Assembly (NCBI RefSeq): GCF_016775705.1
Contig: NZ_CP068760.1
Span: 1,984,001 to 2,048,000, forward strand
DNA from: Chryseobacterium cucumeris
GTDB taxonomy: Bacteria; Bacteroidota; Bacteroidia; Flavobacteriales; Weeksellaceae
Reading direction: 5' to 3'
DNA length: 64,000 nt
A program made the translations under genes and the position numbers. Below are positions 1 to 64,000 of the stretch, one piece after another. The first letter of the stretch is position 1. Every line of letters begins with the position of its first letter. The notes beneath the pieces were generated by a model that ran no database searches, had not been told where the DNA came from, and saw only the letters and a list, made by a program, of their open reading frames with translations.

Positions 1-1164
1 CTTATCGCAATGGACAATGGGTTTCAGAGCTGCCTGATGGCTCCAACGGAGATTCTTGCCCAGCAGCATTACAATGGTATCAAAGAGCTGTTGGAAAAAA
101 CAGGAATCAATATCCGCCTCCTCACAGGTTCTACCAAAGCAGCAGAAAGAAGAATTATCCATGAAGAACTGGAAAGTGGTACACTTTCTATTTTGGTAGG
201 AACTCATGCCGTTTTAGAAGATAAAGTTAAATTTAAAAATCTGGGATTAGCCATTATTGATGAGCAGCATAGATTCGGAGTTGCTCAAAGGGCTAAACTC
301 TGGGCTAAAAATAAGATTCCGCCTCATATTCTGGTGATGACCGCCACACCAATTCCAAGAACTCTGGCCATGAGTTTTTATTCTGATCTGGATGTTTCGG
401 TAATTGATGAAATGCCTGTGGGAAGAAAGCCTATTATTACAGCCCACCGCCGGGAAAAAGACAGACTGTATGTATATAACTTTTGTAAAGATGAAATAAA
501 AAAAGGAAGACAGGTTTATTTCGTATATCCTCTCATCGAAGAATCAGAAACGCTGGATTATAAAAACCTTATGGAAGGTTTGGAGCATGTGATGGATTAT
601 TTTTCAGAATATAATGTCACTATGCTTCACGGGAAAATGAAACCGGATGAAAAAGATGCTGCCATGGCTTATTTTGCTTCAGGAAAAGCTGAAATAATGG
701 TTGCAACCACAGTAATTGAAGTTGGGGTAAATGTTCCGAATGCTTCGGTAATGGTGATTGAAAGTTCTGAAAGGTTCGGACTATCACAGCTTCACCAGCT
801 CAGAGGACGTGTAGGAAGAGGTGCTGAACAAAGTTACTGTATCCTGATGACTTCCGATAAATTATCAAAAGAAAGCCGAACACGTATTAAAACAATGACT
901 GAAACCAATGATGGTTTTAAAATTTCTGAGGTAGATATGCAGCTTCGCGGGCCCGGAGATATACTGGGAACCCAGCAAAGTGGTGTGGTAGATTTTAAAA
1001 GACTGGATCTTATTAATGACTCGGCGATCATCAAAACAACAAAAAATACGGTAGAAAGAATACTGGAAGCTGATCCTATGCTTTCAAGACCTGACAATCT
1101 GATCATCAAAAATTATTATATCAGATACTACAAAGGAAAAAATAAGTGGAGTAAAATATCATAA
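1..1164 (+). CDS. recG: RecG ATP-dependent DNA helicase, 3' part (5' end outside window)
   Basis: The reading frame is open to the left edge, so only the last 387 residues are present. Superfamily 2 helicase motifs follow in order: APTEILAQQ (Ia), DEQHRFG (II, a DEQH box), TATPIPRTLA (III), then VATTVIEVGVNVP and QLRGRVGRG (V and VI). This order and the PGDILGTQQSG block near the C terminus are typical of RecG, the branch-migration helicase that reverses stalled replication forks. The Walker A motif and the N-terminal wedge domain must lie upstream of the window. Only the missing 5' part limits the call. Confidence 0.95.
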   Translation, partial: LIAMDNGFQSCLMAPTEILAQQHYNGIKELLEKTGINIRLLTGSTKAAERRIIHEELESGTLSILVGTHAVLEDKVKFKNLGLAIIDEQHRFGVAQRAKLWAKNKIPPHILVMTATPIPRTLAMSFYSDLDVSVIDEMPVGRKPIITAHRREKDRLYVYNFCKDEIKKGRQVYFVYPLIEESETLDYKNLMEGLEHVMDYFSEYNVTMLHGKMKPDEKDAAMAYFASGKAEIMVATTVIEVGVNVPNASVMVIESSERFGLSQLHQLRGRVGRGAEQSYCILMTSDKLSKESRTRIKTMTETNDGFKISEVDMQLRGPGDILGTQQSGVVDFKRLDLINDSAIIKTTKNTVERILEADPMLSRPDNLIIKNYYIRYYKGKNKWSKIS

Positions 1165-1169
1165 AAAAA

Positions 1170-1192
1170 CCGCAGAAAAAAACTTCCTGCGG
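1170..1192. terminator. Hairpin after recG
   Basis: CCGCAG at 1170-1175 pairs with CTGCGG at 1187-1192. The T-run needed for intrinsic termination lies on the minus-strand side (the A-run just before the stem), so the hairpin fits minus-strand termination best. On the plus strand it may only protect the recG 3' end. Confidence 0.45.
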
Positions 1193-1199
1193 CCCCCTT

Positions 1200-1778
1200 A
1201 TAAAACTGTTATTTAGAAGAAATTACTTTTTGGTATGTCCAAAAAAATTTATTTTAATAGTTCAGGTTTAATATTTTGTGATGTGGTGTGAAAATATTTA
1301 TATAACAATATAATAATGAGCTAAAACCATTACTATTAAAATAAATTATAAAAAAACAAAATGAATTATTTTTTCCAACTTGCTTATTATAAAAACTAAC
1401 TGTGTTTCGATGGAGATGAGGGAATGAAACGAATAAAAATACCTCCAACTACTTATTGAGTTTTCATGATTGTACCGTTTTGTTTAAAGATCTTCTGTGC
1501 TTTAAAATTGGAAAATTAGTATAATTCATTTTGTTTAACTAACATCGTGATTTATATAATTTTTTTATTTTTAGAAACAATTACTTCTCATTCATCTGTA
1601 TCTTGTACTATATAATAAATTTGTGTCTGAGTTTACTTTTACAAATGTCCGTATATTAATTCAGATGCCTTTTATATTATTTTAATGATTAGTTATAAAA
1701 TTTTCACCTATTTGTGAATAGTATGCAATAAATACGATTTTTAAATTATTAACATTAAATTAATAAATCCTTTATTCA
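1200..1778. other. 579-nt gene-free, AT-rich spacer
   Basis: I see no convincing gene here. A minus-strand frame at 1254-1448 is low-complexity and Phe/Tyr/Asn-rich, and looks like chance. At 1483-1499 a 14-nt string, TTAAAGATCTTCTG, matches the core of the hairpin repeats of the tRNA array (56.6-57.6 kb), but the flanking stem is missing. The right end may carry a transcription stop for the receiver gene; I found no clear hairpin there. Confidence 0.5.
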
Positions 1779-2225
1779 TCATACTTTCAGGATTAAATTA
1801 TCTTTATTCAAACCCGACGTGTGATACTGCCAGTTGATGGTAATAACTTCTGTAAGAACCTTTCTGAGTTTATCAAAACAGTCCGGTTTTTTCATAAAAA
1901 TGTGAGCACCTTTCACAAAAATTTCTTCTACTTCATTTTCCGGAATCGGATCAGAAAAAATGGCTGTCACCATGTTGTTGAATTTTGCATTCGAACTGAT
2001 ATCTTCCAGACATTCCATGCTCTCTTTTCCGGGAATCATATAATTTATAAAAACAAGTTCCGGAACTACGGCATCATCATTATTCAGGTATTCCATCAGG
2101 CTGTTCCCGTTACTGAAACATTGAACTTTTATAGAGATTTTCAACTCTTTCAGAATTTTTTTAAAAAAAATCAAGATGTTTTCATCGTTATCTGCTACTA
2201 TTACGTTCAGAAATTCTTTATTCAT
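1779..2225 (-). CDS. Receiver-domain protein with Asn at the phosphoacceptor site
   Basis: A stand-alone 148-aa CheY-like receiver with no output domain. The acidic pocket is present (D12, D14 in VADNDEN), the beta-4 Ser/Thr position reads AIFSDP, and the conserved Lys is in FMKKPD. At the position of the phosphorylated Asp the sequence is FINYMIPG, so the acceptor is Asn61 (codon AAT at 2045-2043). Known pseudo-receivers with this change signal without phosphorylation. Its start overlaps the end of the upstream AraC gene by 8 bp, so the two are translationally coupled and probably work together. Confidence 0.85.
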   Translation of the reverse strand: MNKEFLNVIVADNDENILIFFKKILKELKISIKVQCFSNGNSLMEYLNNDDAVVPELVFINYMIPGKESMECLEDISSNAKFNNMVTAIFSDPIPENEVEEIFVKGAHIFMKKPDCFDKLRKVLTEVITINWQYHTSGLNKDNLILKV

Positions 2226-2799
2226 ACTGCATTTTAGGGTTTATTACCGTGCTTTGTACTCTTCTTCGCCTGCCAATAATTTTTTGAAACTGGGATGGAG
2301 TAATTCCTGTTGTATTTTTAAATTGGGTACTTAAATGCGCCACACTGGAATAGTTCAGCTTATGGGCAATTTCTGTAAGGCTTTGTTTGTTTCTTATGAT
2401 AAGAGCCTTCGCATGCTCTATCTTCTGCAGAATAATAAAATTCTCAATAGAGGTAAAAGCAACTTCTGAAAACAGATTGGAAAGGTATCCATAGCTGTGA
2501 TTAAGTTTTTCAGAAATATAGATAGATGCTTTTACAGGTATAATTTCATCAGAAAAGACAAGCTCTACAATAGCATCTTTGATTTTCTGTACCAACGCGT
2601 TTTTTTGGCTTTCTATGATCTCGATACCATAATCTTCAAGATTTTTCTTAAAAAGATTGTGCTGTTCCTGAGTAAGGGGCTCATAGAATTCCACCTCACC
2701 GAAGTTCAGTAACCTGTACTTCAGCCCGTGTTCTTTAAGTTTCTCGTCCAATACCTTTTTACAAAGAGCATTGAAATCAAATTTAACATACATTTTCAT
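2218..2799 (-). CDS. AraC-family transcriptional regulator
   Basis: 193 aa. The C-terminal part (about 85-180) is a double helix-turn-helix AraC domain: ISEKLNHSYGYLSNLF as the first HTH and LTEIAHKLNYSSVAHLSTQF as the second, ending in GITPSQFQKI. The N-terminal 75 residues show no cupin or sensor domain that I recognise. First gene of a two-gene operon with the degenerate receiver; no signal-sensing module is visible, so input may come through that partner. Target genes are unknown. Confidence 0.88.
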   Translation of the reverse strand: MKMYVKFDFNALCKKVLDEKLKEHGLKYRLLNFGEVEFYEPLTQEQHNLFKKNLEDYGIEIIESQKNALVQKIKDAIVELVFSDEIIPVKASIYISEKLNHSYGYLSNLFSEVAFTSIENFIILQKIEHAKALIIRNKQSLTEIAHKLNYSSVAHLSTQFKNTTGITPSQFQKIIGRRRRVQSTVINPKMQYE

Positions 2800-2903
2800 C
2801 CTAGTATATATAAGCCAATTTATGGAGTAAATATAATAATTTATTTCAAGTAAATGTGAAATAGGTATATATTTTTAATATTTTACTATAAATACGAAAA
2901 AAC

Positions 2904-2925
2904 TCCTGTATTTTAGAATACAGGA
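2904..2925 (-). terminator. Intrinsic terminator of the acetyltransferase gene
   Basis: TCCTGTATT (2904-2912) and AATACAGGA (2917-2925) form a 9-bp stem with a 4-nt loop. On the minus strand it is followed by a T-rich tract, placing it 170 nt after the stop codon of the gene ending at 3093. Confidence 0.75.
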
Positions 2926-3092
2926 ATTTAAACACTAAGGATGAAAAAAATATACTGATAAAAAGCTTTTCAGCTCAAAACCAAGCATATGAATGTATTG
3001 TATAAGTGATTTGGTTCTGAAGCAAAGATGAATCAAAAAAAGAAATCACTTGTTATAGAATTACAGGATAAAGTTACAAAATTTTAAGTCAT

Positions 3093-3596
3093 TTATCTGT
3101 GAATTAGATATTCCATAAGAAAATCATCCATCACAAAACCGTTACCAATATCAAAGACACCTTCGTCATACACTCTATATCCCTGGGATTCGTAGAAGTT
3201 TCTGGCTGAATTGTATTTATTGACATTCAGGATAATTCTGTTGTTTCCGTTTTCAGAAACTTTCTCATTCAGAAACTGAAGTGCTCCTTTCCCAAATCCT
3301 TTTCCTTTACTCTCAGGAACCAGATAAATCCTGTGTAACTTTGTGGTTTCCTCTTCATAGTTGTGCTCATATCCGATAAAGCCTTCACAAGTATTATTAT
3401 TTTCATCCTGAATAAGATAATAATGATAATTCGGATTTTGGAAATGATGTAAAATTTCATTTTCAGAATACATTTCTGAGAGCATAAACTCCATTTGTTC
3501 TTTGGAAAGAATGTCTGCATAGGCATTTTCCCATGATCGTCTTGCAAGATCCTGAATCAACGGGATGTCTGCAGCTGTTGCCTGTTGTAATTTCAT
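3093..3596 (-). CDS. GNAT-family N-acetyltransferase
   Basis: 167 aa with the full GNAT layout. The acetyl-CoA pyrophosphate loop is SKGKGFGKGAL (Q/RxxGxG/A type), preceded by the beta-4 strand HRIYLVP and followed by NVNKYNSARNFYESQGYRV. The last block is the usual motif B with the N-x-x-A-x-x-x-Y signature. Such proteins transfer an acetyl group to an amine on a small molecule or protein N terminus; the substrate cannot be read from the sequence. Single-gene unit between two terminators. Confidence 0.88.
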   Translation of the reverse strand: MKLQQATAADIPLIQDLARRSWENAYADILSKEQMEFMLSEMYSENEILHHFQNPNYHYYLIQDENNNTCEGFIGYEHNYEEETTKLHRIYLVPESKGKGFGKGALQFLNEKVSENGNNRIILNVNKYNSARNFYESQGYRVYDEGVFDIGNGFVMDDFLMEYLIHR

Positions 3597-3619
3597 GATT
3601 GGTTATATTATGATGATTA

Positions 3620-3648
3620 AAAAAAGTGAAAAGCCTAAACTTTTCACT
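3620..3648 (-). terminator. Intrinsic terminator of dapA
   Basis: AGTGAAAAG (3625-3633) pairs with CTTTTCACT (3640-3648) with a 6-nt loop. On the minus strand a T-run follows directly. It lies 66 nt after the dapA stop codon. Confidence 0.8.
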
Positions 3649-3713
3649 CTTTATATTGTTCAATGATATTGATGAGTTTTAACATGATTAAAATTCATTT
3701 TGTCAGATCATTA

Positions 3714-4586
3714 TTAAATCTTAGCCATTTCAGCTTTAATTTTTGCATGAAGACCTTCAGAAGCTTTTACCAAAGGAAGTCTAAGATAATTTTTGATGAT
3801 TCCTTTTTCAGCCAATATTACCTTAATACCACAAGGATTACCTTCAGCAAAAATCAGGCGGGTAATATCTACCAGTTTGTTGTGAATTTCATAAGCTTCC
3901 TTTACTTTACCTTCGAAAGCCAGCTGTACCATTGTTGAAAATTCTTTAGGATACGCCTGTCCGATTACGGAAATTACACCATCTCCACCGGCTAATGTTA
4001 CAGGTAATGTATATTCATCATCTCCTGAAACTAAAGAAAATCCTTCAGGTTTCTTTCTCAGAATATCAAAATACTGAAGAATGTTAGGAGAAGCTTCTTT
4101 AATCAAAAACAAATTCGGGAATTCCTTTGCAAGACGAAGTGTAGTATCAGCTTCTACATTTTGCCCTGTTCTTGACGGAACATTATAAATGATAATATTT
4201 TTTCCTGTGGAAGCTAATGCCTTATAATGCTGATAAAGCCCTTCCTGGTTCGGTTTATTATAATATGGAGATACTGAAAGTACTGCTTCAAATGCAGAAA
4301 GATCAGCTTCTTCAATCTGTTTCTTGACTTCAAGAGTATTGTTGCCGCCAATTCCCAAAACCAATGGAAGACGTTTATTATTCACCTTAATGATATGCTC
4401 AATTACCTGTTTCTTCTCCTCTGCAGAAAGCGTTGCGGCTTCTGCCGTTGTTCCCAATACTACCAAATAATTGGTTCCGTTTTCGATATTGTACTCCACA
4501 AGTTTTGTTAAACTGTCGAAGTCTACGGATAAATCTTCATTAAAGGGCGTTACCAATGCAACACCTACTCCTTTTAAAATGCTCAT
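3714..4586 (-). CDS. dapA: 4-hydroxy-tetrahydrodipicolinate synthase
   Basis: 290 aa, normal length for DapA. It condenses pyruvate with aspartate semialdehyde, the first committed step to diaminopimelate and lysine. The Schiff-base Lys is K163 in LFLIKEASPN; the catalytic Tyr is Y134 in IIYNVPSRTGQN with Arg139 in the same motif; the Thr pair sits in LGTTAEAATLS (T46, T47). The protein is a class I aldolase TIM barrel acting in the cytoplasm. Monocistronic, with its own terminator, and divergent from the nucleotidase genes. Confidence 0.95.
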   Translation of the reverse strand: MSILKGVGVALVTPFNEDLSVDFDSLTKLVEYNIENGTNYLVVLGTTAEAATLSAEEKKQVIEHIIKVNNKRLPLVLGIGGNNTLEVKKQIEEADLSAFEAVLSVSPYYNKPNQEGLYQHYKALASTGKNIIIYNVPSRTGQNVEADTTLRLAKEFPNLFLIKEASPNILQYFDILRKKPEGFSLVSGDDEYTLPVTLAGGDGVISVIGQAYPKEFSTMVQLAFEGKVKEAYEIHNKLVDITRLIFAEGNPCGIKVILAEKGIIKNYLRLPLVKASEGLHAKIKAEMAKI

Positions 4587-4667
4587 CTGTTAGAATTATT
4601 TTTGCCAAATTTAATCATTTACGGTAAGAATTTGTAATAAATAATAATGTTTTATTATACATATAGT

Positions 4668-4675
4668 TATATTTG
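4668..4675 (+). promoter_or_regulatory. Probable -7 element (TAnnTTTG)
   Basis: TATATTTG matches the Bacteroidota -7 consensus exactly and stands 18 nt before the chosen ATG of the nucleotidase lipoprotein gene. I did not find a clear TTTG at the proper distance upstream. Confidence 0.45.
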
Positions 4676-4693
4676 CATATACTAAAAGAGATT

Positions 4694-5449
4694 ATGAAAA
4701 ATAAATTCTTGTTATTAGGAATTGCTCTGGTGTCGCTTACTGCATGCAAAACGGCTTCTGTGCCGCAGCTTGTGAATGTAAAGACCCAGAAAAATATTTC
4801 TATTAATAATGAGCTAAAGAATGATGAGGAGTTTGTAAAATTGATCGAACCTTATAAGCAGAAACTGGATCAAGAAATGAACCAGAAGATTTCACATACC
4901 AATGTGGATCTTACCAAACAGGGCGATAACAGCAATCTGGGTAATCTTTTAGCTGACTATACGTTTGAAGGAGGTAATGAGTGGATCAAAACTCATCTTA
5001 AGCAAAATGTAGACGCTGCACTGATCAATATCGGAGGGATCCGTACCACTATCGGAAAAGGAGATATTTTACTTAAAAATGTATTTGAGGTAATGCCTTT
5101 CGAAAATGAAGTAGTGATTGTGAAAATGAAGGGAGCAGATTTACAGGGTCTTTTTGAGTATTATGCAAAAACGCAGGTCAACAATCCTGTTTCTCATTTA
5201 TACATTGAAACAAAAAACGGACAGGTAACCAAAGCCTTAATCAACGGCAACACAGTAGATCCGGCTAAAGATTATTATATTGCCACTTCAGACTATCTTG
5301 CCCTGGGCGGAGACAATATGAAATTCTTTGCTAAAGGAGAAACCATTGCAACAGGGATTAAAATGAGAGATATGTTTATCGATTATTTTAAAAAATCACC
5401 TGAAGTGGTGGTTAATTCGGATGTTCGTTTAAATTTTATCGGGAAGTAA
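4694..5449 (+). CDS. Lipoprotein with 5'-nucleotidase C-terminal domain
   Basis: 251 aa from the ATG at 4694; an upstream in-frame TTG at 4673 overlaps the probable -7 promoter box and is less likely. The N terminus is a lipoprotein signal with lipobox LTAC. The rest is the substrate-binding C-terminal domain of UshA-type 5'-nucleotidases (GNLLADYTFEGGNEW, INIGGIRTTIGKGDIL, NVFEVMPFENEVV). In most bacteria this domain is fused behind a metallophosphatase domain; here that domain is the next gene, 2 nt downstream. The pair likely dephosphorylates nucleotides in the periplasm, with this half anchored in a membrane. Confidence 0.9.
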   Translation: MKNKFLLLGIALVSLTACKTASVPQLVNVKTQKNISINNELKNDEEFVKLIEPYKQKLDQEMNQKISHTNVDLTKQGDNSNLGNLLADYTFEGGNEWIKTHLKQNVDAALINIGGIRTTIGKGDILLKNVFEVMPFENEVVIVKMKGADLQGLFEYYAKTQVNNPVSHLYIETKNGQVTKALINGNTVDPAKDYYIATSDYLALGGDNMKFFAKGETIATGIKMRDMFIDYFKKSPEVVVNSDVRLNFIGK

Positions 5450-5451
5450 TA

Positions 5452-6402
5452 ATGGATAGAAAAAGTTTTTTAAAAGCAATAGGAGGCGGATCTTTAGCAA
5501 TGGCTTTAGCTCCCAATATGATGATGGCGGAGGAATTAAAAATTCTTAATTTAAAATCTGCAAATAAACTGACTATTCTTCATACCAATGACCAACATAG
5601 CAGAATAGAGCCTTTTGACGCGAGCTATACCAAAAATCCCAATCAGGGAGGTTTTGCAAGAAGGGCAAGCTTAATCCAACAGATCAGAAACCAGGAAAGC
5701 AATGTTCTTCTTCTTGATTCAGGGGATATTTTTCAGGGAACACCTTATTTTAATTTCTTTGGAGGTGAGCTGGAATTCAAATTAATGTCTATGATGAAAT
5801 ATGACGCCTCTACCATGGGAAATCATGATTTCGACAATGGACTTGATGGATTTTTAAAGGTGCTTCCAAATGCGAAGTTTCCATTTATCTGTTCCAACTA
5901 TGACTTTAAAAATACCATTCTTGACGGGAAAACCTCTCCTTATCAGATATTCAACAAAAATGGAATCAAAGTAGGGATTTTCGGGGTGGGAATCCAGCTG
6001 GATGGTCTTGTAGGTAAAAAACAGTACGGGGAAACTGTTTATTCCAACCCGATTGATGTAGCACAGCATTATTCAAATTTTCTGAAAAAAGATCAGAAAT
6101 GTGATCTGGTGATTTGTCTTTCGCACATCGGATACGACTACAGAGACGAACCGGATAAAATAAGTGATAAAATTTTAGCGGCCAATACAGAAAATATTGA
6201 TATTATCTTAGGAGGCCATACTCATACATTCTTACCGGAACCACAATCCTTTACCAACAGACAAGGCAAAAATGTTCTTGTCAATCAGGTGGGATGGGCT
6301 GGTCTTCTTTTAGGTAGGATAGATTTTTATTTTGATACAAACAAAAACGTACAGCATATTTCCTGGAACAATCAGGTGATAGATAGCAGCATAACCGCAT
6401 AA
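5452..6402 (+). CDS. Metallophosphatase, N-terminal half of a split 5'-nucleotidase
   Basis: 316 aa. The calcineurin-like metal-binding motifs are complete: LHTNDQHSRIEP, LLDSGDIFQGTPYF, TMGNHDFDNG, VICLSHIGYDY and LGGHTHTFLPEP. The N terminus (DRKSFLKAIGGGSLAMALAP) looks like a Tat-type signal in which the twin Arg is RK. It lacks the nucleotidase C-terminal domain, which the preceding gene supplies. The 2-nt spacing implies one transcript and probably a two-subunit enzyme. Confidence 0.9.
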   Translation: MDRKSFLKAIGGGSLAMALAPNMMMAEELKILNLKSANKLTILHTNDQHSRIEPFDASYTKNPNQGGFARRASLIQQIRNQESNVLLLDSGDIFQGTPYFNFFGGELEFKLMSMMKYDASTMGNHDFDNGLDGFLKVLPNAKFPFICSNYDFKNTILDGKTSPYQIFNKNGIKVGIFGVGIQLDGLVGKKQYGETVYSNPIDVAQHYSNFLKKDQKCDLVICLSHIGYDYRDEPDKISDKILAANTENIDIILGGHTHTFLPEPQSFTNRQGKNVLVNQVGWAGLLLGRIDFYFDTNKNVQHISWNNQVIDSSITA

Positions 6403-6403
6403 T

Positions 6404-8656
6404 ATGAAAAAACTTTCTCTAATTTCTCTTGGTATTTTAGCATCCCTGCAGCTGACAAAAGCACAGGTTATTTCATCAAAAAAATGGGCAGATCTGTTTT
6501 CCTATAATAATGTCTTAGCCATGAAAGAAGACAATGGAAAAATCATTGCAGCCACCCAAAACGGAATATTCTATTATACAATATCAACCGGAGAAATTAC
6601 GAAGTTATCTAAAGCCAACGGGCTGCATAATATCGGAATCACAGCTTTTGATTATAATCCACAGACTAAAACAGGACTTATCGGTTATGAAAACGGTTCT
6701 ATGGATGTTATTACGCCTCAGGAGATCAAATATATTGTTGATATTCCCATTGCTACAGGATATAATGGGGACAAAAAGATCAACCACATTTCCATAACCG
6801 GAGATCAGGCTGTCATTTCTGTTGGGTATGGAGTTTCCATCTTTAACCTTCAGAATAAAGAATTTGGTGATTCTGCATTTTTCCTGACCGGTGGGATTTA
6901 TCAGGCAAGTAATGAAGCCACCATATTTGGGAATAAAGTATATTCTGTAACGGATACAGGTTTGAAAAGCCATCAAATGAATACTACATTTCCTGTATTT
7001 TCTACATGGACAACGGAAGCTCCCGGAGCTTTCAAACATATAGATTCAGAATCAGAACTGGTTTTCTCAACGGCTACAGCAGCTTATATTTATAATAACG
7101 GTACCCCGACACAACTTCCTACTACTTTTGAAAAAATCAGGGATGTTGTTATTACCTCCAATAGCATTGTCGTTACAGATAACAGAGTATATACTTATGG
7201 AATCAATGGAGTATCACAAAATGCGGTAAGTCTTGGTGAAGAATGCAATACTGCATTAACAGCTGGCGGAAAGATTTTAGGAGGAACGGTATTATCGGGA
7301 ATTAAGGATGAAAGTAACAATACTTTTAAACCTTCCGGACCTTACTTCAATTTTGCTTATAATATCAATCTTTTTGATAATAACCAACTTCTGGTTTCTA
7401 CCGGAGCAAGAGCGAATAACTATAACGAACCGGTTAGTAATCCTAAAAAACCTGGATTTTACTATTTTACTGGTACAGAATGGGTGTATCCTTCTTTTTT
7501 TGTTAATAACCCACAGTCTATCAATGTACTGGATGCTACATTAAGTCCTTTTAGTAATAATGAAGTATTTTTCACCAATTATACGATGTTTGATAATGGG
7601 GTCTACAAAATGAAGTACAATGCTACCAGCAAGGATTTTGAACTGGTAAAGTATTATAATCTTGGAGCACAGCCTTATTACAGACGCCCTGTAGGTTTTG
7701 CCACAGACTCTCAGAGTAATCTTTTTGTATCTTTTGGTTTCAATGATGGGAATCCATCTATAGGAATTTACGATAAAGCAGCAGATGATTTTGTTATTAA
7801 GAAAATAGTTCTGGCCAGTGATGGTACTCAAAAACCGGTTTTCCACGAAAATATGTTGTGGACTCCGCTGCCAAGATCCAATAACTTCTGGGTATATGAT
7901 TATAAAAATGCTCTTAACCTTTCCGATGATTCAGATTATATTCTGGGAACATCTAATGGATTTAACAGTTCAGGAGGAATTTTATCTGTAGCCTTTGATA
8001 AGGCTGGTGATGCATGGATTGGTACGGACGGAGGTCTGAGGATCATGTCAAACTCAGCATCAGAAATAAAAAGTGCCCAGCCTAAAGTAGAACCTATAGT
8101 GATAGAGCAGAATGGTTTGGGTGAAGAGCTTTTCAGAGAATCAGCAATTCTTCAGATTGCAGTAGATGGAGGTGATTATAAATGGGTATCCGTTGACGGC
8201 GGCGGTGTTTACTATCTGTCTTCAGACGGTCAGAGAACCATAAAACATTTTACAAAGGAAAATTCACCTCTTCCTACCAATAGTGTTACTGATATCAAAA
8301 TTGATAAAAAAACAGGCAAGGTGTATTTTGTAACGTATAATGGTATTGTAACCTATCAGGGCGATGTTGCTGATGTAACATCCAATTTCGGTGATGTTGT
8401 AGTATATCCTAATCCTGTTGTTTATTCAAACTTTAAAGGAAAAGTAACGATAAAAGGTCTTGCAGAAAAAACCAATATAAGAATCGTGGATGCTGCAGGA
8501 AATGTAGTACACTCTGCCGTTGCACGTGGAGGTTATTATGAATGGGATCTCAATAATCAGAAAGGAACAAGAGTAGCTTCAGGGATTTATTTTGTCCTGA
8601 TGACGAACGAAGACGGATCTGATAAAGCTACCGCCAAAATAGGAGTGGTTAATTAA
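6404..8656 (+). CDS. porZ: PorZ-like type IX secretion beta-propeller protein
   Basis: 750 aa, starting one base after the metallophosphatase stop. Signal peptide MKKLSLISLGILASLQLTKA; then two-propeller repeats (for example ISVGYGVSIFNLQNKEFGD and DAWIGTDGGLRIMSN); then a C-terminal type A sorting domain beginning FGDVVVYPNPV and ending ASGIYFVLMTNEDGS. This is the layout of PorZ, the outer-surface protein that, with PorU, PorV and PorQ, attaches A-LPS to substrates of the type IX secretion system. The ATG of recO overlaps its stop codon. Confidence 0.85.
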   Translation: MKKLSLISLGILASLQLTKAQVISSKKWADLFSYNNVLAMKEDNGKIIAATQNGIFYYTISTGEITKLSKANGLHNIGITAFDYNPQTKTGLIGYENGSMDVITPQEIKYIVDIPIATGYNGDKKINHISITGDQAVISVGYGVSIFNLQNKEFGDSAFFLTGGIYQASNEATIFGNKVYSVTDTGLKSHQMNTTFPVFSTWTTEAPGAFKHIDSESELVFSTATAAYIYNNGTPTQLPTTFEKIRDVVITSNSIVVTDNRVYTYGINGVSQNAVSLGEECNTALTAGGKILGGTVLSGIKDESNNTFKPSGPYFNFAYNINLFDNNQLLVSTGARANNYNEPVSNPKKPGFYYFTGTEWVYPSFFVNNPQSINVLDATLSPFSNNEVFFTNYTMFDNGVYKMKYNATSKDFELVKYYNLGAQPYYRRPVGFATDSQSNLFVSFGFNDGNPSIGIYDKAADDFVIKKIVLASDGTQKPVFHENMLWTPLPRSNNFWVYDYKNALNLSDDSDYILGTSNGFNSSGGILSVAFDKAGDAWIGTDGGLRIMSNSASEIKSAQPKVEPIVIEQNGLGEELFRESAILQIAVDGGDYKWVSVDGGGVYYLSSDGQRTIKHFTKENSPLPTNSVTDIKIDKKTGKVYFVTYNGIVTYQGDVADVTSNFGDVVVYPNPVVYSNFKGKVTIKGLAEKTNIRIVDAAGNVVHSAVARGGYYEWDLNNQKGTRVASGIYFVLMTNEDGSDKATAKIGVVN

Positions 8657-9342
8657 TGAATTCACAAAACGGTTTTTTACTTTCATTTATCAAATACGGG
8701 GAAAATGATGCGGTATTGCATTGTTTTACAGAAGAAGAGGGTTTTCAAAGCTATTTTCTGAAAGGAATTTATTCCAAAAAGAACAAAAAGAAAGCCCTGC
8801 TTCAGCCGCTGAGCCATCTCAATTTTTCCATTAATCCAGCACGGGGCAACGGAATCCCGACTGTTTCAAAATTTGAATTGGTAAAAAACAATGACATTTA
8901 TACAGATATAAAGGTCAATACTGTCATTTTCTTTATCTCGGATTTTCTGAGTCATATTCTTAAGCATGAGAATAAAAATATTCCCGTCTATTCCGGTATT
9001 GATCATCTTATCACTGAGCTGAACAATAGAAATTATCAGGCACATCTTCTGTTTTTACTGGCTTTTTTAAAAATTCAGGGTGTAGCTCCATTATTGAGTG
9101 AAGGTAATTTCTTAGATCCGGAAACCGGCACTTTTTCTCCGGGAATAAGTCATCAGCTTTTTAATGAAGAGATTTCAATGATATGGAAAGAAGCTCTTTG
9201 TGCAGAAGATTTTTATGCCACAAAAATCCGTTCTTCTTTGAGAAAAGATTTCCTTGACAGTCTTTTGGTGTACTATCATTATCATATCACGGACTTCAAA
9301 ACTCCGGCCTCACTTGAAATTATACAGCAGATATTTGAATAA
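8656..9342 (+). CDS. recO: DNA repair protein RecO
   Basis: 228 aa. The N-terminal OB fold is recognisable in GFLLSFIKYGENDAVLHCFTEE followed by KGIYSKKNKKKALLQPLSHLNF, and the helical C-terminal domain contains LLFLLAFLKIQGVAPLL. RecO loads RecA on SSB-coated single-stranded DNA with RecR. As in many Bacteroidota RecO proteins, the zinc-binding Cys cluster is missing. Its ATG uses the last bases of the porZ stop codon (TAATG), so translation is coupled to porZ. It converges on the GH63 gene with a 6-nt gap. Confidence 0.92.
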   Translation: MNSQNGFLLSFIKYGENDAVLHCFTEEEGFQSYFLKGIYSKKNKKKALLQPLSHLNFSINPARGNGIPTVSKFELVKNNDIYTDIKVNTVIFFISDFLSHILKHENKNIPVYSGIDHLITELNNRNYQAHLLFLLAFLKIQGVAPLLSEGNFLDPETGTFSPGISHQLFNEEISMIWKEALCAEDFYATKIRSSLRKDFLDSLLVYYHYHITDFKTPASLEIIQQIFE

Positions 9343-9348
9343 ACCAAC

Positions 9349-12009
9349 TTATTGTTTTTCTGCATTATCCGGCATTTCAGTTTCGGATTCTGCCATTTCT
9401 TTTTTGGAAAATCTGGGCTGAAGAATCTTAGCAATAAGTCCCGTCCAGCCTGTCTGATGGGAAGCTCCTACTCCACGGCCGTTGTCTCCATGGAAATATT
9501 CATAGAAAAGGATATAATCTTTAAAATCCGGATCGGTCTGAAATCTTTCATACTGTCCATGAACCGGGCGTTTACCATTTTCATCCTTTAAAAATATTTT
9601 CGCGAGTCTCTTATTTAAGGCATCTGCAATCTGATCAAGGTCTGAATAATTACCGCTGCCCGTAGGATATTCTACCAAAAAATCCGGACTGTAATAGAAG
9701 AAAAAACGCTGAAGACTGTCAATAATAAGAAAATTGATCGGAAACCATACGGGGCCGCGCCAGTTGCTGTTTCCACCAAACAAGCCGCTGTCACTTTCAG
9801 CAGGGGTATATTTAACAGTAAAATCCGTTTCATTCAGAGTTAAAGTATAAGGATTTCTTTCATACTCTTTGGATAAAGCTCTTACTCCGTAATCACTTAG
9901 AAACTCATCCGGATTCAACATCCGGTTTAACAACCTTTTCAGACGATGTCCCCGAAGCAGAGATAAAAGATGTTTTGAATCCTGTCCTTTCACTTCCCAT
10001 CTTGAAACCAGAGAAGCCAGTTCAGGTTTATTATCCAGTACCCATTTCATTCTTTTTTTGAAATTGGGAAGGTTTTCAATCATTTCATCATCAATAACCT
10101 CAACAGCAAACATCGGGATCAACCCAACGATGGTTCTTAATTTCAAATACATATGAGTTCCGTCACTGGAAGTAATTGCATCATAGAAAAATTCATCCTG
10201 CTCATCCCAAAGACTGAAATTCTCATCCCCCATATTATCCAATGAATGGGCAATCGACAGGAAATGTTCAAAGAATTTCATCGCCATCTCCTCATACACC
10301 TTATTGTAAAGGGCCAGTTCCAGGGCAATTCTCATCATATTGAGGGCAAACATAGCCATCCAGCTCGTTCCGTCCGACTGTTCCAGCTGTTCTCCGTTGG
10401 GTAAAACAGAATTCCTGTCAAAAACACCGATATTATCAAGCCCCAGGAATCCTCCTTCAAAGATATTATTACCGTTAAGGTCTTTTTTGTTAACCCACCA
10501 GGTAAAATTCATGAGCAGTTTTTGGAAAGCACTTTCCAGAAATTCCAGGTCCGGTTTGTCTTTTAAATATTCATCAATTTTAAATACCCTGAAAACCGCC
10601 CAGGCATGTACAGGAGGATTCACATCACTCAGGTTCCATTCGTAGGCAGGAAGCTGTCCGTTGGGATGCATATACCATTCAAACAGGAAAAGCTTTAACT
10701 GATGTTTGGCAAAATCCGGATCTATCAGTGAAAAGCTGATGGTGTGAAATGCAAGATCCCACGTTGCATACCATGGATATTCCCATTTATCAGGCATTGA
10801 AATGATATGCTCATTGTTCAGATGTTTCCAGTCGTAGTTTCTTATCGTTTCCCGGGATTTTGGCGGAGGCATTTCGGAAGGATCACCTTTCAGCCATTTT
10901 TCTACATTGTAATGGTAAAACATTTTATTCCAAAGCATTCCTGCAAAAGCCTGTCTCTGAACCAGTTTTTCATCTTCCGAAGCAATTCCTTTCTGGATTT
11001 CTGCATAAAACTCGTCTGCTTCTTTTTGTCTTTGTTTAAAAAGAATATCGAAATCTTTAAAAGGTTCTCTTATATCTTTATCTGAAAGCATGAATTCAAA
11101 TATTTTTGATTCTCCCGCTTTAAAATCTTCATCAATAAAGAAAGAAGCTTTGGTTCCTGCATTTTGTGGATTTACAGACTGGGAATTTCCCGTCATCACA
11201 AAATTATTTATTCCATCTTTACAGTATTTTGAATCATTAGAACATTGATAAAGCTTTTCATTATTGGTTTCATTATTACAAAACAAGGTCTTTAAGGACT
11301 GTTTTGCATACACATTTTTAATCTCAATATCCTGATGATTGACTTTAATATGGTCAGCATCTTCCGCAGACAATTGGGGTTTATAATCATCATATCCCCA
11401 TTTCCAGGTATTTCTGAACCAAACTGTCGGCAAAATGACCAGAGATGCTTCTTTTTCAGATTTATTGATAATTGTTAATCTTACTAGAATATCATTCTGA
11501 CTTTCCTTTGCATATTCTATAAAAATATCAAAATAGTCATTCTGATCAAAAATTCCTGTATCAATCAGCTCATATTCCGGATCCTCTTTTCCTCTTTCAG
11601 CATTTATTTTTACAAGCTGCTCATAAGGAAATGCATTCTGAGGGTACTTATACAGCATCTTCATATAAGAATGTGTAGGAGTAGAATCAAGATAATAGAA
11701 ATATTCCTTTACATCTTCACCATGATTTCCTTGTCCGTTGGTGAGTCCAAAGAACCGCTCTTTCACCATTTTATCCTTTTTATTCCAGAAACCTACAGAG
11801 AATACAAGTTTCTGAAGATCGTCACAGATTCCGCATATCCCTTCTTCACCCCAACGGTATGTTTTGGCTTCTGCCGTATCGTGGCCTGTGTAATTCCAGG
11901 CATCTCCGTCTTCACTGTAGTCTTCACGAACAAGTCCCCATTCACGGTTACTGACATAGGGGCCCCATTTTTTCCATGAAACATCTGAAATTCTCTGTTT
12001 TTCCGTCAT
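9349..12009 (-). CDS. GH63-family glucosidase (MGH1-type)
   Basis: 886 aa from the ATG at 12009; an in-frame TTG two codons earlier is less likely. The long cytosolic glucosidase shows the (alpha/alpha)6-barrel blocks KWEYPWYATWDLAFHTISF, GGFLGLDNIGVFDRNSVLP, SDGTSWMAMFALNMM and GNSNWRGPVWFPINFLII, ending with HDGNGRGV-type HGDNGRGVGASHQTGWTG. These match the bacterial GH63/mannosylglycerate-hydrolase-like family that releases glucose from alpha-linked oligosaccharides. No signal peptide. The SDR gene upstream on the same strand resembles glucose dehydrogenases, which suggests a shared sugar route, though they are 120 nt apart. Confidence 0.88.
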   Translation of the reverse strand: MTEKQRISDVSWKKWGPYVSNREWGLVREDYSEDGDAWNYTGHDTAEAKTYRWGEEGICGICDDLQKLVFSVGFWNKKDKMVKERFFGLTNGQGNHGEDVKEYFYYLDSTPTHSYMKMLYKYPQNAFPYEQLVKINAERGKEDPEYELIDTGIFDQNDYFDIFIEYAKESQNDILVRLTIINKSEKEASLVILPTVWFRNTWKWGYDDYKPQLSAEDADHIKVNHQDIEIKNVYAKQSLKTLFCNNETNNEKLYQCSNDSKYCKDGINNFVMTGNSQSVNPQNAGTKASFFIDEDFKAGESKIFEFMLSDKDIREPFKDFDILFKQRQKEADEFYAEIQKGIASEDEKLVQRQAFAGMLWNKMFYHYNVEKWLKGDPSEMPPPKSRETIRNYDWKHLNNEHIISMPDKWEYPWYATWDLAFHTISFSLIDPDFAKHQLKLFLFEWYMHPNGQLPAYEWNLSDVNPPVHAWAVFRVFKIDEYLKDKPDLEFLESAFQKLLMNFTWWVNKKDLNGNNIFEGGFLGLDNIGVFDRNSVLPNGEQLEQSDGTSWMAMFALNMMRIALELALYNKVYEEMAMKFFEHFLSIAHSLDNMGDENFSLWDEQDEFFYDAITSSDGTHMYLKLRTIVGLIPMFAVEVIDDEMIENLPNFKKRMKWVLDNKPELASLVSRWEVKGQDSKHLLSLLRGHRLKRLLNRMLNPDEFLSDYGVRALSKEYERNPYTLTLNETDFTVKYTPAESDSGLFGGNSNWRGPVWFPINFLIIDSLQRFFFYYSPDFLVEYPTGSGNYSDLDQIADALNKRLAKIFLKDENGKRPVHGQYERFQTDPDFKDYILFYEYFHGDNGRGVGASHQTGWTGLIAKILQPRFSKKEMAESETEMPDNAEKQ

Positions 12010-12129
12010 AAGCAATAATTATGAGTAATGAATACTAAGTAATGAGTAATATTTTAATTCCGTTTCAAACTCTAAGAACAACTTCAAAACTTTAAACCTT
12101 GAACATTAAACTTTGAACTTCGAATTCCT
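12010..12129. repeat. Intergenic A/T repeat (AGTAATGAGTAAT type)
   Basis: 12015-12052 contains TATGAGTAATGAATAC and AAGTAATGAGTAATATTTT; related strings recur at 17.1 kb, 56.4 kb, 56.6 kb and 57.2 kb. The right half (12075-12120) carries a second repeated style, CTTTGAAC/CTTTAAACC. These seem to be dispersed low-complexity intergenic repeats of the genome. Confidence 0.5.
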
Positions 12130-12939
12130 TTATCCTCCGGTAGAAAAACTCTCAAACGTAGTCATTCCACCATCCACGAAAATGCTTGTTCCTGTGATAT
12201 AATCTGCAAGGTCACTGGCAAGGAACGCAGCTAAGTTTCCGATATCCTGCGGTTGTCCGATTCTGTTATAAGGAATAAGGCTGAGAAGAGAATTAAGAGC
12301 TTCCGGAGTATCCCATGCATTCTGGTTAATCGGCGTCTGAATCGCTCCCGGACAAATGGAATTGACACGGATTTTGTCCGCACCATATTCCTGAGCAAGC
12401 GTTTGCATCAACATTCTGATTGCCCCTTTACTGGAAGCGTAATTAGCATGCCCGGCCCATGGAATAATTTCATGCACTGAACTGATATGAATAATTTTCC
12501 CACATGCAACAGAGCGGGAAGTGTCGATTCCTCTTCGCAGAAATTCTTTAATGGCTTCTTTGGCGCATAGAAATTGTCCCGTCAGATTAACTCCTATGAC
12601 CGCATTCCATTGGTCAAGAGTCATTTCAGTAAATTTCGCGTCTTTCTGAATCCCTGCATTATTGATCAGAATATCTACAGTCTGGTACTCAGCAATGACA
12701 TCCTGAAACATTCTGATGACCTGATCTTCTTTGGAAACATCACATTGGTAGGTCATTCCTTTCCCTCCGGCATCCGTTATTTCCTTTAAAACAGCTTTGG
12801 CTTCATCTGTAGATCTTTCTGAGGAATGGTTGACAATGACCGTTGCTCCTGCTCCGGCCAATGATTTTGCAATTCCTGAACCGATTCCACTGGAAGCTCC
12901 TGTGACTACAGCCACCTGATTCTGAAGTGATATTTCCAT
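12130..12939 (-). CDS. Short-chain dehydrogenase, glucose 1-dehydrogenase-like
   Basis: 269 aa from the ATG at 12939; a TTG eight codons upstream is also in frame. Classical SDR: cofactor loop VTGASSGIGSGIAKSL, NNAG motif at ILINNAGIQKDAKF, catalytic ISSVHEIIPWAGHANYASSKGA (Ser, Tyr, Lys), and PGAIQTPIN. The INHSSERSTDEA block after beta-2 suggests NADP preference. The ISSVHEIIPW block is typical of glucose 1-dehydrogenase-type SDRs, which oxidise glucose to gluconolactone. Substrate assignment is by family resemblance only. Confidence 0.85.
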   Translation of the reverse strand: MEISLQNQVAVVTGASSGIGSGIAKSLAGAGATVIVNHSSERSTDEAKAVLKEITDAGGKGMTYQCDVSKEDQVIRMFQDVIAEYQTVDILINNAGIQKDAKFTEMTLDQWNAVIGVNLTGQFLCAKEAIKEFLRRGIDTSRSVACGKIIHISSVHEIIPWAGHANYASSKGAIRMLMQTLAQEYGADKIRVNSICPGAIQTPINQNAWDTPEALNSLLSLIPYNRIGQPQDIGNLAAFLASDLADYITGTSIFVDGGMTTFESFSTGG

Positions 12940-13012
12940 GTTTTGTAATTTGATGTTACTCAAAGTTATGGAAAGATATCAGCAGATAAAAAATTATGAT
13001 TTTAAAATTTTA

Positions 13013-13486
13013 TTAAAGTTTTTTGTACATCAGATATTGAGGTCGGCTTCTTCCGATTCTGGTCTTACCGTCGTAAATGTATCCTGCCTTAAGGTAAATA
13101 TGGTAAGCAGAATCGTTTTTCTGATTGACGGCCAATACAATTTCATCGCAGGTTTTAAAGTGGTTTCTGACAAAATCACTTAGTTCAAGCATCGCCGCTT
13201 TTCCAATTCCTTTGCCCTGCATCCCGGGATTCACAGATAAAGATCGTAACAACGTTGAGTTTTCATTATCAGTAATTTCCAGTTTATCTTTCCCGAAATC
13301 AAGGACAAAAAAGCCTGCAGGCAGATCGTTGTAAAATATAGTCACGGGAAATGCATCGTTATCATCCCGCTCACTGATGCTTTGCAAAGCCTGTTGAGCA
13401 GTCGCTGTAAATCTCATCTGATTTTCATCCAAAGCATAGCTGACCCCGGAAAGATCTTCTGGTTTAAAGAATTCTAAATGTATCAT
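13013..13486 (-). CDS. GNAT-family N-acetyltransferase
   Basis: 157 aa if translation begins at the ATG at 13486. An earlier ATG at 13513 would overlap the preceding gene by 23 bp and adds only nine residues. Acetyl-CoA motif: LRSLSVNPGMQGKGIGKAAML; motif B: NQKNDSAYHIYLKAGYIY. Immediately downstream of the DUF1684 gene and probably cotranscribed. Substrate unknown. Confidence 0.85.
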   Translation of the reverse strand: MIHLEFFKPEDLSGVSYALDENQMRFTATAQQALQSISERDDNDAFPVTIFYNDLPAGFFVLDFGKDKLEITDNENSTLLRSLSVNPGMQGKGIGKAAMLELSDFVRNHFKTCDEIVLAVNQKNDSAYHIYLKAGYIYDGKTRIGRSRPQYLMYKKL

Positions 13487-13490
13487 AGTA

Positions 13491-14108
13491 TTAGTGATGG
13501 TAAATATCTTCATACATTACCCCTGCACGGATTTCCACGGGAAGCTTATTTTCCTCCGGAACAATCGGGCAGTTGTAATCATAAGCATTATAAGCACAGA
13601 ACGGATGGTAAGATTGATTAAAATCAAGCACAATGGTATTTCCTTTCGGAATCTTGAGATCCATATATTTTCCTCCTCCATACGTTTCTTTTTCATTGGT
13701 TGCATCACGGAACGGAAGGAAAAGATAGTCTTTGTATTTTTCCTGTTTGATAAGATCCAGGCTTTGGTATAACGTTACAGTATACGGCTTACCATCCAAT
13801 GTAAAGGTTGCTTTTCCATATTCCCGATACGTTTTTGTTTTCCCTGAAGACGTAGGAAGTTCAAAGGGTTTTGTATCTTCTGATTTTACAAATTGTGCAG
13901 TAACTCTGTATTTAGCATCAAAAGGAAAGAAAGGATGTCCTTTAAAATTTTTAAAATTATCACCTCTTAATGGAGTTTCCTTTGGGTTAAGATATTCTGC
14001 ATTGAGTTCTTTCTGAAACTTCTGTACCTCTTTCTCTTCCTTTGATATCTTTTTCTGAGAAAAAACCCATAGAGGAAGCAGTAAAAAGAGTATGATATAT
14101 TTTTTCAT
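13491..14108 (-). CDS. DUF1684-family secreted protein
   Basis: 205 aa from the ATG at 14108, which places a clean signal peptide (MKKYIILFLLLPLWVFSQ) at the N terminus; an earlier ATG at 14144 would bury it. The family signature is clear: GHPFFPFDAKYRV, then ETYGGGKYMDLKIP, DFNQSYHPFCAYNAYDYNCP and NKLPVEIRAGV. DUF1684 proteins have a beta-rich fold of unknown function with conserved Cys residues in the CAY..YNCP block. Exported to the periplasm or beyond; function unknown. Confidence 0.85.
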   Translation of the reverse strand: MKKYIILFLLLPLWVFSQKKISKEEKEVQKFQKELNAEYLNPKETPLRGDNFKNFKGHPFFPFDAKYRVTAQFVKSEDTKPFELPTSSGKTKTYREYGKATFTLDGKPYTVTLYQSLDLIKQEKYKDYLFLPFRDATNEKETYGGGKYMDLKIPKGNTIVLDFNQSYHPFCAYNAYDYNCPIVPEENKLPVEIRAGVMYEDIYHH

Positions 14109-14238
14109 GAATTTAAAATTATAAGTAAAGCTATGAATTTTCATTCCAACAAAAGTTAAAATTGTAATAAAAAATATAATCTGTTTTAAATAAAATTCAC
14201 CTCTGATAATCTAGCATACTTTTTGAAAAACAAAGCTC

Positions 14239-15819
14239 ATGGACAGAAAAAGCTTCATAAAGACCAGTGTTCTGGCAATATCAGGATTTTATTTTCTTCA
14301 ATCCGAATTATTTCATGCAGCGGAACGAAGAAACAATCAGATCGTGGAAAACAATGATGTTCCCATTGTTATTATTGGCAGTGGATATGGCGGAGCGGTT
14401 TCAGCTCTGCGTCTTTGTGAAGCCGGAAAAAAAGTAGTGCTGCTGGAGATGGGTCTTAACTGGGAAAAAGCAGGAATTCCGTTTTCCAATTTGCTGAAAC
14501 CCGGGAAAAGCTCTGCATGGCTGAAAAACAAAAGCATTGCTCCCTTTATGAATATTTTTTCTCTGACTCCTTTTACCGGAACTCTGGACCGTCTGGATTT
14601 TGATCATATTAAAATCTGGGTAGGAAGAGGGGTTGGCGGAGGTTCTCTGGTGAATGGCGGAATGGCTGTCACTCCCAAAGAAAGCTATTTCAGAGAGGTT
14701 TTCCCTGATCTTGATGCTGAAAAGTTTTATAATCATTATTTTCCTCTGGTACGGGAAGAACTCAGGGTAAATGTTATTGATGAACAGTTTCTGAAAGACT
14801 GTCCTTACTATAAATTCACCCGGATAGGTGAAGCAGAAGCTCACAAAGCTGGCTTTAAAACCATTCGGGTTCCCAATGTGTATGATTTTAAATATATGGA
14901 AAAAGAGTTCAGAAATGAAGTTCCCCGCTCTGCTCTCAATACTGAAGTGATTTATGGAAATAACCACGGAAAAAACAGTTTAGATAAAACCTATCTCAAA
15001 AAAGCACTGGAAACAGGAAATTTAGAAATCCTTGACCTCCATCGGGTCCAGACTATTCAACTGAATGATGACAAAAGCTATACATTGAATGTCCGGCAGA
15101 CGGATACTTCCGGAGCTATGATTGCGGACAAAGTTTTCCACTGCAAAAAGCTGATTCTTTCCGCAGGAACAATGGGTACTTTGCAGCTTCTGTTACAGTC
15201 TCATGCAGAGAACGGATTTCCCATCCATGAAAAGATTGGTAAAAACTGGGGAAACAATGGAAATTTCATGACCGGAAGAAACTGGGTTAAGCCATTGTCT
15301 GGCGGCACCGGAGCTAAGCAATCCACTATTCCGGTAGGAGGAATTGATAACTGGGATGATCCGGAACATCCGTTTTTCACAGAAATTGCTCCTCTGCCCA
15401 TGGGAATGGATGTGGCTACTTCTTTATATCTGCTCATCAACAGGGTTGATAAAAAGGGAGAAGTTGCCTATCATAAAGCCAGCCAATCCCTGACATTAAA
15501 CTGGGATGAAAGCAATACCGCTAAAATGAGAGAAAATGCCCAATATTTTATCCGTAAAATGAATAAGGCTAATGGCGGTACAAGAAGCCATTTACTTTTT
15601 AATAATGGGTTTGGGGCAGATATCTGTTATCATCCGCTTGGAGGGTGTGTTCTTGGTGAAGCTACCAACGAATATGGAAAGCTAAAAGATCACGAGAATC
15701 TGTTTGTGCTGGATGGTTCTTTAATTCCGGGAACCATTGGTGTTAATCCGTTTGTTACGATTACTGCGATTGCTGAATATTGTATTGAAAATCTTATTAA
15801 ACAGAATGAATTTGCCTGA
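14239..15819 (+). CDS. choA: Cholesterol oxidase homologue (GMC oxidoreductase)
   Basis: 526 aa. FAD-binding GSGYGGAVSALRLCEAGKK near the N terminus, then GRGVGGGSLVNGGMAVTPK, PNVYDFKYMEKEF and TEVIYGNNHGKNSLDKTYL, blocks I recognise from Streptomyces cholesterol oxidase. The three active-site residues of that enzyme are all kept: Glu382 in FTEIAPLP, His465 in CYHPLGGCVLG and Asn503 in GVNPFVTITA. The enzyme oxidises and isomerises 3-beta-hydroxysterols with O2. The N terminus (DRKSFIKTSVLAISGF) resembles a Tat signal with RK instead of RR. Not in an obvious sterol operon; convergent with aadS. Confidence 0.88.
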   Translation: MDRKSFIKTSVLAISGFYFLQSELFHAAERRNNQIVENNDVPIVIIGSGYGGAVSALRLCEAGKKVVLLEMGLNWEKAGIPFSNLLKPGKSSAWLKNKSIAPFMNIFSLTPFTGTLDRLDFDHIKIWVGRGVGGGSLVNGGMAVTPKESYFREVFPDLDAEKFYNHYFPLVREELRVNVIDEQFLKDCPYYKFTRIGEAEAHKAGFKTIRVPNVYDFKYMEKEFRNEVPRSALNTEVIYGNNHGKNSLDKTYLKKALETGNLEILDLHRVQTIQLNDDKSYTLNVRQTDTSGAMIADKVFHCKKLILSAGTMGTLQLLLQSHAENGFPIHEKIGKNWGNNGNFMTGRNWVKPLSGGTGAKQSTIPVGGIDNWDDPEHPFFTEIAPLPMGMDVATSLYLLINRVDKKGEVAYHKASQSLTLNWDESNTAKMRENAQYFIRKMNKANGGTRSHLLFNNGFGADICYHPLGGCVLGEATNEYGKLKDHENLFVLDGSLIPGTIGVNPFVTITAIAEYCIENLIKQNEFA

Positions 15820-15821
15820 AA

Positions 15822-16688
15822 TTAAGGCATCTTCCTTACTTCATTAAGATAGTTCCTGATATCATACTCCAACTTTGAAGGGTACATACAATGAAGCTTT
15901 TCTGCCAGTGAAGTTCCCAGCTCATGAACCACATCTGCATAGGCAAACAATGCATTCCAGTTTTCTTCAATATCGCTGCCGGAGAAAGTTTTTTCCACTT
16001 TATTCCATAAATCAGATGAGAGATATTTTTTGAAGAGTCTTCCGTGTTTATTGGTTGTGATATTATTCCAGTCATGATTTTCGGCAATATACCATTCAAT
16101 CAAAGGGACAAGATAATCTGTACGCAGGATATTTTCAGACATAAATTTGGCGTAAAAAATGTCTCCGCGTTTCAGGCATTTTGCAACATAAGTTGTATCC
16201 CACCAGAAGTCATTCATCCGCTGCTGAAATTCTTTTTCTGTCGGCTGCTGAATCATTATTGACTGATAGGTAGGCGGTTTCATACTATTGGTCAGGTTAT
16301 CTTTATCTATTAAAACCTTGTATCCTACATCCCAGTCTTCGGGAAGGTTTTCCTGATTGATTTCTTCAATAAATTCCGATACCTGATACAGCTTAAAATC
16401 CACTTTTACATGATCTTTATATAAGACCATTTTCATAGCATGCTTTCCGTCAAAAACACGATCATCTTCTTCAATCATGGAAATAGGATCACCAAAAAGG
16501 CTGATCCATTTATTTTCCGACTCATAGGATGATCTGTTACCAAAAACAAGCTCCACATCAAGATCACTGAAATCATCTACCGGAGCATAAGGGTTTACCA
16601 ATGAACTGGTCAGGAGAACAGCACGGATATCAGGATTGTTTTCAGCCCATTGAATAATCTGTTTCAGTTTTTCTTCCCTTGCGCTCAT
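15822..16688 (-). CDS. aadS: Aminoglycoside 6-adenylyltransferase, AadS-like
   Basis: 288 aa, the family length. The nucleotidyltransferase motif is LLTSSLVNPYAPVDDFSDLD followed by VELVF, giving the paired Asp residues for metal binding; the C-terminal helical half (WDTTYVAKCLKRGDIFYAKF, VPLIEWYIAENHDW) is that of ANT(6) enzymes, which transfer AMP to the 6-position of streptomycin. AadS-type genes are frequent chromosomal genes in Chryseobacterium-like organisms. No integron, IS or resistance cluster is nearby, which favours an intrinsic gene. The following gene is 6 nt upstream and probably shares its transcript. Confidence 0.85.
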   Translation of the reverse strand: MSAREEKLKQIIQWAENNPDIRAVLLTSSLVNPYAPVDDFSDLDVELVFGNRSSYESENKWISLFGDPISMIEEDDRVFDGKHAMKMVLYKDHVKVDFKLYQVSEFIEEINQENLPEDWDVGYKVLIDKDNLTNSMKPPTYQSIMIQQPTEKEFQQRMNDFWWDTTYVAKCLKRGDIFYAKFMSENILRTDYLVPLIEWYIAENHDWNNITTNKHGRLFKKYLSSDLWNKVEKTFSGSDIEENWNALFAYADVVHELGTSLAEKLHCMYPSKLEYDIRNYLNEVRKMP

Positions 16689-16694
16689 ACTTAC

Positions 16695-17096
16695 TTAATA
16701 AGACTCTGATATTTTGACGCGATACACATCAGAAGAGTTTCTTTTAATTGATTCTACAAAGAATCCTCCTTCCTCAGGAATAACTTCTTTCAGATCAAAA
16801 CTTTTGCAGTCTTTTGGCAGCCCGGAAAAGATCAGGGTAAACCAAAAGTCCTTCATAAAGGGAACCGGTGTCCAGTATGGAGAAATTGAAATGTTTTCCG
16901 CATGAATCATTTTGCTTCTATGCTCAGACTGATTGTCAAAAAGATAGGTTGAATGCCAGATTCTGATCAGGTTTCCTAAGAATGGAGATGCCGGAAAGCA
17001 ACAGTGTACAATAACCTGCCTCTCCTCTTCTGTTTTCGCCTGAAGAGATTCAAGGAGTTCCTTGGCAATGACTGGTTTTACAATTACTTCTTCCAC
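16695..17096 (-). CDS. Conserved hypothetical protein, 133 aa
   Basis: No domain recognised. The protein is well-behaved in composition with several Trp, Cys and Pro residues (VHCCFPASPFLGNLIRIW, SISPYWTPVPFMKDFWF), no signal peptide and no membrane segment. It precedes aadS by 6 nt on the same strand, so the two are likely one operon. The second codon region begins MEEVIVKPVIAKELL. Function unknown. Confidence 0.7.
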   Translation of the reverse strand: MEEVIVKPVIAKELLESLQAKTEEERQVIVHCCFPASPFLGNLIRIWHSTYLFDNQSEHRSKMIHAENISISPYWTPVPFMKDFWFTLIFSGLPKDCKSFDLKEVIPEEGGFFVESIKRNSSDVYRVKISESY

Positions 17097-17098
17097 CT

Positions 17099-17155
17099 TT
17101 TTATAAGTAATAAGTAATGAGCAATAAATAATAAGATTACTTATTGCTCATTATG
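17099..17155. repeat. Intergenic A/T inverted repeat
   Basis: TTATAAGTAATAAGTAATG followed by GATTACTTATTGCTCATTAT, an imperfect inverted repeat of the same AGTAATGAG type as at 12.0, 56.4 and 56.6 kb. It could act as a weak hairpin between mqo and the gene at 17096. Confidence 0.5.
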
Positions 17156-17159
17156 GATG

Positions 17160-18665
17160 TTAATATTCTAATTCTAATTTTTCTTTGGTGTAATTTCTTA
17201 CTTCCTGGGTCAGTTCAGGGTTATCAGCCAGTTTTTGACCATAGGAAGGAACCATTTCAAGCAGCTTTGCTTTCCATTCTCCATGCAGTTTTTCAGGGAA
17301 GCATTTTTCCAGCACATTCAGCATGGCATATACTGCTGTGGATGCACCCGGTGAAGCTCCCAACAGAGAAGCAATCGTTCCGCTCTTGTTTACGACCACC
17401 TCAGTTCCGAATTCCAGTTTACCACCTTCTTTTTCATCTTTTTTGATGATCTGAACTCTCTGTCCTGCTACTTTCAGTTCCCAGTCTTCTTCTTTAGCAT
17501 CTTTGATAAATTCTCTCAAATGCTGCATTCTCTGAGACTTTGTCATGGCAACCTGCTGAATCAGATATTTTGTAAGCGGAATATTATGCCACCATGCCCC
17601 GAAAAGTGACCTTAAATTCTTCGTATTTACACTTTCAGGAAGGTCAAGATAACTTCCTTCTCTTAGAAATTTGGTTGAGAATCCTGCAAAAGGCCCGAAA
17701 AGAAGCGCTTTTTTTCCATCAATAATCCTAAGATCAAGGTGTGGAACAGACATTGGCGGAGCATCTACCGTAGCCTGAGTATATACTTTAGCATGGTGCT
17801 TTTCCACCAGTTCCTGATTATGACTTACCAGCCACTGCCCTGAAACCGGGAAGCCTCCGTATCCTTCACTTTCTTTAATATCTGAGCTGTCCAGTAGCGG
17901 AAGCGCGTATCCTCCCGCACCGATAAATACAAAATCTGCTACCACTTCCTGTTTGTGGCTATGGATTCTGTCTTTCACTTTCATTTCCCATGTACCGTTT
18001 TCTCTAGGGCTGATATCTTTCACCTCGTGGTATAAGAAAACCTCAACATTAGAATCTTCCAGAAGATGTCTTCCCATTTTTCTCGTCAATGTTCCGAAGT
18101 TTACATCTGTTCCCATATCCATCTTCGTTGCAGCCATTACTTCAGACTGGTTTCTTTTACTCATCACCAGAGGAATCCATTCTTTCAGTTTTTCGTGATC
18201 TGTAGAAAATTCCATTCCTGAAAAAAGAACAGATTCTGCCATTTTATCGTGGCGTTTTTTAAGGTATTCAGCATCTTTTTCTCCGAATACAAGACTCATA
18301 TGAGCACAGGAATTGATAAATTCTTTAGGTTCACGGATATATCCTTTGGTAATCAGATAAGACCAGAATTGTTTTGAAATTTCAAACTGCTCTGCAATGC
18401 TTTCGGCTTTGGTAATATCAATAGATCCGTCCGGTTTTTCAGGGGTATAGTTGAGCTCACAAAAAGCGGAGTGGCCTGTTCCGGCGTTGTTCCATGCAGC
18501 TGTACTTTCTTTGGCAAACCTTCCGAGTCTTTCGAAGATAGCGATTTCAAGATTTGGATCAAATTCATGAAGCAGCGTTGCTAAAGTGGCGCTCATGATT
18601 CCGCCGCCTATCAGTACAACGTCGTATTTAGGTTTCGGTGTTCTGCTTGTAAGCGATTGTGACAT
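17160..18665 (-). CDS. mqo: Malate:quinone oxidoreductase
   Basis: 501 aa. FAD-binding YDVVLIGGGIMSATLATLL at residues 14-32, then ERLGRFAKESTAAWNNAGTG, VFIGAGGYALPLLDSSDI and GASPGASTAVYAMLNVLEKC, all diagnostic for Mqo. The membrane-associated enzyme oxidises malate to oxaloacetate and passes electrons to quinone, replacing or backing up the NAD-dependent malate dehydrogenase of the TCA cycle. Monocistronic. Confidence 0.95.
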   Translation of the reverse strand: MSQSLTSRTPKPKYDVVLIGGGIMSATLATLLHEFDPNLEIAIFERLGRFAKESTAAWNNAGTGHSAFCELNYTPEKPDGSIDITKAESIAEQFEISKQFWSYLITKGYIREPKEFINSCAHMSLVFGEKDAEYLKKRHDKMAESVLFSGMEFSTDHEKLKEWIPLVMSKRNQSEVMAATKMDMGTDVNFGTLTRKMGRHLLEDSNVEVFLYHEVKDISPRENGTWEMKVKDRIHSHKQEVVADFVFIGAGGYALPLLDSSDIKESEGYGGFPVSGQWLVSHNQELVEKHHAKVYTQATVDAPPMSVPHLDLRIIDGKKALLFGPFAGFSTKFLREGSYLDLPESVNTKNLRSLFGAWWHNIPLTKYLIQQVAMTKSQRMQHLREFIKDAKEEDWELKVAGQRVQIIKKDEKEGGKLEFGTEVVVNKSGTIASLLGASPGASTAVYAMLNVLEKCFPEKLHGEWKAKLLEMVPSYGQKLADNPELTQEVRNYTKEKLELEY

Positions 18666-18853
18666 AATTTTAAAATTTTACTTCAAATTTCGGGAAAAGT
18701 TTTAAAAATCAGCACGATTTAATCCGTTATTTTTTTGCTCAGAGGACTTCTTGAGTACACAACAAAAAACCATGGAAAATTTCAATAAAGTACCATTGAA
18801 ATGATTGATAATATAAAATAGCAGTACGGGTCGCTGCCAGGATTAGTCAATAA

Positions 18854-18885
18854 AAAAACTTAAGCATTTACTGCCTAAGTTTTTC
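18854..18885 (-). terminator. Intrinsic terminator of gpsA
   Basis: AAACTTAAGCA and TGCCTAAGTTT pair around a 5-nt loop, with T-runs on both sides; on the minus strand it lies 37 nt after the gpsA stop. Confidence 0.75.
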
Positions 18886-18921
18886 TATGTATGTTTAACG
18901 GGCTTTTATTCCAGCTCCATT

Positions 18922-19962
18922 TTAATTCAATTTTGCGGTCAGTTTTTTAAACTGCTTTTCAGCATTTTTACCTTCATACAAAATAGCATATACCGTATCA
19001 ATAATCGGGAGTTTAAGGTTTTTCTGTTTCGCTGTCTTATAAATGGAATCTGCTGCGTAATATCCTTCTGCTACCATGTTCATGGACTGAATGGCAGACT
19101 TCACGGTATATCCTTTTCCGATCAGGTTTCCAAGGTTTCTGTTTCTTGAGAAAAGTGAATACGCCGTTACCAAAAGGTCACCCAGATAGGCACTTTCGTT
19201 CACATCTCTTGGTGCTTCATAAATCGCTTCCAGGAAAGTTTCCATTTCACGGATTGCGTTGGAAACAAATACTGCCGTAAAGTTATCTCCATATCCTAAT
19301 CCACTGGCAATTCCTGCTCCTATGGCAAAAATGTTCTTAAGGATCGCACTGTACTCATTTCCTAAAATATCTTTGCTTGTATGCACTTTGATAAAATCTG
19401 AACTGAATATTCCTTCAAGTTTTTCAGCGGTTTCATCTTCTACTGCTGCAATCGTAAGATAAGAAAGTCTTTCCATGGCAACCTCTTCGGCATGACAAGG
19501 TCCTGCAATAACAGCCTGGTTTCTGAAACCAATTTTAAATTCATCACGAAGATAATGCGCCACCACATCATTTACTTTTGGAATAATTCCTTTAATTGCA
19601 GAGATAAAGATCTTGTCTGAATAATCGCACGTCATTTTATCCAGTGTATCAGACAGGTAAATAGACGGCGTTGCCAGCACAATAACATCACAGGCAGATA
19701 CCAGTTCGTTAATATCTGTTGTCAGTTTTAAACTTTTAAGATTAAAATGTGCCGCCGTAAGATAGGTTGGGTTATGCCCACGAAGCTCAATAGCCCCTTT
19801 TACAAATTCATTTCTTACGCACCAGTGTACAACTTTGCAGTTTTCAACAAGCATTTTTACGATAGCGGTTGCAAAACTTCCGCTTCCTACAACTCCTACA
19901 GAAATATCCTTTTTATTCTTTTTTGGATTCGAAGATTCTGAAATAATTTTCTTTTTAGCCAT
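18922..19962 (-). CDS. gpsA: Glycerol-3-phosphate dehydrogenase [NAD(P)+]
   Basis: 346 aa from the ATG at 19962; the frame extends 24 codons further but that part is not protein-like. NAD-binding VGVVGSGSFATAIVKML, catalytic Lys region ISAIKGIIPK, and the second conserved Lys in LGNEYSAILKNIFAIGAGIA. The enzyme reduces dihydroxyacetone phosphate to sn-glycerol 3-phosphate for phospholipid synthesis. A Lys/Ser-rich N-terminal leader (MAKKKIISESSNPKKNKKD) precedes the Rossmann fold. Confidence 0.93.
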   Translation of the reverse strand: MAKKKIISESSNPKKNKKDISVGVVGSGSFATAIVKMLVENCKVVHWCVRNEFVKGAIELRGHNPTYLTAAHFNLKSLKLTTDINELVSACDVIVLATPSIYLSDTLDKMTCDYSDKIFISAIKGIIPKVNDVVAHYLRDEFKIGFRNQAVIAGPCHAEEVAMERLSYLTIAAVEDETAEKLEGIFSSDFIKVHTSKDILGNEYSAILKNIFAIGAGIASGLGYGDNFTAVFVSNAIREMETFLEAIYEAPRDVNESAYLGDLLVTAYSLFSRNRNLGNLIGKGYTVKSAIQSMNMVAEGYYAADSIYKTAKQKNLKLPIIDTVYAILYEGKNAEKQFKKLTAKLN

Positions 19963-20140
19963 AATTGGAATGTGAACTGCAAAGATATTAAAACAAAGAC
20001 GTAACGCGGGCTTTGAAACTATGATAAAAGCCATTTTCTGAAAAAATTAACACTTCAACACAATTAAATAGTTAATTAGCCGTTAAATACAGAAAAAACT
20101 GAATTTTAAATAAAAATAACTCACAAAACTTATTTTTATT

Positions 20141-20148
20141 TAAATTTG
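20141..20148 (+). promoter_or_regulatory. Probable -7 element (TAAATTTG)
   Basis: Exact match to TAnnTTTG, 39 nt before the ATG of the M23 peptidase gene. An in-frame TTG at 20146 lies inside this box and is therefore unlikely to be the start codon. Confidence 0.5.
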
Positions 20149-20187
20149 CAGCTTCAAAACCGTTTTAAATTGACTAAGAGAAGAAAT

Positions 20188-21213
20188 ATGAAAAAATTTC
20201 TAAGCAGCAAGAAGAACGTAAACATTCTCCTGGGAGGACTTTTACTAGTAGTTTTTGCACAGGGTGTCTTCATTGCCAAGCTCTTTTCTGAAAGAGATGA
20301 CAAAACCTACGAAGTGAACCTTGTAAAAATAAACACTGAAAAAGACAGTGTAGATTATCTAAAAATGAAAACTGATCTTACTCTTGTAGATCAGACTGTT
20401 GCCCAGCTCAACTCTTTCCTGAAGTCCAAAGACATTACCAACGAAAAGCTGATGATGCTCAACCAGGACAGTATTTCAAATTCTATTTATCTTTCCAAGC
20501 AGGCTAACCGATACAGCCAGTATCTGATGGATCTTCAGAAAAAACTGATGCAGGTTCCTCTAGGAATGCCTACTGACGGCTATATTTCGTCCAATTTCGG
20601 GATAAGAAAAAATCCTATCCCGTTCAAAACTGTTTTTGCTTCGGTAAAATCTGGTGCAGCGACTGAGACAAAGCCAGCTGCCGTTGCAGCTGCAAAACCA
20701 GAAGTAAAAGCCGAACCCGTTGAGAAAATTGTAGAGCTTACTGACAGCTATGGAAATAAAAGAGAAGTAAAGGTGATGGTTACTCCGAAAGCAAGTCCTG
20801 TGGCTGCTGCTCCAGCTCCTTCTACAACGAAAACCGTTGCGGGTATTGCTGCAAAAACTACCATTGCTGAAAAAAACAATCCACCTGCTGAAGCTGATCA
20901 GATGCAGTTTCATAAAGGACTGGATATTGCTGTGGCCTATGGTTCCGATGTAAGAGCCGCCGCTGCCGGAACAGTCATTTTCTCCGGACAAAAAGGAGGC
21001 TATGGAAACTGTGTAATTGTTTCTCACGGAAACGGACTGGCCACACTATACGGACATTTATCTGAACTTGTTGCTAAGGTGAATGATAAAGTAAAAGTAG
21101 GCCAGGTCATTGCGAAATCCGGAAATTCAGGGCGTTCTACAGGACCTCATCTGCATTATGAAGTACACAAAAACAATACTCCGATTAACCCGAAATTGTT
21201 TATGAATCTATAA
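20188..21213 (+). CDS. M23-family (LytM-type) peptidoglycan metallopeptidase
   Basis: 341 aa from the ATG at 20188. One N-terminal membrane segment (VNILLGGLLLVVFAQGVFIA), a coiled region, then the peptidase domain. Zinc ligands are in FHKGLDIA (HxxxD) and GPHLHYEVH (HxH); the GNSGRSTGPHLHYE block is classical. Between the usual first strand (ISSNFGIRKNPI) and FHKGLD there is an Ala/Pro/Lys/Val-rich insert of about 85 residues, where other M23 enzymes have fewer than 20. All catalytic residues are present, so it should cut cell-wall cross-bridges or activate another hydrolase in the periplasm. Confidence 0.9.
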   Translation: MKKFLSSKKNVNILLGGLLLVVFAQGVFIAKLFSERDDKTYEVNLVKINTEKDSVDYLKMKTDLTLVDQTVAQLNSFLKSKDITNEKLMMLNQDSISNSIYLSKQANRYSQYLMDLQKKLMQVPLGMPTDGYISSNFGIRKNPIPFKTVFASVKSGAATETKPAAVAAAKPEVKAEPVEKIVELTDSYGNKREVKVMVTPKASPVAAAPAPSTTKTVAGIAAKTTIAEKNNPPAEADQMQFHKGLDIAVAYGSDVRAAAAGTVIFSGQKGGYGNCVIVSHGNGLATLYGHLSELVAKVNDKVKVGQVIAKSGNSGRSTGPHLHYEVHKNNTPINPKLFMNL

Positions 21214-21217
21214 AAAG

Positions 21218-21246
21218 AAAACTGTCTTATGAGAGGCAGTTTTTTG
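21218..21246 (+). terminator. Intrinsic terminator of the M23 gene
   Basis: AAAACTGTC (21218-21226) pairs with GGCAGTTTT, followed by T residues, 5 nt after the stop codon. Confidence 0.85.
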
Positions 21247-21485
21247 GTTTTAAAAATTAAAGTATTCATTTAGAGGTCTTTTTTAAACACGAAGAGCACG
21301 AATATAACGAATCACGAATATAATTCTCATGATCATAGATCTTCAAAATCTATAAAATCTGCGAGAGAATATTTTAATTCAAAGTTTTTAATTTGCTTTC
21401 TTTTGATTCTAAGGAGGCAAAGTTGGAATCAGCAAGCTGATTTAATGAAGCTTAAGGATATTTTCATTGTTAATTCTTATGATAT

Positions 21486-21517
21486 AAAAAAACAGCTGCA
21501 TTGGCAGCTGTTTTTTT
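21486..21517 (-). terminator. Strong terminator overlapping the stop of the MBL-fold gene
   Basis: A 14-bp perfect stem (AAAAAAACAGCTGC with GCAGCTGTTTTTTT, loop ATTG). It is symmetric and may work both ways; the minus-strand gene's stop codon sits at its edge. Confidence 0.88.
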
Positions 21518-22688
21518 ACTTTAAGATTTTAAGCGTTCCTTTCGGATGGGTGAATGTACCGTCCGGACCTGCAATATTTGAATACACGATATTTTTATTA
21601 TAATCCTGAATATGGGTTACATTGAAACCAAGGTGCGGCTCATGCCAGTATACCATAAAAACATTTTTTGCTACTTCTACTGCAGTATATTCTACAGTGT
21701 CCGTACTGTTTTTTGAACTTCCTTCTGTTCCTGTAAACGTCATGGTTTTGTTATCTTTAAAATCAAGAATGAATTTAACTTCTCCAAAGTCCACTTCCAC
21801 TTTACTTCCGATTACCGGATAGGGTGATTTAAGATCCCAGTCCATTTCTTTAAGATAAACCTTTACTCCCATTTCAAGTTCTTCTTTTCCTGGCAGATCA
21901 GGGTATTTTTTTACCATAAAATCTACAATTGCAGATGTAGTTTTGTTCTCTGTTACTGCCTGTTTATAATTTTCCAGATAGTTTTTCACAAAATCAAGAG
22001 ATTGTGGTGATGTGGAAAGTTCTGCAAAATGAGAAGGAATAACTTTTTCCGGTTTCAAACCTTTCATAGCATCAATCTGCCCTATCCATTGATCAATGGC
22101 TTTTACATTCTGAGTGTCTGCCATCCAGAGATGTGAGCCAACAGAAACTGAAATCCCGCCGGCAATGGTTTTAATGGAAGGAATCCACAGAAAACTGTGT
22201 GCCGGATCTTCCGGGTTTTGTCTGATTTCAATTTTATTTCCTTCAAGATCAGGAATTGAAGTAACTGCTTCAGGAATTATAATTTCCGATGGTGCATCTG
22301 CCTTCAACTGTGGTTTCCACACTCCCATTTTATCATCTTTTGAAGCTGATATAAGATAAGCAGTCTGTGCCGTTGAGATAATTTTAGCATTAGGAAAAGC
22401 TTTTCTAATCACATCCAATCCAAAATAAAAATCCGGATCACTGTGAGAAATAAAAACGGTTTTCAGGTTCTTTCCTGTTGCTTTTATTTCTTTTACCAGC
22501 TGTTCTGCATACTGTTTCTGAAACTGAGCATCTACAAGTATCGCATCTTTATCTCCATAAATAATGGTAGACGTAATAGGAAAAATAGCTTTGGCTCCCG
22601 GATTATAAACTTTCACTTTGAGATTCCCTGCAAATATGCTGATAAATCCCAATAGTGCTAATAACGACCATAATTTTTTTTGTATCAT
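21516..22688 (-). CDS. MBL-fold protein with degenerate metal site and MoaF-like C-terminal domain
   Basis: 390 aa with a signal peptide or anchor (LWSLLALLGFISIFAG). Residues about 25-260 follow the metallo-beta-lactamase fold (IIYGDKDAILVDAQF, TVFISHSDPDFYFGLD, GLKPEKVIPSHFAE). The key HxHxDH motif reads HSDPDF, so the second and third His are Asp and Phe. The final 100 residues (EVDFGEVKFILDFKDNKTM, DTVEYTAVEVAKNVFMVYW, VTHIQDYNKNIVYSNI) resemble MoaF-type calycin domains. Probably periplasmic. Substrate unknown; the missing ligands question ordinary zinc hydrolase activity. Confidence 0.8.
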   Translation of the reverse strand: MIQKKLWSLLALLGFISIFAGNLKVKVYNPGAKAIFPITSTIIYGDKDAILVDAQFQKQYAEQLVKEIKATGKNLKTVFISHSDPDFYFGLDVIRKAFPNAKIISTAQTAYLISASKDDKMGVWKPQLKADAPSEIIIPEAVTSIPDLEGNKIEIRQNPEDPAHSFLWIPSIKTIAGGISVSVGSHLWMADTQNVKAIDQWIGQIDAMKGLKPEKVIPSHFAELSTSPQSLDFVKNYLENYKQAVTENKTTSAIVDFMVKKYPDLPGKEELEMGVKVYLKEMDWDLKSPYPVIGSKVEVDFGEVKFILDFKDNKTMTFTGTEGSSKNSTDTVEYTAVEVAKNVFMVYWHEPHLGFNVTHIQDYNKNIVYSNIAGPDGTFTHPKGTLKILK

Positions 22689-22705
22689 TTCTGTTCTTTT
22701 ATTGA

Positions 22706-23359
22706 TTAGTAAGCTGCTGTAAAACGTTCACGGATATGGTTGTTCTGCTCCAATTCATCTACCAGAACTACTGCTACATCTTCTACAGAAAGACGGCTTC
22801 TTCCGTTTTCATCAAATACCGGAGTTTCCAGTGAAGTCCTGTATTTTCCTGTTCTTTCTCCTACATTAGCCTGATTCATTTCGATAGCAGGGCTGAAGAA
22901 TGTCCAATCCAACGTATTATTCTCTTTGATCTTGTTTAAATAATCTCTTGCCGCTGTTGCCCCTGGTTTGTAAGCTTCCGGGAAATCAGGAGTATCTACA
23001 ATCTGTACGTTATCCGGTGTGTAAAGGCTTCCTGCTCCACCTACTACAATCAGTCTTTTTACTCCCGACTGTTCTACAGCTTTTTCAATGTTCTCGGAAC
23101 CGTTTAAAAAATCGTTGTAAAGGTTAGGGTTGGTCCATCCTGCATTGAATGTACTGATTACGGCATCGCTTCCTTTCAATGTCTCAGCCAGTTCGTTTAC
23201 ATTGTTTACATCAACACTTTTTGCAGTTACATTTTCCTGTGTTTTCACTTTTGATGCATCTCTTACCAATGCTTCTACAGCATATCCTCTGTCTGCTAAT
23301 TCTGATACTACGTGTGCTCCTACAAATCCTGTTGCACCGATTACTGCTACTTTTTTCAT
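22706..23359 (-). CDS. NAD(P)-dependent oxidoreductase, NmrA/YwnB-like
   Basis: 217 aa Rossmann-fold atypical SDR: cofactor loop VAVIGATGFVGAHVVSEL, then ALVRDASKV, DAVISTFNAG and LIVVGGAGSLY, the last being the family's Gly-rich block. It lies directly downstream of an Rrf2 regulator, and the same 19-bp palindrome stands before both genes, so it is probably induced under the stress that inactivates that regulator. B. subtilis YwnB/YwnA is a comparable pair. Confidence 0.85.
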   Translation of the reverse strand: MKKVAVIGATGFVGAHVVSELADRGYAVEALVRDASKVKTQENVTAKSVDVNNVNELAETLKGSDAVISTFNAGWTNPNLYNDFLNGSENIEKAVEQSGVKRLIVVGGAGSLYTPDNVQIVDTPDFPEAYKPGATAARDYLNKIKENNTLDWTFFSPAIEMNQANVGERTGKYRTSLETPVFDENGRSRLSVEDVAVVLVDELEQNNHIRERFTAAY

Positions 23360-23381
23360 AATGTTTTATTTTTAATTAAAT

Positions 23382-23405
23382 TGTAATAAATTTTGTTACA
23401 TTTAA
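23382..23405. promoter_or_regulatory. Putative Rrf2 operator before the oxidoreductase gene
   Basis: Contains TGTAATAAATTTTGTTACA (23382-23400), a near-perfect palindrome: 8 of 9 base pairs around one central base. The same 24 bp, including the adjoining TTTAA, occurs inverted at 23859-23882 before the Rrf2 gene. It stands 23 nt before the ATG of the controlled gene. Confidence 0.8.
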
Positions 23406-23418
23406 GGTTAAAAAATTT

Positions 23419-23829
23419 TTATTCAAACTGGTCAGTGAATTCCTGTAATGACTTGTCTCCTAAAAAGTTTACCACCAATTGATCTGTTTCTTCAAATAAT
23501 GTATTTAAATGATTGTTGATCTCTTTTCCAACACTGCATGCCGGATTGGGATTCTGATTTTTTTTACCTAATACTTCTGTATTTTTTACTGCTTTATAGA
23601 TCTCGGAAATAGTGATCGTTTCAGCATTCTTTGCAAGCTGGCTTCCTCCCTCTTTTCCCTGTCTGCTGATAATAAGGCCTGCTTCTCTCAATACGCTGAT
23701 CTCCTTTCGGATAATCACCGGATTCACATTGATACTACCGGCCATCCAGTCAGAAGTAAGCCACTCCTGAGGACTTTTCGCCAATAATGTCATAATATGT
23801 ACTGCCGTAGCAAATCTTGTATTGTTCAT
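23419..23829 (-). CDS. Rrf2-family transcriptional regulator (YwnA-like)
   Basis: 136 aa from the ATG at 23829; 14 upstream in-frame codons run through the operator and are not protein-like. Winged helix: TRFATAVHIMTLLA, NVNPVIIRKEISVLREAGLI, RQGKEGGSQLAKNAETITISEIYKA. The iron-sulfur Cys triad of IscR/NsrR is absent; a single Cys98 (NPACSVGKE) remains, in the position of the first Cys of the family, compatible with thiol sensing. Operators before its own gene and the downstream oxidoreductase gene imply autoregulation and a local regulon. Confidence 0.87.
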   Translation of the reverse strand: MNNTRFATAVHIMTLLAKSPQEWLTSDWMAGSINVNPVIIRKEISVLREAGLIISRQGKEGGSQLAKNAETITISEIYKAVKNTEVLGKKNQNPNPACSVGKEINNHLNTLFEETDQLVVNFLGDKSLQEFTDQFE

Positions 23830-23858
23830 TGTAATTACAGGGCAAAGATACACATTTT

Positions 23859-23882
23859 TTAAATGTAACAAAATTTATTACA
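23859..23882. promoter_or_regulatory. Putative Rrf2 operator before the Rrf2 gene
   Basis: Perfect 24-bp inverted copy of the site at 23382-23405. It stands 30 nt before the Rrf2 start codon, in the promoter region between this gene and the lipoprotein gene. Confidence 0.8.
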
Positions 23883-23894
23883 GTTAAATTTTTC

Positions 23895-24845
23895 TTAAAG
23901 GATCAGTTTATCCAGATCCAGTAACAGATAATTGATATTCTGATTAATGGTACGGGTTGCCGACTGCATCTGATTCAGCATAGCAGCGCGGTTATGAAGA
24001 TCATCAGCCCTGTAAAACCCGCCATCACTGAAAATCACAGATTTATCCGCCGCTTCCTTACTATCATCAAACTGGTAATGCAGCCACCTCTGTTTCATAT
24101 TCCCTATAATGGAATGCTCTTCTTTATTGGAAAACTTTTTCTCTGTGTACATATACCAGATAAAAGGGGGAAAATTCGGAGACTCTAATTTTTCTTTCCA
24201 GATATCTCTCAAAAGGTTTCTCTGGTGAATAAACTCTACCTTTTTCCCTTTTGGATTAAGGGTTGCCAGTCCAAAACCTGCTCCCAGAACCCCTCCGCCA
24301 ATATCGATGGCATTACTCCAGCCTTGATCATGTACAATTCCTCCTGCTATTGAAGCTGCTGCTCCTGCAACAATTGAATATAAAATAAGCTTATTATTTC
24401 TTGATGAATTTAAGTTATCCACATAATTTCCAATCTGGGCTACTCTTTCTCCTTCACAGTCGAACTCTGCGGCTACTGCATCCAGTTCCGTAAGAGCAAT
24501 CGTTATTTTGCTGTTTATTTTTGTCTTCAACTGTAAAACTTTAACCTGGGAAGCAAGGGATGAATCTTTTTTAAGATCAATAATCTGATGAACTTCATCC
24601 AGATTATCCAGTGCGTTTAAGATAAGAATACTCTGATCAGAAAATACTTCTTTTAATTCTTTATTGGCTGCCAATATAGAATCTGAATTATAAGACGGAA
24701 GTTTGTTGCTGTAGTTATATTTGAACGGCGCTTTACAGTAGCTGTCTTTCAGGGTGAGAATATTCTGCTGAATAGCCTGATTCTTCCTGGAAACACAGGA
24801 AGTAAGAAGCCCGAAAACAATCAATAGGTAAAAAAGTTTTTTCAT
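23895..24845 (-). CDS. Hypothetical lipoprotein, 316 aa
   Basis: Lipoprotein signal MKKLFYLLIVFGLLTSC with lipobox LTSC. A helical N-terminal half is followed by a Gly/Ala-rich hydrophobic segment (LILYSIVAGAAASIAGGIV then GGGVLGAGFGLATL, about 155-200) that may form a glycine-zipper membrane hairpin, then a Trp/Tyr-rich domain (RDIWKEKL, FIWYMYTEKKFSN). No known domain recognised. The ends of the gene face the Rrf2 operator. Function unknown; membrane location is inferred from the signal. Confidence 0.75.
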   Translation of the reverse strand: MKKLFYLLIVFGLLTSCVSRKNQAIQQNILTLKDSYCKAPFKYNYSNKLPSYNSDSILAANKELKEVFSDQSILILNALDNLDEVHQIIDLKKDSSLASQVKVLQLKTKINSKITIALTELDAVAAEFDCEGERVAQIGNYVDNLNSSRNNKLILYSIVAGAAASIAGGIVHDQGWSNAIDIGGGVLGAGFGLATLNPKGKKVEFIHQRNLLRDIWKEKLESPNFPPFIWYMYTEKKFSNKEEHSIIGNMKQRWLHYQFDDSKEAADKSVIFSDGGFYRADDLHNRAAMLNQMQSATRTINQNINYLLLDLDKLIL

Positions 24846-24930
24846 TCAGTGATTTTTTGTGTTATCAGGTATATTGCAAAATAAATTTCTCCATTTTCCC
24901 AATTCTCCTATACGAATATAATACAAATAA

Positions 24931-24960
24931 AAAAATTTACCTGAAATCAGGTAAATTTTT
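24931..24960 (-). terminator. Intrinsic terminator of the FKBP gene
   Basis: 14-bp stem AAAAATTTACCTGA with TCAGGTAAATTTTT and a 2-nt loop, 19 nt after the stop codon. Symmetric, so possibly bidirectional. Confidence 0.8.
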
Positions 24961-24979
24961 AATCTATTTTTAAGAAGGA

Positions 24980-25414
24980 TTATTTAATATCCAGCAGTTC
25001 AACTTCAAAAACAAGCGTACTGTTAGGCCCGATTTCTTTGCTGATTTCCTGATCGCCATACGCTAAGTGTGGAGGAATGATTAATCTCCATTTGCTGCCA
25101 ACAGTCATTAACTGAAGTGCTTCCGTCCATCCTGAAATCACTCTGTTCAAAGGGAAAGATGCAGGTGTACCTCTTTTTACAGAACTGTCGAATACTTTCC
25201 CGGAAATAGTAGTTCCGTGGTAGTGGCATTTTACAGTAGATTTGGGTCCTGGTTTCGGGCCGTCGCCTTCTGTAATGATTTCATACTGTAAGCCGCTTGG
25301 TAACTGCACAACGCTTTCTCTTTTACCATACTCTTCCATATATTCTTTACCGTCTTTCAGGTTTTTTTCTGCTAATTCTTTTTTACGTTTAAATAACATA
25401 TCTGCTACTCCCAT
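24980..25414 (-). CDS. FKBP-type peptidyl-prolyl cis-trans isomerase
   Basis: 144 aa from the ATG at 25414; the frame is open for 32 further codons, but those look non-coding. A short charged N-terminal helix is followed by one FKBP domain: VKCHYHGTTISGKVFDSSVK, RVISGWTEALQLMTVGSKWR, IPPHLAYGDQ and NSTLVFEVELLDI. No signal peptide is present with this start, so it should act in the cytoplasm as a foldase or chaperone. Confidence 0.9.
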   Translation of the reverse strand: MGVADMLFKRKKELAEKNLKDGKEYMEEYGKRESVVQLPSGLQYEIITEGDGPKPGPKSTVKCHYHGTTISGKVFDSSVKRGTPASFPLNRVISGWTEALQLMTVGSKWRLIIPPHLAYGDQEISKEIGPNSTLVFEVELLDIK

Positions 25415-25710
25415 ATTATAATTTTTTACAAAGATAAGGCTTTTTGGGTTTGGAAGATGGGAGCACGATAAGCGAAGTTTAAAAGCCTGAAGAATTTTCC
25501 TCTCAAACAAAGTGACTTTAATTCATTCTCATTAAAAATAAATAAACACTAATAATCAACAAGTTAAAAAGATTATTTTTCAATATTCATTAATCATATA
25601 GTCTTACATTTTTGATTTTCAAAGAGCTTTTCCACAAAATTCAAATATTTGTAATACTTATTTAACACAGATTTCGAAACTTGGCGTTATAATTGGATTT
25701 TAAAAACTAA

Positions 25711-26718
25711 ATGCCAAATCCACTAAAATATAATAAGAAGTTTGATGAACTGAATGAAGAGGAAAAAAAGCTTCTGGAAATCAATAAAAAAACAATAGCA
25801 GATTTTGTTGAACAATCCTCTTCCATCAGCGATGTCAACTATGCTACCAGAAATGCCCATGCCAAAACGTATGCGGTAGCAAAAGGTACATTCAGGATAG
25901 AATCTGATATTCCGGAATCACTGCAGCCTTTTTTTGATAAGGAAAAATTTGATCTTACTATACGGTTTTCCAATGCTCAGCTGAAAATTAAGAATACAAG
26001 AAAGGATATTCCTGCCTACGGCTTTGCAGTGCAGATCAAGAATGAAAACGGTGGGCTTCTTGCCAATTATCCATTGGTGAATTTTCCCCTGTTTCCTATA
26101 AATTCTGTTTCAAATTTTTTGAAACTGTTTACGGCGGTCAACAGATTTTACACCAAAAAATGGAGCAGTTTGTTTACCCTGCTGCTTCAGATGATTAAAA
26201 TGACTCCTTCCCTGCTAACAGCTGATATGGTTCGTAATATGATTCAACTTCTTCGTAAAAGAAATGATTTTATTCTTTCCTTCGACTATCATTCTATAGG
26301 AGCTTACCGGCTTGGAGATCATATCATCAAAATAAAACTGTCTCCTCAATCTGTGGATAAGAACATTGGAAAAAAACAAAAGGTCAAGGATTCTTTAAAA
26401 AACTATCTGCAAACCCATGATTTTAAAGCCGATGTTTTAGTGCAGATCTGTTATGACCTGAAAGATCAGCCGATCAACAGACTGAATGTTGAGTGGAGAA
26501 ATTCTCCTTTTATTAAAATCGGTGAGGTCAGAATCAATAAAAATTCTTTGCTGGATGCGCGGGACTGTACCAATGAATTGCTTTCATTCAATCCTTTTGA
26601 AAGTAAAATATTTTTTCAGCCTATAGGAAAAATACAAAAGCTGCGTGATGAAGCTTATAAAGTTTCTGTGCAGACCAGAAGGAAAATTAATAAGTTACTG
26701 CATGGGAAAAACAGTTAA
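25711..26718 (+). CDS. Catalase-family (SrpA-like) haem protein
   Basis: 335 aa, shorter than true catalases. Recognisable blocks are RNAHAKTYAVAKGTFRIESD (catalytic His region), FDLTIRFSNAQ and PAYGFAVQIKN, and near the C terminus LLSFNPFESKIFFQPIGKIQ followed by LRDEAYKVSVQTRRKIN. This is the catalase-related subfamily of small, often peroxidase-like enzymes. The proximal Tyr region of large catalases is not evident. Monocistronic, with no peroxide regulator nearby. Confidence 0.8.
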   Translation: MPNPLKYNKKFDELNEEEKKLLEINKKTIADFVEQSSSISDVNYATRNAHAKTYAVAKGTFRIESDIPESLQPFFDKEKFDLTIRFSNAQLKIKNTRKDIPAYGFAVQIKNENGGLLANYPLVNFPLFPINSVSNFLKLFTAVNRFYTKKWSSLFTLLLQMIKMTPSLLTADMVRNMIQLLRKRNDFILSFDYHSIGAYRLGDHIIKIKLSPQSVDKNIGKKQKVKDSLKNYLQTHDFKADVLVQICYDLKDQPINRLNVEWRNSPFIKIGEVRINKNSLLDARDCTNELLSFNPFESKIFFQPIGKIQKLRDEAYKVSVQTRRKINKLLHGKNS

Positions 26719-26787
26719 AATAATGATGAGTTATGAATGATGAATTTTTGCATGTGATGTGAAAAAGATTGATCCAACTAAAAAATA

Positions 26788-26812
26788 AAAGACTGTTGTG
26801 ACAACAGTCTTT
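26788..26812 (-). terminator. Terminator of the TetR-DUF1348 operon
   Basis: AAAGACTGTTG pairs with CAACAGTCTTT around TGA: an 11-bp perfect stem. On the minus strand a T-rich tract follows. It lies 5 nt after the DUF1348 stop codon. Confidence 0.88.
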
Positions 26813-26817
26813 ACATC

Positions 26818-27231
26818 TTATTTAAACTTTCGTTCTTCTTCTTTGATAGCCAGATCATTGATACTGGCATATCTTTTTGCCATGAGCCCGTTCTCATCGA
26901 ACTCCCAGTTTTCATTCCCATAAGCCCTGAACCATTTCCCTTCCTTGGTTTGGTACTCATATTCAAAACGAACGGCAATACGATTGTCGGTGTGTGCCCA
27001 ATATTCCTTTTTAAGCTTATAATGAAGCTCTTTTTCCCATTTTTTCTGCAGAAATACTACAATCTCTTCTCTCCCATTCACAAAGGTATCTCTGTTTCTC
27101 CATTCGCTGTCGATGGTATATGCTTTGGAAACCTTTTCAGGATCCTGACTGTTCCAGGCATCTTCTGCGAGTTGAATTTTTTCCAGGGCCGTTTCAAGAG
27201 TGAAAGGCGGAAGCGGATGTTTCTGTTCCAT
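26818..27231 (-). CDS. DUF1348 protein, NTF2-like fold
   Basis: 137 aa. Blocks [40 protein letters not shown] and [20 protein letters not shown], then [20 protein letters not shown], match the DUF1348/SnoaL-like family. These are small alpha+beta barrels of the NTF2 superfamily, mostly of unknown activity. It follows the TetR gene by 3 nt and is presumably controlled by it. Confidence 0.88.
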
Positions 27232-27234
27232 AAC

Positions 27235-27762
27235 TTATTGTATTAAATTGGTCACTATTTTTTTTGATTTTTCAATGAGTTCATTGGATTTGAAAAGCTG
27301 GCTTTCTATGATACTGCTTTCAAAAAGCATGTAGACATGATCCGAAAATTCATTATCATCGAGCAATTCTAAAAAAAAATTTCTCAGATCTGCTTTATGA
27401 GACTGAATAACGCTCAGTATTTTAGTATTATCCATGGGGATCTCCGACAGAATATTCAGAAAGCTGCAACCTCTGAAATTTTCCTTTTCGTTCATATACA
27501 CGAGGAAATCGAAAGCATTGATGATCTTGGATTTTAAGCTTTTTTCTTTTGCTATAAAGTGATTGAGCTCACCAAACCAATATTCATGTCTTACCTTCAG
27601 AAATTCTACACACAGATCTTCTTTGGATTTAAAATGCTGATAAAAGCTTGCCTTGGCAACTTCAGCTTCGGAAATAATCTGATTGATTCCGGTAGAATTA
27701 TACCCTTGTTTTGCAAACAATTCGAAGGTTATTTCTACTATTCTTTCTCTTGGAGATTTCAT
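27235..27762 (-). CDS. TetR/AcrR-family transcriptional regulator
   Basis: 175 aa. The HTH is at the N terminus: RERIVEITFELFAKQGYNST, GINQIISEAEVAKASFYQHF, KSKEDLCVEFL. The ligand-binding half (FDFLVYMNEKENFRGCSFLN) resembles the TetR_C YcdC/YxaF-type. First gene of a two-gene operon with the DUF1348 protein, so probably autoregulated and controlling that gene. Inducer unknown. Confidence 0.9.
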   Translation of the reverse strand: MKSPRERIVEITFELFAKQGYNSTGINQIISEAEVAKASFYQHFKSKEDLCVEFLKVRHEYWFGELNHFIAKEKSLKSKIINAFDFLVYMNEKENFRGCSFLNILSEIPMDNTKILSVIQSHKADLRNFFLELLDDNEFSDHVYMLFESSIIESQLFKSNELIEKSKKIVTNLIQ

Positions 27763-28071
27763 ATGCTTTTCTTTTCTGGAACAAATGTATGAAAAAAAAT
27801 TACATACAGACCAGTCTGTCTGTTTTTATTTTTAATTTTTTTTTTGAGAATTTTTGAAAGCGCAAAGGCGCTAAATTTTTATAGATTTAACATATTTAAG
27901 GCGCAAAGATTTTATCTCCGATAAAACTTAATAATGCTAAGAAAGGCTTTGAATGAAACCGGTAATTGCGCAGTAATCTTGCTGAAAATCTTCGATTTTC
28001 TTGTGTCTTAAAAGCAGCATAATTTTTATCTTCTTTGCGCCTTTGCGTTGTCCAACTAAGAATATGAATAG
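27763..28071. repeat. Intergenic spacer with GCGCAAAGGCGC-type repeats
   Basis: No gene seen. GCGCAAAGGCGC at about 27859, AAGGCGCAAAGATTTTATC at about 27899, and the reverse form TTTGCGCCTTTGCG near 28034-28048 form a long-range inverted repeat. Such strings are common intergenic elements in this group. The left end holds the TetR promoter region. Confidence 0.5.
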
Positions 28072-28103
28072 AAAAAGCCTCCAGAAATAGATTCCAGAGG
28101 CTT
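28072..28103 (-). terminator. Terminator of the Ter operon
   Basis: AAGCCTCTGG and CTGGAGGCTT arms (minus strand) around a short loop, followed by five T. Located 22 nt after the terC stop codon, at the end of seven same-strand genes. Confidence 0.8.
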
Positions 28104-28124
28104 GATAGTATATTTTAAATAGGA

Positions 28125-29165
28125 TTACTCTTCCAGTTCTTCTTTCTTCTCTTCTTCTTTTTCAGGGAAGATAACGGATAAAAGAACAGAGATCACCAAT
28201 ACACCTCCTACGATTCCTAATGAAACCGGAGACGGAATATGGATCCATGGCGCAATAAGCATCTTAACTCCAATGAAGGACAGGATAATCGCCAATCCAT
28301 ATGGAAGTTTGCTGAACATATGAATAAAGTTCGCTAACAGGAAATATAATGATCTTAATCCTAAAATAGCAAAGATATTTGATGTATAAAGGATAAACGG
28401 GTCATTTGAGATTGCAAAGATCGCCGGGATGGAGTCTACAGCGAAAAGAACGTCCGTAAATTCAATAACACCCACTACTACTAAAAGAGGAGTTGCCATT
28501 TTAATTCCGTTTTGGATGGTGAAGAACTTATCTCCATCGTAGTTATCTGAAACTTTCCAGAAACTCTTGATCAGTTTTGCTCCTGCTGTATTACTGTAAT
28601 CTTCATCGTCACCATCATCACCGTCACCCCATGATTTGATCCCTGCATAGACAAGGAATAATCCGAATAAGGTCATGACTACGTTGATTTTCACTGCTTC
28701 ACCGAAGATATTCATTTCAGGAAGATAGGTAAGATTAATCAGTCCTACTCCTGCAAAAATGAATATAGCTCTGAAGATCAGCGCTCCGATAATCCCCCAG
28801 AAAAGGACTTTGTGATGAAGATATTTCGGAACTTTAAAGAACCCGAAAACGAGGATAAATACAAATAAATTATCCACAGACAAGGCTTTTTCAATCCAAT
28901 AAGCAGCCTGATACTGTGTAAATTTCTCTACTGCCAAAGCATGGCTTTCAGGGCTTCCGTCGGTATTGAATACCCAATATACCACCCCTGAAAAAACCAT
29001 GGAAAGCGAAATCCATACGATAGACCAGATGGTAGCTTCTTTGGAAGAGACTTCATGACTTTTTTTATTAAATACCCCTAAGTCCAGGAGCAGCATGATA
29101 ACAACCGTTACTGCGAATCCCCACACCAGACCAGGGTGCAGTTCTAAAATACTTTGATGTTCCAC
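28125..29165 (-). CDS. terC: TerC-family integral membrane protein
   Basis: The coding frame is open to 29213 (TTG), but that codon lies in a likely promoter-like string. The GTG at 29165 gives the usual TerC N terminus (VEHQSILELHPGLVWGF). Several membrane spans with the family's acidic signatures: MLLLDLGVFNKKSH, WIEKALSVDNLFVFILVFGF and EFTDVLFAVDSIPAIFAISN. TerC proteins are linked to tellurite resistance and metal (Mn) efflux. A D/G-rich cytoplasmic loop (GDGDDGDDEDYSN) and a very acidic C-terminal tail are present. Last gene of the Ter operon. Start uncertain. Confidence 0.88.
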   Translation of the reverse strand: MEHQSILELHPGLVWGFAVTVVIMLLLDLGVFNKKSHEVSSKEATIWSIVWISLSMVFSGVVYWVFNTDGSPESHALAVEKFTQYQAAYWIEKALSVDNLFVFILVFGFFKVPKYLHHKVLFWGIIGALIFRAIFIFAGVGLINLTYLPEMNIFGEAVKINVVMTLFGLFLVYAGIKSWGDGDDGDDEDYSNTAGAKLIKSFWKVSDNYDGDKFFTIQNGIKMATPLLVVVGVIEFTDVLFAVDSIPAIFAISNDPFILYTSNIFAILGLRSLYFLLANFIHMFSKLPYGLAIILSFIGVKMLIAPWIHIPSPVSLGIVGGVLVISVLLSVIFPEKEEEKKEELEE

Positions 29166-29250
29166 TTGAGTTATGTTATTATATGATAAAAGCAATAGAT
29201 GCACAGAGTACAAATATTGCTATTTTATTTATCTTTTGATTGACAATTGA

Positions 29251-29859
29251 TTATAAGTAATTCATCTGCACTGTCTGGATCGTCTGCTCCAGCTTTTTAT
29301 CTGCTGTAGGATCTCCGATCGCATTGAATTTCCATTCTCCGTTTCTCTTGTAGAAAACCCCCATTACCATGGCAACATGTCCGCTGAAAGAAGCATCATT
29401 CGCAATATCATATTTTGCAAAAACTTCTCTCACATTGGTAGGTGATCCTTCATAAATACGGATAGAAGCAAAAGGAATAGTTCCGAAATCCTGGCCTCTG
29501 TAGCTGTTCAAAACCATTGCCACATGCTCAACATTCGGTTCCAGCTGGCTGAAATCTACCGTGATTACTTCATTATCCAATCCGTCATCTCCGTTTACGT
29601 CACCGGTAAGGTCGTCTCCACTGTGTCTTACAGATCCGTTTCTTGATTTAAGATTTCCGAAATAGATTACTTCTGTAACGTTTTTGTTTGAATCATATAA
29701 AATACAGCTTCCGTCCAAGTCTACTGCTTCTTTCTTTGTTCCGAAAAATCCTTTCTTTTCGATTGCTCCCCAGTTGATTCCTACACAAGCCTGGGAAAGC
29801 TCAGCTCCATTTTCTTTTTTAAGGTTAATTCTCTGACCTTTTTGTAAGTTGATAGCCAT
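29251..29859 (-). CDS. TerD-domain protein (second copy)
   Basis: 202 aa. Begins MAINLQKGQRINLKKENG, exactly as the other TerD of the operon, then CVGINWGAIE, VDLDGSCILYD, RHSGDDLTGDVNGDD and VDFSQLEPNVEHVAMVLNSY. The Asp-rich calcium-binding loops of TerD are present (DLDGS, SGDDLTGD, GDDGLDNE). Compared with classical TerD it is slightly longer and its C-terminal part differs. TerD proteins bind Ca and act with TelA, TerC and nucleotide-processing enzymes in chemical stress resistance. Confidence 0.88.
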   Translation of the reverse strand: MAINLQKGQRINLKKENGAELSQACVGINWGAIEKKGFFGTKKEAVDLDGSCILYDSNKNVTEVIYFGNLKSRNGSVRHSGDDLTGDVNGDDGLDNEVITVDFSQLEPNVEHVAMVLNSYRGQDFGTIPFASIRIYEGSPTNVREVFAKYDIANDASFSGHVAMVMGVFYKRNGEWKFNAIGDPTADKKLEQTIQTVQMNYL

Positions 29860-29928
29860 CTTTCTATGTTTAGTTGTTATTTACTTTTTTGCAAAAAAGA
29901 TAATCTTCTTTGCTTTTCAAATTTCGTT

Positions 29929-30876
29929 CTAATTATTATTCAAATTCAAATTAAGCATTGCCCGCAGAATATTCGTTTCTTCGTCGAAGTCAAAGATTTT
30001 ACTCATAATATCCATATTTTCCAGGTTTTTAATATAATCTTTCAGAACGCCTTCCACTTCAGCTGGCAAAGTACGCTTTCTTTCGTTCATACTATGTTCC
30101 AGCTGCTCATTTTTACTTCTCAGCTGATCAATAATGGAACTCTGATTAGACTGATTCTCGGAAATATCCAGCTTATCCAGTTCTTTGTCGAAAAGATACA
30201 ATTTCTTTTCGTCTACACTGAAAATAAAATAATCATCAGACTGAAAGATTTTAAAAAGTTCATAATCGTGGGTTCCGATAAGGTAACCACATACGAAACG
30301 GACTTTAAACCCCTGTATATTAAGCCTTCCCAACAGTTTCCTTTCAATGGAATATTCTTTATACTGATAGGAAGGAAAAGAATCAGTTTTCAGCAGTGTT
30401 TCATCTGCCTCCGATCTGTAAAATTCCTGGGCATATTTTTTATGAAAGTACAGTACATTGTCCCAATTGGCCGTAAAACGATCTTCCGTCAGGTCTTTAT
30501 ACACTGTTTTTAAGTGTTGGGAAAAGACACCGCTATACATTTTTCTGTCGGTCTCAAAACTATCTACCTTTCTTTCTTCAAAACCTGAAATATATTTACT
30601 GTTGATGTTAATTTCATTGATGACCGCCAGCATGTCATTTTCCTTCTGCTTTTTAATTTTAGTCAGAAGTTCTATAAGGCTGTCGGTATACTGCAGGTGG
30701 AAAAGTTCCAGTTTATTATAATCTAAAGCCGTATTTTCCTGGAACAGATTGTGGATAATATCCGTTTTGATGTAAATAGATATAATATCAATATGTTCAA
30801 AAAAATTAGCGAGAAGCTTAAGCTTTGTTAACCTTCTTTTGCTTTGCGACAATATGGTTGCGGCATCATCCCCCAC
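29929..30876 (-). CDS. Helical protein of the Ter operon, unknown function
   Basis: 315 aa starting at a GTG codon (an in-frame stop lies six codons upstream). Mostly helical with coiled-coil potential at 55-90 and 240-280 (QLRSKNEQLEHSMNERKR), with an aromatic central domain (YKEYSIERKLLGRLNIQG). I recognise no domain. Sitting between TelA and the second TerD, it is likely a structural or scaffold part of the Ter complex. It follows telA by 16 nt. Confidence 0.75.
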   Translation of the reverse strand: MGDDAATILSQSKRRLTKLKLLANFFEHIDIISIYIKTDIIHNLFQENTALDYNKLELFHLQYTDSLIELLTKIKKQKENDMLAVINEININSKYISGFEERKVDSFETDRKMYSGVFSQHLKTVYKDLTEDRFTANWDNVLYFHKKYAQEFYRSEADETLLKTDSFPSYQYKEYSIERKLLGRLNIQGFKVRFVCGYLIGTHDYELFKIFQSDDYFIFSVDEKKLYLFDKELDKLDISENQSNQSSIIDQLRSKNEQLEHSMNERKRTLPAEVEGVLKDYIKNLENMDIMSKIFDFDEETNILRAMLNLNLNNN

Positions 30877-30892
30877 CTTGGTATCCTATAAA

Positions 30893-32068
30893 TTAACCTC
30901 TGACATTTGCTTTTAGTTCGTGCTCCAATGTCTGAAGATCCTGATCCAGTTTTCTTCTGTTGTCAGCTCCTTGTTTCTGGATTTGTTTCACTTCATTCAA
31001 TGTATTGATCAGCATTGATGTTGTTTCTCTCAATGTTTCCACCGATACGATAGTCTGCTCATTGGCTCTGGCAACGTTCACTGAATTCTGGCCAAGACGC
31101 TCTGCATTCTTTCTTAAAATCTCTTCTGTAGTAGAAGATACTTTTTGCTGGATTTCAATATTCTGCTGCTGTCTGTACATCGCTACCGCAAGGGAAAGCT
31201 GGTTTTTCCAAACCGGAAGTGTAGTGGTAAGAATCGTCTGTGCCTTTTCAGCAATAGAAACGTTGTTGTTCTGTACGAGTCTGATCTGAGGAAGTGACTG
31301 CATCATAATCACACGCACCACTTTAAGATCAGCCATTCTCCTGTCTAGCCTCGCAATGAAATCTCTTTTATCTGCAATCTGATAATCCTGATAAATCTGC
31401 GGATTCGCTTCCATCTGAGCAAGCTCGCCTGCAGCTCTTTCCATTCTGATATTACCTGCAATGACAAGCTCTTCAATCTGCTTGATAGAATTCACATTAC
31501 TTTCAAAAATAGTCTGAAGTACAGCGTTATCTTTTGTAGAGGTGATAATTCCCGCATTTACTTTATAAGAAATCTGCTCGATATTATTGATGATCTTATC
31601 GTATTTTGCAAAAAGATTTTCCACCTGAGTCATTACCTTTTTCATGAATGGCAATTTGCTCAGGAAGCTTTTCACTTTATTTCCGTTAAGTTCTTCTACA
31701 TCTACATAGTTAAGCTCTACCAAAAGGTCGTTGATAAGCCCACCAACTTCTCCTGAGTTTGATCTTCTTACATTTCCTAAGAAGCTGTCACTCTGGTTGG
31801 TTAATGTTTTCTGAAGCTCTGCCCCGAAATTAACGATTGAACCAGGGTTGGTCTCGTCAATAGAGTTCGCAAGAACTTCATATTTCTGACGTTCTTCTGA
31901 CTGCAGCTGTGTCAGATTTACATTTCCCTCTCTATCCACAAGAACAGCCGGCGCCGCATTCTGAGCGGGCTGAGCCGGAGTAGGAGGAGCCATTGGAGTC
32001 GGCTCAAAAGTTTTAAGGGGTTCTATTGATCCCAGCGGATCTATGGGTTGATTTTCCTGATTGTCCAT
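30893..32068 (-). CDS. telA: TelA-family toxic anion resistance protein
   Basis: 391 aa. A Pro/Ala-rich N-terminal tail (TPMAPPTPAQPAQNAAPAV) is followed by the long helical TelA domain: FLGNVRRSNSGEVGGLINDL, FLSKLPFMKKVMTQVENLFA, NIRMERAAGELAQMEANPQI and LPQIRLVQNNNVSIAEKAQT. TelA forms part of tellurite and stress resistance systems, associating with TerD at the membrane periphery. Starts 2 nt after terD. Confidence 0.92.
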   Translation of the reverse strand: MDNQENQPIDPLGSIEPLKTFEPTPMAPPTPAQPAQNAAPAVLVDREGNVNLTQLQSEERQKYEVLANSIDETNPGSIVNFGAELQKTLTNQSDSFLGNVRRSNSGEVGGLINDLLVELNYVDVEELNGNKVKSFLSKLPFMKKVMTQVENLFAKYDKIINNIEQISYKVNAGIITSTKDNAVLQTIFESNVNSIKQIEELVIAGNIRMERAAGELAQMEANPQIYQDYQIADKRDFIARLDRRMADLKVVRVIMMQSLPQIRLVQNNNVSIAEKAQTILTTTLPVWKNQLSLAVAMYRQQQNIEIQQKVSSTTEEILRKNAERLGQNSVNVARANEQTIVSVETLRETTSMLINTLNEVKQIQKQGADNRRKLDQDLQTLEHELKANVRG

Positions 32069-32070
32069 GA

Positions 32071-32628
32071 TTACTTTTGATAAATTGATACAAATTTCTC
32101 AAGGCCGTCTCTCTGTCCTGCACCTACAGCCTCAAATTTCCATTCTCCGTTTCTGTTGTAGATTCTTCCGAATTCTACAGCGGTTTCGATTGAGAAATCT
32201 TCGTCTAATTCGTATTTTAAGATCTCTTCATTCGTATCTGTATTGAAAATTCTGATGAAAGAATTTCTTACCTGTCCAAAGTTTTGCTTTCTTGAATCAG
32301 CCTCGTGAATCGTTACGACTACTGTAATTTCTTTGATAGCACTGTCAATTTTAGTAAGATCAATTTTGATCTGCTCATCGTCACCTGCTCCTTCCCCGGT
32401 AAGGTTATCTCCTGTGTGGATCACAGATTTGTCCGGAGACTCAAGGTTGTTATAGAAAATAAAGTGATTATCTGAAACTAATTTTTTGTCGTCTCCTAGC
32501 AAAAACAAAGAGGCATCAAGGTCGAAAGCGGTTCCTGTAGAAGTATTATTGATATCCCATCCTAAACCTACAGTAAATTTAGGTGCGTTAATGTTTTCTC
32601 TTTGTCCTTTTTGTAAGTTAATAGCCAT
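32071..32628 (-). CDS. terD: TerD-family stress protein
   Basis: 185 aa, the typical TerD length. MAINLQKGQRENINAPKFTV, GLGWDINNTSTGTAFDLDAS, NLESPDKSVIHTGDNLTGEG and AGDDEQIKIDLTKIDSAIKE are the diagnostic blocks, including the DxDxS and DNLTGEGAGDDE calcium-binding loops. The C terminus is FGRIYNRNGEWKFEAVGAGQ. It overlaps the PRTase gene by 11 bp. Confidence 0.93.
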   Translation of the reverse strand: MAINLQKGQRENINAPKFTVGLGWDINNTSTGTAFDLDASLFLLGDDKKLVSDNHFIFYNNLESPDKSVIHTGDNLTGEGAGDDEQIKIDLTKIDSAIKEITVVVTIHEADSRKQNFGQVRNSFIRIFNTDTNEEILKYELDEDFSIETAVEFGRIYNRNGEWKFEAVGAGQRDGLEKFVSIYQK

Positions 32629-33442
32629 AATATAATTCCGTTTGTGTTAAAGTATTGATGTTATTTTCGTATTCTTTTATTAAATGATAATTGTTACTGA
32701 TCGCCAACTCCAAAAGCAGGTCCATCTGTTCCTTTTTTACTTGAGACGTAAGATAGTCAAAATTACTTGATTCCAGGCCTAAAATATATTTTACAATCCT
32801 TGTATTGAACTGAAAACTTTCTTTATTCATCACTTCTGCAACATGTTTTACATTTTTTACGGCATAGTAGTTGAAAAAGTTTTCAATTTTCGGGTCAAGG
32901 TCAAAATTCATCAGTTCTGCATAATACAGGAACATAAAGTCAGCCTCCACGTTATATTCATTCAGGATTCTGTTGACAGTATATTCATGACTTCCCGTGA
33001 TTTTTATATCGTCTATAAAAATACAAAGTTTTCCTCTCAAAAAGTCCTTATCGATATAATAAGTGTCATTGGCGATCAGATTTTTGCGGTCTTCAAAATT
33101 GAGATTCCCGTAATCTGTGATATAGGTATGATTACGATTGATTTTCGACAGAATACTTGACTTTTTTCCTTTTTGAAACAGATAAAAATCCAGGTGTTTT
33201 TTAAAGTAAAAACATAAAAAGTTGGATGCAGTAGGAATCGCCATATAGGGGCTTGGAAGCACTACAATCTCTTTATCTGTATTTAAAAGCTCTTCATTTG
33301 CGGAAATAAATCCGTCGAATAATTCTCTTGCAAATTTTTCAGCATACGACTTATCGCCATACTTGAAATAACTGTATTCCGCAGGTGAGAACGTAAACTC
33401 ATCTGCCGAATGAATGTGGTGTAAGCTGTATCTTTTATTCAT
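32618..33442 (-). CDS. Phosphoribosyltransferase-like protein of the Ter operon
   Basis: 274 aa from the ATG at 33442, which clears the upstream HAD gene. The PRPP loop is recognisable as LCIFIDDIKITGSHEYTV (hydrophobic strand, paired Asp, TG), with EIVVLPSPYMAIPTASNF before it. PRTase genes of this type are known partners of HAD and TerD genes in Ter systems and have been proposed to make a nucleoside-like metabolite (Anantharaman, Iyer and Aravind). Function here is by that analogy. Confidence 0.72.
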   Translation of the reverse strand: MNKRYSLHHIHSADEFTFSPAEYSYFKYGDKSYAEKFARELFDGFISANEELLNTDKEIVVLPSPYMAIPTASNFLCFYFKKHLDFYLFQKGKKSSILSKINRNHTYITDYGNLNFEDRKNLIANDTYYIDKDFLRGKLCIFIDDIKITGSHEYTVNRILNEYNVEADFMFLYYAELMNFDLDPKIENFFNYYAVKNVKHVAEVMNKESFQFNTRIVKYILGLESSNFDYLTSQVKKEQMDLLLELAISNNYHLIKEYENNINTLTQTELYYGY

Positions 33443-33449
33443 GTTTATT

Positions 33450-34118
33450 TTAGTGTTTAAGTAAATGGGCACTGAAGCCAAAGTTCTTTGCTCCCTGATA
33501 ATCTGCCACCGGATTATCTCCGATATGCAGGATCTGATTCATAGCCAAATTCTGATCTTTAATCTTATTCTTCACTTCCTGAAAAATAAGCGGATTCGGT
33601 TTGGAACAGTTGATTTCATCAGAATAGATATGGAAATCTATGTACTGATCCAGGTTTTCATGAATCAGGAATTTCCTCATTGTTTTTCCTTTGATAAATC
33701 CAGTGTTGCTTAGAATATTTATGGTCTTTCCCTGATTTTTAATATCCTCAAAAAAATCGTGAATATTTTCAAAAATCACCACCGGCTTGTATTCCAGAAA
33801 CAATTCTTCACTCTTGTTGTAAAACTCATTGAGATTTTCTTTATTCAATTGTTTTACATCCACATCCAGCGAACCGAGAATCATCAGATAGATCTCAAAA
33901 GTATCGATATTACCACCTGTTACTTCATTAATGGTATTGCAAAGATCATCATAATACTTTACGGTTTTCGCAACCTGTTCTATAGGCTTATCTACGTTAA
34001 AAAATGAGGAGAACAGCTCAACTCTTTTTGCTTTAAATTCAGGATGAGATTTGATTAAAGTGAGCCACAGGTCAAAGGAAAAATGACTGTGGTTATGGAT
34101 GTCGATATCTGTTTTCAA
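33450..34118 (-). CDS. HAD-superfamily hydrolase of the Ter operon
   Basis: 222 aa. Motif I is HFSFDLWLTLIKS, motif II ILSNTGF, the motif III Lys is in EINCSKPNPLIF, and motif IV is LHIGDNPVADYQGA. In motif I the first Asp is present but the second, the acid/base Asp of phosphatases, is Trp (DxWxT), as in non-phosphatase HADs such as dehalogenases (DxYxT). First gene of the operon, 7 nt before the PRTase gene. Substrate unknown. Confidence 0.85.
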   Translation of the reverse strand: MKTDIDIHNHSHFSFDLWLTLIKSHPEFKAKRVELFSSFFNVDKPIEQVAKTVKYYDDLCNTINEVTGGNIDTFEIYLMILGSLDVDVKQLNKENLNEFYNKSEELFLEYKPVVIFENIHDFFEDIKNQGKTINILSNTGFIKGKTMRKFLIHENLDQYIDFHIYSDEINCSKPNPLIFQEVKNKIKDQNLAMNQILHIGDNPVADYQGAKNFGFSAHLLKH

Positions 34119-34342
34119 TAGGTTTTAAGTTAAAAGTTTTTATCTAGCTTCTTGAAAAAGATTTAAAATTTTTTAATCATCAAAAAGTGTTCACGATACT
34201 ATTCTTCCCAAAGATAAAATATTTATCATAAAAGCATTACGTTCAAGATCTGTTTTAAGATATTTTTATGAAAATCCAAGGTTTTGAAAGGTTCACAGAA
34301 GATGATTGATGAAGCGTTTAAAAAAAATATTTTCAAAAATTC

Positions 34343-34372
34343 TTTGGAAATCAAAAAAAAATTATAATTTCG
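34343..34372 (+). promoter_or_regulatory. Promoter of the EF-G leader
   Basis: TTTG at 34343-34346, then 18 nt, then TAATTTCG at 34365-34372 (one mismatch to TAnnTTTG). This is the Bacteroidota housekeeping promoter form. Predicted start of the RNA is around 34378, just before the leader ORF. Confidence 0.65.
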
Positions 34373-34392
34373 CAACCGATTAACAATCAACA

Positions 34393-34479
34393 ATGTCAAC
34401 AAAAATGATAAATATTATAACGTTAAGCAATCCTGTCAGAGCTGTGTTCTTTGGCAGCACTGAATATTTATCTGAATAG
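34393..34479 (+). CDS. Leader peptide of the EF-G gene, 28 codons
   Basis: ATG at 34393, stop TAG at 34479, below normal gene-calling size. The peptide begins MSTKMINIITLSNP and ends STEYLSE. It lies between a good promoter and a strong terminator upstream of an EF-G paralogue gene. That arrangement is typical of ribosome-sensing attenuators in front of ribosomal-protection or translation-factor genes. Its translation is inferred, not shown. Confidence 0.55.
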   Translation: MSTKMINIITLSNPVRAVFFGSTEYLSE

Positions 34480-34512
34480 TTCTATAGATCTTTTATACCC
34501 AAAAATATATTG

Positions 34513-34542
34513 AAGACCTGTCTATTCGGATAGGTCTTTTTT
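34513..34542 (+). terminator. Intrinsic terminator (attenuator) upstream of the EF-G gene
   Basis: AAGACCTGTC (34513-34522) pairs with GATAGGTCTT (34529-34538), one G-U pair and a 6-nt loop, followed by six T. It stands 34 nt after the leader stop codon and 191 nt before the EF-G ATG, so most transcripts should end here unless it is bypassed. Confidence 0.85.
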
Positions 34543-34733
34543 GCTGCCCTATTTTCAGACTTTAACAAATCCAAAAACTTCTGTTGTTTGTTAAGATCTC
34601 TGAAATTTTCCTTTGATACGAAATACGAAAAATGTTTTACCGGCTTTATAAGACCGGAGTGTATTTTGTGCTTATTTTTTTCAGAACCTTTTCCAAAAAC
34701 AGATCTAAAAATCAACAATTTAAATTAAAAAAA

Positions 34734-36794
34734 ATGAAATACAACACACGAAATATAGGGATTATAGCACACGTAGATGCAGGAAAAACAACGTTATCAG
34801 AAAGACTTTTGTATTACACAGGACTTATTCATAAAATCGGTAATGTAGATGATGGAAATACCACCATGGATAAAGACATCCAGGAAAGAAACAGAGGAAT
34901 TACCATTTCATCGGCTGCAGTTTCCACACAATGGAAAAAAGATAACAATGTTTATAATATCAACATTATTGATACGCCGGGACACATTGATTTTGCAGTA
35001 GAAGTAGAACGCTCTCTAAGAGTTCTGGACAGTGTAATCGCAGTTTTCTGTGCTTCATCAGGAGTTCAGCCACAGACTGAAAACGTTTGGTTCCAGGCTG
35101 AAAAACACGGCACATCCAAAATCTGTTTCATCAATAAAATGGACAGAATGGGTGCAGACTTCTTTGCTGTTCTTAATGAAATAAAAACCAAGCTGAATGC
35201 TGTTCCATTGGCCATTCAGATTCCGATTGGAGCTGAAAACGATTTTGAAGGCGTTATTGATCTTATCAAAATGAAAGCCTTATACTGGACAGATGAAAAT
35301 GGAGAAACCATTATGGAAAAGAAAATTCCTGCTGCTTCTATGACAGAAGCCCATGAATACAGAGTTAAATTAATGGAAACTCTGGCAGAGAATGATGAGA
35401 TGTTCTTTGAAGTTTTTATGGATACTGAACAGATTGCCACTGTTGAAATGATTTCAGAAGCTATACAAAGAGTCTGCAGATCCGGATCAGCTGTTCCTGT
35501 TTTATGTGGTTCAGCCTTTAAAAATAAGGGAATCCAGCCTCTTCTTGATGCTGTCGTAACGTATCTTCCGGCACCGGATCAGCTTGCTGACCTCCAGGGA
35601 AGAGATCCTCAAACGGAAGAAACGGTAACACTGGAAAGAAATGAGGAAGCTGCTTTTTCAGGACTTGTTTTCAAAGTGATAATTGATAAACATATGGGAA
35701 GACTGGCTATGCTTCGTGTCTATTCCGGAAAAATCAAATCCGGAGATACGATACTGAATGTAAGAACGGGTGAAAGCTTCAGGATTTCGAGAATTTTACA
35801 GATGCAGTCTGATAAAACATTATCAATGGATGAAGCTAAAGCAGGAGATATTGTTGCTTTGACAGGAATAAAAGATGCCAAGACCGGTGATTCTCTATCT
35901 TCTCTTGAAAAGCCGATATTACTGGAAGCCATTACCATTCCAACTCCTGTGATCAGAGTTGCTATCGAGCCGAAAACCAATGGTGATGAGAAGTCTTTCG
36001 GTTTGGTATTGGCCAAAATACAGGAAGAAGATCCTTCTTTGGTGGTTGAAAGAGACCCGCAGACCGGAGAAACTTTATTAAGCGGCTTGGGAGAACTTCA
36101 TTTGGAGGTTACATTGGAAAAAATCCGTCTGAATCATGGTATTGAAATCAATCAGGGGAAACCTAAAGTTTCTTATCGTGAGATTTTAACGGAAACCAAA
36201 GTTCACCGAGAAAAACTTTCCAAACAAAACGGAGGAAGCGGCCAGTTCGCTGATATCACGTTTGAGATTGGCCCGGGAAATGACAATGGATTGGAATTTA
36301 TCAATATGATCAAAGGTGGAGTTATTCCGACTGAATTTATTCCTTCTGTTGAAAAAGGATTCAGAGAAGCTATGGAGTATGGACCTTTGAACGGATATCC
36401 TCTGGAAAACATGAAGATCACTCTTCTTGACGGTTCCTTCCACGCTCAGGATTCTGCAGCATTCGATTTTGAGATTGCAGCAAGAGAAGGATTCAAAACT
36501 GCAGCAAAAGGATGTAGCCCTAAGCTGATGGAGCCTGTCATGCAGATAGAAATTCAAAGTATTGAAGAATACACGGGTGCTGTCACAGCAGATATCAACA
36601 GAAGAAGAGGAATGATCACTTCTATTGATGAAAAATCCGGAAGAAAGATTTTTGCAGCGGAAGTTCCGTTAGCTTCAACGTTCGGATACATTTCGGATCT
36701 GAGAACACTGACAAGCGGAAGAGCTTCCATCAGCATGAAATTATCACACTATGCTTTAGTGCCTGATTTTATCGCCAATACATTAATAACCTAA
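34734..36794 (+). CDS. fusA: Elongation factor G paralogue
   Basis: 686 aa from the ATG at 34734; an upstream frame extension is not EF-G-like. GTPase motifs: NIGIIAHVDAGKTTLSERLL (G1), RNRGITISSAAV (G2), IIDTPGHIDFAVEVERSLR (G3), CFINKMDRMGADF (G4). Domains II-V are complete, ending LTSGRASISMKLSHYALVP. It catalyses translocation or a related ribosome rescue. There is no rpsL/rpsG/tuf context, so it is probably a second EF-G, not the str-operon copy. It has an attenuator-like leader, which suggests induction by translation stress or antibiotics. Confidence 0.9.
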   Translation: MKYNTRNIGIIAHVDAGKTTLSERLLYYTGLIHKIGNVDDGNTTMDKDIQERNRGITISSAAVSTQWKKDNNVYNINIIDTPGHIDFAVEVERSLRVLDSVIAVFCASSGVQPQTENVWFQAEKHGTSKICFINKMDRMGADFFAVLNEIKTKLNAVPLAIQIPIGAENDFEGVIDLIKMKALYWTDENGETIMEKKIPAASMTEAHEYRVKLMETLAENDEMFFEVFMDTEQIATVEMISEAIQRVCRSGSAVPVLCGSAFKNKGIQPLLDAVVTYLPAPDQLADLQGRDPQTEETVTLERNEEAAFSGLVFKVIIDKHMGRLAMLRVYSGKIKSGDTILNVRTGESFRISRILQMQSDKTLSMDEAKAGDIVALTGIKDAKTGDSLSSLEKPILLEAITIPTPVIRVAIEPKTNGDEKSFGLVLAKIQEEDPSLVVERDPQTGETLLSGLGELHLEVTLEKIRLNHGIEINQGKPKVSYREILTETKVHREKLSKQNGGSGQFADITFEIGPGNDNGLEFINMIKGGVIPTEFIPSVEKGFREAMEYGPLNGYPLENMKITLLDGSFHAQDSAAFDFEIAAREGFKTAAKGCSPKLMEPVMQIEIQSIEEYTGAVTADINRRRGMITSIDEKSGRKIFAAEVPLASTFGYISDLRTLTSGRASISMKLSHYALVPDFIANTLIT

Positions 36795-36795
36795 A

Positions 36796-36840
36796 CAAGG
36801 GAGGACTGTAGATTTTTTTCTTACAGTCCTTGTCTTATTT
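36796..36840 (+). terminator. Terminator of the EF-G gene
   Basis: GGACTGTA (36803-36810) pairs with TACAGTCC (36822-36829); the outer bases CAAGG/CCTTG extend the stem, and a T-rich stretch follows. Confidence 0.7.
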
Positions 36841-36930
36841 GTGAATGGTCAATTGTCAATTCGCTGCGCTTGTCAATTTTTTTTACTATAAAAATTCACC
36901 ATTCACTTGCGAAGCAAAATTCATTCATTG
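36841..36930. repeat. Intergenic inverted repeat (AATTCGCTGCGCTTGTCAAT type)
   Basis: GTGAATGGTCAATTGTCAATT, then CGCTGCGCTTGTCAATTTT and AAAATTCACCATTCAC: an imperfect inverted repeat. Close relatives occur at 56018-56096 and 58190-58240, at both ends of the tRNA array. Confidence 0.55.
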
Positions 36931-36939
36931 ACTCCTTTC

Positions 36940-38478
36940 CTATTTTTCCGGCATCACCTTATAGGTAGGATCTTCCTGGATATTAACTTCCACTACTGCT
37001 TCTGCATTTCTTAATATTTTTCTGCAATCTTCGCTGAGATGGCGCAGATATACCGTTTTATTCTGCTGCTTATAACGTTTGGACAATTTGTCCAAAGCAT
37101 CTATGGCACTCATATCTACAATACGGCTTTCTTTAAAATCAATAACCACCTGATCCGGGTCATTCACAGGATCGAATTTATCCGTAAATGCTGTTACTGA
37201 ACCGAAAAACAAAGGCCCATATATTTCATAGTATTTCACACCGTTTTCATCCACATGTTTTCTCGCTCTGATTCTTTTAGCATTATCCCAGGCAAAAACC
37301 AATGCTGAAATGATCACTCCAACCAATACTGCTAAAGCAAGATTGTGTAAAATAACAGTAATCAGCGCTACAGTAACGCCTACAAAAATGTCCGATTTCG
37401 GCATTTTATTCACAATCCTGATCGATACCCACTGGAAAGTGCTGATAGCAACCATCATCATCACTCCGACTAAAGCAGCCATGGGAATTTTCTCTATGAC
37501 AGGTGCACCAACCAGAATAATTATCAAAATAAGCAGTGATGCTACAATCCCTGATAGTCTTGCTCTGGAGCCTGCATTAAGATTTACCAATGTCTGTGCT
37601 ACCATTGCACATCCACCCATTCCACCAAAAAAGCCGTTGGTAATATTAGCCAATCCCTGAGCGACAGACTCTTTATTGGCACTTCCCTTGGTATTCGTGA
37701 TTTCATCTACCATGGATAATGTCAGAAGAGATTCAATAAGACCTACTCCGGCCATAATTAAAGCATATGGAAAAATAATCTGTAAAGTTTCCAGAGAAAA
37801 AGGGACCTTCGGAATATGAAAACCCGGAAGGTTTCCACTGATATGAGCAATATCTGCAACCGTTTTTGTTGGAATATTAAATCCGAGAACTACTGCAAAT
37901 AAGATGATAATAGCTACCAGAGAGGCAGGAACCACTTTTGTGATTTTTGGAAAAAAGTAAACGATAGCAATTGTAAGGGCAGTTAAGCCAGCCATGATGT
38001 ATAGAGGCATTCCCTGCAGCCAACTTACTCCTCCATTACTGTCTGTGATTTTGAACTGTTCAACCTGTGCCATGAAAATAATAATAGCCAATCCATTCAG
38101 AAATCCGTACATAACAGGTTGCGGAATCAGTCTTACAAATTTTCCAAGTTTAAAGATTCCTACCATCATCTGAAAGATTCCGGCAAGTGCTACAGTAGCA
38201 AACAGATATTCTGTTCCATGAGAATGTATCAAAGCAATCAGTACAACGATGGTTGCTCCTGCTCCTCCGGAAACCATACCAGGACGTCCTCCTAAAACTG
38301 CGGTTACAAGTCCCATCATAAATGCAGCATACAGTCCTGTAAGCGGAGACAAACCAGCCAGAATAGCGAATGAAAGGGATTCAGGAATCATAGTCATTGC
38401 TACCGTAAAGCCAGCCAGCAGTTCGTTCTTATAGTTGATTTTCTTCGAAAAGTCGAATAAGCTTATAGTATTTTTCAT
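36940..38478 (-). CDS. SulP-family anion transporter
   Basis: 512 aa from the ATG at 38478. Many membrane spans with the SulP signatures: LAGFTVAMTMIPESLSFAIL, AGLSPLTGLYAAFMMGLVTA, GGRPGMVSGGAGATIVV and GFFGGMGGCAMVAQTLVNLN. A C-terminal STAS domain occupies about residues 415-505 (QVVIDFKESRIVDMSAIDAL). SulP proteins carry sulfate, bicarbonate or other anions in symport or exchange. Substrate not predictable here. Single-gene unit. Confidence 0.92.
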   Translation of the reverse strand: MKNTISLFDFSKKINYKNELLAGFTVAMTMIPESLSFAILAGLSPLTGLYAAFMMGLVTAVLGGRPGMVSGGAGATIVVLIALIHSHGTEYLFATVALAGIFQMMVGIFKLGKFVRLIPQPVMYGFLNGLAIIIFMAQVEQFKITDSNGGVSWLQGMPLYIMAGLTALTIAIVYFFPKITKVVPASLVAIIILFAVVLGFNIPTKTVADIAHISGNLPGFHIPKVPFSLETLQIIFPYALIMAGVGLIESLLTLSMVDEITNTKGSANKESVAQGLANITNGFFGGMGGCAMVAQTLVNLNAGSRARLSGIVASLLILIIILVGAPVIEKIPMAALVGVMMMVAISTFQWVSIRIVNKMPKSDIFVGVTVALITVILHNLALAVLVGVIISALVFAWDNAKRIRARKHVDENGVKYYEIYGPLFFGSVTAFTDKFDPVNDPDQVVIDFKESRIVDMSAIDALDKLSKRYKQQNKTVYLRHLSEDCRKILRNAEAVVEVNIQEDPTYKVMPEK

Positions 38479-39097
38479 TGATATGCAAATGTATGGACTG
38501 TGCAAATGGTATACAATTTTTTCTTTTTATGATTTTTCATGATTACGGTGATCGCTTTAAACAATTTACATATCGACTTTTATAATATGTTAATTTTACT
38601 TAAAATAAACAGATAAAGTATGATTTTTACATTTCTAACTGTTTTTACTTCTTATTTTTGTTTACATTTGAAAACGAATAAGCGATTATTTGGTACTAAT
38701 TAAAAGATTCGATGCGCAAAAAGCTGTTTATCAACACATCAACAGCCCCAGCTCACAGAATTCTATAAAAACCTTAATAGGTTATATATTATTTTACACA
38801 AATGGCAGGAAGAGAGTTTGAAAGAGAAGAAGAAAAGACCCCATTGAAAATAAAGAATATATCCAAATTATATTAAGGTGATCCCTACCCGCCTGTTTTA
38901 CAATATTTGGTAAGTTACAATGCGTTTCTAAGATAGAGTCTTACGAAAGGTATTTTTTGATATTTTTCAATCATAATCCATTTTCTTCACCAATTTCAAG
39001 CTATCATCAGCTATTTAACACCTCACAAAATAATACACATCACCTATTATTCGTTTTTTATATATAAGTTTAAACAAAAGAATAATATTCAGTAAAA
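38479..39097. other. Gene-poor spacer, one possible 24-codon ORF
   Basis: About 620 nt with no recognised gene. A 24-codon ORF (38802-38876, + strand) begins MAGREFEREEEKTPLKIK; it is highly charged and I cannot say whether it is real. TTTG and TTTACATTTG strings near 38656-38670 may be promoters. Confidence 0.45.
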
Positions 39098-39523
39098 ATG
39101 TTATATAAAGAAATCCATATTGGGAAATTTATTAAGGAGAGAGTTGATGAAAACGAAATAACAGTAGAGAGAATATGCAAATTTTTAGGCAAAGATGAGG
39201 AAACTGTTGAGATGATGTACGACAGCAGCTCAATGGATACTGATCTTCTTTTAAGATGGAGCAAATTACTGGAATATGATTTTTTCAGACTCTACAGTTC
39301 ACATTTAATTTTATACGCACCGCCTTCTGCAATTAACAAAAACAGCCAAAAGTCTGAAAAGACGCCTTATTTCAGGAAAAATATTTACACTCAGGAAATC
39401 AAAGATTTTATTATGAAAAGGATTATTTCCGGTGAAATGACCCAAAGCGAAGTTATCAAGGAATATTCAATTCCGAAAAGTACGCTTCACAGATGGCTTC
39501 AGAAGAGCGATAATGCCAACTGA
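39098..39523 (+). CDS. Small protein with two HTH regions (XRE-like + transposase-type)
   Basis: 141 aa. Residues 1-70 (HIGKFIKERVDENEITVERI, MDTDLLLRWSKLLEYDFFRL) have the layout of a Bacteroidota XRE-like DNA-binding domain. Residues 95-138 (YTQEIKDFIMKRIISGEMTQ, SEVIKEYSIPKSTLHRWLQK) form an HTH_Tnp-type domain as in IS3-type OrfA. No transposase catalytic domain follows, and no terminal inverted repeats are visible. Probably a domesticated regulator; often annotated as transposase. It pairs with the next gene, 14 nt downstream. Confidence 0.7.
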   Translation: MLYKEIHIGKFIKERVDENEITVERICKFLGKDEETVEMMYDSSSMDTDLLLRWSKLLEYDFFRLYSSHLILYAPPSAINKNSQKSEKTPYFRKNIYTQEIKDFIMKRIISGEMTQSEVIKEYSIPKSTLHRWLQKSDNAN

Positions 39524-39537
39524 TAAAGAGATAAAAC

Positions 39538-39876
39538 ATGCGCCCAAATTACAAAAGAATTTATCAGGATATGCTAAAGATGGAATATCCTGAAAAGCTG
39601 AAAGATCCGAAAATCAAAGAACTTCTTGAAAAGCTTCACACCAGTGATGATGTACTTAAGTTCAATGAAAAGCTGTTCAAGCAGTCCAGAGAAAATCAGA
39701 AACTGAAAACCTATGACAGGCAGACGATGTTAAAACTGCTTCAGTATCAGAAAAAACATGGCCACTCAACAAGCTATATGTCAAGGAAATATAAAATAAG
39801 CCGGACTACTCTTTCAAAATGGAAAGGAATGTTTGAAAAAGAGCTTGAAGATACAATGAAAAGTGCCGGTACATAA
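39538..39876 (+). CDS. Small HTH protein (transposase-type HTH)
   Basis: 112 aa. The C-terminal half (KLLQYQKKHGHSTSYMSRKY, KISRTTLSKWKGMFEKELED) is a helix-turn-helix of the HTH_Tnp type; the N-terminal half is helical (KLKDPKIKELLEKLHTSDDV). Second gene of a pair with the dual-HTH protein. Its stop codon lies inside the loop of the terminator. DNA binding is inferred. Confidence 0.7.
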   Translation: MRPNYKRIYQDMLKMEYPEKLKDPKIKELLEKLHTSDDVLKFNEKLFKQSRENQKLKTYDRQTMLKLLQYQKKHGHSTSYMSRKYKISRTTLSKWKGMFEKELEDTMKSAGT

Positions 39877-39892
39877 TCTACCGGCATTTTTT
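39864..39892 (+). terminator. Terminator of the HTH pair
   Basis: TGCCGGT (39864-39870) pairs with ACCGGCA (39880-39886), followed by TTTTTT. The stop codon of the second HTH gene is in the loop. Confidence 0.85.
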
Positions 39893-39912
39893 AAAGGTAA
39901 TAATAAGGAAAA

Positions 39913-40020
39913 AACCGGGCTGTCGTTTGCCGGAGTCGAACCGGATAACCTTGCCGGAGTAACCGGCTTCGCTATTCCTCCCGTCATTATAGTGCGATGT
40001 ATTTTTTCCTGACGACACTT
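39913..40020 (-). ncRNA. tRNA-like/Y-RNA-like element Y4
   Basis: Minus-strand RNA beginning with the shared 5' motif AAGTGTCGTC. TGTCGT at the 5' end pairs with ACGACA near the 3' end; inside are a GCCGG-loop-CCGGC hairpin and a T-arm-like CCGGTTCGACTCCGG. A T-run follows the 3' end (CCCGGTTTTTT). Unlike Y1 and Y2 it has no D arm and is not clearly permuted. A related or decayed member of the Y-RNA group. Confidence 0.5.
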
Positions 40021-40154
40021 CAGATGGTCATATAAAGAAGCTGGAAGTGGAAAGAAGAAAGATGGCAAGCCTGAGATTCCTCCGGCTTTATAGAAAATTA
40101 CGATACAAAGATCTTTCAACGTCCCACTTCCGACTCCTCATATGATGAAATCAA

Positions 40155-40296
40155 GACAATAAGCGAAAAATGCAGTCGTGCTCTAACCAGCTGAGCTACT
40201 CTTCCTATATAAACTGTGTTTTTTGTTGTGGAAGAGACGGGACTCGAACCCGTGACCCCGTCGTGATGAGCGAAGTAACATTTTTCTACGGCACTT
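40155..40296 (-). ncRNA. Y RNA candidate Y1, circularly permuted tRNA mimic (YrlA-type)
   Basis: Minus-strand order from 5': motif AAGTGCCGTAGAAAAATG; T arm ACGGGTTCGAGTCCCGT; 3' acceptor strand CTCTTCC; a 24-nt linker; 5' acceptor strand GGAAGAG; TA; D arm GCTCAGCTGGTTAGAGC; then CATTTTTC. The acceptor stem is a perfect 7 bp. GAAAAATG and CATTTTTC join the two ends. The 3' tRNA half thus precedes the 5' half, as in bacterial YrlA RNAs that bind Ro/Rsr. It begins 9 nt after the stop codon of the SUKH-type gene. Confidence 0.8.
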
Positions 40297-40304
40297 GTTT
40301 GTTT

Positions 40305-41144
40305 TTATTTTCCTTCTTCAGCAATATATGTTTTGACAATAGGATGAATGCTGGCATTCTCTGAATAATAATTTAAACCGAAACTCCTCCATCCACAAGA
40401 CCAATAGAGAATCCTTTCTTTCAGATAAGGAATATCTTTGGTTTCATCATACTTAAAATTTTCATCAAATATATACTTTACCTCATCAATAAGTTGCGGA
40501 TAAAACATTTGGTCTTCTTCATCAAAGACCTCAATATGGATATTAAGATGGTTACCTATTTCATTTAATAAATAAGTTCTAAAATCCCAACCCATAACAA
40601 TAATATCGGAAGATCCCATAGAAATAATCGGTTTCCATTTAAGATTCTCATCACTTACAATATATCGGAGACCAGTTAATGGTAAAAGAGCTGGAACATG
40701 AGAAAACCATTCTTCAAAAACTTCTATTCTCTTTTCCAAAGATGCAGATTTTATTCCCCATGAATTAAGCCACACCTGGCTCTTCTCATTCACATCGTGC
40801 TTCATCCAATTATAAGAACCTTTTATTATTTCCTCAACTTCCTTTTCATCAGCAAGCCAATTATAAAAAAAATCACGTTCTTCAGTAATTAATTCTCCAT
40901 CATATTCATATTCAACAATTTCTTTTTTATCAATCGCATGAAGAATCTTTAAAAATTCTTTATGCTCAGGAATAAAACTGATCTTATATTTTTTCTCAAC
41001 CTGATCAATCTGTTCTTCAGAAAGCCCTTGCCATTTGGCTCCGTAAAATCCTTTAGGACAATTTTCATCATCCACAGACCACAGTTTTTCTGTGCGTTCT
41101 TTGACCCAGTATAAAAATTCAGTCAGATTACTTGGTATATGCAT
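40305..41144 (-). CDS. SMI1/KNR4 (SUKH)-type protein
   Basis: 279 aa. The N-terminal 75 residues fit the SUKH fold start: GAKWQGLSEEQIDQVEKKYK followed by SFIPEHKEFLKILHAID. The rest is rich in Trp, Tyr and acidic residues (DEEDQMFYPQLIDEVKYIFD). SUKH proteins are often immunity or regulatory proteins. It lies between tRNA-like elements Y3 and Y1 on the same strand, so its mRNA probably carries or borders these RNAs. No toxin gene is adjacent. Confidence 0.68.
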   Translation of the reverse strand: MHIPSNLTEFLYWVKERTEKLWSVDDENCPKGFYGAKWQGLSEEQIDQVEKKYKISFIPEHKEFLKILHAIDKKEIVEYEYDGELITEERDFFYNWLADEKEVEEIIKGSYNWMKHDVNEKSQVWLNSWGIKSASLEKRIEVFEEWFSHVPALLPLTGLRYIVSDENLKWKPIISMGSSDIIVMGWDFRTYLLNEIGNHLNIHIEVFDEEDQMFYPQLIDEVKYIFDENFKYDETKDIPYLKERILYWSCGWRSFGLNYYSENASIHPIVKTYIAEEGK

Positions 41145-41164
41145 GGTTATTAAATTTTAAAATA

Positions 41165-41262
41165 AAAAGAGGCAGGATTCGAAAAGACTTGTACAAGATC
41201 ACTTTCATGACCTTCTGGAGTCGAACCAAATCAAACCGAAGCAGGTCTTTTCTACGGCACTC
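41165..41262 (-). ncRNA. Compact Y RNA candidate Y3 with T arm and GAAA-capped acceptor
   Basis: Minus strand, 5' motif GAGTGCCGTAGAAAAG. GAAAAGACCTG pairs with CAAGTCTTTTC (10 of 11 pairs) as the terminal stem. Inside: T arm TTTGGTTCGACTCCAGA (5-bp stem), then AGGTCAT-GAAA-GTGATCT, a 7-bp acceptor-like stem closed by a GNRA loop. Thus the T arm again precedes the acceptor, but the D arm is missing. The 3' flank has CCTGCCTC then a T-rich tract that may end transcription. Confidence 0.72.
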
Positions 41263-41280
41263 TTTTACAAATCAAGGTAA

Positions 41281-41411
41281 TATTTTTCAGAATCTTCCGT
41301 GCATTTGCTCTACCTGCTGAGCTACCTCTCCTTTTCGGGGGAGAAGGCAGGATTCGAACCTGCGACCCAATGCTTACTCAATCTCGAAGTATGATTCTAA
41401 GACGACACTTG
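41281..41411 (-). ncRNA. Y RNA candidate Y2, complete circularly permuted tRNA mimic (YrlA-type)
   Basis: Minus strand: 5' motif AAGTGTCGTC; TTAGAATC; GCATT; GGGTC; T arm GCAGGTTCGAATCCTGC; CTTCTCC; 8-nt loop CCCGAAAA; GGAGAGG; TA; D arm GCTCAGCAGGTAGAGC; A; AATGC; GATTCTGA. Stems: acceptor GGAGAGG/CTTCTCC (7 bp), anticodon stem AATGC/GCATT (5 bp), terminal stem TTAGAATC/GATTCTGA (8 bp). All tRNA parts are present, but the ends are opened in the anticodon region and joined at the acceptor tip, the layout described for YrlA RNAs. It lies downstream of the Ro60-type gene and shares its promoter element. Confidence 0.85.
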
Positions 41412-41446
41412 ATTTTAATTATTCATGGTTATTAGTTTTCTTTTTA

Positions 41447-41484
41447 CAAAATCATACTGCTACTACGTAATCTATTTACGTAGT
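41447..41484 (-). promoter_or_regulatory. Promoter element of Y2: GATTACGTA + 13 nt + TTTG, inside a palindrome
   Basis: On the minus strand GATTACGTA (41472-41464) is followed by 13 nt and TTTG (41450-41447). TACTACGTAA (41461-41470) and TTACGTAGTA (41475-41484) form a perfect 10-bp inverted repeat with a 5-nt spacer. The same nonamer with the same spacing precedes the Ro60-type gene. It replaces the usual -33 TTTG, so a special factor is likely. Confidence 0.7.
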
Positions 41485-41743
41485 ATAATTTTATTTAAAT
41501 TTTGTTCGTTTTGCCTTGAAGCAAAAGAACCAAAAGTTCAAGACCTGGAAACTCCGACTAAAAATAATCTACACTCACTAAAAATTCTAAAACTTGCGCG
41601 AATGTAATGTGACTTCTTCGTTTCAATTTCTGTGTCGCGCTTCAAACAATAGAATTTTCTTAACGTTCGCATAGCTTATTTTCTTAACGCCTCCGTTTCC
41701 TATGTCACATTTCCATAGGTTTTATTTTTAAAAGCAGTGCCTG

Positions 41744-43261
41744 TTACAGCACTACTTTCTGAATCATTTTTACTGCAGACTTTTTGTCTTCCAACGCGTT
41801 CAGTACATCGAAAATTTTGTCTGACCAACCAGCAATAAGATGTACATCATCCTTCCTGATATCAAGCGGCTGTGTACCATAACCTGCAAGGTCAAAAATA
41901 TACAGCTTTGCATGAGGCGCGATGGCTTTGTACTTTTTCCACACGTCTTCGAAAGAGTTTCTGTTTCCTGTGCTATCCCACATCTGGGTATCAGTGAAAA
42001 GCATTACTTTATCCACCTGCTCTTTTCTTTTGATAAGGTCTTCCATCACCAGATAACCGTTGGTGGAATATCCTACTTCACCTTCACGTTTGTAGAAGGC
42101 ATCTACATTCCTTAAAATACCATTTTTCGGCATTGGAACTCTTAGCCAACGGTCACCGAAGATACCCGTTACCACGTTTTTACACTGTGACTGGAGGATC
42201 ATAGACATCAGCAAACCGATATCATACAGCAAAATTTTACTTTTGCTGGAAACTGCTTTCTGCATAGAACCTGACACGTCGGCAGCGATCACCACTGATG
42301 TCTCAAAACCAAAACCTTTGATGTTTCTGGCACTTACCAAAACAGCACTTTCCAGAGCTTCCACTACGGAGGACAGATAAGGAGAATCAAAGTTTTTTAA
42401 TTCTCTGTAAGCCGCCAGGAATCGGAATGGGAGCTGTTTTGAATTGGTTACAGCTCTTTCATCGGAAAGGTATCTGCACACTTTGTTCATCGCATCAGAC
42501 GATACATTAGCTTCCAGAATATTCCTCAGGTTTCTCATGGTTGCCATATAACCCAGTTTGTTGCTGAAGATCAGCTCTTCCCATTTGTTTTTGAAAGCCA
42601 GTTTTCTTTCTGCATCATTAGCAAACTTTGTCTGGCCTAGAACGGAAAGTTCCACTTCCCACGTATAAGGAGTTTCCAGTGTATTGTTGGCAATTTTGTT
42701 GAAAACTGCTTGTTGGTTTTCATCCTTAGCTTTCGGGTGAACCAGAAATAATGCATCTTTCAGCGTTACTTCTGCTTTTCTGTTGTATTTGGCAAACTGA
42801 TATTCATCAAATTTATTGAATGATTTTACCAGTCCTTTCTGAATCTGCTTGGATAGTTTGTTCAGCTTCTTTGTATCGGTTCTTTTATTGGCAAGCTGGT
42901 AGTACGCCAGCAATTCTGTGATTTCATCCGCTCTCTGCACGACTCCATCTACTGTTTTGCTTACAAGGTCTGTACCGGAAATCTGCTTTGCCAGTTCAGT
43001 TGTCAAAACCAATGGAATAGACCTTAAGTACATATCTTTTCTTGCATATACGGCCAGCTTTGCCACAAATTCAGGATCATTTTTTTTGATCAGAGACTGG
43101 ATTCTTCCTAATCTGTCATTTCCTTTTTCGTAGTTGGCATCTGACAGTCCTGTTGTAACAACAGCACTATACAGTTCTTCTGCAGGTGTCATGGCATATG
43201 CTTTTGTACCTTCGTAGTTTGGTACTACTTTAGTTTCTTTTTTTAAAAAATTAAATTTCAT
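41744..43261 (-). CDS. rsr: TROVE/vWA protein, Ro60 (Rsr) orthologue
   Basis: 505 aa from the ATG at 43261. Residues 1-290 are the HEAT-like TROVE ring: TPAEELYSAVVTTGLSDANY, FVAKLAVYARKDMYLRSIPL, KDALFLVHPKAKDENQQAVF and MATMRNLRNILEANVS. Residues 320-500 are a von Willebrand A domain with an intact MIDAS (IAADVSGSMQ: D328, S330, S332; LFTDTQMW). Ro proteins form a ring that binds Y RNA outside and misfolded RNA ends inside, and with PNPase or RtcB act in RNA quality control and repair. Tandem tRNA-mimic RNAs follow on the same strand, fitting this role. Confidence 0.93.
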   Translation of the reverse strand: MKFNFLKKETKVVPNYEGTKAYAMTPAEELYSAVVTTGLSDANYEKGNDRLGRIQSLIKKNDPEFVAKLAVYARKDMYLRSIPLVLTTELAKQISGTDLVSKTVDGVVQRADEITELLAYYQLANKRTDTKKLNKLSKQIQKGLVKSFNKFDEYQFAKYNRKAEVTLKDALFLVHPKAKDENQQAVFNKIANNTLETPYTWEVELSVLGQTKFANDAERKLAFKNKWEELIFSNKLGYMATMRNLRNILEANVSSDAMNKVCRYLSDERAVTNSKQLPFRFLAAYRELKNFDSPYLSSVVEALESAVLVSARNIKGFGFETSVVIAADVSGSMQKAVSSKSKILLYDIGLLMSMILQSQCKNVVTGIFGDRWLRVPMPKNGILRNVDAFYKREGEVGYSTNGYLVMEDLIKRKEQVDKVMLFTDTQMWDSTGNRNSFEDVWKKYKAIAPHAKLYIFDLAGYGTQPLDIRKDDVHLIAGWSDKIFDVLNALEDKKSAVKMIQKVVL

Positions 43262-43321
43262 GGTTACTGTTTTTATTGTTAAACATGGGAAGAATTGATA
43301 CTTCCTCTCTGATTTCTGATG

Positions 43322-43354
43322 CAAAGTAAAAACAGTATTACGTAATCTTTTTGC
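43322..43354 (-). promoter_or_regulatory. Promoter element of the Ro60 gene: GATTACGTA + 13 nt + TTTG
   Basis: On the minus strand GATTACGTA (43347-43339), then 13 nt, then TTTG (43325-43322) within TTACTTTG. A degenerate half-site TGCGCAA stands 5 nt before TTACGTA, as TACGTAA does at Y2. No -33 TTTG is found at the normal spacing. Confidence 0.7.
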
Positions 43355-43657
43355 GCAGGAAATTTTTCTTTGATTTTTTTATTTTTAATCTGATTCTCGC
43401 AGATTTTAAGTTTTGGTTAAAGCCGACTGAAAGGTGCTATATTTGAAAGGCGGGCTAAAACCAACTCTATTGTGTACTATATTGAAATTATTATAACACA
43501 GAAAACACAGATGCTGTAGGAATAAAATTGAATTCTTCATTCATCATTTATAATTCATCATTATAAAATCCTTCTATTATTCATTTTAATTAAAGAAATC
43601 GTCTATGCGGAATTTTCAGATAAGAGTTTTCTAGCTTTGTTTTATTAAAATTAAGCT
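43355..43657. other. Spacer between the Ro60 and VOC genes
   Basis: No gene seen. It contains short A/T repeats near 43530-43570 (AATTCTTCATTCATC, ATAATTCATCATTA) and the promoter region of the VOC gene on the plus strand. Confidence 0.4.
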
Positions 43658-44110
43658 ATGATTAAAGGAATATACGAGACTCATATTCAGGTGAGCAATC
43701 TGGAAAATGCAATACAGTTTTACACGGAAGTATTAGGATTAAAACTGGCTCACAAAGATGAAACCAGACCTATTGCTTTTCTATGGGCGGGAGAAGGAAA
43801 ACAATTTATGCTGGGGCTTTGGGAGCAAAAGGAGAATCTTCAGACCAGACATTTTGCTTTTTCCAGCAGTAAAGAAGATATTTTGAATTATTCTGTAGAA
43901 TTTCTTGAAAAAAAGGATTTAAAACCTTACAATTTTCTAAAAAACGGAACTGTAGAGCCTATGGTATTTGCATGGATGCCTGCATTGGCAATTTACTTTA
44001 ATGATCCAGATGGAAATCAGCTTGAATTTATTTCTATTCTGGAGGGTGAAGGCAGACCGGAACTGGGAGTACTGAGCTATGAGGAATGGATGAAGCAGAC
44101 TGGTAATTAA
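43658..44110 (+). CDS. VOC-family (glyoxalase-like) protein
   Basis: 150 aa. Two beta-alpha-beta-beta-beta units: GIYETHIQVSNLENAIQFYT, EVLGLKLAHKDETRP, and ALAIYFNDPDGNQLEFISIL. Metal-ligand-type residues are His9 and the Glu in NQLEFI. VOC enzymes include dioxygenases and fosfomycin- or thiol-type resistance proteins; the ending ELGVLSYEEWMKQ occurs in several uncharacterised members. Plus-strand gene inside the minus-strand island, probably unrelated to RNA repair. Confidence 0.88.
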   Translation: MIKGIYETHIQVSNLENAIQFYTEVLGLKLAHKDETRPIAFLWAGEGKQFMLGLWEQKENLQTRHFAFSSSKEDILNYSVEFLEKKDLKPYNFLKNGTVEPMVFAWMPALAIYFNDPDGNQLEFISILEGEGRPELGVLSYEEWMKQTGN

Positions 44111-44193
44111 TAAGACACTACTACAACACAGTGGCGCAAGATGTTGCGCCTTTGTGCTGCTCAACAAAATGATAAGATGAGCATCAGCAGTAT

Positions 44194-45537
44194 TTAAACA
44201 TTAACCAGTTTTTTCACTGCCAATACATGTTTACAGGGACCTCTTTCCCCCTGATATTTACTGAACCACTCACAGGTACAGCGTTCTTTTTCTTCCTGAA
44301 TGATTACTGTATGATGTACACCGGTTCCTCTTACTCTGGCTTCTGTTCTTTCTTTATTATTATTCAAGATTTCTACTTTTCCGTCTTCAATCAATTTTTC
44401 CGCATTTTTTATGCGGGGATTAAGCCCGATAATCCGGCTTAATTTAAATGGAAGTCTGCGATAGAAAAATTCCCTGTCATCAAGATCGTAACCGAGTAAT
44501 CCCATTGCAGCAAGCCTGCCGGTACTATTTTCAACTTTGTCAAAACTGATATTCTCTTCCAGAGCAAGCGTGGCAGGATTAAAGGACTGGTTGGCATAGG
44601 CATATTTATCCAAGGCGTCAATCCATTCGTCGGGAACATCCGAAATCAGGCTATCTAACACTGCGCCTTCCCCTGAGAAACCTCTCCAGCATTCTCTAGA
44701 TAAAGAAAAACTGAAACGGATATTCCCCATACTGAGCTGCCATGTTACGGACTGCATGTTGGCATGTGCAAATACCTGCATAGAATCAATATAAGGAAGA
44801 AGAGGCTCTAAAAGACGAAGCCTGTGAATTCCTCCTATGCAAACAGAATCTGTAGATTGTACCGGAGAAAAGATGGGTTTATTTCCGCGTACAATTAAGT
44901 AATAATCTGACTTTACCACTCCTTTCGGCATTCCTCTAAACAATTGCTGCGTCTGGATTCTATTGAAGGTGTAGCGTTTCACTGATTCTGATAAATAGAC
45001 CTGAACGGTCCCCAATCCTTTGATCCATTTTACAGGCAATGGGACTTTTCTTTCTATTATTTTATTTTCTTCCTGATAAATCCCAACTTCTTTTTGCCCT
45101 ACAGAAAGCATAATTTTTCCATTCGGACGGATACTTCCCAAAGCATTTATCATAGGCTGATTGAAATCCACATTTGTTGTTCCGTTTTCAAGAAACTCTC
45201 CATCCAATCCATCAGGCAGTACATCTACTCTTGCATACACTCCTGCACAATGAGAAAAGCCTTCAAATCGTACTCTCCCATTTCCTGCTGTCACTATAGG
45301 ATCTTTAAGGTGTGCCATCTGAAGCGGCGACAGATTAAAACTGGATTTCACAATGTTGGAAAGTGTGATCAGACATCGGGCCAAAATAAAGGGCTGCCCT
45401 ACATTTCCCCAAAAGAAACAGGGCGCATCAGTATTTTTATATACCTCATTGTATTTGGCGAGGAACAACTCTTCAAGCGCACCTGTCCTAACTAAAGAGG
45501 ATGCTCCTGAATAGTTGTAAATAAGCGTATCTTCCAT
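44194..45537 (-). CDS. SWIM zinc-finger protein
   Basis: 447 aa. The C-terminal SWIM finger is ERCTCEWFSKYQGERGPCKH: CxC then CxH zinc ligands. The remainder is a mixed domain (LFRGMPKGVVKSDYYLIVRG, SMGNIRFSFSLSRECWRGFS) without a domain I recognise. SWIM fingers bind nucleic acid or protein partners. Its gene starts 3 nt after the 898-aa gene, and this pair resembles SWIM/helical-repeat pairs found with MoxR/vWA or Ro-type systems in other bacteria. Confidence 0.8.
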   Translation of the reverse strand: MEDTLIYNYSGASSLVRTGALEELFLAKYNEVYKNTDAPCFFWGNVGQPFILARCLITLSNIVKSSFNLSPLQMAHLKDPIVTAGNGRVRFEGFSHCAGVYARVDVLPDGLDGEFLENGTTNVDFNQPMINALGSIRPNGKIMLSVGQKEVGIYQEENKIIERKVPLPVKWIKGLGTVQVYLSESVKRYTFNRIQTQQLFRGMPKGVVKSDYYLIVRGNKPIFSPVQSTDSVCIGGIHRLRLLEPLLPYIDSMQVFAHANMQSVTWQLSMGNIRFSFSLSRECWRGFSGEGAVLDSLISDVPDEWIDALDKYAYANQSFNPATLALEENISFDKVENSTGRLAAMGLLGYDLDDREFFYRRLPFKLSRIIGLNPRIKNAEKLIEDGKVEILNNNKERTEARVRGTGVHHTVIIQEEKERCTCEWFSKYQGERGPCKHVLAVKKLVNV

Positions 45538-45540
45538 GAT

Positions 45541-48237
45541 CTATTTTTTCAGGAGTAGATTACAGATTTTTTTAAGGCTAGAGTTTTCTTTCCAGTGGTT
45601 TAATTTTTCAAGTACTTCTTTAGGAACCAATGAATGATTCAATGCCAATACTTCATGGTAAATTTCCAGAATTCTTTTCAGATTGGTAACCGGTTCTTCC
45701 ATTTGAAGTACAATATTGGTAATCAATTCCTCGAGAGCAGTATTATGATTTTTGCTTACATTCAGCATGTGATGCTGCATAAGATCTGTCAATCTTTTCA
45801 CCGGCGCCCACTCCAGTTTTTCGTGCAGACCAATCACTCTTCCCAGCCTTGCGTTATCCATCATCTGACAGGAAACATGTTCAAGCCAGATTTCAGCAGC
45901 AGTTCCTCGGATGGTTTTATCACCATCCAGGAAAATAGTCCCAAGAAACAGATAACCAATTTCATCCAGAGGTTTCTTGATCTGATACAGTGTATTGGCA
46001 GTATTCAAAACAAGGTTTCTTTCAAAAACTTCTGCAATTCCTGAATAGAAAAGACAGTACTTGATAACTTTCGCCAGAGCATTGGCAGGCGTATTGGGAA
46101 AGCACAGCATCAGTGCAGGAATTTCATTAAGCTCTTTCTGCTCTGCTACAAAATATTCCAGGAACAAAGGTTCTTTTCTTTTTTCGAGATGATATTTTGG
46201 AATCGTAATATTCAGCTCTACCGGATAGTATGAGTTTTTCTTATTGTCAATGGTCTTCCATTGGTAAGCCCCTGAAAAGAATTCCACAGGAATATTTTCA
46301 TATCCGAAACTTCTGAATTCTTCAAAAACAGTGTCAGGTGAACGTGTAATTCCGGCTGTCATCCACCATGAAGGATGTATAAACTTGCCTTCCGGTTTTT
46401 CATTTTTACCAAAGAAGAAAAGCAACAATTCTCTATATTCACCCTTTAGTCTTTTCTCTGTTTCTGCAACAGCTTCTGAAGTATCATCCAAAGCACAGCG
46501 CTGCAGGGCCAGCTGAATATCCAGATGATGAGGCTCTGTATTACTATTCTGATAATTCTCTAATCTCTCAACGAGAGTCACAGGGGAAATCCAGCATGGC
46601 GCGTGGGTGATAGGAAATAACAAAGGCAGTTTATCCCCGGATTTTATTTTTTCAACAGCATATACAGCGATCTCTTTAAAAGCCTGTCTTGCAGGACAAT
46701 CTGCTCCAACATCTTCTATCGGGCCCAGTTTCTTCTGATAATTGGAATAAGACTCTCTTGTTATTTCTTCCTCCCTTGTTTTCTGATATATTTTTTCCAG
46801 ATTCTTTAACTGAACCGGATATTTTTCCATTAATACCAGCCCATAATTGATAATAGCATTGCACAGCAAAACATTCAGATAAGGAACTTCCCATTTTGCA
46901 ATGGTTTTACAGGCCTTTAAAAATACAGGTTCCATCAGTTTCACAGAATCTTCATCCACATCTCCGGCAAACCTGATAAATCCAGTCAAAGCAATATCAC
47001 AATGATAGCTATACGGATCGTCCATTGCCAAAGGCAGATAGAACATCAGATCTTCAAAATTCTGAAGTACCTGCACTGCATTTTCATCTGTAGCCAGCAA
47101 TCGTTTTTCCGAAGCTATAGCTTCCAGTTCCGGCTGTTTTTCTTCAATATATTTTACTAAAAGCGGACGTACATTCGTCAATATATTATCTGAATAGTGA
47201 GAAAGTGCCTCAATCATATTTTCTGAAGCCGGTATGTATTTAAGAATGATCTTTGCTGCTTTTGACTGTATGCCATCATCTTTACTAACAAACGCTGTAC
47301 TTAAAGCCACTCCGAGCATATCCGGATCTACCTTCTTTCTCTGAAATATTTTTTCAGTAAGTCCCAGGCTGGAAACCACCACTGTTTTTACTTCTGAACT
47401 CAGCAAATTCGGAAGGTAATGCGAAAATTCTTCATTTTTAAATTCAGCAGCCCCAACAATTTTTTTCAGGTGGGATAATATTGTATTCACGGCTTTTGAC
47501 TGTGAAGAAACAAGGCCTGCAAGCAGTTCATCCTGCAGATCAGATAATTCTTCTTCTGTTGGTTTTAATGATGTAAAAGCATCCATAAACCAGCCCGTGA
47601 CATTTTTATTAAAGTTTCTGTTGGAAGCCAGAAGGCATTCTTTCAGGAATCTTTTCCTTTCAATTTTCTTCTCAGCAATGAGCTTTTGAACAATGGGAAA
47701 CCATTCTTTACGGAAGGGTAAAGATTTGGAAGGAAATTCACATAAATACCAGAAATGTGTATTCAGTGTTTCAGGATAACGGTCAAGATCAGCTGGATAA
47801 TTACTCAGGTGATGTCCCAATAATTCAGGTTTGGGCTGTACATATCCTTTCTCTGACCATCCTAAAATATCTTTATAATTGAAGGCTGTAAATTCTGCTT
47901 CAACCGATTCATTGATAAAGTCTGAAAACCAGTCCGGGCATCCCCATTCCAATATCTGCTCGGTCTGTTCTGCATTGCGGAAAAGGCTCCAGTAATTTTT
48001 ACCAAAATTCTTTTTGTCCATACATACAAAAGAAGCTATATCTATAATGGAATGCTGGTTCACAGATCCTGCCGTGTGGTAGGAGTTTTTAGTCATTACA
48101 ATTTTACTGATCTCACGGTCCATTTTCTTGATAGAGGGTATCAGTGTTTTCCTTTCTTCAATGCTAAGCTCTTTTAGAAAGGGAATAATCTCATGTACTT
48201 TTTCCTCATTAAGGATCTCATAAAGTCTTTCTTTCAT
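45541..48237 (-). CDS. Large helical-repeat protein (DUF6493-like), SWIM partner
   Basis: 898 aa, almost all helical with HEAT-like periodicity (LLSSEVKTVVVSSLGLTEKI, SKAAKIILKYIPASENMIEA, LMEPVFLKACKTIAKWEVPY). The C-terminal half (RLTDLMQHHMLNVSKNHNTA) and the pairing with a SWIM gene fit the DUF6493-type proteins, but that name is by resemblance only. No catalytic motif seen. Likely a scaffold that binds RNA, protein or the SWIM subunit. Preceded by a 106-aa gene with a 5-nt gap. Confidence 0.65.
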   Translation of the reverse strand: MKERLYEILNEEKVHEIIPFLKELSIEERKTLIPSIKKMDREISKIVMTKNSYHTAGSVNQHSIIDIASFVCMDKKNFGKNYWSLFRNAEQTEQILEWGCPDWFSDFINESVEAEFTAFNYKDILGWSEKGYVQPKPELLGHHLSNYPADLDRYPETLNTHFWYLCEFPSKSLPFRKEWFPIVQKLIAEKKIERKRFLKECLLASNRNFNKNVTGWFMDAFTSLKPTEEELSDLQDELLAGLVSSQSKAVNTILSHLKKIVGAAEFKNEEFSHYLPNLLSSEVKTVVVSSLGLTEKIFQRKKVDPDMLGVALSTAFVSKDDGIQSKAAKIILKYIPASENMIEALSHYSDNILTNVRPLLVKYIEEKQPELEAIASEKRLLATDENAVQVLQNFEDLMFYLPLAMDDPYSYHCDIALTGFIRFAGDVDEDSVKLMEPVFLKACKTIAKWEVPYLNVLLCNAIINYGLVLMEKYPVQLKNLEKIYQKTREEEITRESYSNYQKKLGPIEDVGADCPARQAFKEIAVYAVEKIKSGDKLPLLFPITHAPCWISPVTLVERLENYQNSNTEPHHLDIQLALQRCALDDTSEAVAETEKRLKGEYRELLLFFFGKNEKPEGKFIHPSWWMTAGITRSPDTVFEEFRSFGYENIPVEFFSGAYQWKTIDNKKNSYYPVELNITIPKYHLEKRKEPLFLEYFVAEQKELNEIPALMLCFPNTPANALAKVIKYCLFYSGIAEVFERNLVLNTANTLYQIKKPLDEIGYLFLGTIFLDGDKTIRGTAAEIWLEHVSCQMMDNARLGRVIGLHEKLEWAPVKRLTDLMQHHMLNVSKNHNTALEELITNIVLQMEEPVTNLKRILEIYHEVLALNHSLVPKEVLEKLNHWKENSSLKKICNLLLKK

Positions 48238-48242
48238 GGGCT

Positions 48243-48563
48243 TTAATTTGATGTATAAATTTGTTTCAGGTTATTCGTTTTATTCCATTCTTCAGGCAGT
48301 TTGATAAGAGCTTTCTCTGGTTCAAACCCATTATACTTTAACAGTTCATGATAGAGCCCGTACTTTTTGTTATTAAAAACCGTTTTCCCAGCTGCTGAAA
48401 GAATGGAGGTCAGCAGTTTTCCTTTATATTTTTTAAAATTGTTTGAAGACCGCTTGTTAAAAAGGGTCTCAAAAGCCGTAACACAGGGAGTTTCATATTT
48501 ATTAAACAGTCCCGGAGACAGAAATAAATAAGGCCTCTCCATGAAAAGTAAATTCATCTTCAT
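48243..48563 (-). CDS. Small hypothetical protein, first gene of the SWIM operon
   Basis: 106 aa starting MKMNLLFMERPYLFL. Basic (KRSSNNFKKYKGKLLTSILS), no domain recognised, no clear signal. It is placed 5 nt before the 898-aa gene, which supports it being real. Moderately confident; the start codon may be the internal ATG of MERPYLFLS. Confidence 0.55.
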   Translation of the reverse strand: MKMNLLFMERPYLFLSPGLFNKYETPCVTAFETLFNKRSSNNFKKYKGKLLTSILSAAGKTVFNNKKYGLYHELLKYNGFEPEKALIKLPEEWNKTNNLKQIYTSN

Positions 48564-49243
48564 TTCAACATTTAAAACTATTTCAAATCCTTCACTACAA
48601 CATTAATACACAGTATTTTATAACAGCAGTTTTTTCCTGTGAAAACAAAGTCTTTAAAACAGGAAGTCCTATATAAAATTGTCATCAGTCCATCATCTTA
48701 AAGATCCGGACAAAAATTGAATAAATTATTTAATAAAAAATGTTTTCAGGGGTGTAACTTTTAAAGAATCCGATGGCAAAATCAAATGATATCTTGTCTA
48801 TCCGGATTTTTCTTTGTACTCATGACCTGCTTTGCAGCCAATAACAGTTTAAATATTTTACCTTAAAACTTTCATTACTAAACATCCATTTATTCTCATT
48901 GGCTAAAATAAAAAAAAATGACTGACAGACAGTAAATTATCCCATAAAAGTGATTTTTTTAACAAATATTAAGTTAATAAAACAATAGTTGATAACGCTC
49001 TCAGTACAATAAAAATAATTCCCTGTTTAAAGATATAAAATTAAAAAAAATAGCTAAAAGCTCTATATTGTGATATTTACACAACATTTGGTGTCTTATT
49101 TTTAGTATTGATGATGGCTTACAACAAAATTATCTTACCGTACCGATACGTTAATTTTATTTAAAATAATAAATAGAGGATAGCCATTCAATAAATTTTA
49201 TATATTTGCAAAACAAAATACTTGACAACTCAAACACTTTTCA
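48564..49243. other. 680-nt divergent promoter region
   Basis: No gene recognised. It lies between the minus-strand SWIM operon and the plus-strand MarR operon and must hold both promoters. TATATTTG at 49201-49208 is an exact TAnnTTTG box 36 nt before the MarR start codon. A TACCGTACCGATACG string near 49137-49151 is a short direct repeat and a possible operator. Confidence 0.5.
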
Positions 49244-49669
49244 ATGATAAGCACAGAATTATTACTTTTAATAAACATCAATAAACTACAGTCCGTAATT
49301 GCCAGAAAATTTGACTCTCTGAGTGTTCATGGTCTGGGATTCAATGACTTTGTTATTCTTTATGTGCTCTATTCTTCCTCTGAGAGCAGAATGAGGAGAA
49401 TAGATCTTGCTGAAAGAATAGGTCTTACGGCATCGGGAGTCACCCGGTTATTGAATCCATTGGAAAAAATCGGACTGGTATCCAGAGAAAGCAACGAAAG
49501 AGATGCCCGCGTAAGTTATGTGGTCATCACTCCTAATGGTAAAAAGATATTTGAAGAAGCTAAGCTAAGCGCAGAAAATATTACTAAAGAAATTCTTTCT
49601 TCCAAAAAAGGTAAATCTCTACGCATGGTCAATGAGCTTTTATTTGATTTGGGAGGAAATATCCAATAA
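49244..49669 (+). CDS. MarR-family transcriptional regulator
   Basis: 141 aa. Winged helix: MRRIDLAERIGLTASGVTRL, LNPLEKIGLVSRESNERDAR, VSYVVITPNGKKIFEEAK. The RESNERDAR wing is typical of MarR. First gene of a four-gene operon: MarR, GIY-YIG-like, DUF1330-like, alpha/beta hydrolase. MarR proteins respond to phenolic or oxidant ligands, so this operon may be induced by such compounds. Confidence 0.9.
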   Translation: MISTELLLLININKLQSVIARKFDSLSVHGLGFNDFVILYVLYSSSESRMRRIDLAERIGLTASGVTRLLNPLEKIGLVSRESNERDARVSYVVITPNGKKIFEEAKLSAENITKEILSSKKGKSLRMVNELLFDLGGNIQ

Positions 49670-49676
49670 TGAAAAG

Positions 49677-50015
49677 ATGAAAAATGCATTAAAAAAACAA
49701 CTAAGAGAAAAAGCAAAAGACCATACAACAACAATGGGAGTTCTTGCTGTTACCAACAAATTAAATGGTAAACAATATGTTCAGGCTTCTTTACATCTGG
49801 AAGCGCTGGTGAATAAGATGAAATTTCTGCTAAACGGAGGCATGTTTACAAATCCTCAGTTACAGAAGGAATGGACAGAATCGGGAAGTGATTCTTTTAC
49901 CTTTGAGTTTGCAGTTGTTGTTCCGGATCAGAACAATGAATTTATCAACTACCGAAAAGAGGTTCAAAAGGCTGAACAGTCTTATATTTCCGGACTCACT
50001 ACAGGATTATATTAA
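49677..50015 (+). CDS. GIY-YIG-like protein with altered signature
   Basis: 112 aa from the ATG at 49677, 7 nt after the MarR stop. The first strand pair, MGVLAVTNKLNGKQYVQASL, aligns with the GIY-YIG core (GIYxIxNxxNGKxYIG), but the first Tyr is Leu and the IG is VQ. The helical rest (FLLNGGMFTNPQLQKEWTES, FEFAVVVPDQNNEFINYRKE) is as in family members found in MarR operons of Bacteroidota. Probably not an active nuclease; role unknown. Confidence 0.7.
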   Translation: MKNALKKQLREKAKDHTTTMGVLAVTNKLNGKQYVQASLHLEALVNKMKFLLNGGMFTNPQLQKEWTESGSDSFTFEFAVVVPDQNNEFINYRKEVQKAEQSYISGLTTGLY

Positions 50016-50019
50016 AGTG

Positions 50020-50457
50020 ATGTCAAAAAAATATCTATCTCCAACTTTTGAGGCAGGTAAACATCTGTTTACTAAAAATATAGAAGGAGCCATTATTAAC
50101 CTCAATCTGATCAGATTAAAAAAAGAAGCAGATTATTCAGACTATCCGGATCTGAAGCCCAATGAAAAATCAAGCGGTTTGGATGCCTATCTTACCTATA
50201 TCAGGGAAACCGAACCTTATTTAAAGGAAAGCGGCGGAGAAATTTTGTTTATTGGAAAAGGAGATCAGTTTCTGATAGGTCCTGAAAGTGAATATTGGGA
50301 TCTGTGCCTCTTAATCAAACAAAAAAGTGTTAATGATTTTTTCGGTTTCGAAAAAAATGAAGCTTATATGAAAATAATGGGTCACAGAATGGCTGCAGTA
50401 GAGGATTCAAGGCTTTTACCATTGGAAGAAATAGTATTAAATACACAAAGGGATTAA
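50020..50457 (+). CDS. DUF1330-like small protein
   Basis: 145 aa from the ATG at 50020, 4 nt after the previous stop. IEGAIINLNLIRLKKEADYS and SKxxxYxTYIRETEPYLKE-type blocks plus GEILFIGKGDQFLIGPESEYWD resemble the DUF1330 family, which has a ferredoxin-like dimeric barrel. No catalytic residues assigned. Part of the MarR operon; the next gene starts directly after its stop. Confidence 0.6.
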   Translation: MSKKYLSPTFEAGKHLFTKNIEGAIINLNLIRLKKEADYSDYPDLKPNEKSSGLDAYLTYIRETEPYLKESGGEILFIGKGDQFLIGPESEYWDLCLLIKQKSVNDFFGFEKNEAYMKIMGHRMAAVEDSRLLPLEEIVLNTQRD

Positions 50458-51342
50458 ATGAAAACAGTCAAAATGAATGAGGTGGAATTATGCTATGAGG
50501 TATTGGGTGAGAAAAATCCTGATACCATTGTATTAATTTCCGGATTGGGAAGTCAGATGATCCGTTGGGATCATACATTCTGTGATCTTTTGGTTGAAAA
50601 AGGATTCAGGGTTATCCGGTTTGATAACAGAGATTCGGGGAGTTCTGTTTTTAATACAAAAAGGGAAATACCTTCTGATAAAAGCATTGAAGAGATTTTT
50701 GCGATGCTCAGTAAAGAAGGGATTCCTTATTCTTTAATGAATATGGCGGATGATGTTATCGGTCTTCTTAATCATTTAAATATTGAAAAAGCTCATATTG
50801 CAGGACGTTCCATGGGAGGAATTATTGCACAGCTTTTAGGTTCCTATTATCCTGAAAGAGTTTTATCATTGACGATCATCATGTCTACTTCTATGAATCC
50901 TTCCCTTCCCAAACCTGATCCGGAAGTGATGGCTATGATGACACAGGTGTCTGCTGATCCTGTTCTTCAGAAAGAAGAGTATCTAAGAGAAAAGATCCGT
51001 TTTGCAAAAAAAATATCGGGTTCGGGATATATTTTTGATTCGAATCAGGAAAAAGCTTTGCTTGAAGAGGAACTTATACGTTCCAGAACCAAAAACGGAA
51101 TTATCCGGCAGCTTTTAGCAATGGGTTCCTTTCAGTATAATCCTGAAGTGCCAAAGAAAATAACTGCTCCAACTTTAATCATTCATGGAACAGACGATCT
51201 GATCTTTCATCCTGATTGCGGAAAAGATATTGCGGATTCTATTCCGGGTGCCGAATGGCTTCTTATTGAAGGGATGGGACATTCTATTCCGAGGGAGCTT
51301 TATGTCTTCATCATTGAAAGAATCTTTGATTTAACAAAATAA
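50458..51342 (+). CDS. Alpha/beta hydrolase
   Basis: 294 aa. Nucleophile elbow AHIAGRSMGGIIAQL (Ser in GxSxG), oxyanion strand TIVLISGLGSQMIRWDHTFC, acid TLIIHGTDDLIFHPDCGKDI, and His in LIEGMGHSIPREL. This is the AB_hydrolase_1 family, and it is similar to aclacinomycin methylesterase-like enzymes. Last gene of the MarR operon. Substrate unknown. Confidence 0.9.
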   Translation: MKTVKMNEVELCYEVLGEKNPDTIVLISGLGSQMIRWDHTFCDLLVEKGFRVIRFDNRDSGSSVFNTKREIPSDKSIEEIFAMLSKEGIPYSLMNMADDVIGLLNHLNIEKAHIAGRSMGGIIAQLLGSYYPERVLSLTIIMSTSMNPSLPKPDPEVMAMMTQVSADPVLQKEEYLREKIRFAKKISGSGYIFDSNQEKALLEEELIRSRTKNGIIRQLLAMGSFQYNPEVPKKITAPTLIIHGTDDLIFHPDCGKDIADSIPGAEWLLIEGMGHSIPRELYVFIIERIFDLTK

Positions 51343-51346
51343 AAAA

Positions 51347-51376
51347 AGACTGCCTCATCATTTTGAGACAGTCTTC
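51347..51376 (+). terminator. Terminator of the MarR operon
   Basis: AAGACTGCCTCA and TGAGACAGTCTT arms with one mismatch and a 6-nt loop. A-run before and T-rich after, so it could stop both this operon and the converging exonuclease operon. Confidence 0.8.
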
Positions 51377-51407
51377 ATTTTTAAATATCTGTTTCTATTT
51401 TCATTAT

Positions 51408-51959
51408 TTAATAATTCTTCAGGCACCAATGCAGAATCTTTGCAATGTTTTTGGCATCGTCTACACCTCTGTGGTGGGTACCTTCTAAAGTCATACCCAA
51501 TTCGCCCAAAGCTCTGTTCATTCCGACACTTTTCCTGATCGTAGGATGAATTTCACCAAATAATGTCTTCACATTGATGTGATCATCACTCATTGGATAA
51601 TCTGTGTAGAATCTTCTTGCCTGGTTTTGAAGCATATTCAGATCATAGTTTCCGTAGCTTGCCCATGTCAGTTCTTCGGAATCATATTCTGCCCTCAGGA
51701 TATCAAAAGCATCATCCAGCATAATGCCTTCATGATCCAGCATATTTTGGGTAATTGTAGTCAATTCCGTACAGAATGGACTCACTTTTGAATGCTGGGG
51801 TTTGATTAAAATCCCTTCATTTTTAGAGATCTTACCCGTTTTTGCATTCATGATGCATACTCCGATTTCAATGATCTCACTTTCCTGACCTCTTGGCGGC
51901 CGGTTTTCCCAACATGTTGCTTCAAGGTCTACTATTAATATATTTTCTGTTGTTTTCAC
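51408..51959 (-). CDS. DEDDh 3'-5' exonuclease (ERI-1/KapD-like), copy 1
   Basis: 183 aa. Exo I: ILIVDLEATCWENRPP (D and E ligands); Exo II: LTWASYGNYDLNML; Exo III: LEGTHHRGVDDAKNIAKILH (catalytic His, Asp). The short, single-domain form with THHRGVDDAKN resembles KapD and the ERI-1/3'hExo exonucleases, which trim RNA 3' ends. Last gene of the repair operon. Tandem paralogue of the next gene upstream. Confidence 0.9.
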   Translation of the reverse strand: MKTTENILIVDLEATCWENRPPRGQESEIIEIGVCIMNAKTGKISKNEGILIKPQHSKVSPFCTELTTITQNMLDHEGIMLDDAFDILRAEYDSEELTWASYGNYDLNMLQNQARRFYTDYPMSDDHINVKTLFGEIHPTIRKSVGMNRALGELGMTLEGTHHRGVDDAKNIAKILHWCLKNY

Positions 51960-52072
51960 TTGTTTAAAATTTAATTGTTAAAGATTGGAAGAGAGATGCA
52001 GAAAGAGGAAAGTTTTAATAGTATCTCATTTACTTTCAGCCTCCAGCCTCTGTCCTCCAGCTTATTGACTAT

Positions 52073-52615
52073 TTACAGAATCTTACTTAAAATTCTGGCT
52101 GTATTATAAGCATCGTCTGCTCCGCTGTGATGGGTGCCTTCAAAACTCATATTCAAATAACTTAAAGCTCTTTTAAGCCCTATTTGTTTATGTAATTTGA
52201 AATGTCTTTTAAATTCATGCATCACATTCATATAATTTTCTGAAAAAGGATTGGTTATCCCGAGCCAGTCACATTGTTCTATGATCTGCTCTCCGTCGAA
52301 GTTTCCATAACCTGCCCAGGTAAGCAGTACAGAATGGTATTGATCTCTGATTATTTCACAGGCTTCTTCGAAATAGATTCCTTTTTCTTCTATCAGTTGT
52401 GGCGTAATTCCTGTCAATTGTGTACAGAATCTGTTGATCTCTGACCGCTCCGGAATGACATAGATGCTTTGTTTCTGCGAAATCGCTTTTGATGTTAAGT
52501 TTAATTTGCAAATTCCTATTTCTATAATATCGACCTGCTGCCCAATGGGAATTCTGTCGTTTTCCCAGCATGTAGCTTCCAGATCGATAATGATTATCTC
52601 ATTGGTTGTTTTCAT
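52073..52615 (-). CDS. DEDDh 3'-5' exonuclease (ERI-1/KapD-like), copy 2
   Basis: 180 aa. Exo I: IIIIDLEATCWENDRI; Exo II: LTWAGYGNFDGEQII; Exo III: FEGTHHSGADDAYNTARIL. Same family as the downstream gene, but the two have diverged, so they may have different RNA substrates. 98 nt separate it from the phosphoesterase gene, and 113 nt from the second exonuclease; both spacers have short A/T repeats. Confidence 0.9.
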   Translation of the reverse strand: MKTTNEIIIIDLEATCWENDRIPIGQQVDIIEIGICKLNLTSKAISQKQSIYVIPERSEINRFCTQLTGITPQLIEEKGIYFEEACEIIRDQYHSVLLTWAGYGNFDGEQIIEQCDWLGITNPFSENYMNVMHEFKRHFKLHKQIGLKRALSYLNMSFEGTHHSGADDAYNTARILSKIL

Positions 52616-52713
52616 GATTTTATTCTTAGAAATTAGAAGTTAGAGGTTAGAGGTTAGAATTTAGTTTGGTTTATACTTCTCATATCCTCAAGCTTCATTT
52701 TCATTGTTAATTG

Positions 52714-53277
52714 TTAATTCCTGGGAGCAAATGGAGGCGTCCATTTTTTTCTCTTCATTATTTCTTTAACTTCTTCGTAGGAAACCGGATAAAAATTGTG
52801 ACAGTCTACCCCAACGTCAAAACTGAGTGCCATTTCATCATCCGGCAATGTTCCGTGCGAGTGACCGTATAATTGCCAGACCCCACGGTGGGAGCCATTC
52901 CAGGTACGCATGGCGTAATGGAAAAGAATGATTTTCTGTTTGCCATTATTTTGATCCGGTTCATCAATTCTCAGTTCGTGGTAATCTCTGATGGAAGCAA
53001 ATCGTTTGGGATACGTTAAAGCAGCTCCTTCATGATTGCCTTTGATCAGATGGATATTACCATGTAAGTGATCTAGAATTTCTTTTGTAAAATCCGGTTT
53101 TCCTAAACTCATATCTCCTAAGTGGTATACCGTATCACCGGGCTCAATTTTCTCATTCCATCTTTTAATGAGTTCTTCATTCATATGGTCCAGAGATTCA
53201 AAAGGCCGCTCTGAAAATTTTATAATATTCTCATGACCAAAATGATGGTCTGCTGTAAAAAATATATTGGGTTTCAT
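52714..53277 (-). CDS. Calcineurin-like phosphoesterase
   Basis: 187 aa from the ATG at 53277; upstream codons are less protein-like. Full motif set: FFTADHHFGHENI, VYHLGDMSLGKP, HLIKGNHEGAAL, LFHYAMRTWN, LYGHSHGTLPDD. The small YfcE/metallophosphatase type cleaves phosphomono- or diesters with two metals. Position next to the RNA ligase gene suggests removal of 3' phosphate or 2',3'-cyclic phosphate ends before ligation. That role is inferred from context. Confidence 0.9.
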   Translation of the reverse strand: MKPNIFFTADHHFGHENIIKFSERPFESLDHMNEELIKRWNEKIEPGDTVYHLGDMSLGKPDFTKEILDHLHGNIHLIKGNHEGAALTYPKRFASIRDYHELRIDEPDQNNGKQKIILFHYAMRTWNGSHRGVWQLYGHSHGTLPDDEMALSFDVGVDCHNFYPVSYEEVKEIMKRKKWTPPFAPRN

Positions 53278-53469
53278 TTTTTTAATTGTTTTTTCTTTTT
53301 TAAACCACCCCGTCAAAAATTCTAAATTTTCGCCACCCCTCCAAATGATGGGAATTGCCACACTTTTATGAGCCCTGTTTCCTCTTTAATACAATGAAGT
53401 GTTTTTGTTCTTCTGACTTTGATGGTTGCTTATTATACATAAAAAAGTTTCGGTAAAAAATTACCGAAA

Positions 53470-54486
53470 CTATACTTTGAGAGTCATCAACTCTTCTTTT
53501 ATAAAATCAATGACTAAAGAATTCAACTTTTTATTGATCCTTTTCTGCTCTTCTTTTTCAATAGTGGCAAAAGCTGCCGGGAAGTCTTTCTGGAAATCCT
53601 CTAAAATATCCTGTGAAAAAAGACCAATTACCTTACCTATCATTTTAGGTTCGAATTCACCGATTTTGCTCACCACATTATTCAGTCTGTTGGCTGTAGC
53701 ATATTTTTGGATTTCCTCCCAGATCTCCAGAGCTTTTTCACTGAAATGAACTTGTTTCTGAACAGTTTTCGCTTGTTTTTTAACCATTTTCGCTTTTTCG
53801 ACCCATTTTTCATTCTTGTTTTTCAGAATGATTCTTGCGCCGTTCCCAAAGTATTTGGTCTTCAAAGTTTTTACAATAGTTCCTTCACACCTATTGTTCT
53901 CTAATTCAGGTAATCCAAGCCAGGCTGGAATGTATGAATTGAAAACATTGGGGAATCTCAAAGCGTCTTCCAGAGTTCCCTGAAACAAGATTCTAGCATA
54001 GAAAAATCCTGTCTCTTCAAAAATCTGATTGACAACGTCTGTATCCAGATAGGTGATTCCATTCAGTTTAATATCGAAAGCGTAAAATTCATTGTGAGGG
54101 GCATATTCAATACCTTTCTGTACTTTCACAGCATCTTTTACGGATTCTACTTCTTTATGCTGGTAACCGCCACCGAACAATTCACCGTAGATCACTACAG
54201 TTTCAACATCCGGGTGGATGGTCTTTACTTTCTGAAACACTTCTATTACATTATTTCTGTAGCGTTCCAAAACCTGATGGGCATTGAAAAATTTTTCATC
54301 TTTTTCGATGAAAGCAGTTCTCTTCGCTATTTTAATTTCCTTTCCGTCGGTAAAGAAAGAGAAATTAGCGCCGTGAACTTTTTCCTGTACGATGAAAACC
54401 TCATCCCCAAAACCCTGCATTCTGATCTGTTCGATCACGCGGGCCTGGTAAGCATTTTCTATAGCGTTATATGTTTTGAAAATCAT
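53470..54486 (-). CDS. Rnl2-type RNA ligase
   Basis: 338 aa. Nucleotidyltransferase motif I is FIVQEKVHGANFSFF with Lys36 as the AMP acceptor (KxHG, the Rnl2 form); motif III VVIYGELFGGGY, IIIa EFYAFDIKLNG, IV ENNRCEGTIVK, V ARIILKNKNEKW. The C-terminal helical domain (LEIWEEIQKYATANRLNNVV) is like that of T4 Rnl2 and trypanosome editing ligases. It seals 3'-OH/5'-P nicks in RNA duplexes. Sits in an operon of RNA-end processing genes below the tRNA array, so repair of cleaved tRNA is the likely job. Confidence 0.9.
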   Translation of the reverse strand: MIFKTYNAIENAYQARVIEQIRMQGFGDEVFIVQEKVHGANFSFFTDGKEIKIAKRTAFIEKDEKFFNAHQVLERYRNNVIEVFQKVKTIHPDVETVVIYGELFGGGYQHKEVESVKDAVKVQKGIEYAPHNEFYAFDIKLNGITYLDTDVVNQIFEETGFFYARILFQGTLEDALRFPNVFNSYIPAWLGLPELENNRCEGTIVKTLKTKYFGNGARIILKNKNEKWVEKAKMVKKQAKTVQKQVHFSEKALEIWEEIQKYATANRLNNVVSKIGEFEPKMIGKVIGLFSQDILEDFQKDFPAAFATIEKEEQKRINKKLNSLVIDFIKEELMTLKV

Positions 54487-54492
54487 TTTGTT

Positions 54493-55056
54493 TTAGTTTT
54501 TAATCGTTTCTGATTCGTTTTTTTCCATCTGGGTAATGTGTCTTTGGGCATGGAGTGAAAGAAAATAAATATATTCATATACATTGATTTTCCCCAGTTC
54601 ATTCACTGTCATTGTAGTTTTATACAAAACGCCTTCGCCATTTTTCATTACCTCAAGATAGTTTAAGCATTGAAGAAATTGTTGGCCTATTAAGCTTCGG
54701 ATTTCATCTAAGCTTAATTCTCCTTTCGGCTCCATATGTTCTGGTCTTATCCATTCAAAAGCACCATATTCACCTACTTTGTCAAAATTTTCTTTATTGA
54801 AACTGTAGTTTTTTATTTCAGATTCCAGATCAAGTTCTAAAGAATTCTTCATTGCTTTTTTGGACCCTTTTTCGATAAGGATGAGCAGATAAAAATTCGT
54901 AAGATAAATGTGCTCTAAAATCTGCTGAATCGTCCAGCCTCCGTTTGAAGGCTGATGATTCAACGTTTTTTTATCTTTTTGAAACCATCCGTCTACATTA
55001 TCAAATGTGAGCTTCAGATGTGCTTTTATATCTTCAATAAATCTAAAAATGTCCAT
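54493..55056 (-). CDS. DinB-family protein
   Basis: 187 aa four-helix bundle. The His ligands of DinB are in IQQILEHIYLTNFY, and HAQRHITQMEKN near the C terminus; the third is not obvious. DinB_2 proteins are metal-binding, mostly thiol-transferase-like or DNA-damage linked. It overlaps the cREC stop by one base and ends 6 nt before the ligase gene, so it is a true member of the repair operon. Its function there is unknown. Confidence 0.85.
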   Translation of the reverse strand: MDIFRFIEDIKAHLKLTFDNVDGWFQKDKKTLNHQPSNGGWTIQQILEHIYLTNFYLLILIEKGSKKAMKNSLELDLESEIKNYSFNKENFDKVGEYGAFEWIRPEHMEPKGELSLDEIRSLIGQQFLQCLNYLEVMKNGEGVLYKTTMTVNELGKINVYEYIYFLSLHAQRHITQMEKNESETIKN

Positions 55057-55427
55057 TACAATTCTTTAAAGTTTTGCAGCAGGTTTAGGATATTTTCCTT
55101 TCCTACCGGATTCATGGAGTGGCAATAGAATTTCGGAAGATCCAGATAATGATCCATACAATATTCTACCAGCCATTTGGCGCAGTCGTATCCTGTTTTC
55201 TCAACAAATTCCTGAGAATTCTGTTTCAAATAGTGTTCGTCTGCAAGATCATGGTCAAAAGATATCATTTCCGGGAGTCCTTTTTCCAAGATCCTGTTGA
55301 CAAACTGTTCGTAATTCCGAACAATGTGCCAGTCACTTCTGAGGAAAATATCCTGTTGGGTATAATGATAAGCCTCGATCGGATATCTTATATCATCCAG
55401 AAATAATAATCTTTTTGTTTTTTCCAT
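55056..55427 (-). CDS. Cyclic-phosphate-processing receiver (cREC) domain protein
   Basis: 123 aa from the ATG at 55427. KRLLFLDDIRYP, MISFDHDLADEHYL, TGYDCAKWLVEYCMDH and YCHSMNPVGKENILNLLQ. This is the receiver-like domain described by Burroughs and Aravind in RNA-repair operons and predicted to act on 2',3'-cyclic phosphate ends; the paired DD, the SFDHDL Asp and the HSxN block are the signature residues. TAATG overlap with the DinB start. It is the strongest single marker that this is an RNA-repair operon. Confidence 0.85.
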   Translation of the reverse strand: MEKTKRLLFLDDIRYPIEAYHYTQQDIFLRSDWHIVRNYEQFVNRILEKGLPEMISFDHDLADEHYLKQNSQEFVEKTGYDCAKWLVEYCMDHYLDLPKFYCHSMNPVGKENILNLLQNFKEL

Positions 55428-55485
55428 TGTTAATTTTTTTAAATTCTTTAAACTTCCAGCTCCCAACATCCCTCTTCCATCTTTC

Positions 55486-55971
55486 TTACACCATCATATC
55501 AGCACAATTGGAACTTGCGAAAGCGTAAGGCTTTGCTTTAAACACATATCCCATTCCCAGAATATATCCCATAGCATCTTTTAATGCTACATTGGATTTA
55601 AAATCCGGGTCGGTATTAATGTCTGCGTGTACCTCCATTTCCACACCATAAGCATCCAGCACAGAACAGATCGCGTATGCAATTTCAACGGATTTATTGA
55701 CTTCATTCAGCATTCGCTCCTTGATACTGATACTCTGTATTTCTCTTTCTTTTCTGATAAAGGTAAACGCTCCTTTTCCCTCACGAATAAACACTACTGC
55801 CGTGGCATAACTGATGGCATCTCCGTATACGTGGGAGTCTGATCCCACACATACTTTCAAACGGTGTCCGTTGGCCTGTTCGCGAATGATGGCTTCTTCT
55901 ACCAGCTGTGTGATAGAGTGCTGGAAAATTTTTCCACTCATATTCTGCCATATTTGTTGTTGCGTTTCCAT
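55486..55971 (-). CDS. RNase H-like YkuK (DUF458) protein
   Basis: 161 aa from the ATG at 55971; 19 upstream codons are in frame but look non-coding. RLKVCVGSDSHVYGDAISYA (first Asp), EIQSISIKERMLNEVNKSVE, MEVHADINTDPDFKSNVALK (Asp pair) and VFKAKPYAFASSNCADMMV. The family has a ribonuclease H fold with the acidic residues in place. First protein gene of the repair operon and the one nearest to the tRNA array. Substrate unknown. Confidence 0.85.
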   Translation of the reverse strand: METQQQIWQNMSGKIFQHSITQLVEEAIIREQANGHRLKVCVGSDSHVYGDAISYATAVVFIREGKGAFTFIRKEREIQSISIKERMLNEVNKSVEIAYAICSVLDAYGVEMEVHADINTDPDFKSNVALKDAMGYILGMGYVFKAKPYAFASSNCADMMV

Positions 55972-56017
55972 TTTTTCTACATGTTTTAAATTTTGTTTTA
56001 AATTAATTTGTGAATTG

Positions 56018-56096
56018 TGAATCGTCAATTAGTTTTCACTGTCAATATTTTTAAATTCATTTGCAAAGCAAAATTCACTATTGACTATTCACTTTG
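56018..56096. repeat. Intergenic inverted repeat at the edge of the tRNA array
   Basis: GTGAATTGTGAATCGTCAAT, then TTTGCAAAGCAAAATTCACT, then ATTGACTATTCAC: same family as at 36.85 and 58.2 kb. It can form an imperfect long hairpin between the YkuK gene and the first tRNA-like gene. Confidence 0.5.
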
Positions 56097-56167
56097 CACT
56101 CCGAACCGGACTTGAACCGATACCATCAGTTTTGGAGACTGAGATGCTATCATTACACCATCAGAGT
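56097..56167 (-). tRNA. tRNA-Trp(CCA)-like
   Basis: Acceptor ACTCTGA/TCGGAGT, anticodon arm TCAGT-CTCCAAA-ACTGA (anticodon CCA), T loop TTCAAGT, discriminator G as in Trp tRNAs. The D loop is short (AATGATA) and lacks the G18-G19 pair, unlike normal Trp tRNAs. No CCA encoded. Confidence 0.75.
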
Positions 56168-56174
56168 AAAATTG

Positions 56175-56245
56175 TTGATTCATTAGGACTCGAACCTAAA
56201 CTCCAAGAATCAAAATCTTGTGTGCTGCCATTACACTATGAATCA
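56175..56245 (-). tRNA. tRNA-Gln(TTG)
   Basis: Acceptor TGATTCA/TGAATCA, D arm GTGTAATGGCAGCAC, anticodon arm CAAGA-TTTTGAT-TCTTG (anticodon TTG), T loop TTCGAGT, discriminator A. Regular tRNA-Gln style. Confidence 0.8.
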
Positions 56246-56330
56246 ATTTTATAATTGATAAATGTTGATTGATAATTGATGAAGTGCTCAGCAATCATTG
56301 ATCATTAATCTCTTATCATTTATGTTTTTG

Positions 56331-56403
56331 TACGGGAAGAGGGACTCGAACCCCCAAAAGCTTGATCCTAAATCAAGAGTGTCTGCCATTCCACCATTCC
56401 CGC
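56331..56403 (-). tRNA. tRNA-Leu(TAG) without long variable arm
   Basis: Acceptor GCGGGAA/TTCCCGT, D arm GTGGAATGGCAGACAC (Leu-like), anticodon arm CTTGA-TTTAGGA-TCAAG (TAG). The variable region is only 5 nt (CTTTT), whereas bacterial Leu tRNAs are class II with a long arm. T loop TTCGAGT. Confidence 0.72.
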
Positions 56404-56404
56404 A

Positions 56405-56475
56405 GGTTTTTATAAGTAATGAGTAATATTTTCTATTTTTATTATTACTCATTGCTCATTACTTATTATTCATAT
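56405..56475. repeat. Intergenic inverted repeat in the array
   Basis: GTAATGAGTAATATTTT and ATTACTCATTGCTCATTAC arms. Same family as at 12.0 and 17.1 kb; a second copy follows at 56560-56636. Confidence 0.55.
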
Positions 56476-56479
56476 CCTG

Positions 56480-56553
56480 TACCTCTCCCCAGATTCGAAC
56501 TGGGACTTTACGGGGTTTAAAGCCGTTTTCTCTGCCAATTGGAATAGAGAGGC
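56480..56553 (-). tRNA. tRNA-Leu(TAA)-like without long variable arm
   Basis: Acceptor GCCTCTC/GAGAGGT, anticodon arm ACGGC-TTTAAAC-CCCGT (TAA, one C-C mismatch next to the loop), variable region AAAGT, T arm CCCAG-TTCGAAT-CTGGG, discriminator A. Class I shape for a Leu anticodon. Confidence 0.7.
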
Positions 56554-56559
56554 GTTATT

Positions 56560-56636
56560 TTTATGAGTAATGAGTAATTGGTAATACTTTCTATTTTCAT
56601 TATTACTCATTGCTCATTACTTATTACTCATATTAT
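56560..56636. repeat. Intergenic inverted repeat in the array, second copy
   Basis: ATGAGTAATGAGTAATTGG then ATTACTCATTGCTCATTAC and TTATTACTCAT. Near-copy of 56405-56475, so the tRNA unit between them is flanked by direct copies. Confidence 0.55.
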
Positions 56637-56642
56637 GTCTAG

Positions 56643-56728
56643 GTTTGAGAAAGCTCTGTCTGTTTATAAATTATGCCTGCTAGTATTTGTAAAGATCTTC
56701 TGCTCTCGACAAACCTTTCTCATTTCCT
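56643..56728 (-). ncRNA. Conserved hairpin element R1
   Basis: Minus-strand arms TGAGAAAGGTTTGTC and GACAGAGCTTTCTCA enclose the conserved core GAGAGCAGAAGATCTTTA and a variable loop. One of five copies sharing TGTCGAGNGCAGAAGATC and GACAG; the outer stem sequence differs from copy to copy while pairing is kept. Confidence 0.65.
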
Positions 56729-56749
56729 AATGTATTTTGTTTAAAAAAG

Positions 56750-56806
56750 TAAAAGGCTGTCTGTTTTTATTGACTAAAGATCTTCTGCGCTCGACAGTCC
56801 TTTTTT
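56750..56806 (-). ncRNA. Conserved hairpin element R2
   Basis: Minus strand: AAAAGGACTGTC and GACAGCCTTTT arms around GAGCGCAGAAGATCTTTA. Directly follows R1. Confidence 0.65.
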
Positions 56807-56824
56807 CTCTTTTCTTCTTTTTTG

Positions 56825-56907
56825 TGTGAATGATAACTGGCCAATTTTTAAAAACAATCTGAACTTTCATGGTATTAAATCAATTCAATATTGACCAGTT
56901 ATTCACA
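56825..56907 (-). ncRNA. Long hairpin element with 18-nt arms
   Basis: Minus strand TGTGAATAACTGGTCAAT pairs with ATTGGCCAGTTATCATTCAC: 11 bp, a 3-nt bulge, then 7 bp, around a 44-nt loop. It is distinct from the R elements and placed between R2 and tRNA-Glu. The shape recalls simple Y RNAs, but no tRNA part is present. Confidence 0.5.
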
Positions 56908-56912
56908 TCCAG

Positions 56913-56984
56913 TACTCTATAAGGGAATCGAACCCTTGTTTTCTGCTCGAAAGGCAGGCGTCCTCACCGTTAGACGAATAGAGC
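56913..56984 (-). tRNA. tRNA-Glu(TTC)
   Basis: Acceptor GCTCTAT/ATAGAGT, D arm GTCTAACGGTGAGGAC (Glu-like), anticodon loop CTTTCGA (TTC), T loop TTCGATT, discriminator A. First base pair is G-U. Confidence 0.8.
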
Positions 56985-56989
56985 GTTAA

Positions 56990-57060
56990 TCCACAAACCA
57001 GGAATCGAACCTGGACAACAAGAGTACATTTCCTGCATGCTGCCATTACATTATCTGTGG
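56990..57060 (-). tRNA. tRNA-like, anticodon position TGT (Thr), U33 replaced by A
   Basis: Acceptor CCACAGA/TTTGTGG, D arm ATGTAATGGCAGCAT, anticodon arm CAGGA-AATGTAC-TCTTG. If the loop is 7 nt, the anticodon is TGT, but position 33 is A, not the invariant U. T arm CCAGG-TTCGATT-CCTGG. Possibly non-decoding. Confidence 0.65.
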
Positions 57061-57061
57061 T

Positions 57062-57148
57062 TGGTGGAAGTAGTAGGATTCGAACCTACTCAGCAATGAA
57101 GCAACAGATTTACAGTCTGCCCCGACTCTCCAACTTCGGCGTACTTCC
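57062..57148 (-). tRNA. tRNA-Tyr(GTA)
   Basis: Acceptor GGAAGTA/TACTTCC, discriminator A and encoded CCA, D loop with GG, anticodon loop CTGTAAA (GTA), 14-nt variable arm, T arm GTAGG-TTCGAAT-CCTAC. A regular class II Tyr tRNA and the most standard member of the array. Confidence 0.9.
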
Positions 57149-57200
57149 CTGTTTTATGAGCAATTAGTAATTCATAAGTAATTCCTCATTTTTCCTTTTT

Positions 57201-57272
57201 GAAAAGAAAAGGTCTGTCTTTATATTGAATGTTTGGTTAAAGATCTTCTGCGCTCGACAGCCTTTTTCTTTT
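57201..57272 (-). ncRNA. Conserved hairpin element R3
   Basis: Minus strand arms AAAAGAAAAAGGCTGTC and GACAGACCTTTTCTTTT, core GAGCGCAGAAGATCTTTA. Between tRNA-Tyr and tRNA-Cys. Confidence 0.65.
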
Positions 57273-57354
57273 ATTAATAAAGGATATTCTTTGTTATAGA
57301 TGATAAAAGATCATTGATAAATGATTCTTTATATCTCCTATAATTTTTACATTG

Positions 57355-57436
57355 AGATGGCTATGGGATTCAAACCCACTCAGTTGACACAACGGTTTTG
57401 CAGACCGCCCCGACTCTTCTACTTCGGCGAACCATC
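57355..57436 (-). tRNA. tRNA-Cys(GCA)-like with a Tyr-type class II body
   Basis: Acceptor GATGGTT/AGCCATC, anticodon arm GCGGT-CTGCAAA-ACCGT (GCA), discriminator U as in Cys. D stem CCGA/TCGG and a 12-nt variable arm match the neighbouring Tyr tRNA. D loop lacks GG and the T loop is TTTGAAT, so the G19-C56 pair is lost on both sides. Confidence 0.72.
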
Positions 57437-57443
57437 AGATTAA

Positions 57444-57504
57444 AAAATAAAGTCTGTCTTCATTTATTTGATAAAGAACTTCTGCGCCTGACAAACTTTA
57501 TTTT
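57444..57504 (-). ncRNA. Conserved hairpin element R4
   Basis: Minus strand AAAATAAAGTTTGTC pairs with GACAGACTTTATTTT over 15 positions (one G-U). The core is slightly altered: AGGCGCAGAAGTTCTTTA. Confidence 0.68.
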
Positions 57505-57548
57505 ACCTAAAAATTTATAAATGATATTCTTTAACTTTTAATTCATCC

Positions 57549-57626
57549 GGAGAGAAGAAAAGCCTGTCTGTATTTTTCGTGTTTGGCGTAAGATCTTCTG
57601 CTCTCGACAAACTTTACTTTTTCTCC
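57549..57626 (-). ncRNA. Conserved hairpin element R5
   Basis: Minus strand GGAGAAAAAGTAAAGTTTGTC-type arm (GTTTGTC conserved) with GACAGGCTTTTCTTCTCTCC, core GAGAGCAGAAGATCTTAC. Directly follows R4. Confidence 0.65.
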
Positions 57627-57652
57627 TGAAACAATTAACAATTAGTTACCTG

Positions 57653-57724
57653 CGATTCTGGAAAGACTCGAACTTTCAACTTCCGGCTTAACAGACCGGT
57701 GCTCTGCCATTGAGCTACAAAATC
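57653..57724 (-). tRNA. tRNA-Asn(GTT)
   Basis: Acceptor GATTTTG/CAGAATC, D arm GCTCAATGGCAGAGC, anticodon arm CCGGT-CTGTTAA-GCCGG (GTT), T arm GAAAG-TTCGAGT-CTTTC, discriminator G, as in Asn tRNAs. No CCA. Confidence 0.85.
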
Positions 57725-57728
57725 ATTG

Positions 57729-57802
57729 TAATTCCGGAAGGACTCGAACCTTCAACCTCCGGTGTATCAGACCGACACTCTAACCACTTGAGCTACGAAA
57801 TC
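57729..57802 (-). tRNA. tRNA-Ile(GAT)
   Basis: Acceptor GATTTCG/CGGAATT, D arm GCTCAAGTGGTTAGAGT, anticodon loop CTGATAC (GAT), T arm GAAGG-TTCGAGT-CCTTC, discriminator A. Its 5' end is 4 nt from the next gene, so the tRNAs must be cut from one precursor. Confidence 0.82.
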
Positions 57803-57807
57803 ATTTG

Positions 57808-57879
57808 TATTCCATAAGGGGATCGAACCCTTGTCGTCCGGTAGAAAGCCGGATGCACTTGCCACTATGCTAATGGAAC
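57808..57879 (-). tRNA. tRNA-Glu(TTC), second type
   Basis: Acceptor GTTCCAT/ATGGAAT, D arm GCATAGTGGCAAGTGC, anticodon arm TCCGG-CTTTCTA-CCGGA (TTC), T arm AAGGG-TTCGATC-CCCTT. Its body differs from the other Glu gene at 56913, so it is not a recent duplicate. Confidence 0.78.
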
Positions 57880-57885
57880 CAATTG

Positions 57886-57957
57886 TCTGGAAAGCAAGAT
57901 TCGAACTTGCGACCTCCCGCGTCCAAGACGGGTAAACAACCACCGTTATCTTTCCAG
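57886..57957 (-). tRNA. tRNA-Pro(TGG)
   Basis: Acceptor CTGGAAA/TTTCCAG (perfect), anticodon arm CCCGT-CTTGGAC-GCGGG (TGG), T arm GCAAG-TTCGAAT-CTTGC, discriminator A. The D arm (TAACGGTGGTTGTT) pairs poorly. Confidence 0.78.
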
Positions 57958-58021
57958 CTTTGGGGTTCACTTCTGTTTCTTTTCCGGGAGACAGCCGGAT
58001 AGGAAATTTTCCATGAACCTT
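57958..58021 (-). other. Structured spacer between tRNA-Pro and tRNA-Arg
   Basis: GGTTCA and TGAACC form outer arms (minus strand) with CCGGCTGTCTCCCGG and GGAAA/TTTCC inside. A hairpin of a different kind from the R elements. No frame or tRNA part. Confidence 0.4.
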
Positions 58022-58098
58022 TGGTGATTCCGAGAGGACTCGAACCTCTAACCCTGGGTTTAGAAAACCCATGCTCTGTCCAGTTGAGCTACGGAACC
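58022..58098 (-). tRNA. tRNA-Arg(TCT)
   Basis: Acceptor GGTTCCG/CGGAATC, discriminator A plus encoded CCA, D arm GCTCAACTGGACAGAGC, anticodon arm TGGGT-TTTCTAA-ACCCA (TCT), T arm AGAGG-TTCGAGT-CCTCT. All invariant positions are present. Confidence 0.9.
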
Positions 58099-58106
58099 GT
58101 TTTTTG

Positions 58107-58180
58107 TAATCCCAGAAAGATTTGAACTTTCAACCCCCGGTTTAAAAGACCGGTGCTCTAACCGATTGAGCTATGAGATT
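58107..58180 (-). tRNA. tRNA-Lys(TTT)
   Basis: Acceptor AATCTCA/TGGGATT, D arm GCTCAATCGGTTAGAGC, anticodon arm CCGGT-CTTTTAA-ACCGG (TTT), T arm GAAAG-TTCAAAT-CTTTC, discriminator A. Position 1 is A. Confidence 0.85.
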
Positions 58181-58189
58181 ATTTTAAAG

Positions 58190-58240
58190 TCGTGAATAGT
58201 CAATAAGCAATTCGCTTCGCTTGTCAATTTTAAAATTCAC
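58190..58240. repeat. Intergenic inverted repeat in the array
   Basis: CGTGAATAGTCAATAAGC, AATTCGCTTCGCTTGTCAAT and AAAATTCAC. Same family as at 36.85 and 56.02 kb. Confidence 0.55.
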
Positions 58241-58248
58241 ATTCTTTG

Positions 58249-58322
58249 TAATCTCAGAAGGACTCGAACCTTCAACCTTCGGTGCCGTAAACCGACGCTC
58301 TATCCAATTGAGCCATGAGATT
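58249..58322 (-). tRNA. tRNA-Arg(ACG)
   Basis: Acceptor AATCTCA/TGAGATT (nearly the same as the neighbouring Lys gene), D arm GCTCAATTGGATAGAGC, anticodon arm TCGGT-TTACGGC-ACCGA (ACG), T arm GAAGG-TTCGAGT-CCTTC. A34 would need TadA editing to inosine. Confidence 0.85.
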
Positions 58323-58331
58323 TTCTCCTTT

Positions 58332-58404
58332 GGGTATCTCCGGGAATCGAACCCTGTTCTCCGGTTCCACAGACCGGCGCTTTACCAAATAAGCTAAAGA
58401 AACC
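58332..58404 (-). tRNA. tRNA-His(GTG)
   Basis: Acceptor GGTTTCT/AGATACC with one T-T mismatch, D arm GCTTATTTGGTAAAGC, anticodon arm CCGGT-CTGTGGA-ACCGG (GTG), T loop TTCGATT, discriminator C as in His. The base before the 5' G is T, so the G-1 needed by HisRS is not encoded. Confidence 0.8.
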
Positions 58405-58406
58405 AT

Positions 58407-58436
58407 AAAAAAAGCGCCTCTTTTCGGGAGGCGCTT
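58407..58436 (-). terminator. Strong terminator directly before the tRNA array
   Basis: Minus strand AAGCGCCTC pairs with GAGGCGCTT (9 bp), followed by seven T that end 2 nt before the 5' end of tRNA-His. It stops transcripts of the 41-aa ORF; the array therefore needs read-through or its own unusual promoter. Confidence 0.9.
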
Positions 58437-58460
58437 CATATATTTAAACGTAAGAGATCA

Positions 58461-58586
58461 TTAGCTGACCCACGTATATAAGCACCTTTTATCCACAATT
58501 TCACTTTCAAGAATACATGCAACACCTGTCGGCTTCTGTCCGAATAGTCTTGAATATTGATTGAATATGTTGTGTAACTGTTTCAT
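58461..58586 (-). CDS. Small ORF (41 aa) between a promoter and the array terminator
   Basis: ATG at 58586, 24 nt before the terminator hairpin. Begins MKQLHNIFNQYSRLFGQKPT and ends with a KRCLYTWVS tail; two Cys. No family recognised. The frame can be extended to 58646, but the promoter at 58657-58688 makes 58586 the better start. It may be a tiny protein or a leader peptide governing read-through into the tRNA genes. Confidence 0.55.
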   Translation of the reverse strand: MKQLHNIFNQYSRLFGQKPTGVACILESEIVDKRCLYTWVS

Positions 58587-58656
58587 TTTATTTTTGTTTG
58601 TTTCTAAATTATTTTTAACTGAATCCTGAAAACCTGTTGCTTTCAATTTTCGGTTG

Positions 58657-58688
58657 CAAAGTAAATATGAATTTTTGGAATCCGCAAA
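58657..58688 (-). promoter_or_regulatory. Promoter of the 41-aa ORF
   Basis: Minus strand TTTG (58688-58685), 20 nt, TTACTTTG (58664-58657): good Bacteroidota housekeeping form. The RNA should start near 58650. Confidence 0.65.
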
Positions 58689-58914
58689 TAAATTTTCAAA
58701 TTAAAATACTGATAATCAATTTGTTATGCGCTATTTTTAGCATAGAGAATTTCTGTCCGCAATATTTTGCAGATATCTTAATTACCTAAATGACTGTCTC
58801 TCACCGGGTTGCTTATCACTCTATTTTATCGTATTAAAGTTTCATTGTTAATTAAAAATTTTTCATGTTTATGGTTATTTTTTTTCATTCTAAATAATTT
58901 CTGACCTAAAAAAC

Positions 58915-58943
58915 AAAAAACGCCTCGGTTTTCCGAGGCGTTT
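58915..58943 (-). terminator. Terminator of the 42-aa ORF
   Basis: AAACGCCTCGG (58918-58928) and CCGAGGCGTTT (58933-58943) form an 11-bp perfect stem with a 4-nt loop; a T-run follows on the minus strand. 30 nt after the stop codon at 58974. Confidence 0.9.
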
Positions 58944-58973
58944 CTGTTGTATTTTGATTAATTTTTTACGGGT

Positions 58974-59102
58974 TTACAGTAAATAATTTCCAAAGTCAGC
59001 ACATTTCGCCTCATTCCATATCACCTCATCATATCCGAATAATCCTTTGTTAGAAGGACTTTCGCATAGTTCTACATTGATATGTGCTCTTTGTATTGTC
59101 AT
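58974..59102 (-). CDS. Small ORF (42 aa) with its own terminator
   Basis: Begins MTIQRAHINVELCESPSNKG and ends WNEAKCADFGNYLL. Preceded by TATCTTTG, an exact -7 box at 59117-59124, and followed by a strong terminator, so it is an independent small transcript. Two Cys residues; acidic. No family recognised. Could be a secreted or regulatory peptide, or a leader. Confidence 0.55.
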   Translation of the reverse strand: MTIQRAHINVELCESPSNKGLFGYDEVIWNEAKCADFGNYLL

Positions 59103-59262
59103 AATTTTCTGGTGCAAAGATAAATCTTTTTTGATATTATTTTATAATATTCACAATTTCGGGAAAGTTTTAGATAAGCAAAGGGATGTAAAGGAATCAA
59201 TTAAAAATTGATTTGATAAAGCTGAATTTTCTTTAATTTTTAAATTCCTGAATCTTTAAAAT

Positions 59263-60291
59263 TTAATTCCTGAACATTTTATTTCTTGCTGTTTTGAATC
59301 TCGAAATGTCCTTTAGAATTACGTCATCACCGGGATTAAAATATTTCAGTTCATTGACAATTTCTGAGCGTGTATCTACTTTTTCCGCGATAATTTCATA
59401 GGCTATATTTCTGATTGCAGCCTGCAATTCCGGATCTTTTTTGAATTCATACTTCATGGATTCCAGGTAAGTGATCTTTTTATGATCCGGAGTTTTCTCA
59501 TACAAATCTTTTATTTCTGATTCCAGCTTTTTAACATCAAAAATATTGGCAAAATAGTTATTCAGACAGTTGAAGGCATCTTTATCCTCTTCCCATCCCT
59601 TCAACAATATTTTCTGCGCTTCCTCCGGCTTTTCCATTTTCTTACGGTATACCAAAGAAGCTTTCACCATCTGATTATTTCCGGTATAATCATCTGCAAC
59701 GATCTGATAATAATAATGGGCATTTTTAAGATCGTTTATTTCTTTGTAAAGATCGCCCACTTTTTCTTTCTGCTCCATTTCTTTATAAAGCTCAATAGCT
59801 TTTTTATGCTGCTTTGCCTTTTCATAGCAAACCGCGGCATCGGATTTATTATTCAGTTTTTTAAGATATACTACCGCTGCTTCATTATAAAGCCCTCCAT
59901 TTTCCAGTGTTTTTGCACCTCTGTAATTATCCTGCAGCAGGTTCATATAGACTCTTGCTGCCTTTTTGTAATCTTTTTCGGCAATGTATTTTTCGGCAAG
60001 CTCTTCATATTTACTGCGAATTCTGTCGAAAAGTGAATTTTCCAGATAGAAACTGCCGCTTCTGCTTCCTTTTCTTCCTGCGGAATTTCTGTTGTTCTGC
60101 TCTTTATCTTTTAAAGAAGTGATCACCAGAAGAATAATGAAGGCAACCACCAGGAAAATGGCTAATGTACCCATCACACTCCAGAAGCTTTCATGGAATA
60201 ACTGGGCAACAATTCCGACAACCTTAAACATCGCCAGCAGTACGAATGCTGCTATAAATTTGTCTATAAATTTCTGTCTATTCATCATCAT
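59263..60291 (-). CDS. Membrane protein with TPR-like repeats, conflict-operon partner
   Basis: 342 aa. Two N-terminal membrane segments (FIAAFVLLAMFKVVGIVAQL and VMGTLAIFLVVAFIILLVIT), a basic linker, then TPR-like helical repeats (KYIAEKDYKKAARVYMNLLQ, KSDAAVCYEKAKQHKKAIEL, YKEMEQKEKVGDLYKEINDL). Its start overlaps the upstream gene by 14 bp. Such TPR membrane proteins accompany MoxR-vWA-beta-propeller systems. Starts with ATGATGATG, so the exact initiator is uncertain by two codons. Confidence 0.75.
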   Translation of the reverse strand: MMMNRQKFIDKFIAAFVLLAMFKVVGIVAQLFHESFWSVMGTLAIFLVVAFIILLVITSLKDKEQNNRNSAGRKGSRSGSFYLENSLFDRIRSKYEELAEKYIAEKDYKKAARVYMNLLQDNYRGAKTLENGGLYNEAAVVYLKKLNNKSDAAVCYEKAKQHKKAIELYKEMEQKEKVGDLYKEINDLKNAHYYYQIVADDYTGNNQMVKASLVYRKKMEKPEEAQKILLKGWEEDKDAFNCLNNYFANIFDVKKLESEIKDLYEKTPDHKKITYLESMKYEFKKDPELQAAIRNIAYEIIAEKVDTRSEIVNELKYFNPGDDVILKDISRFKTARNKMFRN

Positions 60292-61975
60292 CGGATTTTA
60301 AAATGGTTTTATCTTCCCTGAAAAGACGATAAAGGAGCAACAACACACAAATTACCAGAACCCACACAAACCAGTTGTATCCAAACATTTTGACCAGCGG
60401 ATAAAATAAGTACACAAGCATGGCTACAAGGATAGCAATTAAAATAACCTTCACCCAGACAGGGACATTATCACCACCCACATTCAAAGATTTATTTTTA
60501 AACAGGAAAGAATACAATCCTACTCCCGCAATCATCAGAATCACCATATACAGGATGTCCGAGACAGGAGCCTTTTTTTCCAATGGTGTACCTTCCGTAC
60601 CTATTGCCTTTACTTTAGCTTTGTCAATGGACGCCGAAGACGGATCCATCATATCTAACGTCCCGTAAAGTTTCCCTAATGAATCAGCCATTAACGCCTT
60701 TCTCTTTTTCAGAAGATATTTTACAACATCACCATTCACAGGCTTTCCTTTGGTGTATTGCTTTAAAGAATCTGAAATTTTACGTTTCAGGTTTTCTGTT
60801 TTCTGTTCTAAGTGTTTTGTAATTTTTTTGGTGTAAATGATTTTAAGAGAATCTCTGCTCTGTTTTTCTTTATTGACAAGCTTTTCAATATCCTTTCCTA
60901 TTTCGCCGACCTCTCTGCCGCCAGCTTTTTTATAATTCTCCTTGTCTTTTTTTGTTTTGGATTCTATGATTCCGGCGTGAATAAGTTCCTGGGATAATCC
61001 TTTTCTCTCCCGATGATACATAGAATCTATCTTCAGATCAATTTCAGAGGTTCCGGACTGGAAAGCAATCATATCTGAGGGAGCTTTTACCGCATTGCCA
61101 GCTATTTTTCCTGAAGAAGGCATGTTTTCTTCCTGTACAGAATTACTTTTATCAGAGGGTAAGGCAACCCTTAACACAATCGCTGCAATAATGAGTGCCC
61201 AGAATACCCTGCGGAAATTTTTTGTTCCTGCACTTTCATTTTTTCCATTGGCGCCCCGACCAAATAATACTTCCAGCCATGTAAATTTAGCAAAACCATC
61301 TCCCCGGGAAGTTCCCATAACATCAAGAGAAACGCCTAGTTCTACTGCGCGTTCGGGATACTTTTCAATATACTGTAAATATTTTTCTATTTCTTTTTTG
61401 TTCCCTGCCATTACTTTTTTAAGGTCAAACGGCAGATTGTTCATCCATTCTTCTTCGGTTTGTTTGGGCTGTAATGTTTCCATAACCTGTTCATCATCCA
61501 CTTCAACCGTATAGCTTTCTATTTTTTGAGGAATTGAAACACCATTCAATGGTTTTCTAATGGTTTCTTTGATCATTTCCGGTTGTTGAATCAGAGAAAG
61601 CCAATCAATTTCTTCAGACAGTTTTACCAGTCCGAATTCAGGATGCATAATCAGAAAACGGGAATCAAGCTGAGCCCAGTCTTCGGTGTTTATTTTAGGA
61701 TAAAAGATGGTATTTTCCGGGAGGAAAAGTCTGTCGTCCACACTTTGAAAGTACGCGTTTCTGCCTATTTCCTGTGGAGCATGATCTTTAAAAACAAGAA
61801 AACACCCATACAGCACATTGGGACGATCAGCCGGAATCGCAAAAGACTGTACCTGATTTAAATGAATTCCCAGCGTTTCCATTTCCTGAAGCCACACCAC
61901 AGGCGAAGAACCTCTGATCAAAAGTCCTTTTTTAGGATAGCTGTTTTTCGGGAAAGGTTTTATTCTAAGCTCCAT
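60278..61975 (-). CDS. bpX6-like protein of a MoxR-vWA-beta-propeller system
   Basis: 565 aa from the ATG at 61975, overlapping the vWA gene by 11 bp. The N-terminal 190 residues (SSPVVWLQEMETLGIHLNQV, GRNAYFQSVDDRLFLPENTI) resemble the bpX6 domain. The middle has one membrane segment (VFWALIIAAIVLRVAL) and a long charged coiled region. The C terminus has three spans (ILYMVILMIAGVGLYSFLF and others). It links the cytoplasmic sensor to the membrane. Name by resemblance. Confidence 0.68.
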   Translation of the reverse strand: MELRIKPFPKNSYPKKGLLIRGSSPVVWLQEMETLGIHLNQVQSFAIPADRPNVLYGCFLVFKDHAPQEIGRNAYFQSVDDRLFLPENTIFYPKINTEDWAQLDSRFLIMHPEFGLVKLSEEIDWLSLIQQPEMIKETIRKPLNGVSIPQKIESYTVEVDDEQVMETLQPKQTEEEWMNNLPFDLKKVMAGNKKEIEKYLQYIEKYPERAVELGVSLDVMGTSRGDGFAKFTWLEVLFGRGANGKNESAGTKNFRRVFWALIIAAIVLRVALPSDKSNSVQEENMPSSGKIAGNAVKAPSDMIAFQSGTSEIDLKIDSMYHRERKGLSQELIHAGIIESKTKKDKENYKKAGGREVGEIGKDIEKLVNKEKQSRDSLKIIYTKKITKHLEQKTENLKRKISDSLKQYTKGKPVNGDVVKYLLKKRKALMADSLGKLYGTLDMMDPSSASIDKAKVKAIGTEGTPLEKKAPVSDILYMVILMIAGVGLYSFLFKNKSLNVGGDNVPVWVKVILIAILVAMLVYLFYPLVKMFGYNWFVWVLVICVLLLLYRLFREDKTILKSDDDE

Positions 61976-64000
61976 AATCCACAATCTGTTCTATAAACGG
62001 TTTTAAAAACCTGTCACACATATCATCCATTGTTCTTACTTTCAACAGGGCATGTTCCGGAAGATAATATTCTGATCCTCCAAATTCCGTATAGGTAGCC
62101 AGCGAGAGAAATCCTCCCAATGTAGAAGGAATGAAGAATTCTTCAATACTCTTGTTACTGCTTCGGAAAGTCAGCATTCCCCGTGAATCGGTTATAACTT
62201 CGCTTCCATCAGGAAATGTAAATTTATTTTTATTCTGCTCTGCAAAGATTCTTACATCATATTTATTCTTAGAAAAGTTCAGCGTATTTTCAGAAGCACT
62301 GTATAATTCATTTCCGGAAACGACCAGATTTTCATGCTGATTAATTCCGATTTTATTGAAATTATTGATGATCTTCAATCCGCTTCCTTTAAGCTTGGCG
62401 ACTTCGGCTTCGGCTTTTATATTATTTTTTTCAAATTCTTTCTCTTTTCCGGTAATAGGTTCTACGGAAATATTTCCATCAATATTAATTTTGTAATGGG
62501 TAACATTATCAGGATGATGGAGATAAAAATTCCGTCCGAAATAAATCAGCTGAAAATATTCCGGAATATTCAGTCCTGTAAGGTTTTGGTCGGAATACTC
62601 TCCTGTATTAAGATTTAGCTTTGAAATCAGTTTCTGATCAGACTGATACTGACATAAAATAAAGTGCTGCTGCCTGTTTTTTGACAAGGCAAACTGTCCT
62701 TTGGGTTTTATGGAAATTTTATCAAACAACACTTCACAGCCATGATGGGTTTTATAATAATCATAGGAATGTCTGTCATAATAGTTATCGGAAAGATAAG
62801 TCTTCAGCAATTGTTTTTTTGAACTCAGAATGAAAAACTCTCCATCATACAGAAACTTAGCAATTTTATTAACAGGTGTAGGGAACAAGATCGGATAGTT
62901 TTGCGGAAGATCTGTTTTCTTTCCGTTAAAGTTTTGAACGGATTGTTTTTGCTGTGGCGGATTGGCCCACAGTTCCTGCAATGGAAGTTTTATTTTCTGG
63001 ATATGCTTTCTTGCTCCTTTGTGATGTTTGTAAAAATTGATTTCACCATCCGAGGCTGTCGTTACCAAAAACTTCAGCTGGTCCCTGTTCTGATGTACAA
63101 CCCGCTGAATCTTCTCATCAGCCATGTTATCCTGATGGGTAATGAAAAAAACTTCAATATCCTTTTCTGAGTGATTTTCATTAAAAAACTTCTCCAGTGC
63201 TTCTGAAACTTCCAGAACAGCACTTACCTGATTAAGATTTTCCACTACTTCTTCCACTTTGTTCAGCGCAATGGGAGTAGCAGCCTGTCCTAAAGCGAAG
63301 ATTTTACATTCAGAATGGGCTTTTGGGTGTTTGACAACCGCTATTGCTGAGGCATAGGCCAGTACTTTGGGAGTTCCCCAGTTTCTGAGAGAAGTGTCAA
63401 TCAGGATAATTCTTTCAAAAATATTTTGTTCAGGCGGAATTTCTCTTTGCATATACAATGCCTCGTTATTCGCAACACGATTCATAAAGACATCGTCTTC
63501 GTTGGCAAATTCGGAAAGAAGCATCTGGTGAAAATCACCTTTGTTGGTCATATCAGAAATTCCTCCGATAGGCTGTTCACCGGGAGAAAGATGGCGCATT
63601 GGAATTTTCAGCCCGCTCCATATTCTTTTGATCAGGCTTCCTATCTGAAAGGTCTTTGGCTCATCAGTCAATTCTTTGATAAAATCTTTATCCGTATCTG
63701 CTGTTGTCTCTTCTTGTACTACCTCATCATCCAGTTCCGGCTCATCAACCAGGCCTTTCATGGCGTCAATGACAGACTGTACTGTAGGAAATTTTTCATT
63801 CAGATTCAAAGCACTCAGATCTTTGTTTAAAGCTATTGAACCTTCGTCTTGTTTTTCTGCACTGATCTCTAGTTCCTGCGGTCGTTTATAATAGATCTTT
63901 AAATAAATATCCGCATGAAGAGAGGCCACCCTGTTATGGCTATTGCTGAACAAAGTCTGGAGCAATACAATTCTGTTCTGTTTCTCCTTATAAACTTTGG
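61965..64000 (-). CDS. vWA plus beta-propeller protein of a conflict-type system (5' end outside window)
   Basis: At least 678 residues; the frame is open to the right edge, so the start is not in the window. A linker and a block with PIGGISDMTNKGDFHQMLLS, then a vWA-like domain (IFERIILIDTSLRNWGTPKV, whose MIDAS reads DTSLR and is incomplete), then beta-propeller blades (GEFFILSSKKQLLKTYLSDN, HFILCQYQSDQKLISKLNLN, NFYLHHPDNVTHYKINIDGN). This is the effector/sensor of the MoxR-vWA-beta-propeller ternary systems described by Aravind and colleagues. The MoxR ATPase should lie to the right. Confidence 0.75.
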   Translation of the reverse strand, partial: KVYKEKQNRIVLLQTLFSNSHNRVASLHADIYLKIYYKRPQELEISAEKQDEGSIALNKDLSALNLNEKFPTVQSVIDAMKGLVDEPELDDEVVQEETTADTDKDFIKELTDEPKTFQIGSLIKRIWSGLKIPMRHLSPGEQPIGGISDMTNKGDFHQMLLSEFANEDDVFMNRVANNEALYMQREIPPEQNIFERIILIDTSLRNWGTPKVLAYASAIAVVKHPKAHSECKIFALGQAATPIALNKVEEVVENLNQVSAVLEVSEALEKFFNENHSEKDIEVFFITHQDNMADEKIQRVVHQNRDQLKFLVTTASDGEINFYKHHKGARKHIQKIKLPLQELWANPPQQKQSVQNFNGKKTDLPQNYPILFPTPVNKIAKFLYDGEFFILSSKKQLLKTYLSDNYYDRHSYDYYKTHHGCEVLFDKISIKPKGQFALSKNRQQHFILCQYQSDQKLISKLNLNTGEYSDQNLTGLNIPEYFQLIYFGRNFYLHHPDNVTHYKINIDGNISVEPITGKEKEFEKNNIKAEAEVAKLKGSGLKIINNFNKIGINQHENLVVSGNELYSASENTLNFSKNKYDVRIFAEQNKNKFTFPDGSEVITDSRGMLTFRSSNKSIEEFFIPSTLGGFLSLATYTEFGGSEYYLPEHALLKVRTMDDMCDRFLKPFIEQIVDYGA

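Follow-up and report, generated by a model that had tools for sequence, protein, structure and literature searches.

An array of probable Y RNAs with a constant stem and variable payloads lies beside the Ro60 gene of Chryseobacterium cucumeris

The window analysed in this study is the whole stretch of 64,000 nucleotides from Chryseobacterium cucumeris. Its minus strand carries, in this order, a Ro60 (Rsr) gene, the RNA units A and H, a protein coding gene, and the RNA units B and G (Table 1). The Ro60 protein was found to contain both domains that characterize Ro60/Rsr, with Pfam matches to TROVE (99.5 bits, cut-off 23) and vWA_Ro60 (30.6 bits, cut-off 27.7), and the original prediction of a Ro60 gene upstream of unit A was thereby confirmed. 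The protein also matched PDB chains named TROVE domain-containing protein at 93.4 bits; PADLOC gave no match for Ro60. The protein gene inside the array gave no Pfam or PADLOC match, and among the 75 other loci, 14 have a homologue of it 3' of Ro60 with 51-86% identity, besides one weak and partial match (L204, 25%). Upstream of Ro60 and on the same strand, a SWIM zinc finger gene (PADLOC SWIM_XIII) and DUF6493/7824/7825 genes are located (44194-48563, minus). A cluster of 15 tRNA genes lies about 13 kb from Ro60 (56096-58404, minus), and several of these diverge from the other copies in the genome (Thr-TGT, Tyr, Glu, Leu and Trp variants). A long imperfect hairpin (GGAAGTGG...CCACTTCC), recognized by eye between units B and G at about 40020-40150, looks like an inserted repeat.

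Table 1. Position of the Ro60 gene, the RNA units and the structural elements of unit A in the window.
Feature	Position	Strand	Basis or remark
Ro60 (Rsr) gene, TROVE and vWA domains, 505 aa	41744..43261	minus	Pfam
Unit A, full extent, 147 nt	41269..41415	minus	alignment A1 and pair counts
Lower stem, 5' strand AAATCAAG, pairs with 41269-41276	41408..41415	minus	helix 1
Left internal loop TGTCGTC	41401..41407	minus	A1
Upper stem, 5' strand TTAGAATC, pairs with 41287-41294	41393..41400	minus	helix 2
ATACTTCG motif	41385..41392	minus	invariant in A1
Anticodon-stem 3' half GCATT, pairs with 41301-41305	41369..41373	minus	helix 3
T arm GCAGG-TTCGAAT-CCTGC	41347..41363	minus	helix 4, 100% paired
3' acceptor strand CTTCTCC	41340..41346	minus	helix 5, 92.7%
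8-nt loop CCCGAAAA, closes acceptor stem	41332..41339	minus	
5' acceptor strand GGAGAGG, then TA	41325..41331	minus	
D arm GCTC-AGCAGGTA-GAGC, then A	41307..41322	minus	invariant helix in A1
Anticodon-stem 5' half AATGC	41301..41305	minus	helix 3
Upper stem, 3' strand GATTCTGA	41287..41294	minus	helix 2
Lower stem, 3' strand CTTGATTT	41269..41276	minus	helix 1
Unit H	41165..41266	minus	docking stem as in unit A, T arm TTTGG-TTCGACT-CCAGA and hairpin
Protein gene inside array	40305..41144	minus	between units H and B
Unit B, permuted tRNA	40149..40300	minus	24-nt acceptor loop; alignment A2, model R1
Unit G	39892..40022	minus	short lower stem, GGAGGAATAGCGAAGCCGG hairpin and T arm CCGG-TTCGACT-CCGG

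The original prediction had placed a complete circularly permuted tRNA at 41281-41411, which the analysis has widened to the full extent of unit A, one of four RNA units in a varied array. The minus-strand order of T arm, 3' acceptor strand, 8-nt loop, 5' acceptor strand and D arm was found as described, and the acceptor stem pairs over 7 bp, one of which is G-U. The core as a whole reads anticodon-stem 3' half, variable loop (GGGTC stands between GCATT and the T arm), T arm and 3' acceptor strand, followed by the 8-nt loop, 5' acceptor strand, D arm and anticodon-stem 5' half, so that in a real tRNA the break would fall in the anticodon loop. The permuted core is hence confirmed, whereas the word complete is too strong because unit A has neither an anticodon loop as such nor a CCA end. 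The stem TTAGAATC/GATTCTGA, earlier taken for the terminal one, does pair but is not the outermost, as the lower stem AAATCAAG/CTTGATTT and an internal loop of 7 nt on one side and 10 nt on the other (TGTCGTC / AAAATATTAC, with a conserved UGUCGUC) lie outside it.

The comparative data are the decisive evidence for the fold of unit A. Alignment A1, made by sequence, combines units of the unit A type with those of a close sister type, 57 related units in all, taken from this genus and from genera near it. Under the structure, 94.6% of its cells pair against 90.0% after shuffling, 15 of the 36 pairs have changed on both sides against a shuffled mean of 9.0, and 83 cells have changed on both sides against 21.1; these values were reached by none of 500 shuffles, and sliding the partners lowered the pairing to 36-50%. 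The 8-bp lower stem is paired in 96.7% of cells with 3 pairs changed on both sides, the upper stem in 93.9% with 4, and the anticodon stem in 85.3% with 4, while the D stem is uninformative in A1 because it never varies. The predicted anticodon stem AATGC/GCATT pairs in the window, but of the 50 rows of A1 that have letters in the column of its outermost pair, 36 leave it unpaired. The sequence GTGTCGT is identical across all 57 rows, and TG[CT]CGT was recognized as the head motif of the arrays of the genus.

Further, 129 modules (from 138 units with TAGCTCA; 71 loci, 67 distinct) were placed by their T-loop and TAGCTCA motifs only. Acceptor pairing in these modules is 88.9% (with shuffled partners, 69.4% on average and at most 74.2%), and T-stem pairing in the 67 distinct modules is 99.7% (partner-shuffled mean 87.4%, maximum 90.1%). 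The acceptor loop is of 8 nt in 55 of the 129, and GG is found in the D loop of 119, which is consistent with a folded tRNA elbow; purine-57 A58 is present in 127, at positions partly fixed by the search motif. Both strands of the window were also searched with a descriptor, which returned four permuted modules. All four lie on the minus strand, and they are unit A, its neighbour at 40253 and two pairs of adjacent genuine tRNA genes. Single-sequence folding of unit A gave a weak signal by itself (z of -1.61, with 8 of 200 shuffles as good); of the proposed stems, its minimum-energy fold contains all (lower, upper, T, acceptor and D) but the anticodon stem.

The D arm was not recognized in unit H, and a separate anticodon stem was searched for in unit B and not found. 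Units A and H are only 2 nt apart, which makes a shared and processed transcript likely. Unit G was missed by the array finder described below because of its short lower stem; the copies in relatives pass. An amino acid assignment for each module was also tried and dropped as the best matches barely differ (Gly for A; Met or Gly for B).

A TROVE domain was found in 45 of the 59 genomes of the genus, the source genome included, and 43 of these 45 carry the main-clade Ro60, whose matches have E values no higher than 1.2e-14. Model R1, the covariance model of the type B units, has a full-length match (E 5.8e-15 or better) in 44 of the 59; in the other 15 its best match is 1e-9 or weaker and, among the matches listed, covers only the tRNA-like middle, as is the case for adjacent real tRNAs. 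Both RNA and Ro60 are therefore present in 43 genomes, neither in 15 (two of which have a weak, divergent TROVE match only), RNA only in one (G038, an 87%-complete draft in about 410 contigs) and Ro60 only in none. This co-occurrence, with genomes counted without regard to phylogeny, has a Fisher p of 4e-13, and it supports the functional link to Ro60 that had been proposed from gene position. As R1 was trained partly on the tested genomes, its absence from the Ro60-less genomes is the informative half of the result. Two genomes (G018 and G021) have, along with the main Ro60, a divergent TROVE protein of 28-30% identity, belonging to the set L074-L077 and L164-L166.

A unit finder requiring the TG[CT]CGT head, two helices and the right internal loop was built from the window and four other loci, and it is hence tuned to this family. 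Within the genus, 42 loci yielded 283 units, while 141 shuffled regions yielded 12, the opposite strand of 47 regions 6 and the Ro60-gene stretches 1; a C[TA]TCG or CTTCA motif is present in 263 of the 283 units. Downstream of the main-clade Ro60 in 76 loci of several Bacteroidota families, 507 candidates (1-14 per locus) were found, of which 446 are strict, against 6 strict units in 380 shuffled copies. This count leaves out L028, with 195 bases after Ro60, and L074-L077, L164-L166 and L220-L222, in which Ro60 is 28-31% identical to that of the window. Of 80 named records, which come from Flavobacterium, Chryseobacterium, Pedobacter, Epilithonimonas and further bacteria that are for the most part uncultured, 79 have units (434 in total) and 77 have at least three; the exception, L256, ends about 200 bases 3' of the Ro60 gene. 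As controls, the 4 kb upstream of the genes gave 3 units and a single shuffle of each locus gave 4. At the phylum level, TROVE was found in 27 of 395 genomes.

The loci of the divergent Ro60 proteins L074-L077 gave 1, 0, 2 and 0 finder matches, none with an ACTTCG-type motif, while no array units were found in L164-L166 and nothing consistent in L220-L222. Promoter scans performed no better than chance. Some single loci have shown further features. The Rfam Flavo-1 RNA matches L035 2405-2495 and L056 6551-6641, about 60 bases behind Ro60 on the opposite strand. The Ro60 locus of a Bacteroidetes MAG (L246) has a total of 18 tRNA matches on its two sides (1512-2724 and 6472-8448), and L133 (genome 4748830-4748888) has a partial tRNA-like match over model positions 8-63 only, without an ARAGORN gene.

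Clustering of the payloads by shared 6-mers put 455 of the 507 candidates into one cluster, and signature classes were used instead; these are rough, with some G-type units counted under the T arm only class. By signature, 136 payloads are permuted class I and contain TAGCTCA, and 48 have another D arm; 5 are class II-like, 96 have a T arm and a D arm not recognized, 41 are of type G, 8 are of type K, 13 contain 23S sequence and 160 are small or unrecognized. Of 47 loci scanned, 13 have the 23S-type payload, and all of these belong to the 42 main-clade loci. In L063 it equals the 23S rRNA of the source genome over 33 of 33 bases (E 2.2e-14), a stretch which begins just within helix 69 and reaches U1940-C1941 (E. 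coli numbering). A second piece follows, with 12 of 12 bases in L034 and a GTTGAAAA loop, which resembles helix 35; the two sites, distant from each other in 23S, are fused in reversed order. In 19 distinct 23S-type sequences from 156 loci, the equivalents of U1939 (17 placed by pattern and two by eye) and of U746/U747 are U in all, and the three bases before the U1939 equivalent vary. Literature titles and abstract beginnings, a search with the primary Y RNA papers outside it, gave no 23S-copying Y RNA payload, and to our knowledge such a payload falls outside the described tRNA-mimic role. Mimicry of anticodon loops was considered and rejected, as kept loops are not enriched: 30 of 471 segments have one, where 200 shuffles gave 21.7 on average and up to 33. 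The tRNA-Asp loop CTGTCAC was seen in payloads without a T loop in L203, L206, L219, L225 and L246.

Of 156 loci, 40 have an RtcB gene and 1 has an RlaP gene at a distance of up to 4-5 kb, which lies downstream in 39 and upstream in 2. These 41 loci are of Flavobacterium, Pedobacter and others; as the locus sets overlap in part, they are not 41 independent genomes. Within the 156 loci scanned, neither gene adjoins any locus of the window's own genus, and the source genome has two RtcB genes, both away from Ro60. The arrangement in the relatives resembles the Salmonella rsr-yrlBA-rtcBA operon and points to RNA repair. Moreover, 97 phage records encode a Ro60 relative, and six were examined. In CcrColossus (L307, 2100-2956), Xanthomonas phage Olaya (L309, 2300-2980) and the crAss-like csAssE-Sib (L304, 2300-2995), ACTTCG units carrying permuted or whole tRNAs were recognized by eye 5' of Ro60, and in L304 and L307 some of these Y-RNA-like units are annotated as plain tRNAs. 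The finder did not pick them up, as they have TGGCGTAG or a similar sequence for a head. No units were seen by eye or script in L305 and L308; L306 was scanned by script only.

The best explanation, and a probable one in our judgement, is that the array encodes Ro60-docked Y RNAs with a constant docking stem and a variable payload, and a tether is the simplest reading of this plan by analogy. The docking stem (lower stem, UGYCGU internal loop, upper stem and ACUUCG) would hold Ro60, and the payload in many units would imitate a target of RNA-handling enzymes. The payload of unit A, opened at the anticodon and closed across the acceptor, looks like a tRNA with a cut anticodon loop. The Ro60 RNP may use such payloads to recruit tRNA or rRNA modification or repair proteins, or alternatively may be handed damaged RNA through them, and different payloads may serve different partners. 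We lean slightly towards this adaptor for RNA repair or modification as the mechanism; against the best explanation stand the promoter scans, the position of RtcB away from Ro60 in the window's genus, the lack of enrichment of kept anticodon loops, and 160 of the 507 candidates with small or unclassified payloads in which no target was recognized. We infer transcription of the array, processing from a common transcript, Ro60 binding and the partners. More tentatively, and with the odds somewhat against it, the arrays of Bacteroidota and (by inspection) of some phages could form an exchangeable library of mimics of broken or modifiable RNA shapes. If so, Ro60 would be a programmable platform, and the repair or modification enzyme engaged would depend on which Y RNA is chosen.

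The payloads could also be substrate mimics for uridine-modifying enzymes such as TruB and the TrmA/RlmCD family, which we regard as rather doubtful. The retention of U54/U55 in the payloads is no evidence here because these T-loop bases belonged to the search motif. The invariance of the U746/U747 and U1939 equivalents next to three variable bases would suit such enzymes, as would one PF05958 gene in the source genome, the methylation of both U747 and U1939 by RlmCD (PMC6235398) and the modification of YrlA by TruB and DusA (PMC8394870). However, the bases that follow C1941 are missing from the 23S copy, and the PF05958 gene is a putative RlmCD by one Pfam match. Less probable still are decoys competing for ribotoxins (anticodon nucleases and rRNA-cutting toxins) and so protecting tRNA and 23S rRNA. 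The permutation point coincides with the anticodon, which is the usual cut site, and RNA-repair genes adjoin the loci counted above; further, YrlA, itself uncut, could competitively inhibit an anticodon nuclease, as suggested in PMC7790460, and the 23S copy ends within the UUCCU motif cut by MazF-mt3/mt6 (PMC5408214). Decoys are made less plausible by the lack of enrichment of anticodon-loop sequences and by the loss of the toxin site, as UUCCU is absent at that place in 19 of 19 distinct 23S-type sequences (UUCGG in 17; by eye).

Permuted tRNA genes occur in some algae, and the arm order of unit A agrees with such a gene, matured into a working tRNA; even so, this is extremely improbable for unit A, in which the anticodon loop is absent, the anticodon strands run into the conserved upper stem and the acceptor ends are joined by a loop, and other array units have no tRNA-like part. 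A decayed tRNA cluster or a repeat without function, to which the tRNA-like sequence and the repeat-like hairpin close by might be ascribed, can hardly be reconciled with the compensatory changes, the invariant docking motifs and the tight co-occurrence with Ro60.

The role of bacterial Ro60 and its Y RNAs is a long-standing question with few experimental systems. As the docking stem stays constant while the payload is swapped, the two jobs would be separated genetically in these arrays. The payloads name candidate partners, which are the tRNA-elbow enzymes, the enzymes acting at 23S U747/U1939 and, in relatives, RtcB, and environmental strains of Chryseobacterium and Flavobacterium make the idea open to direct testing.

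Unit A is, with high confidence, a Y RNA of bacterial type. It has a basal stem formed from its 5' and 3' ends, in which helices 1 and 2 covary, its gene is linked to the Ro60 (Rsr) gene, and it contains a permuted tRNA-like domain of T arm, acceptor stem and D arm as in YrlA. Metazoan Y RNAs are likewise bipartite, with a Ro60-binding lower stem and a variable upper part, and differ in that they are not known to have a tRNA-like domain. The original prediction of exactly the YrlA module holds for the arm order and not for family membership. In the covariance-model search it had proposed, the Rfam model (RF02553) aligned with unit A over positions 23-85 in the right arm order; the core scored 34.9 bits in unit A, 36.3 in unit B and 41.1 in a relative's unit, against a gathering threshold of 69 bits that none of 13 array loci reached, and unit A is hence not a member of the YrlA family by Rfam. 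The permuted tRNA-like domain, the basal stem and the Ro60 link are shared with YrlA, and AUACUUCG in the relative's unit aligns with AAUGCUUG of the YrlA consensus, whereas the arrays score about half the threshold, have an extra outer stem with the UGYCGU loop, carry payloads that exceed class I tRNA and include 23S rRNA, and hold 1-14 candidate units per locus. In YrlA the basal stem tethers Rsr and the tRNA-like domain, modified by DusA and TruB, binds PNPase (as given in PMC8394870). The rsr-yrlBA-rtcBA operon of Salmonella, activated on accumulation of tRNA fragments according to PMC7790460, shares with the relatives' loci the side by side placement of Ro60, Y RNAs and RtcB, whereas the RNAs of the arrays are more numerous and more varied and RtcB of the window's genome lies elsewhere. 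In the Deinococcus Ro60-Y RNA-PNPase machine (RYPER), as described in PMC8394870, the Y RNA tethers the Ro60 ring to its partner; the arrays would share this tethering, with a putative partner in place of PNPase and with several different payloads in one array.
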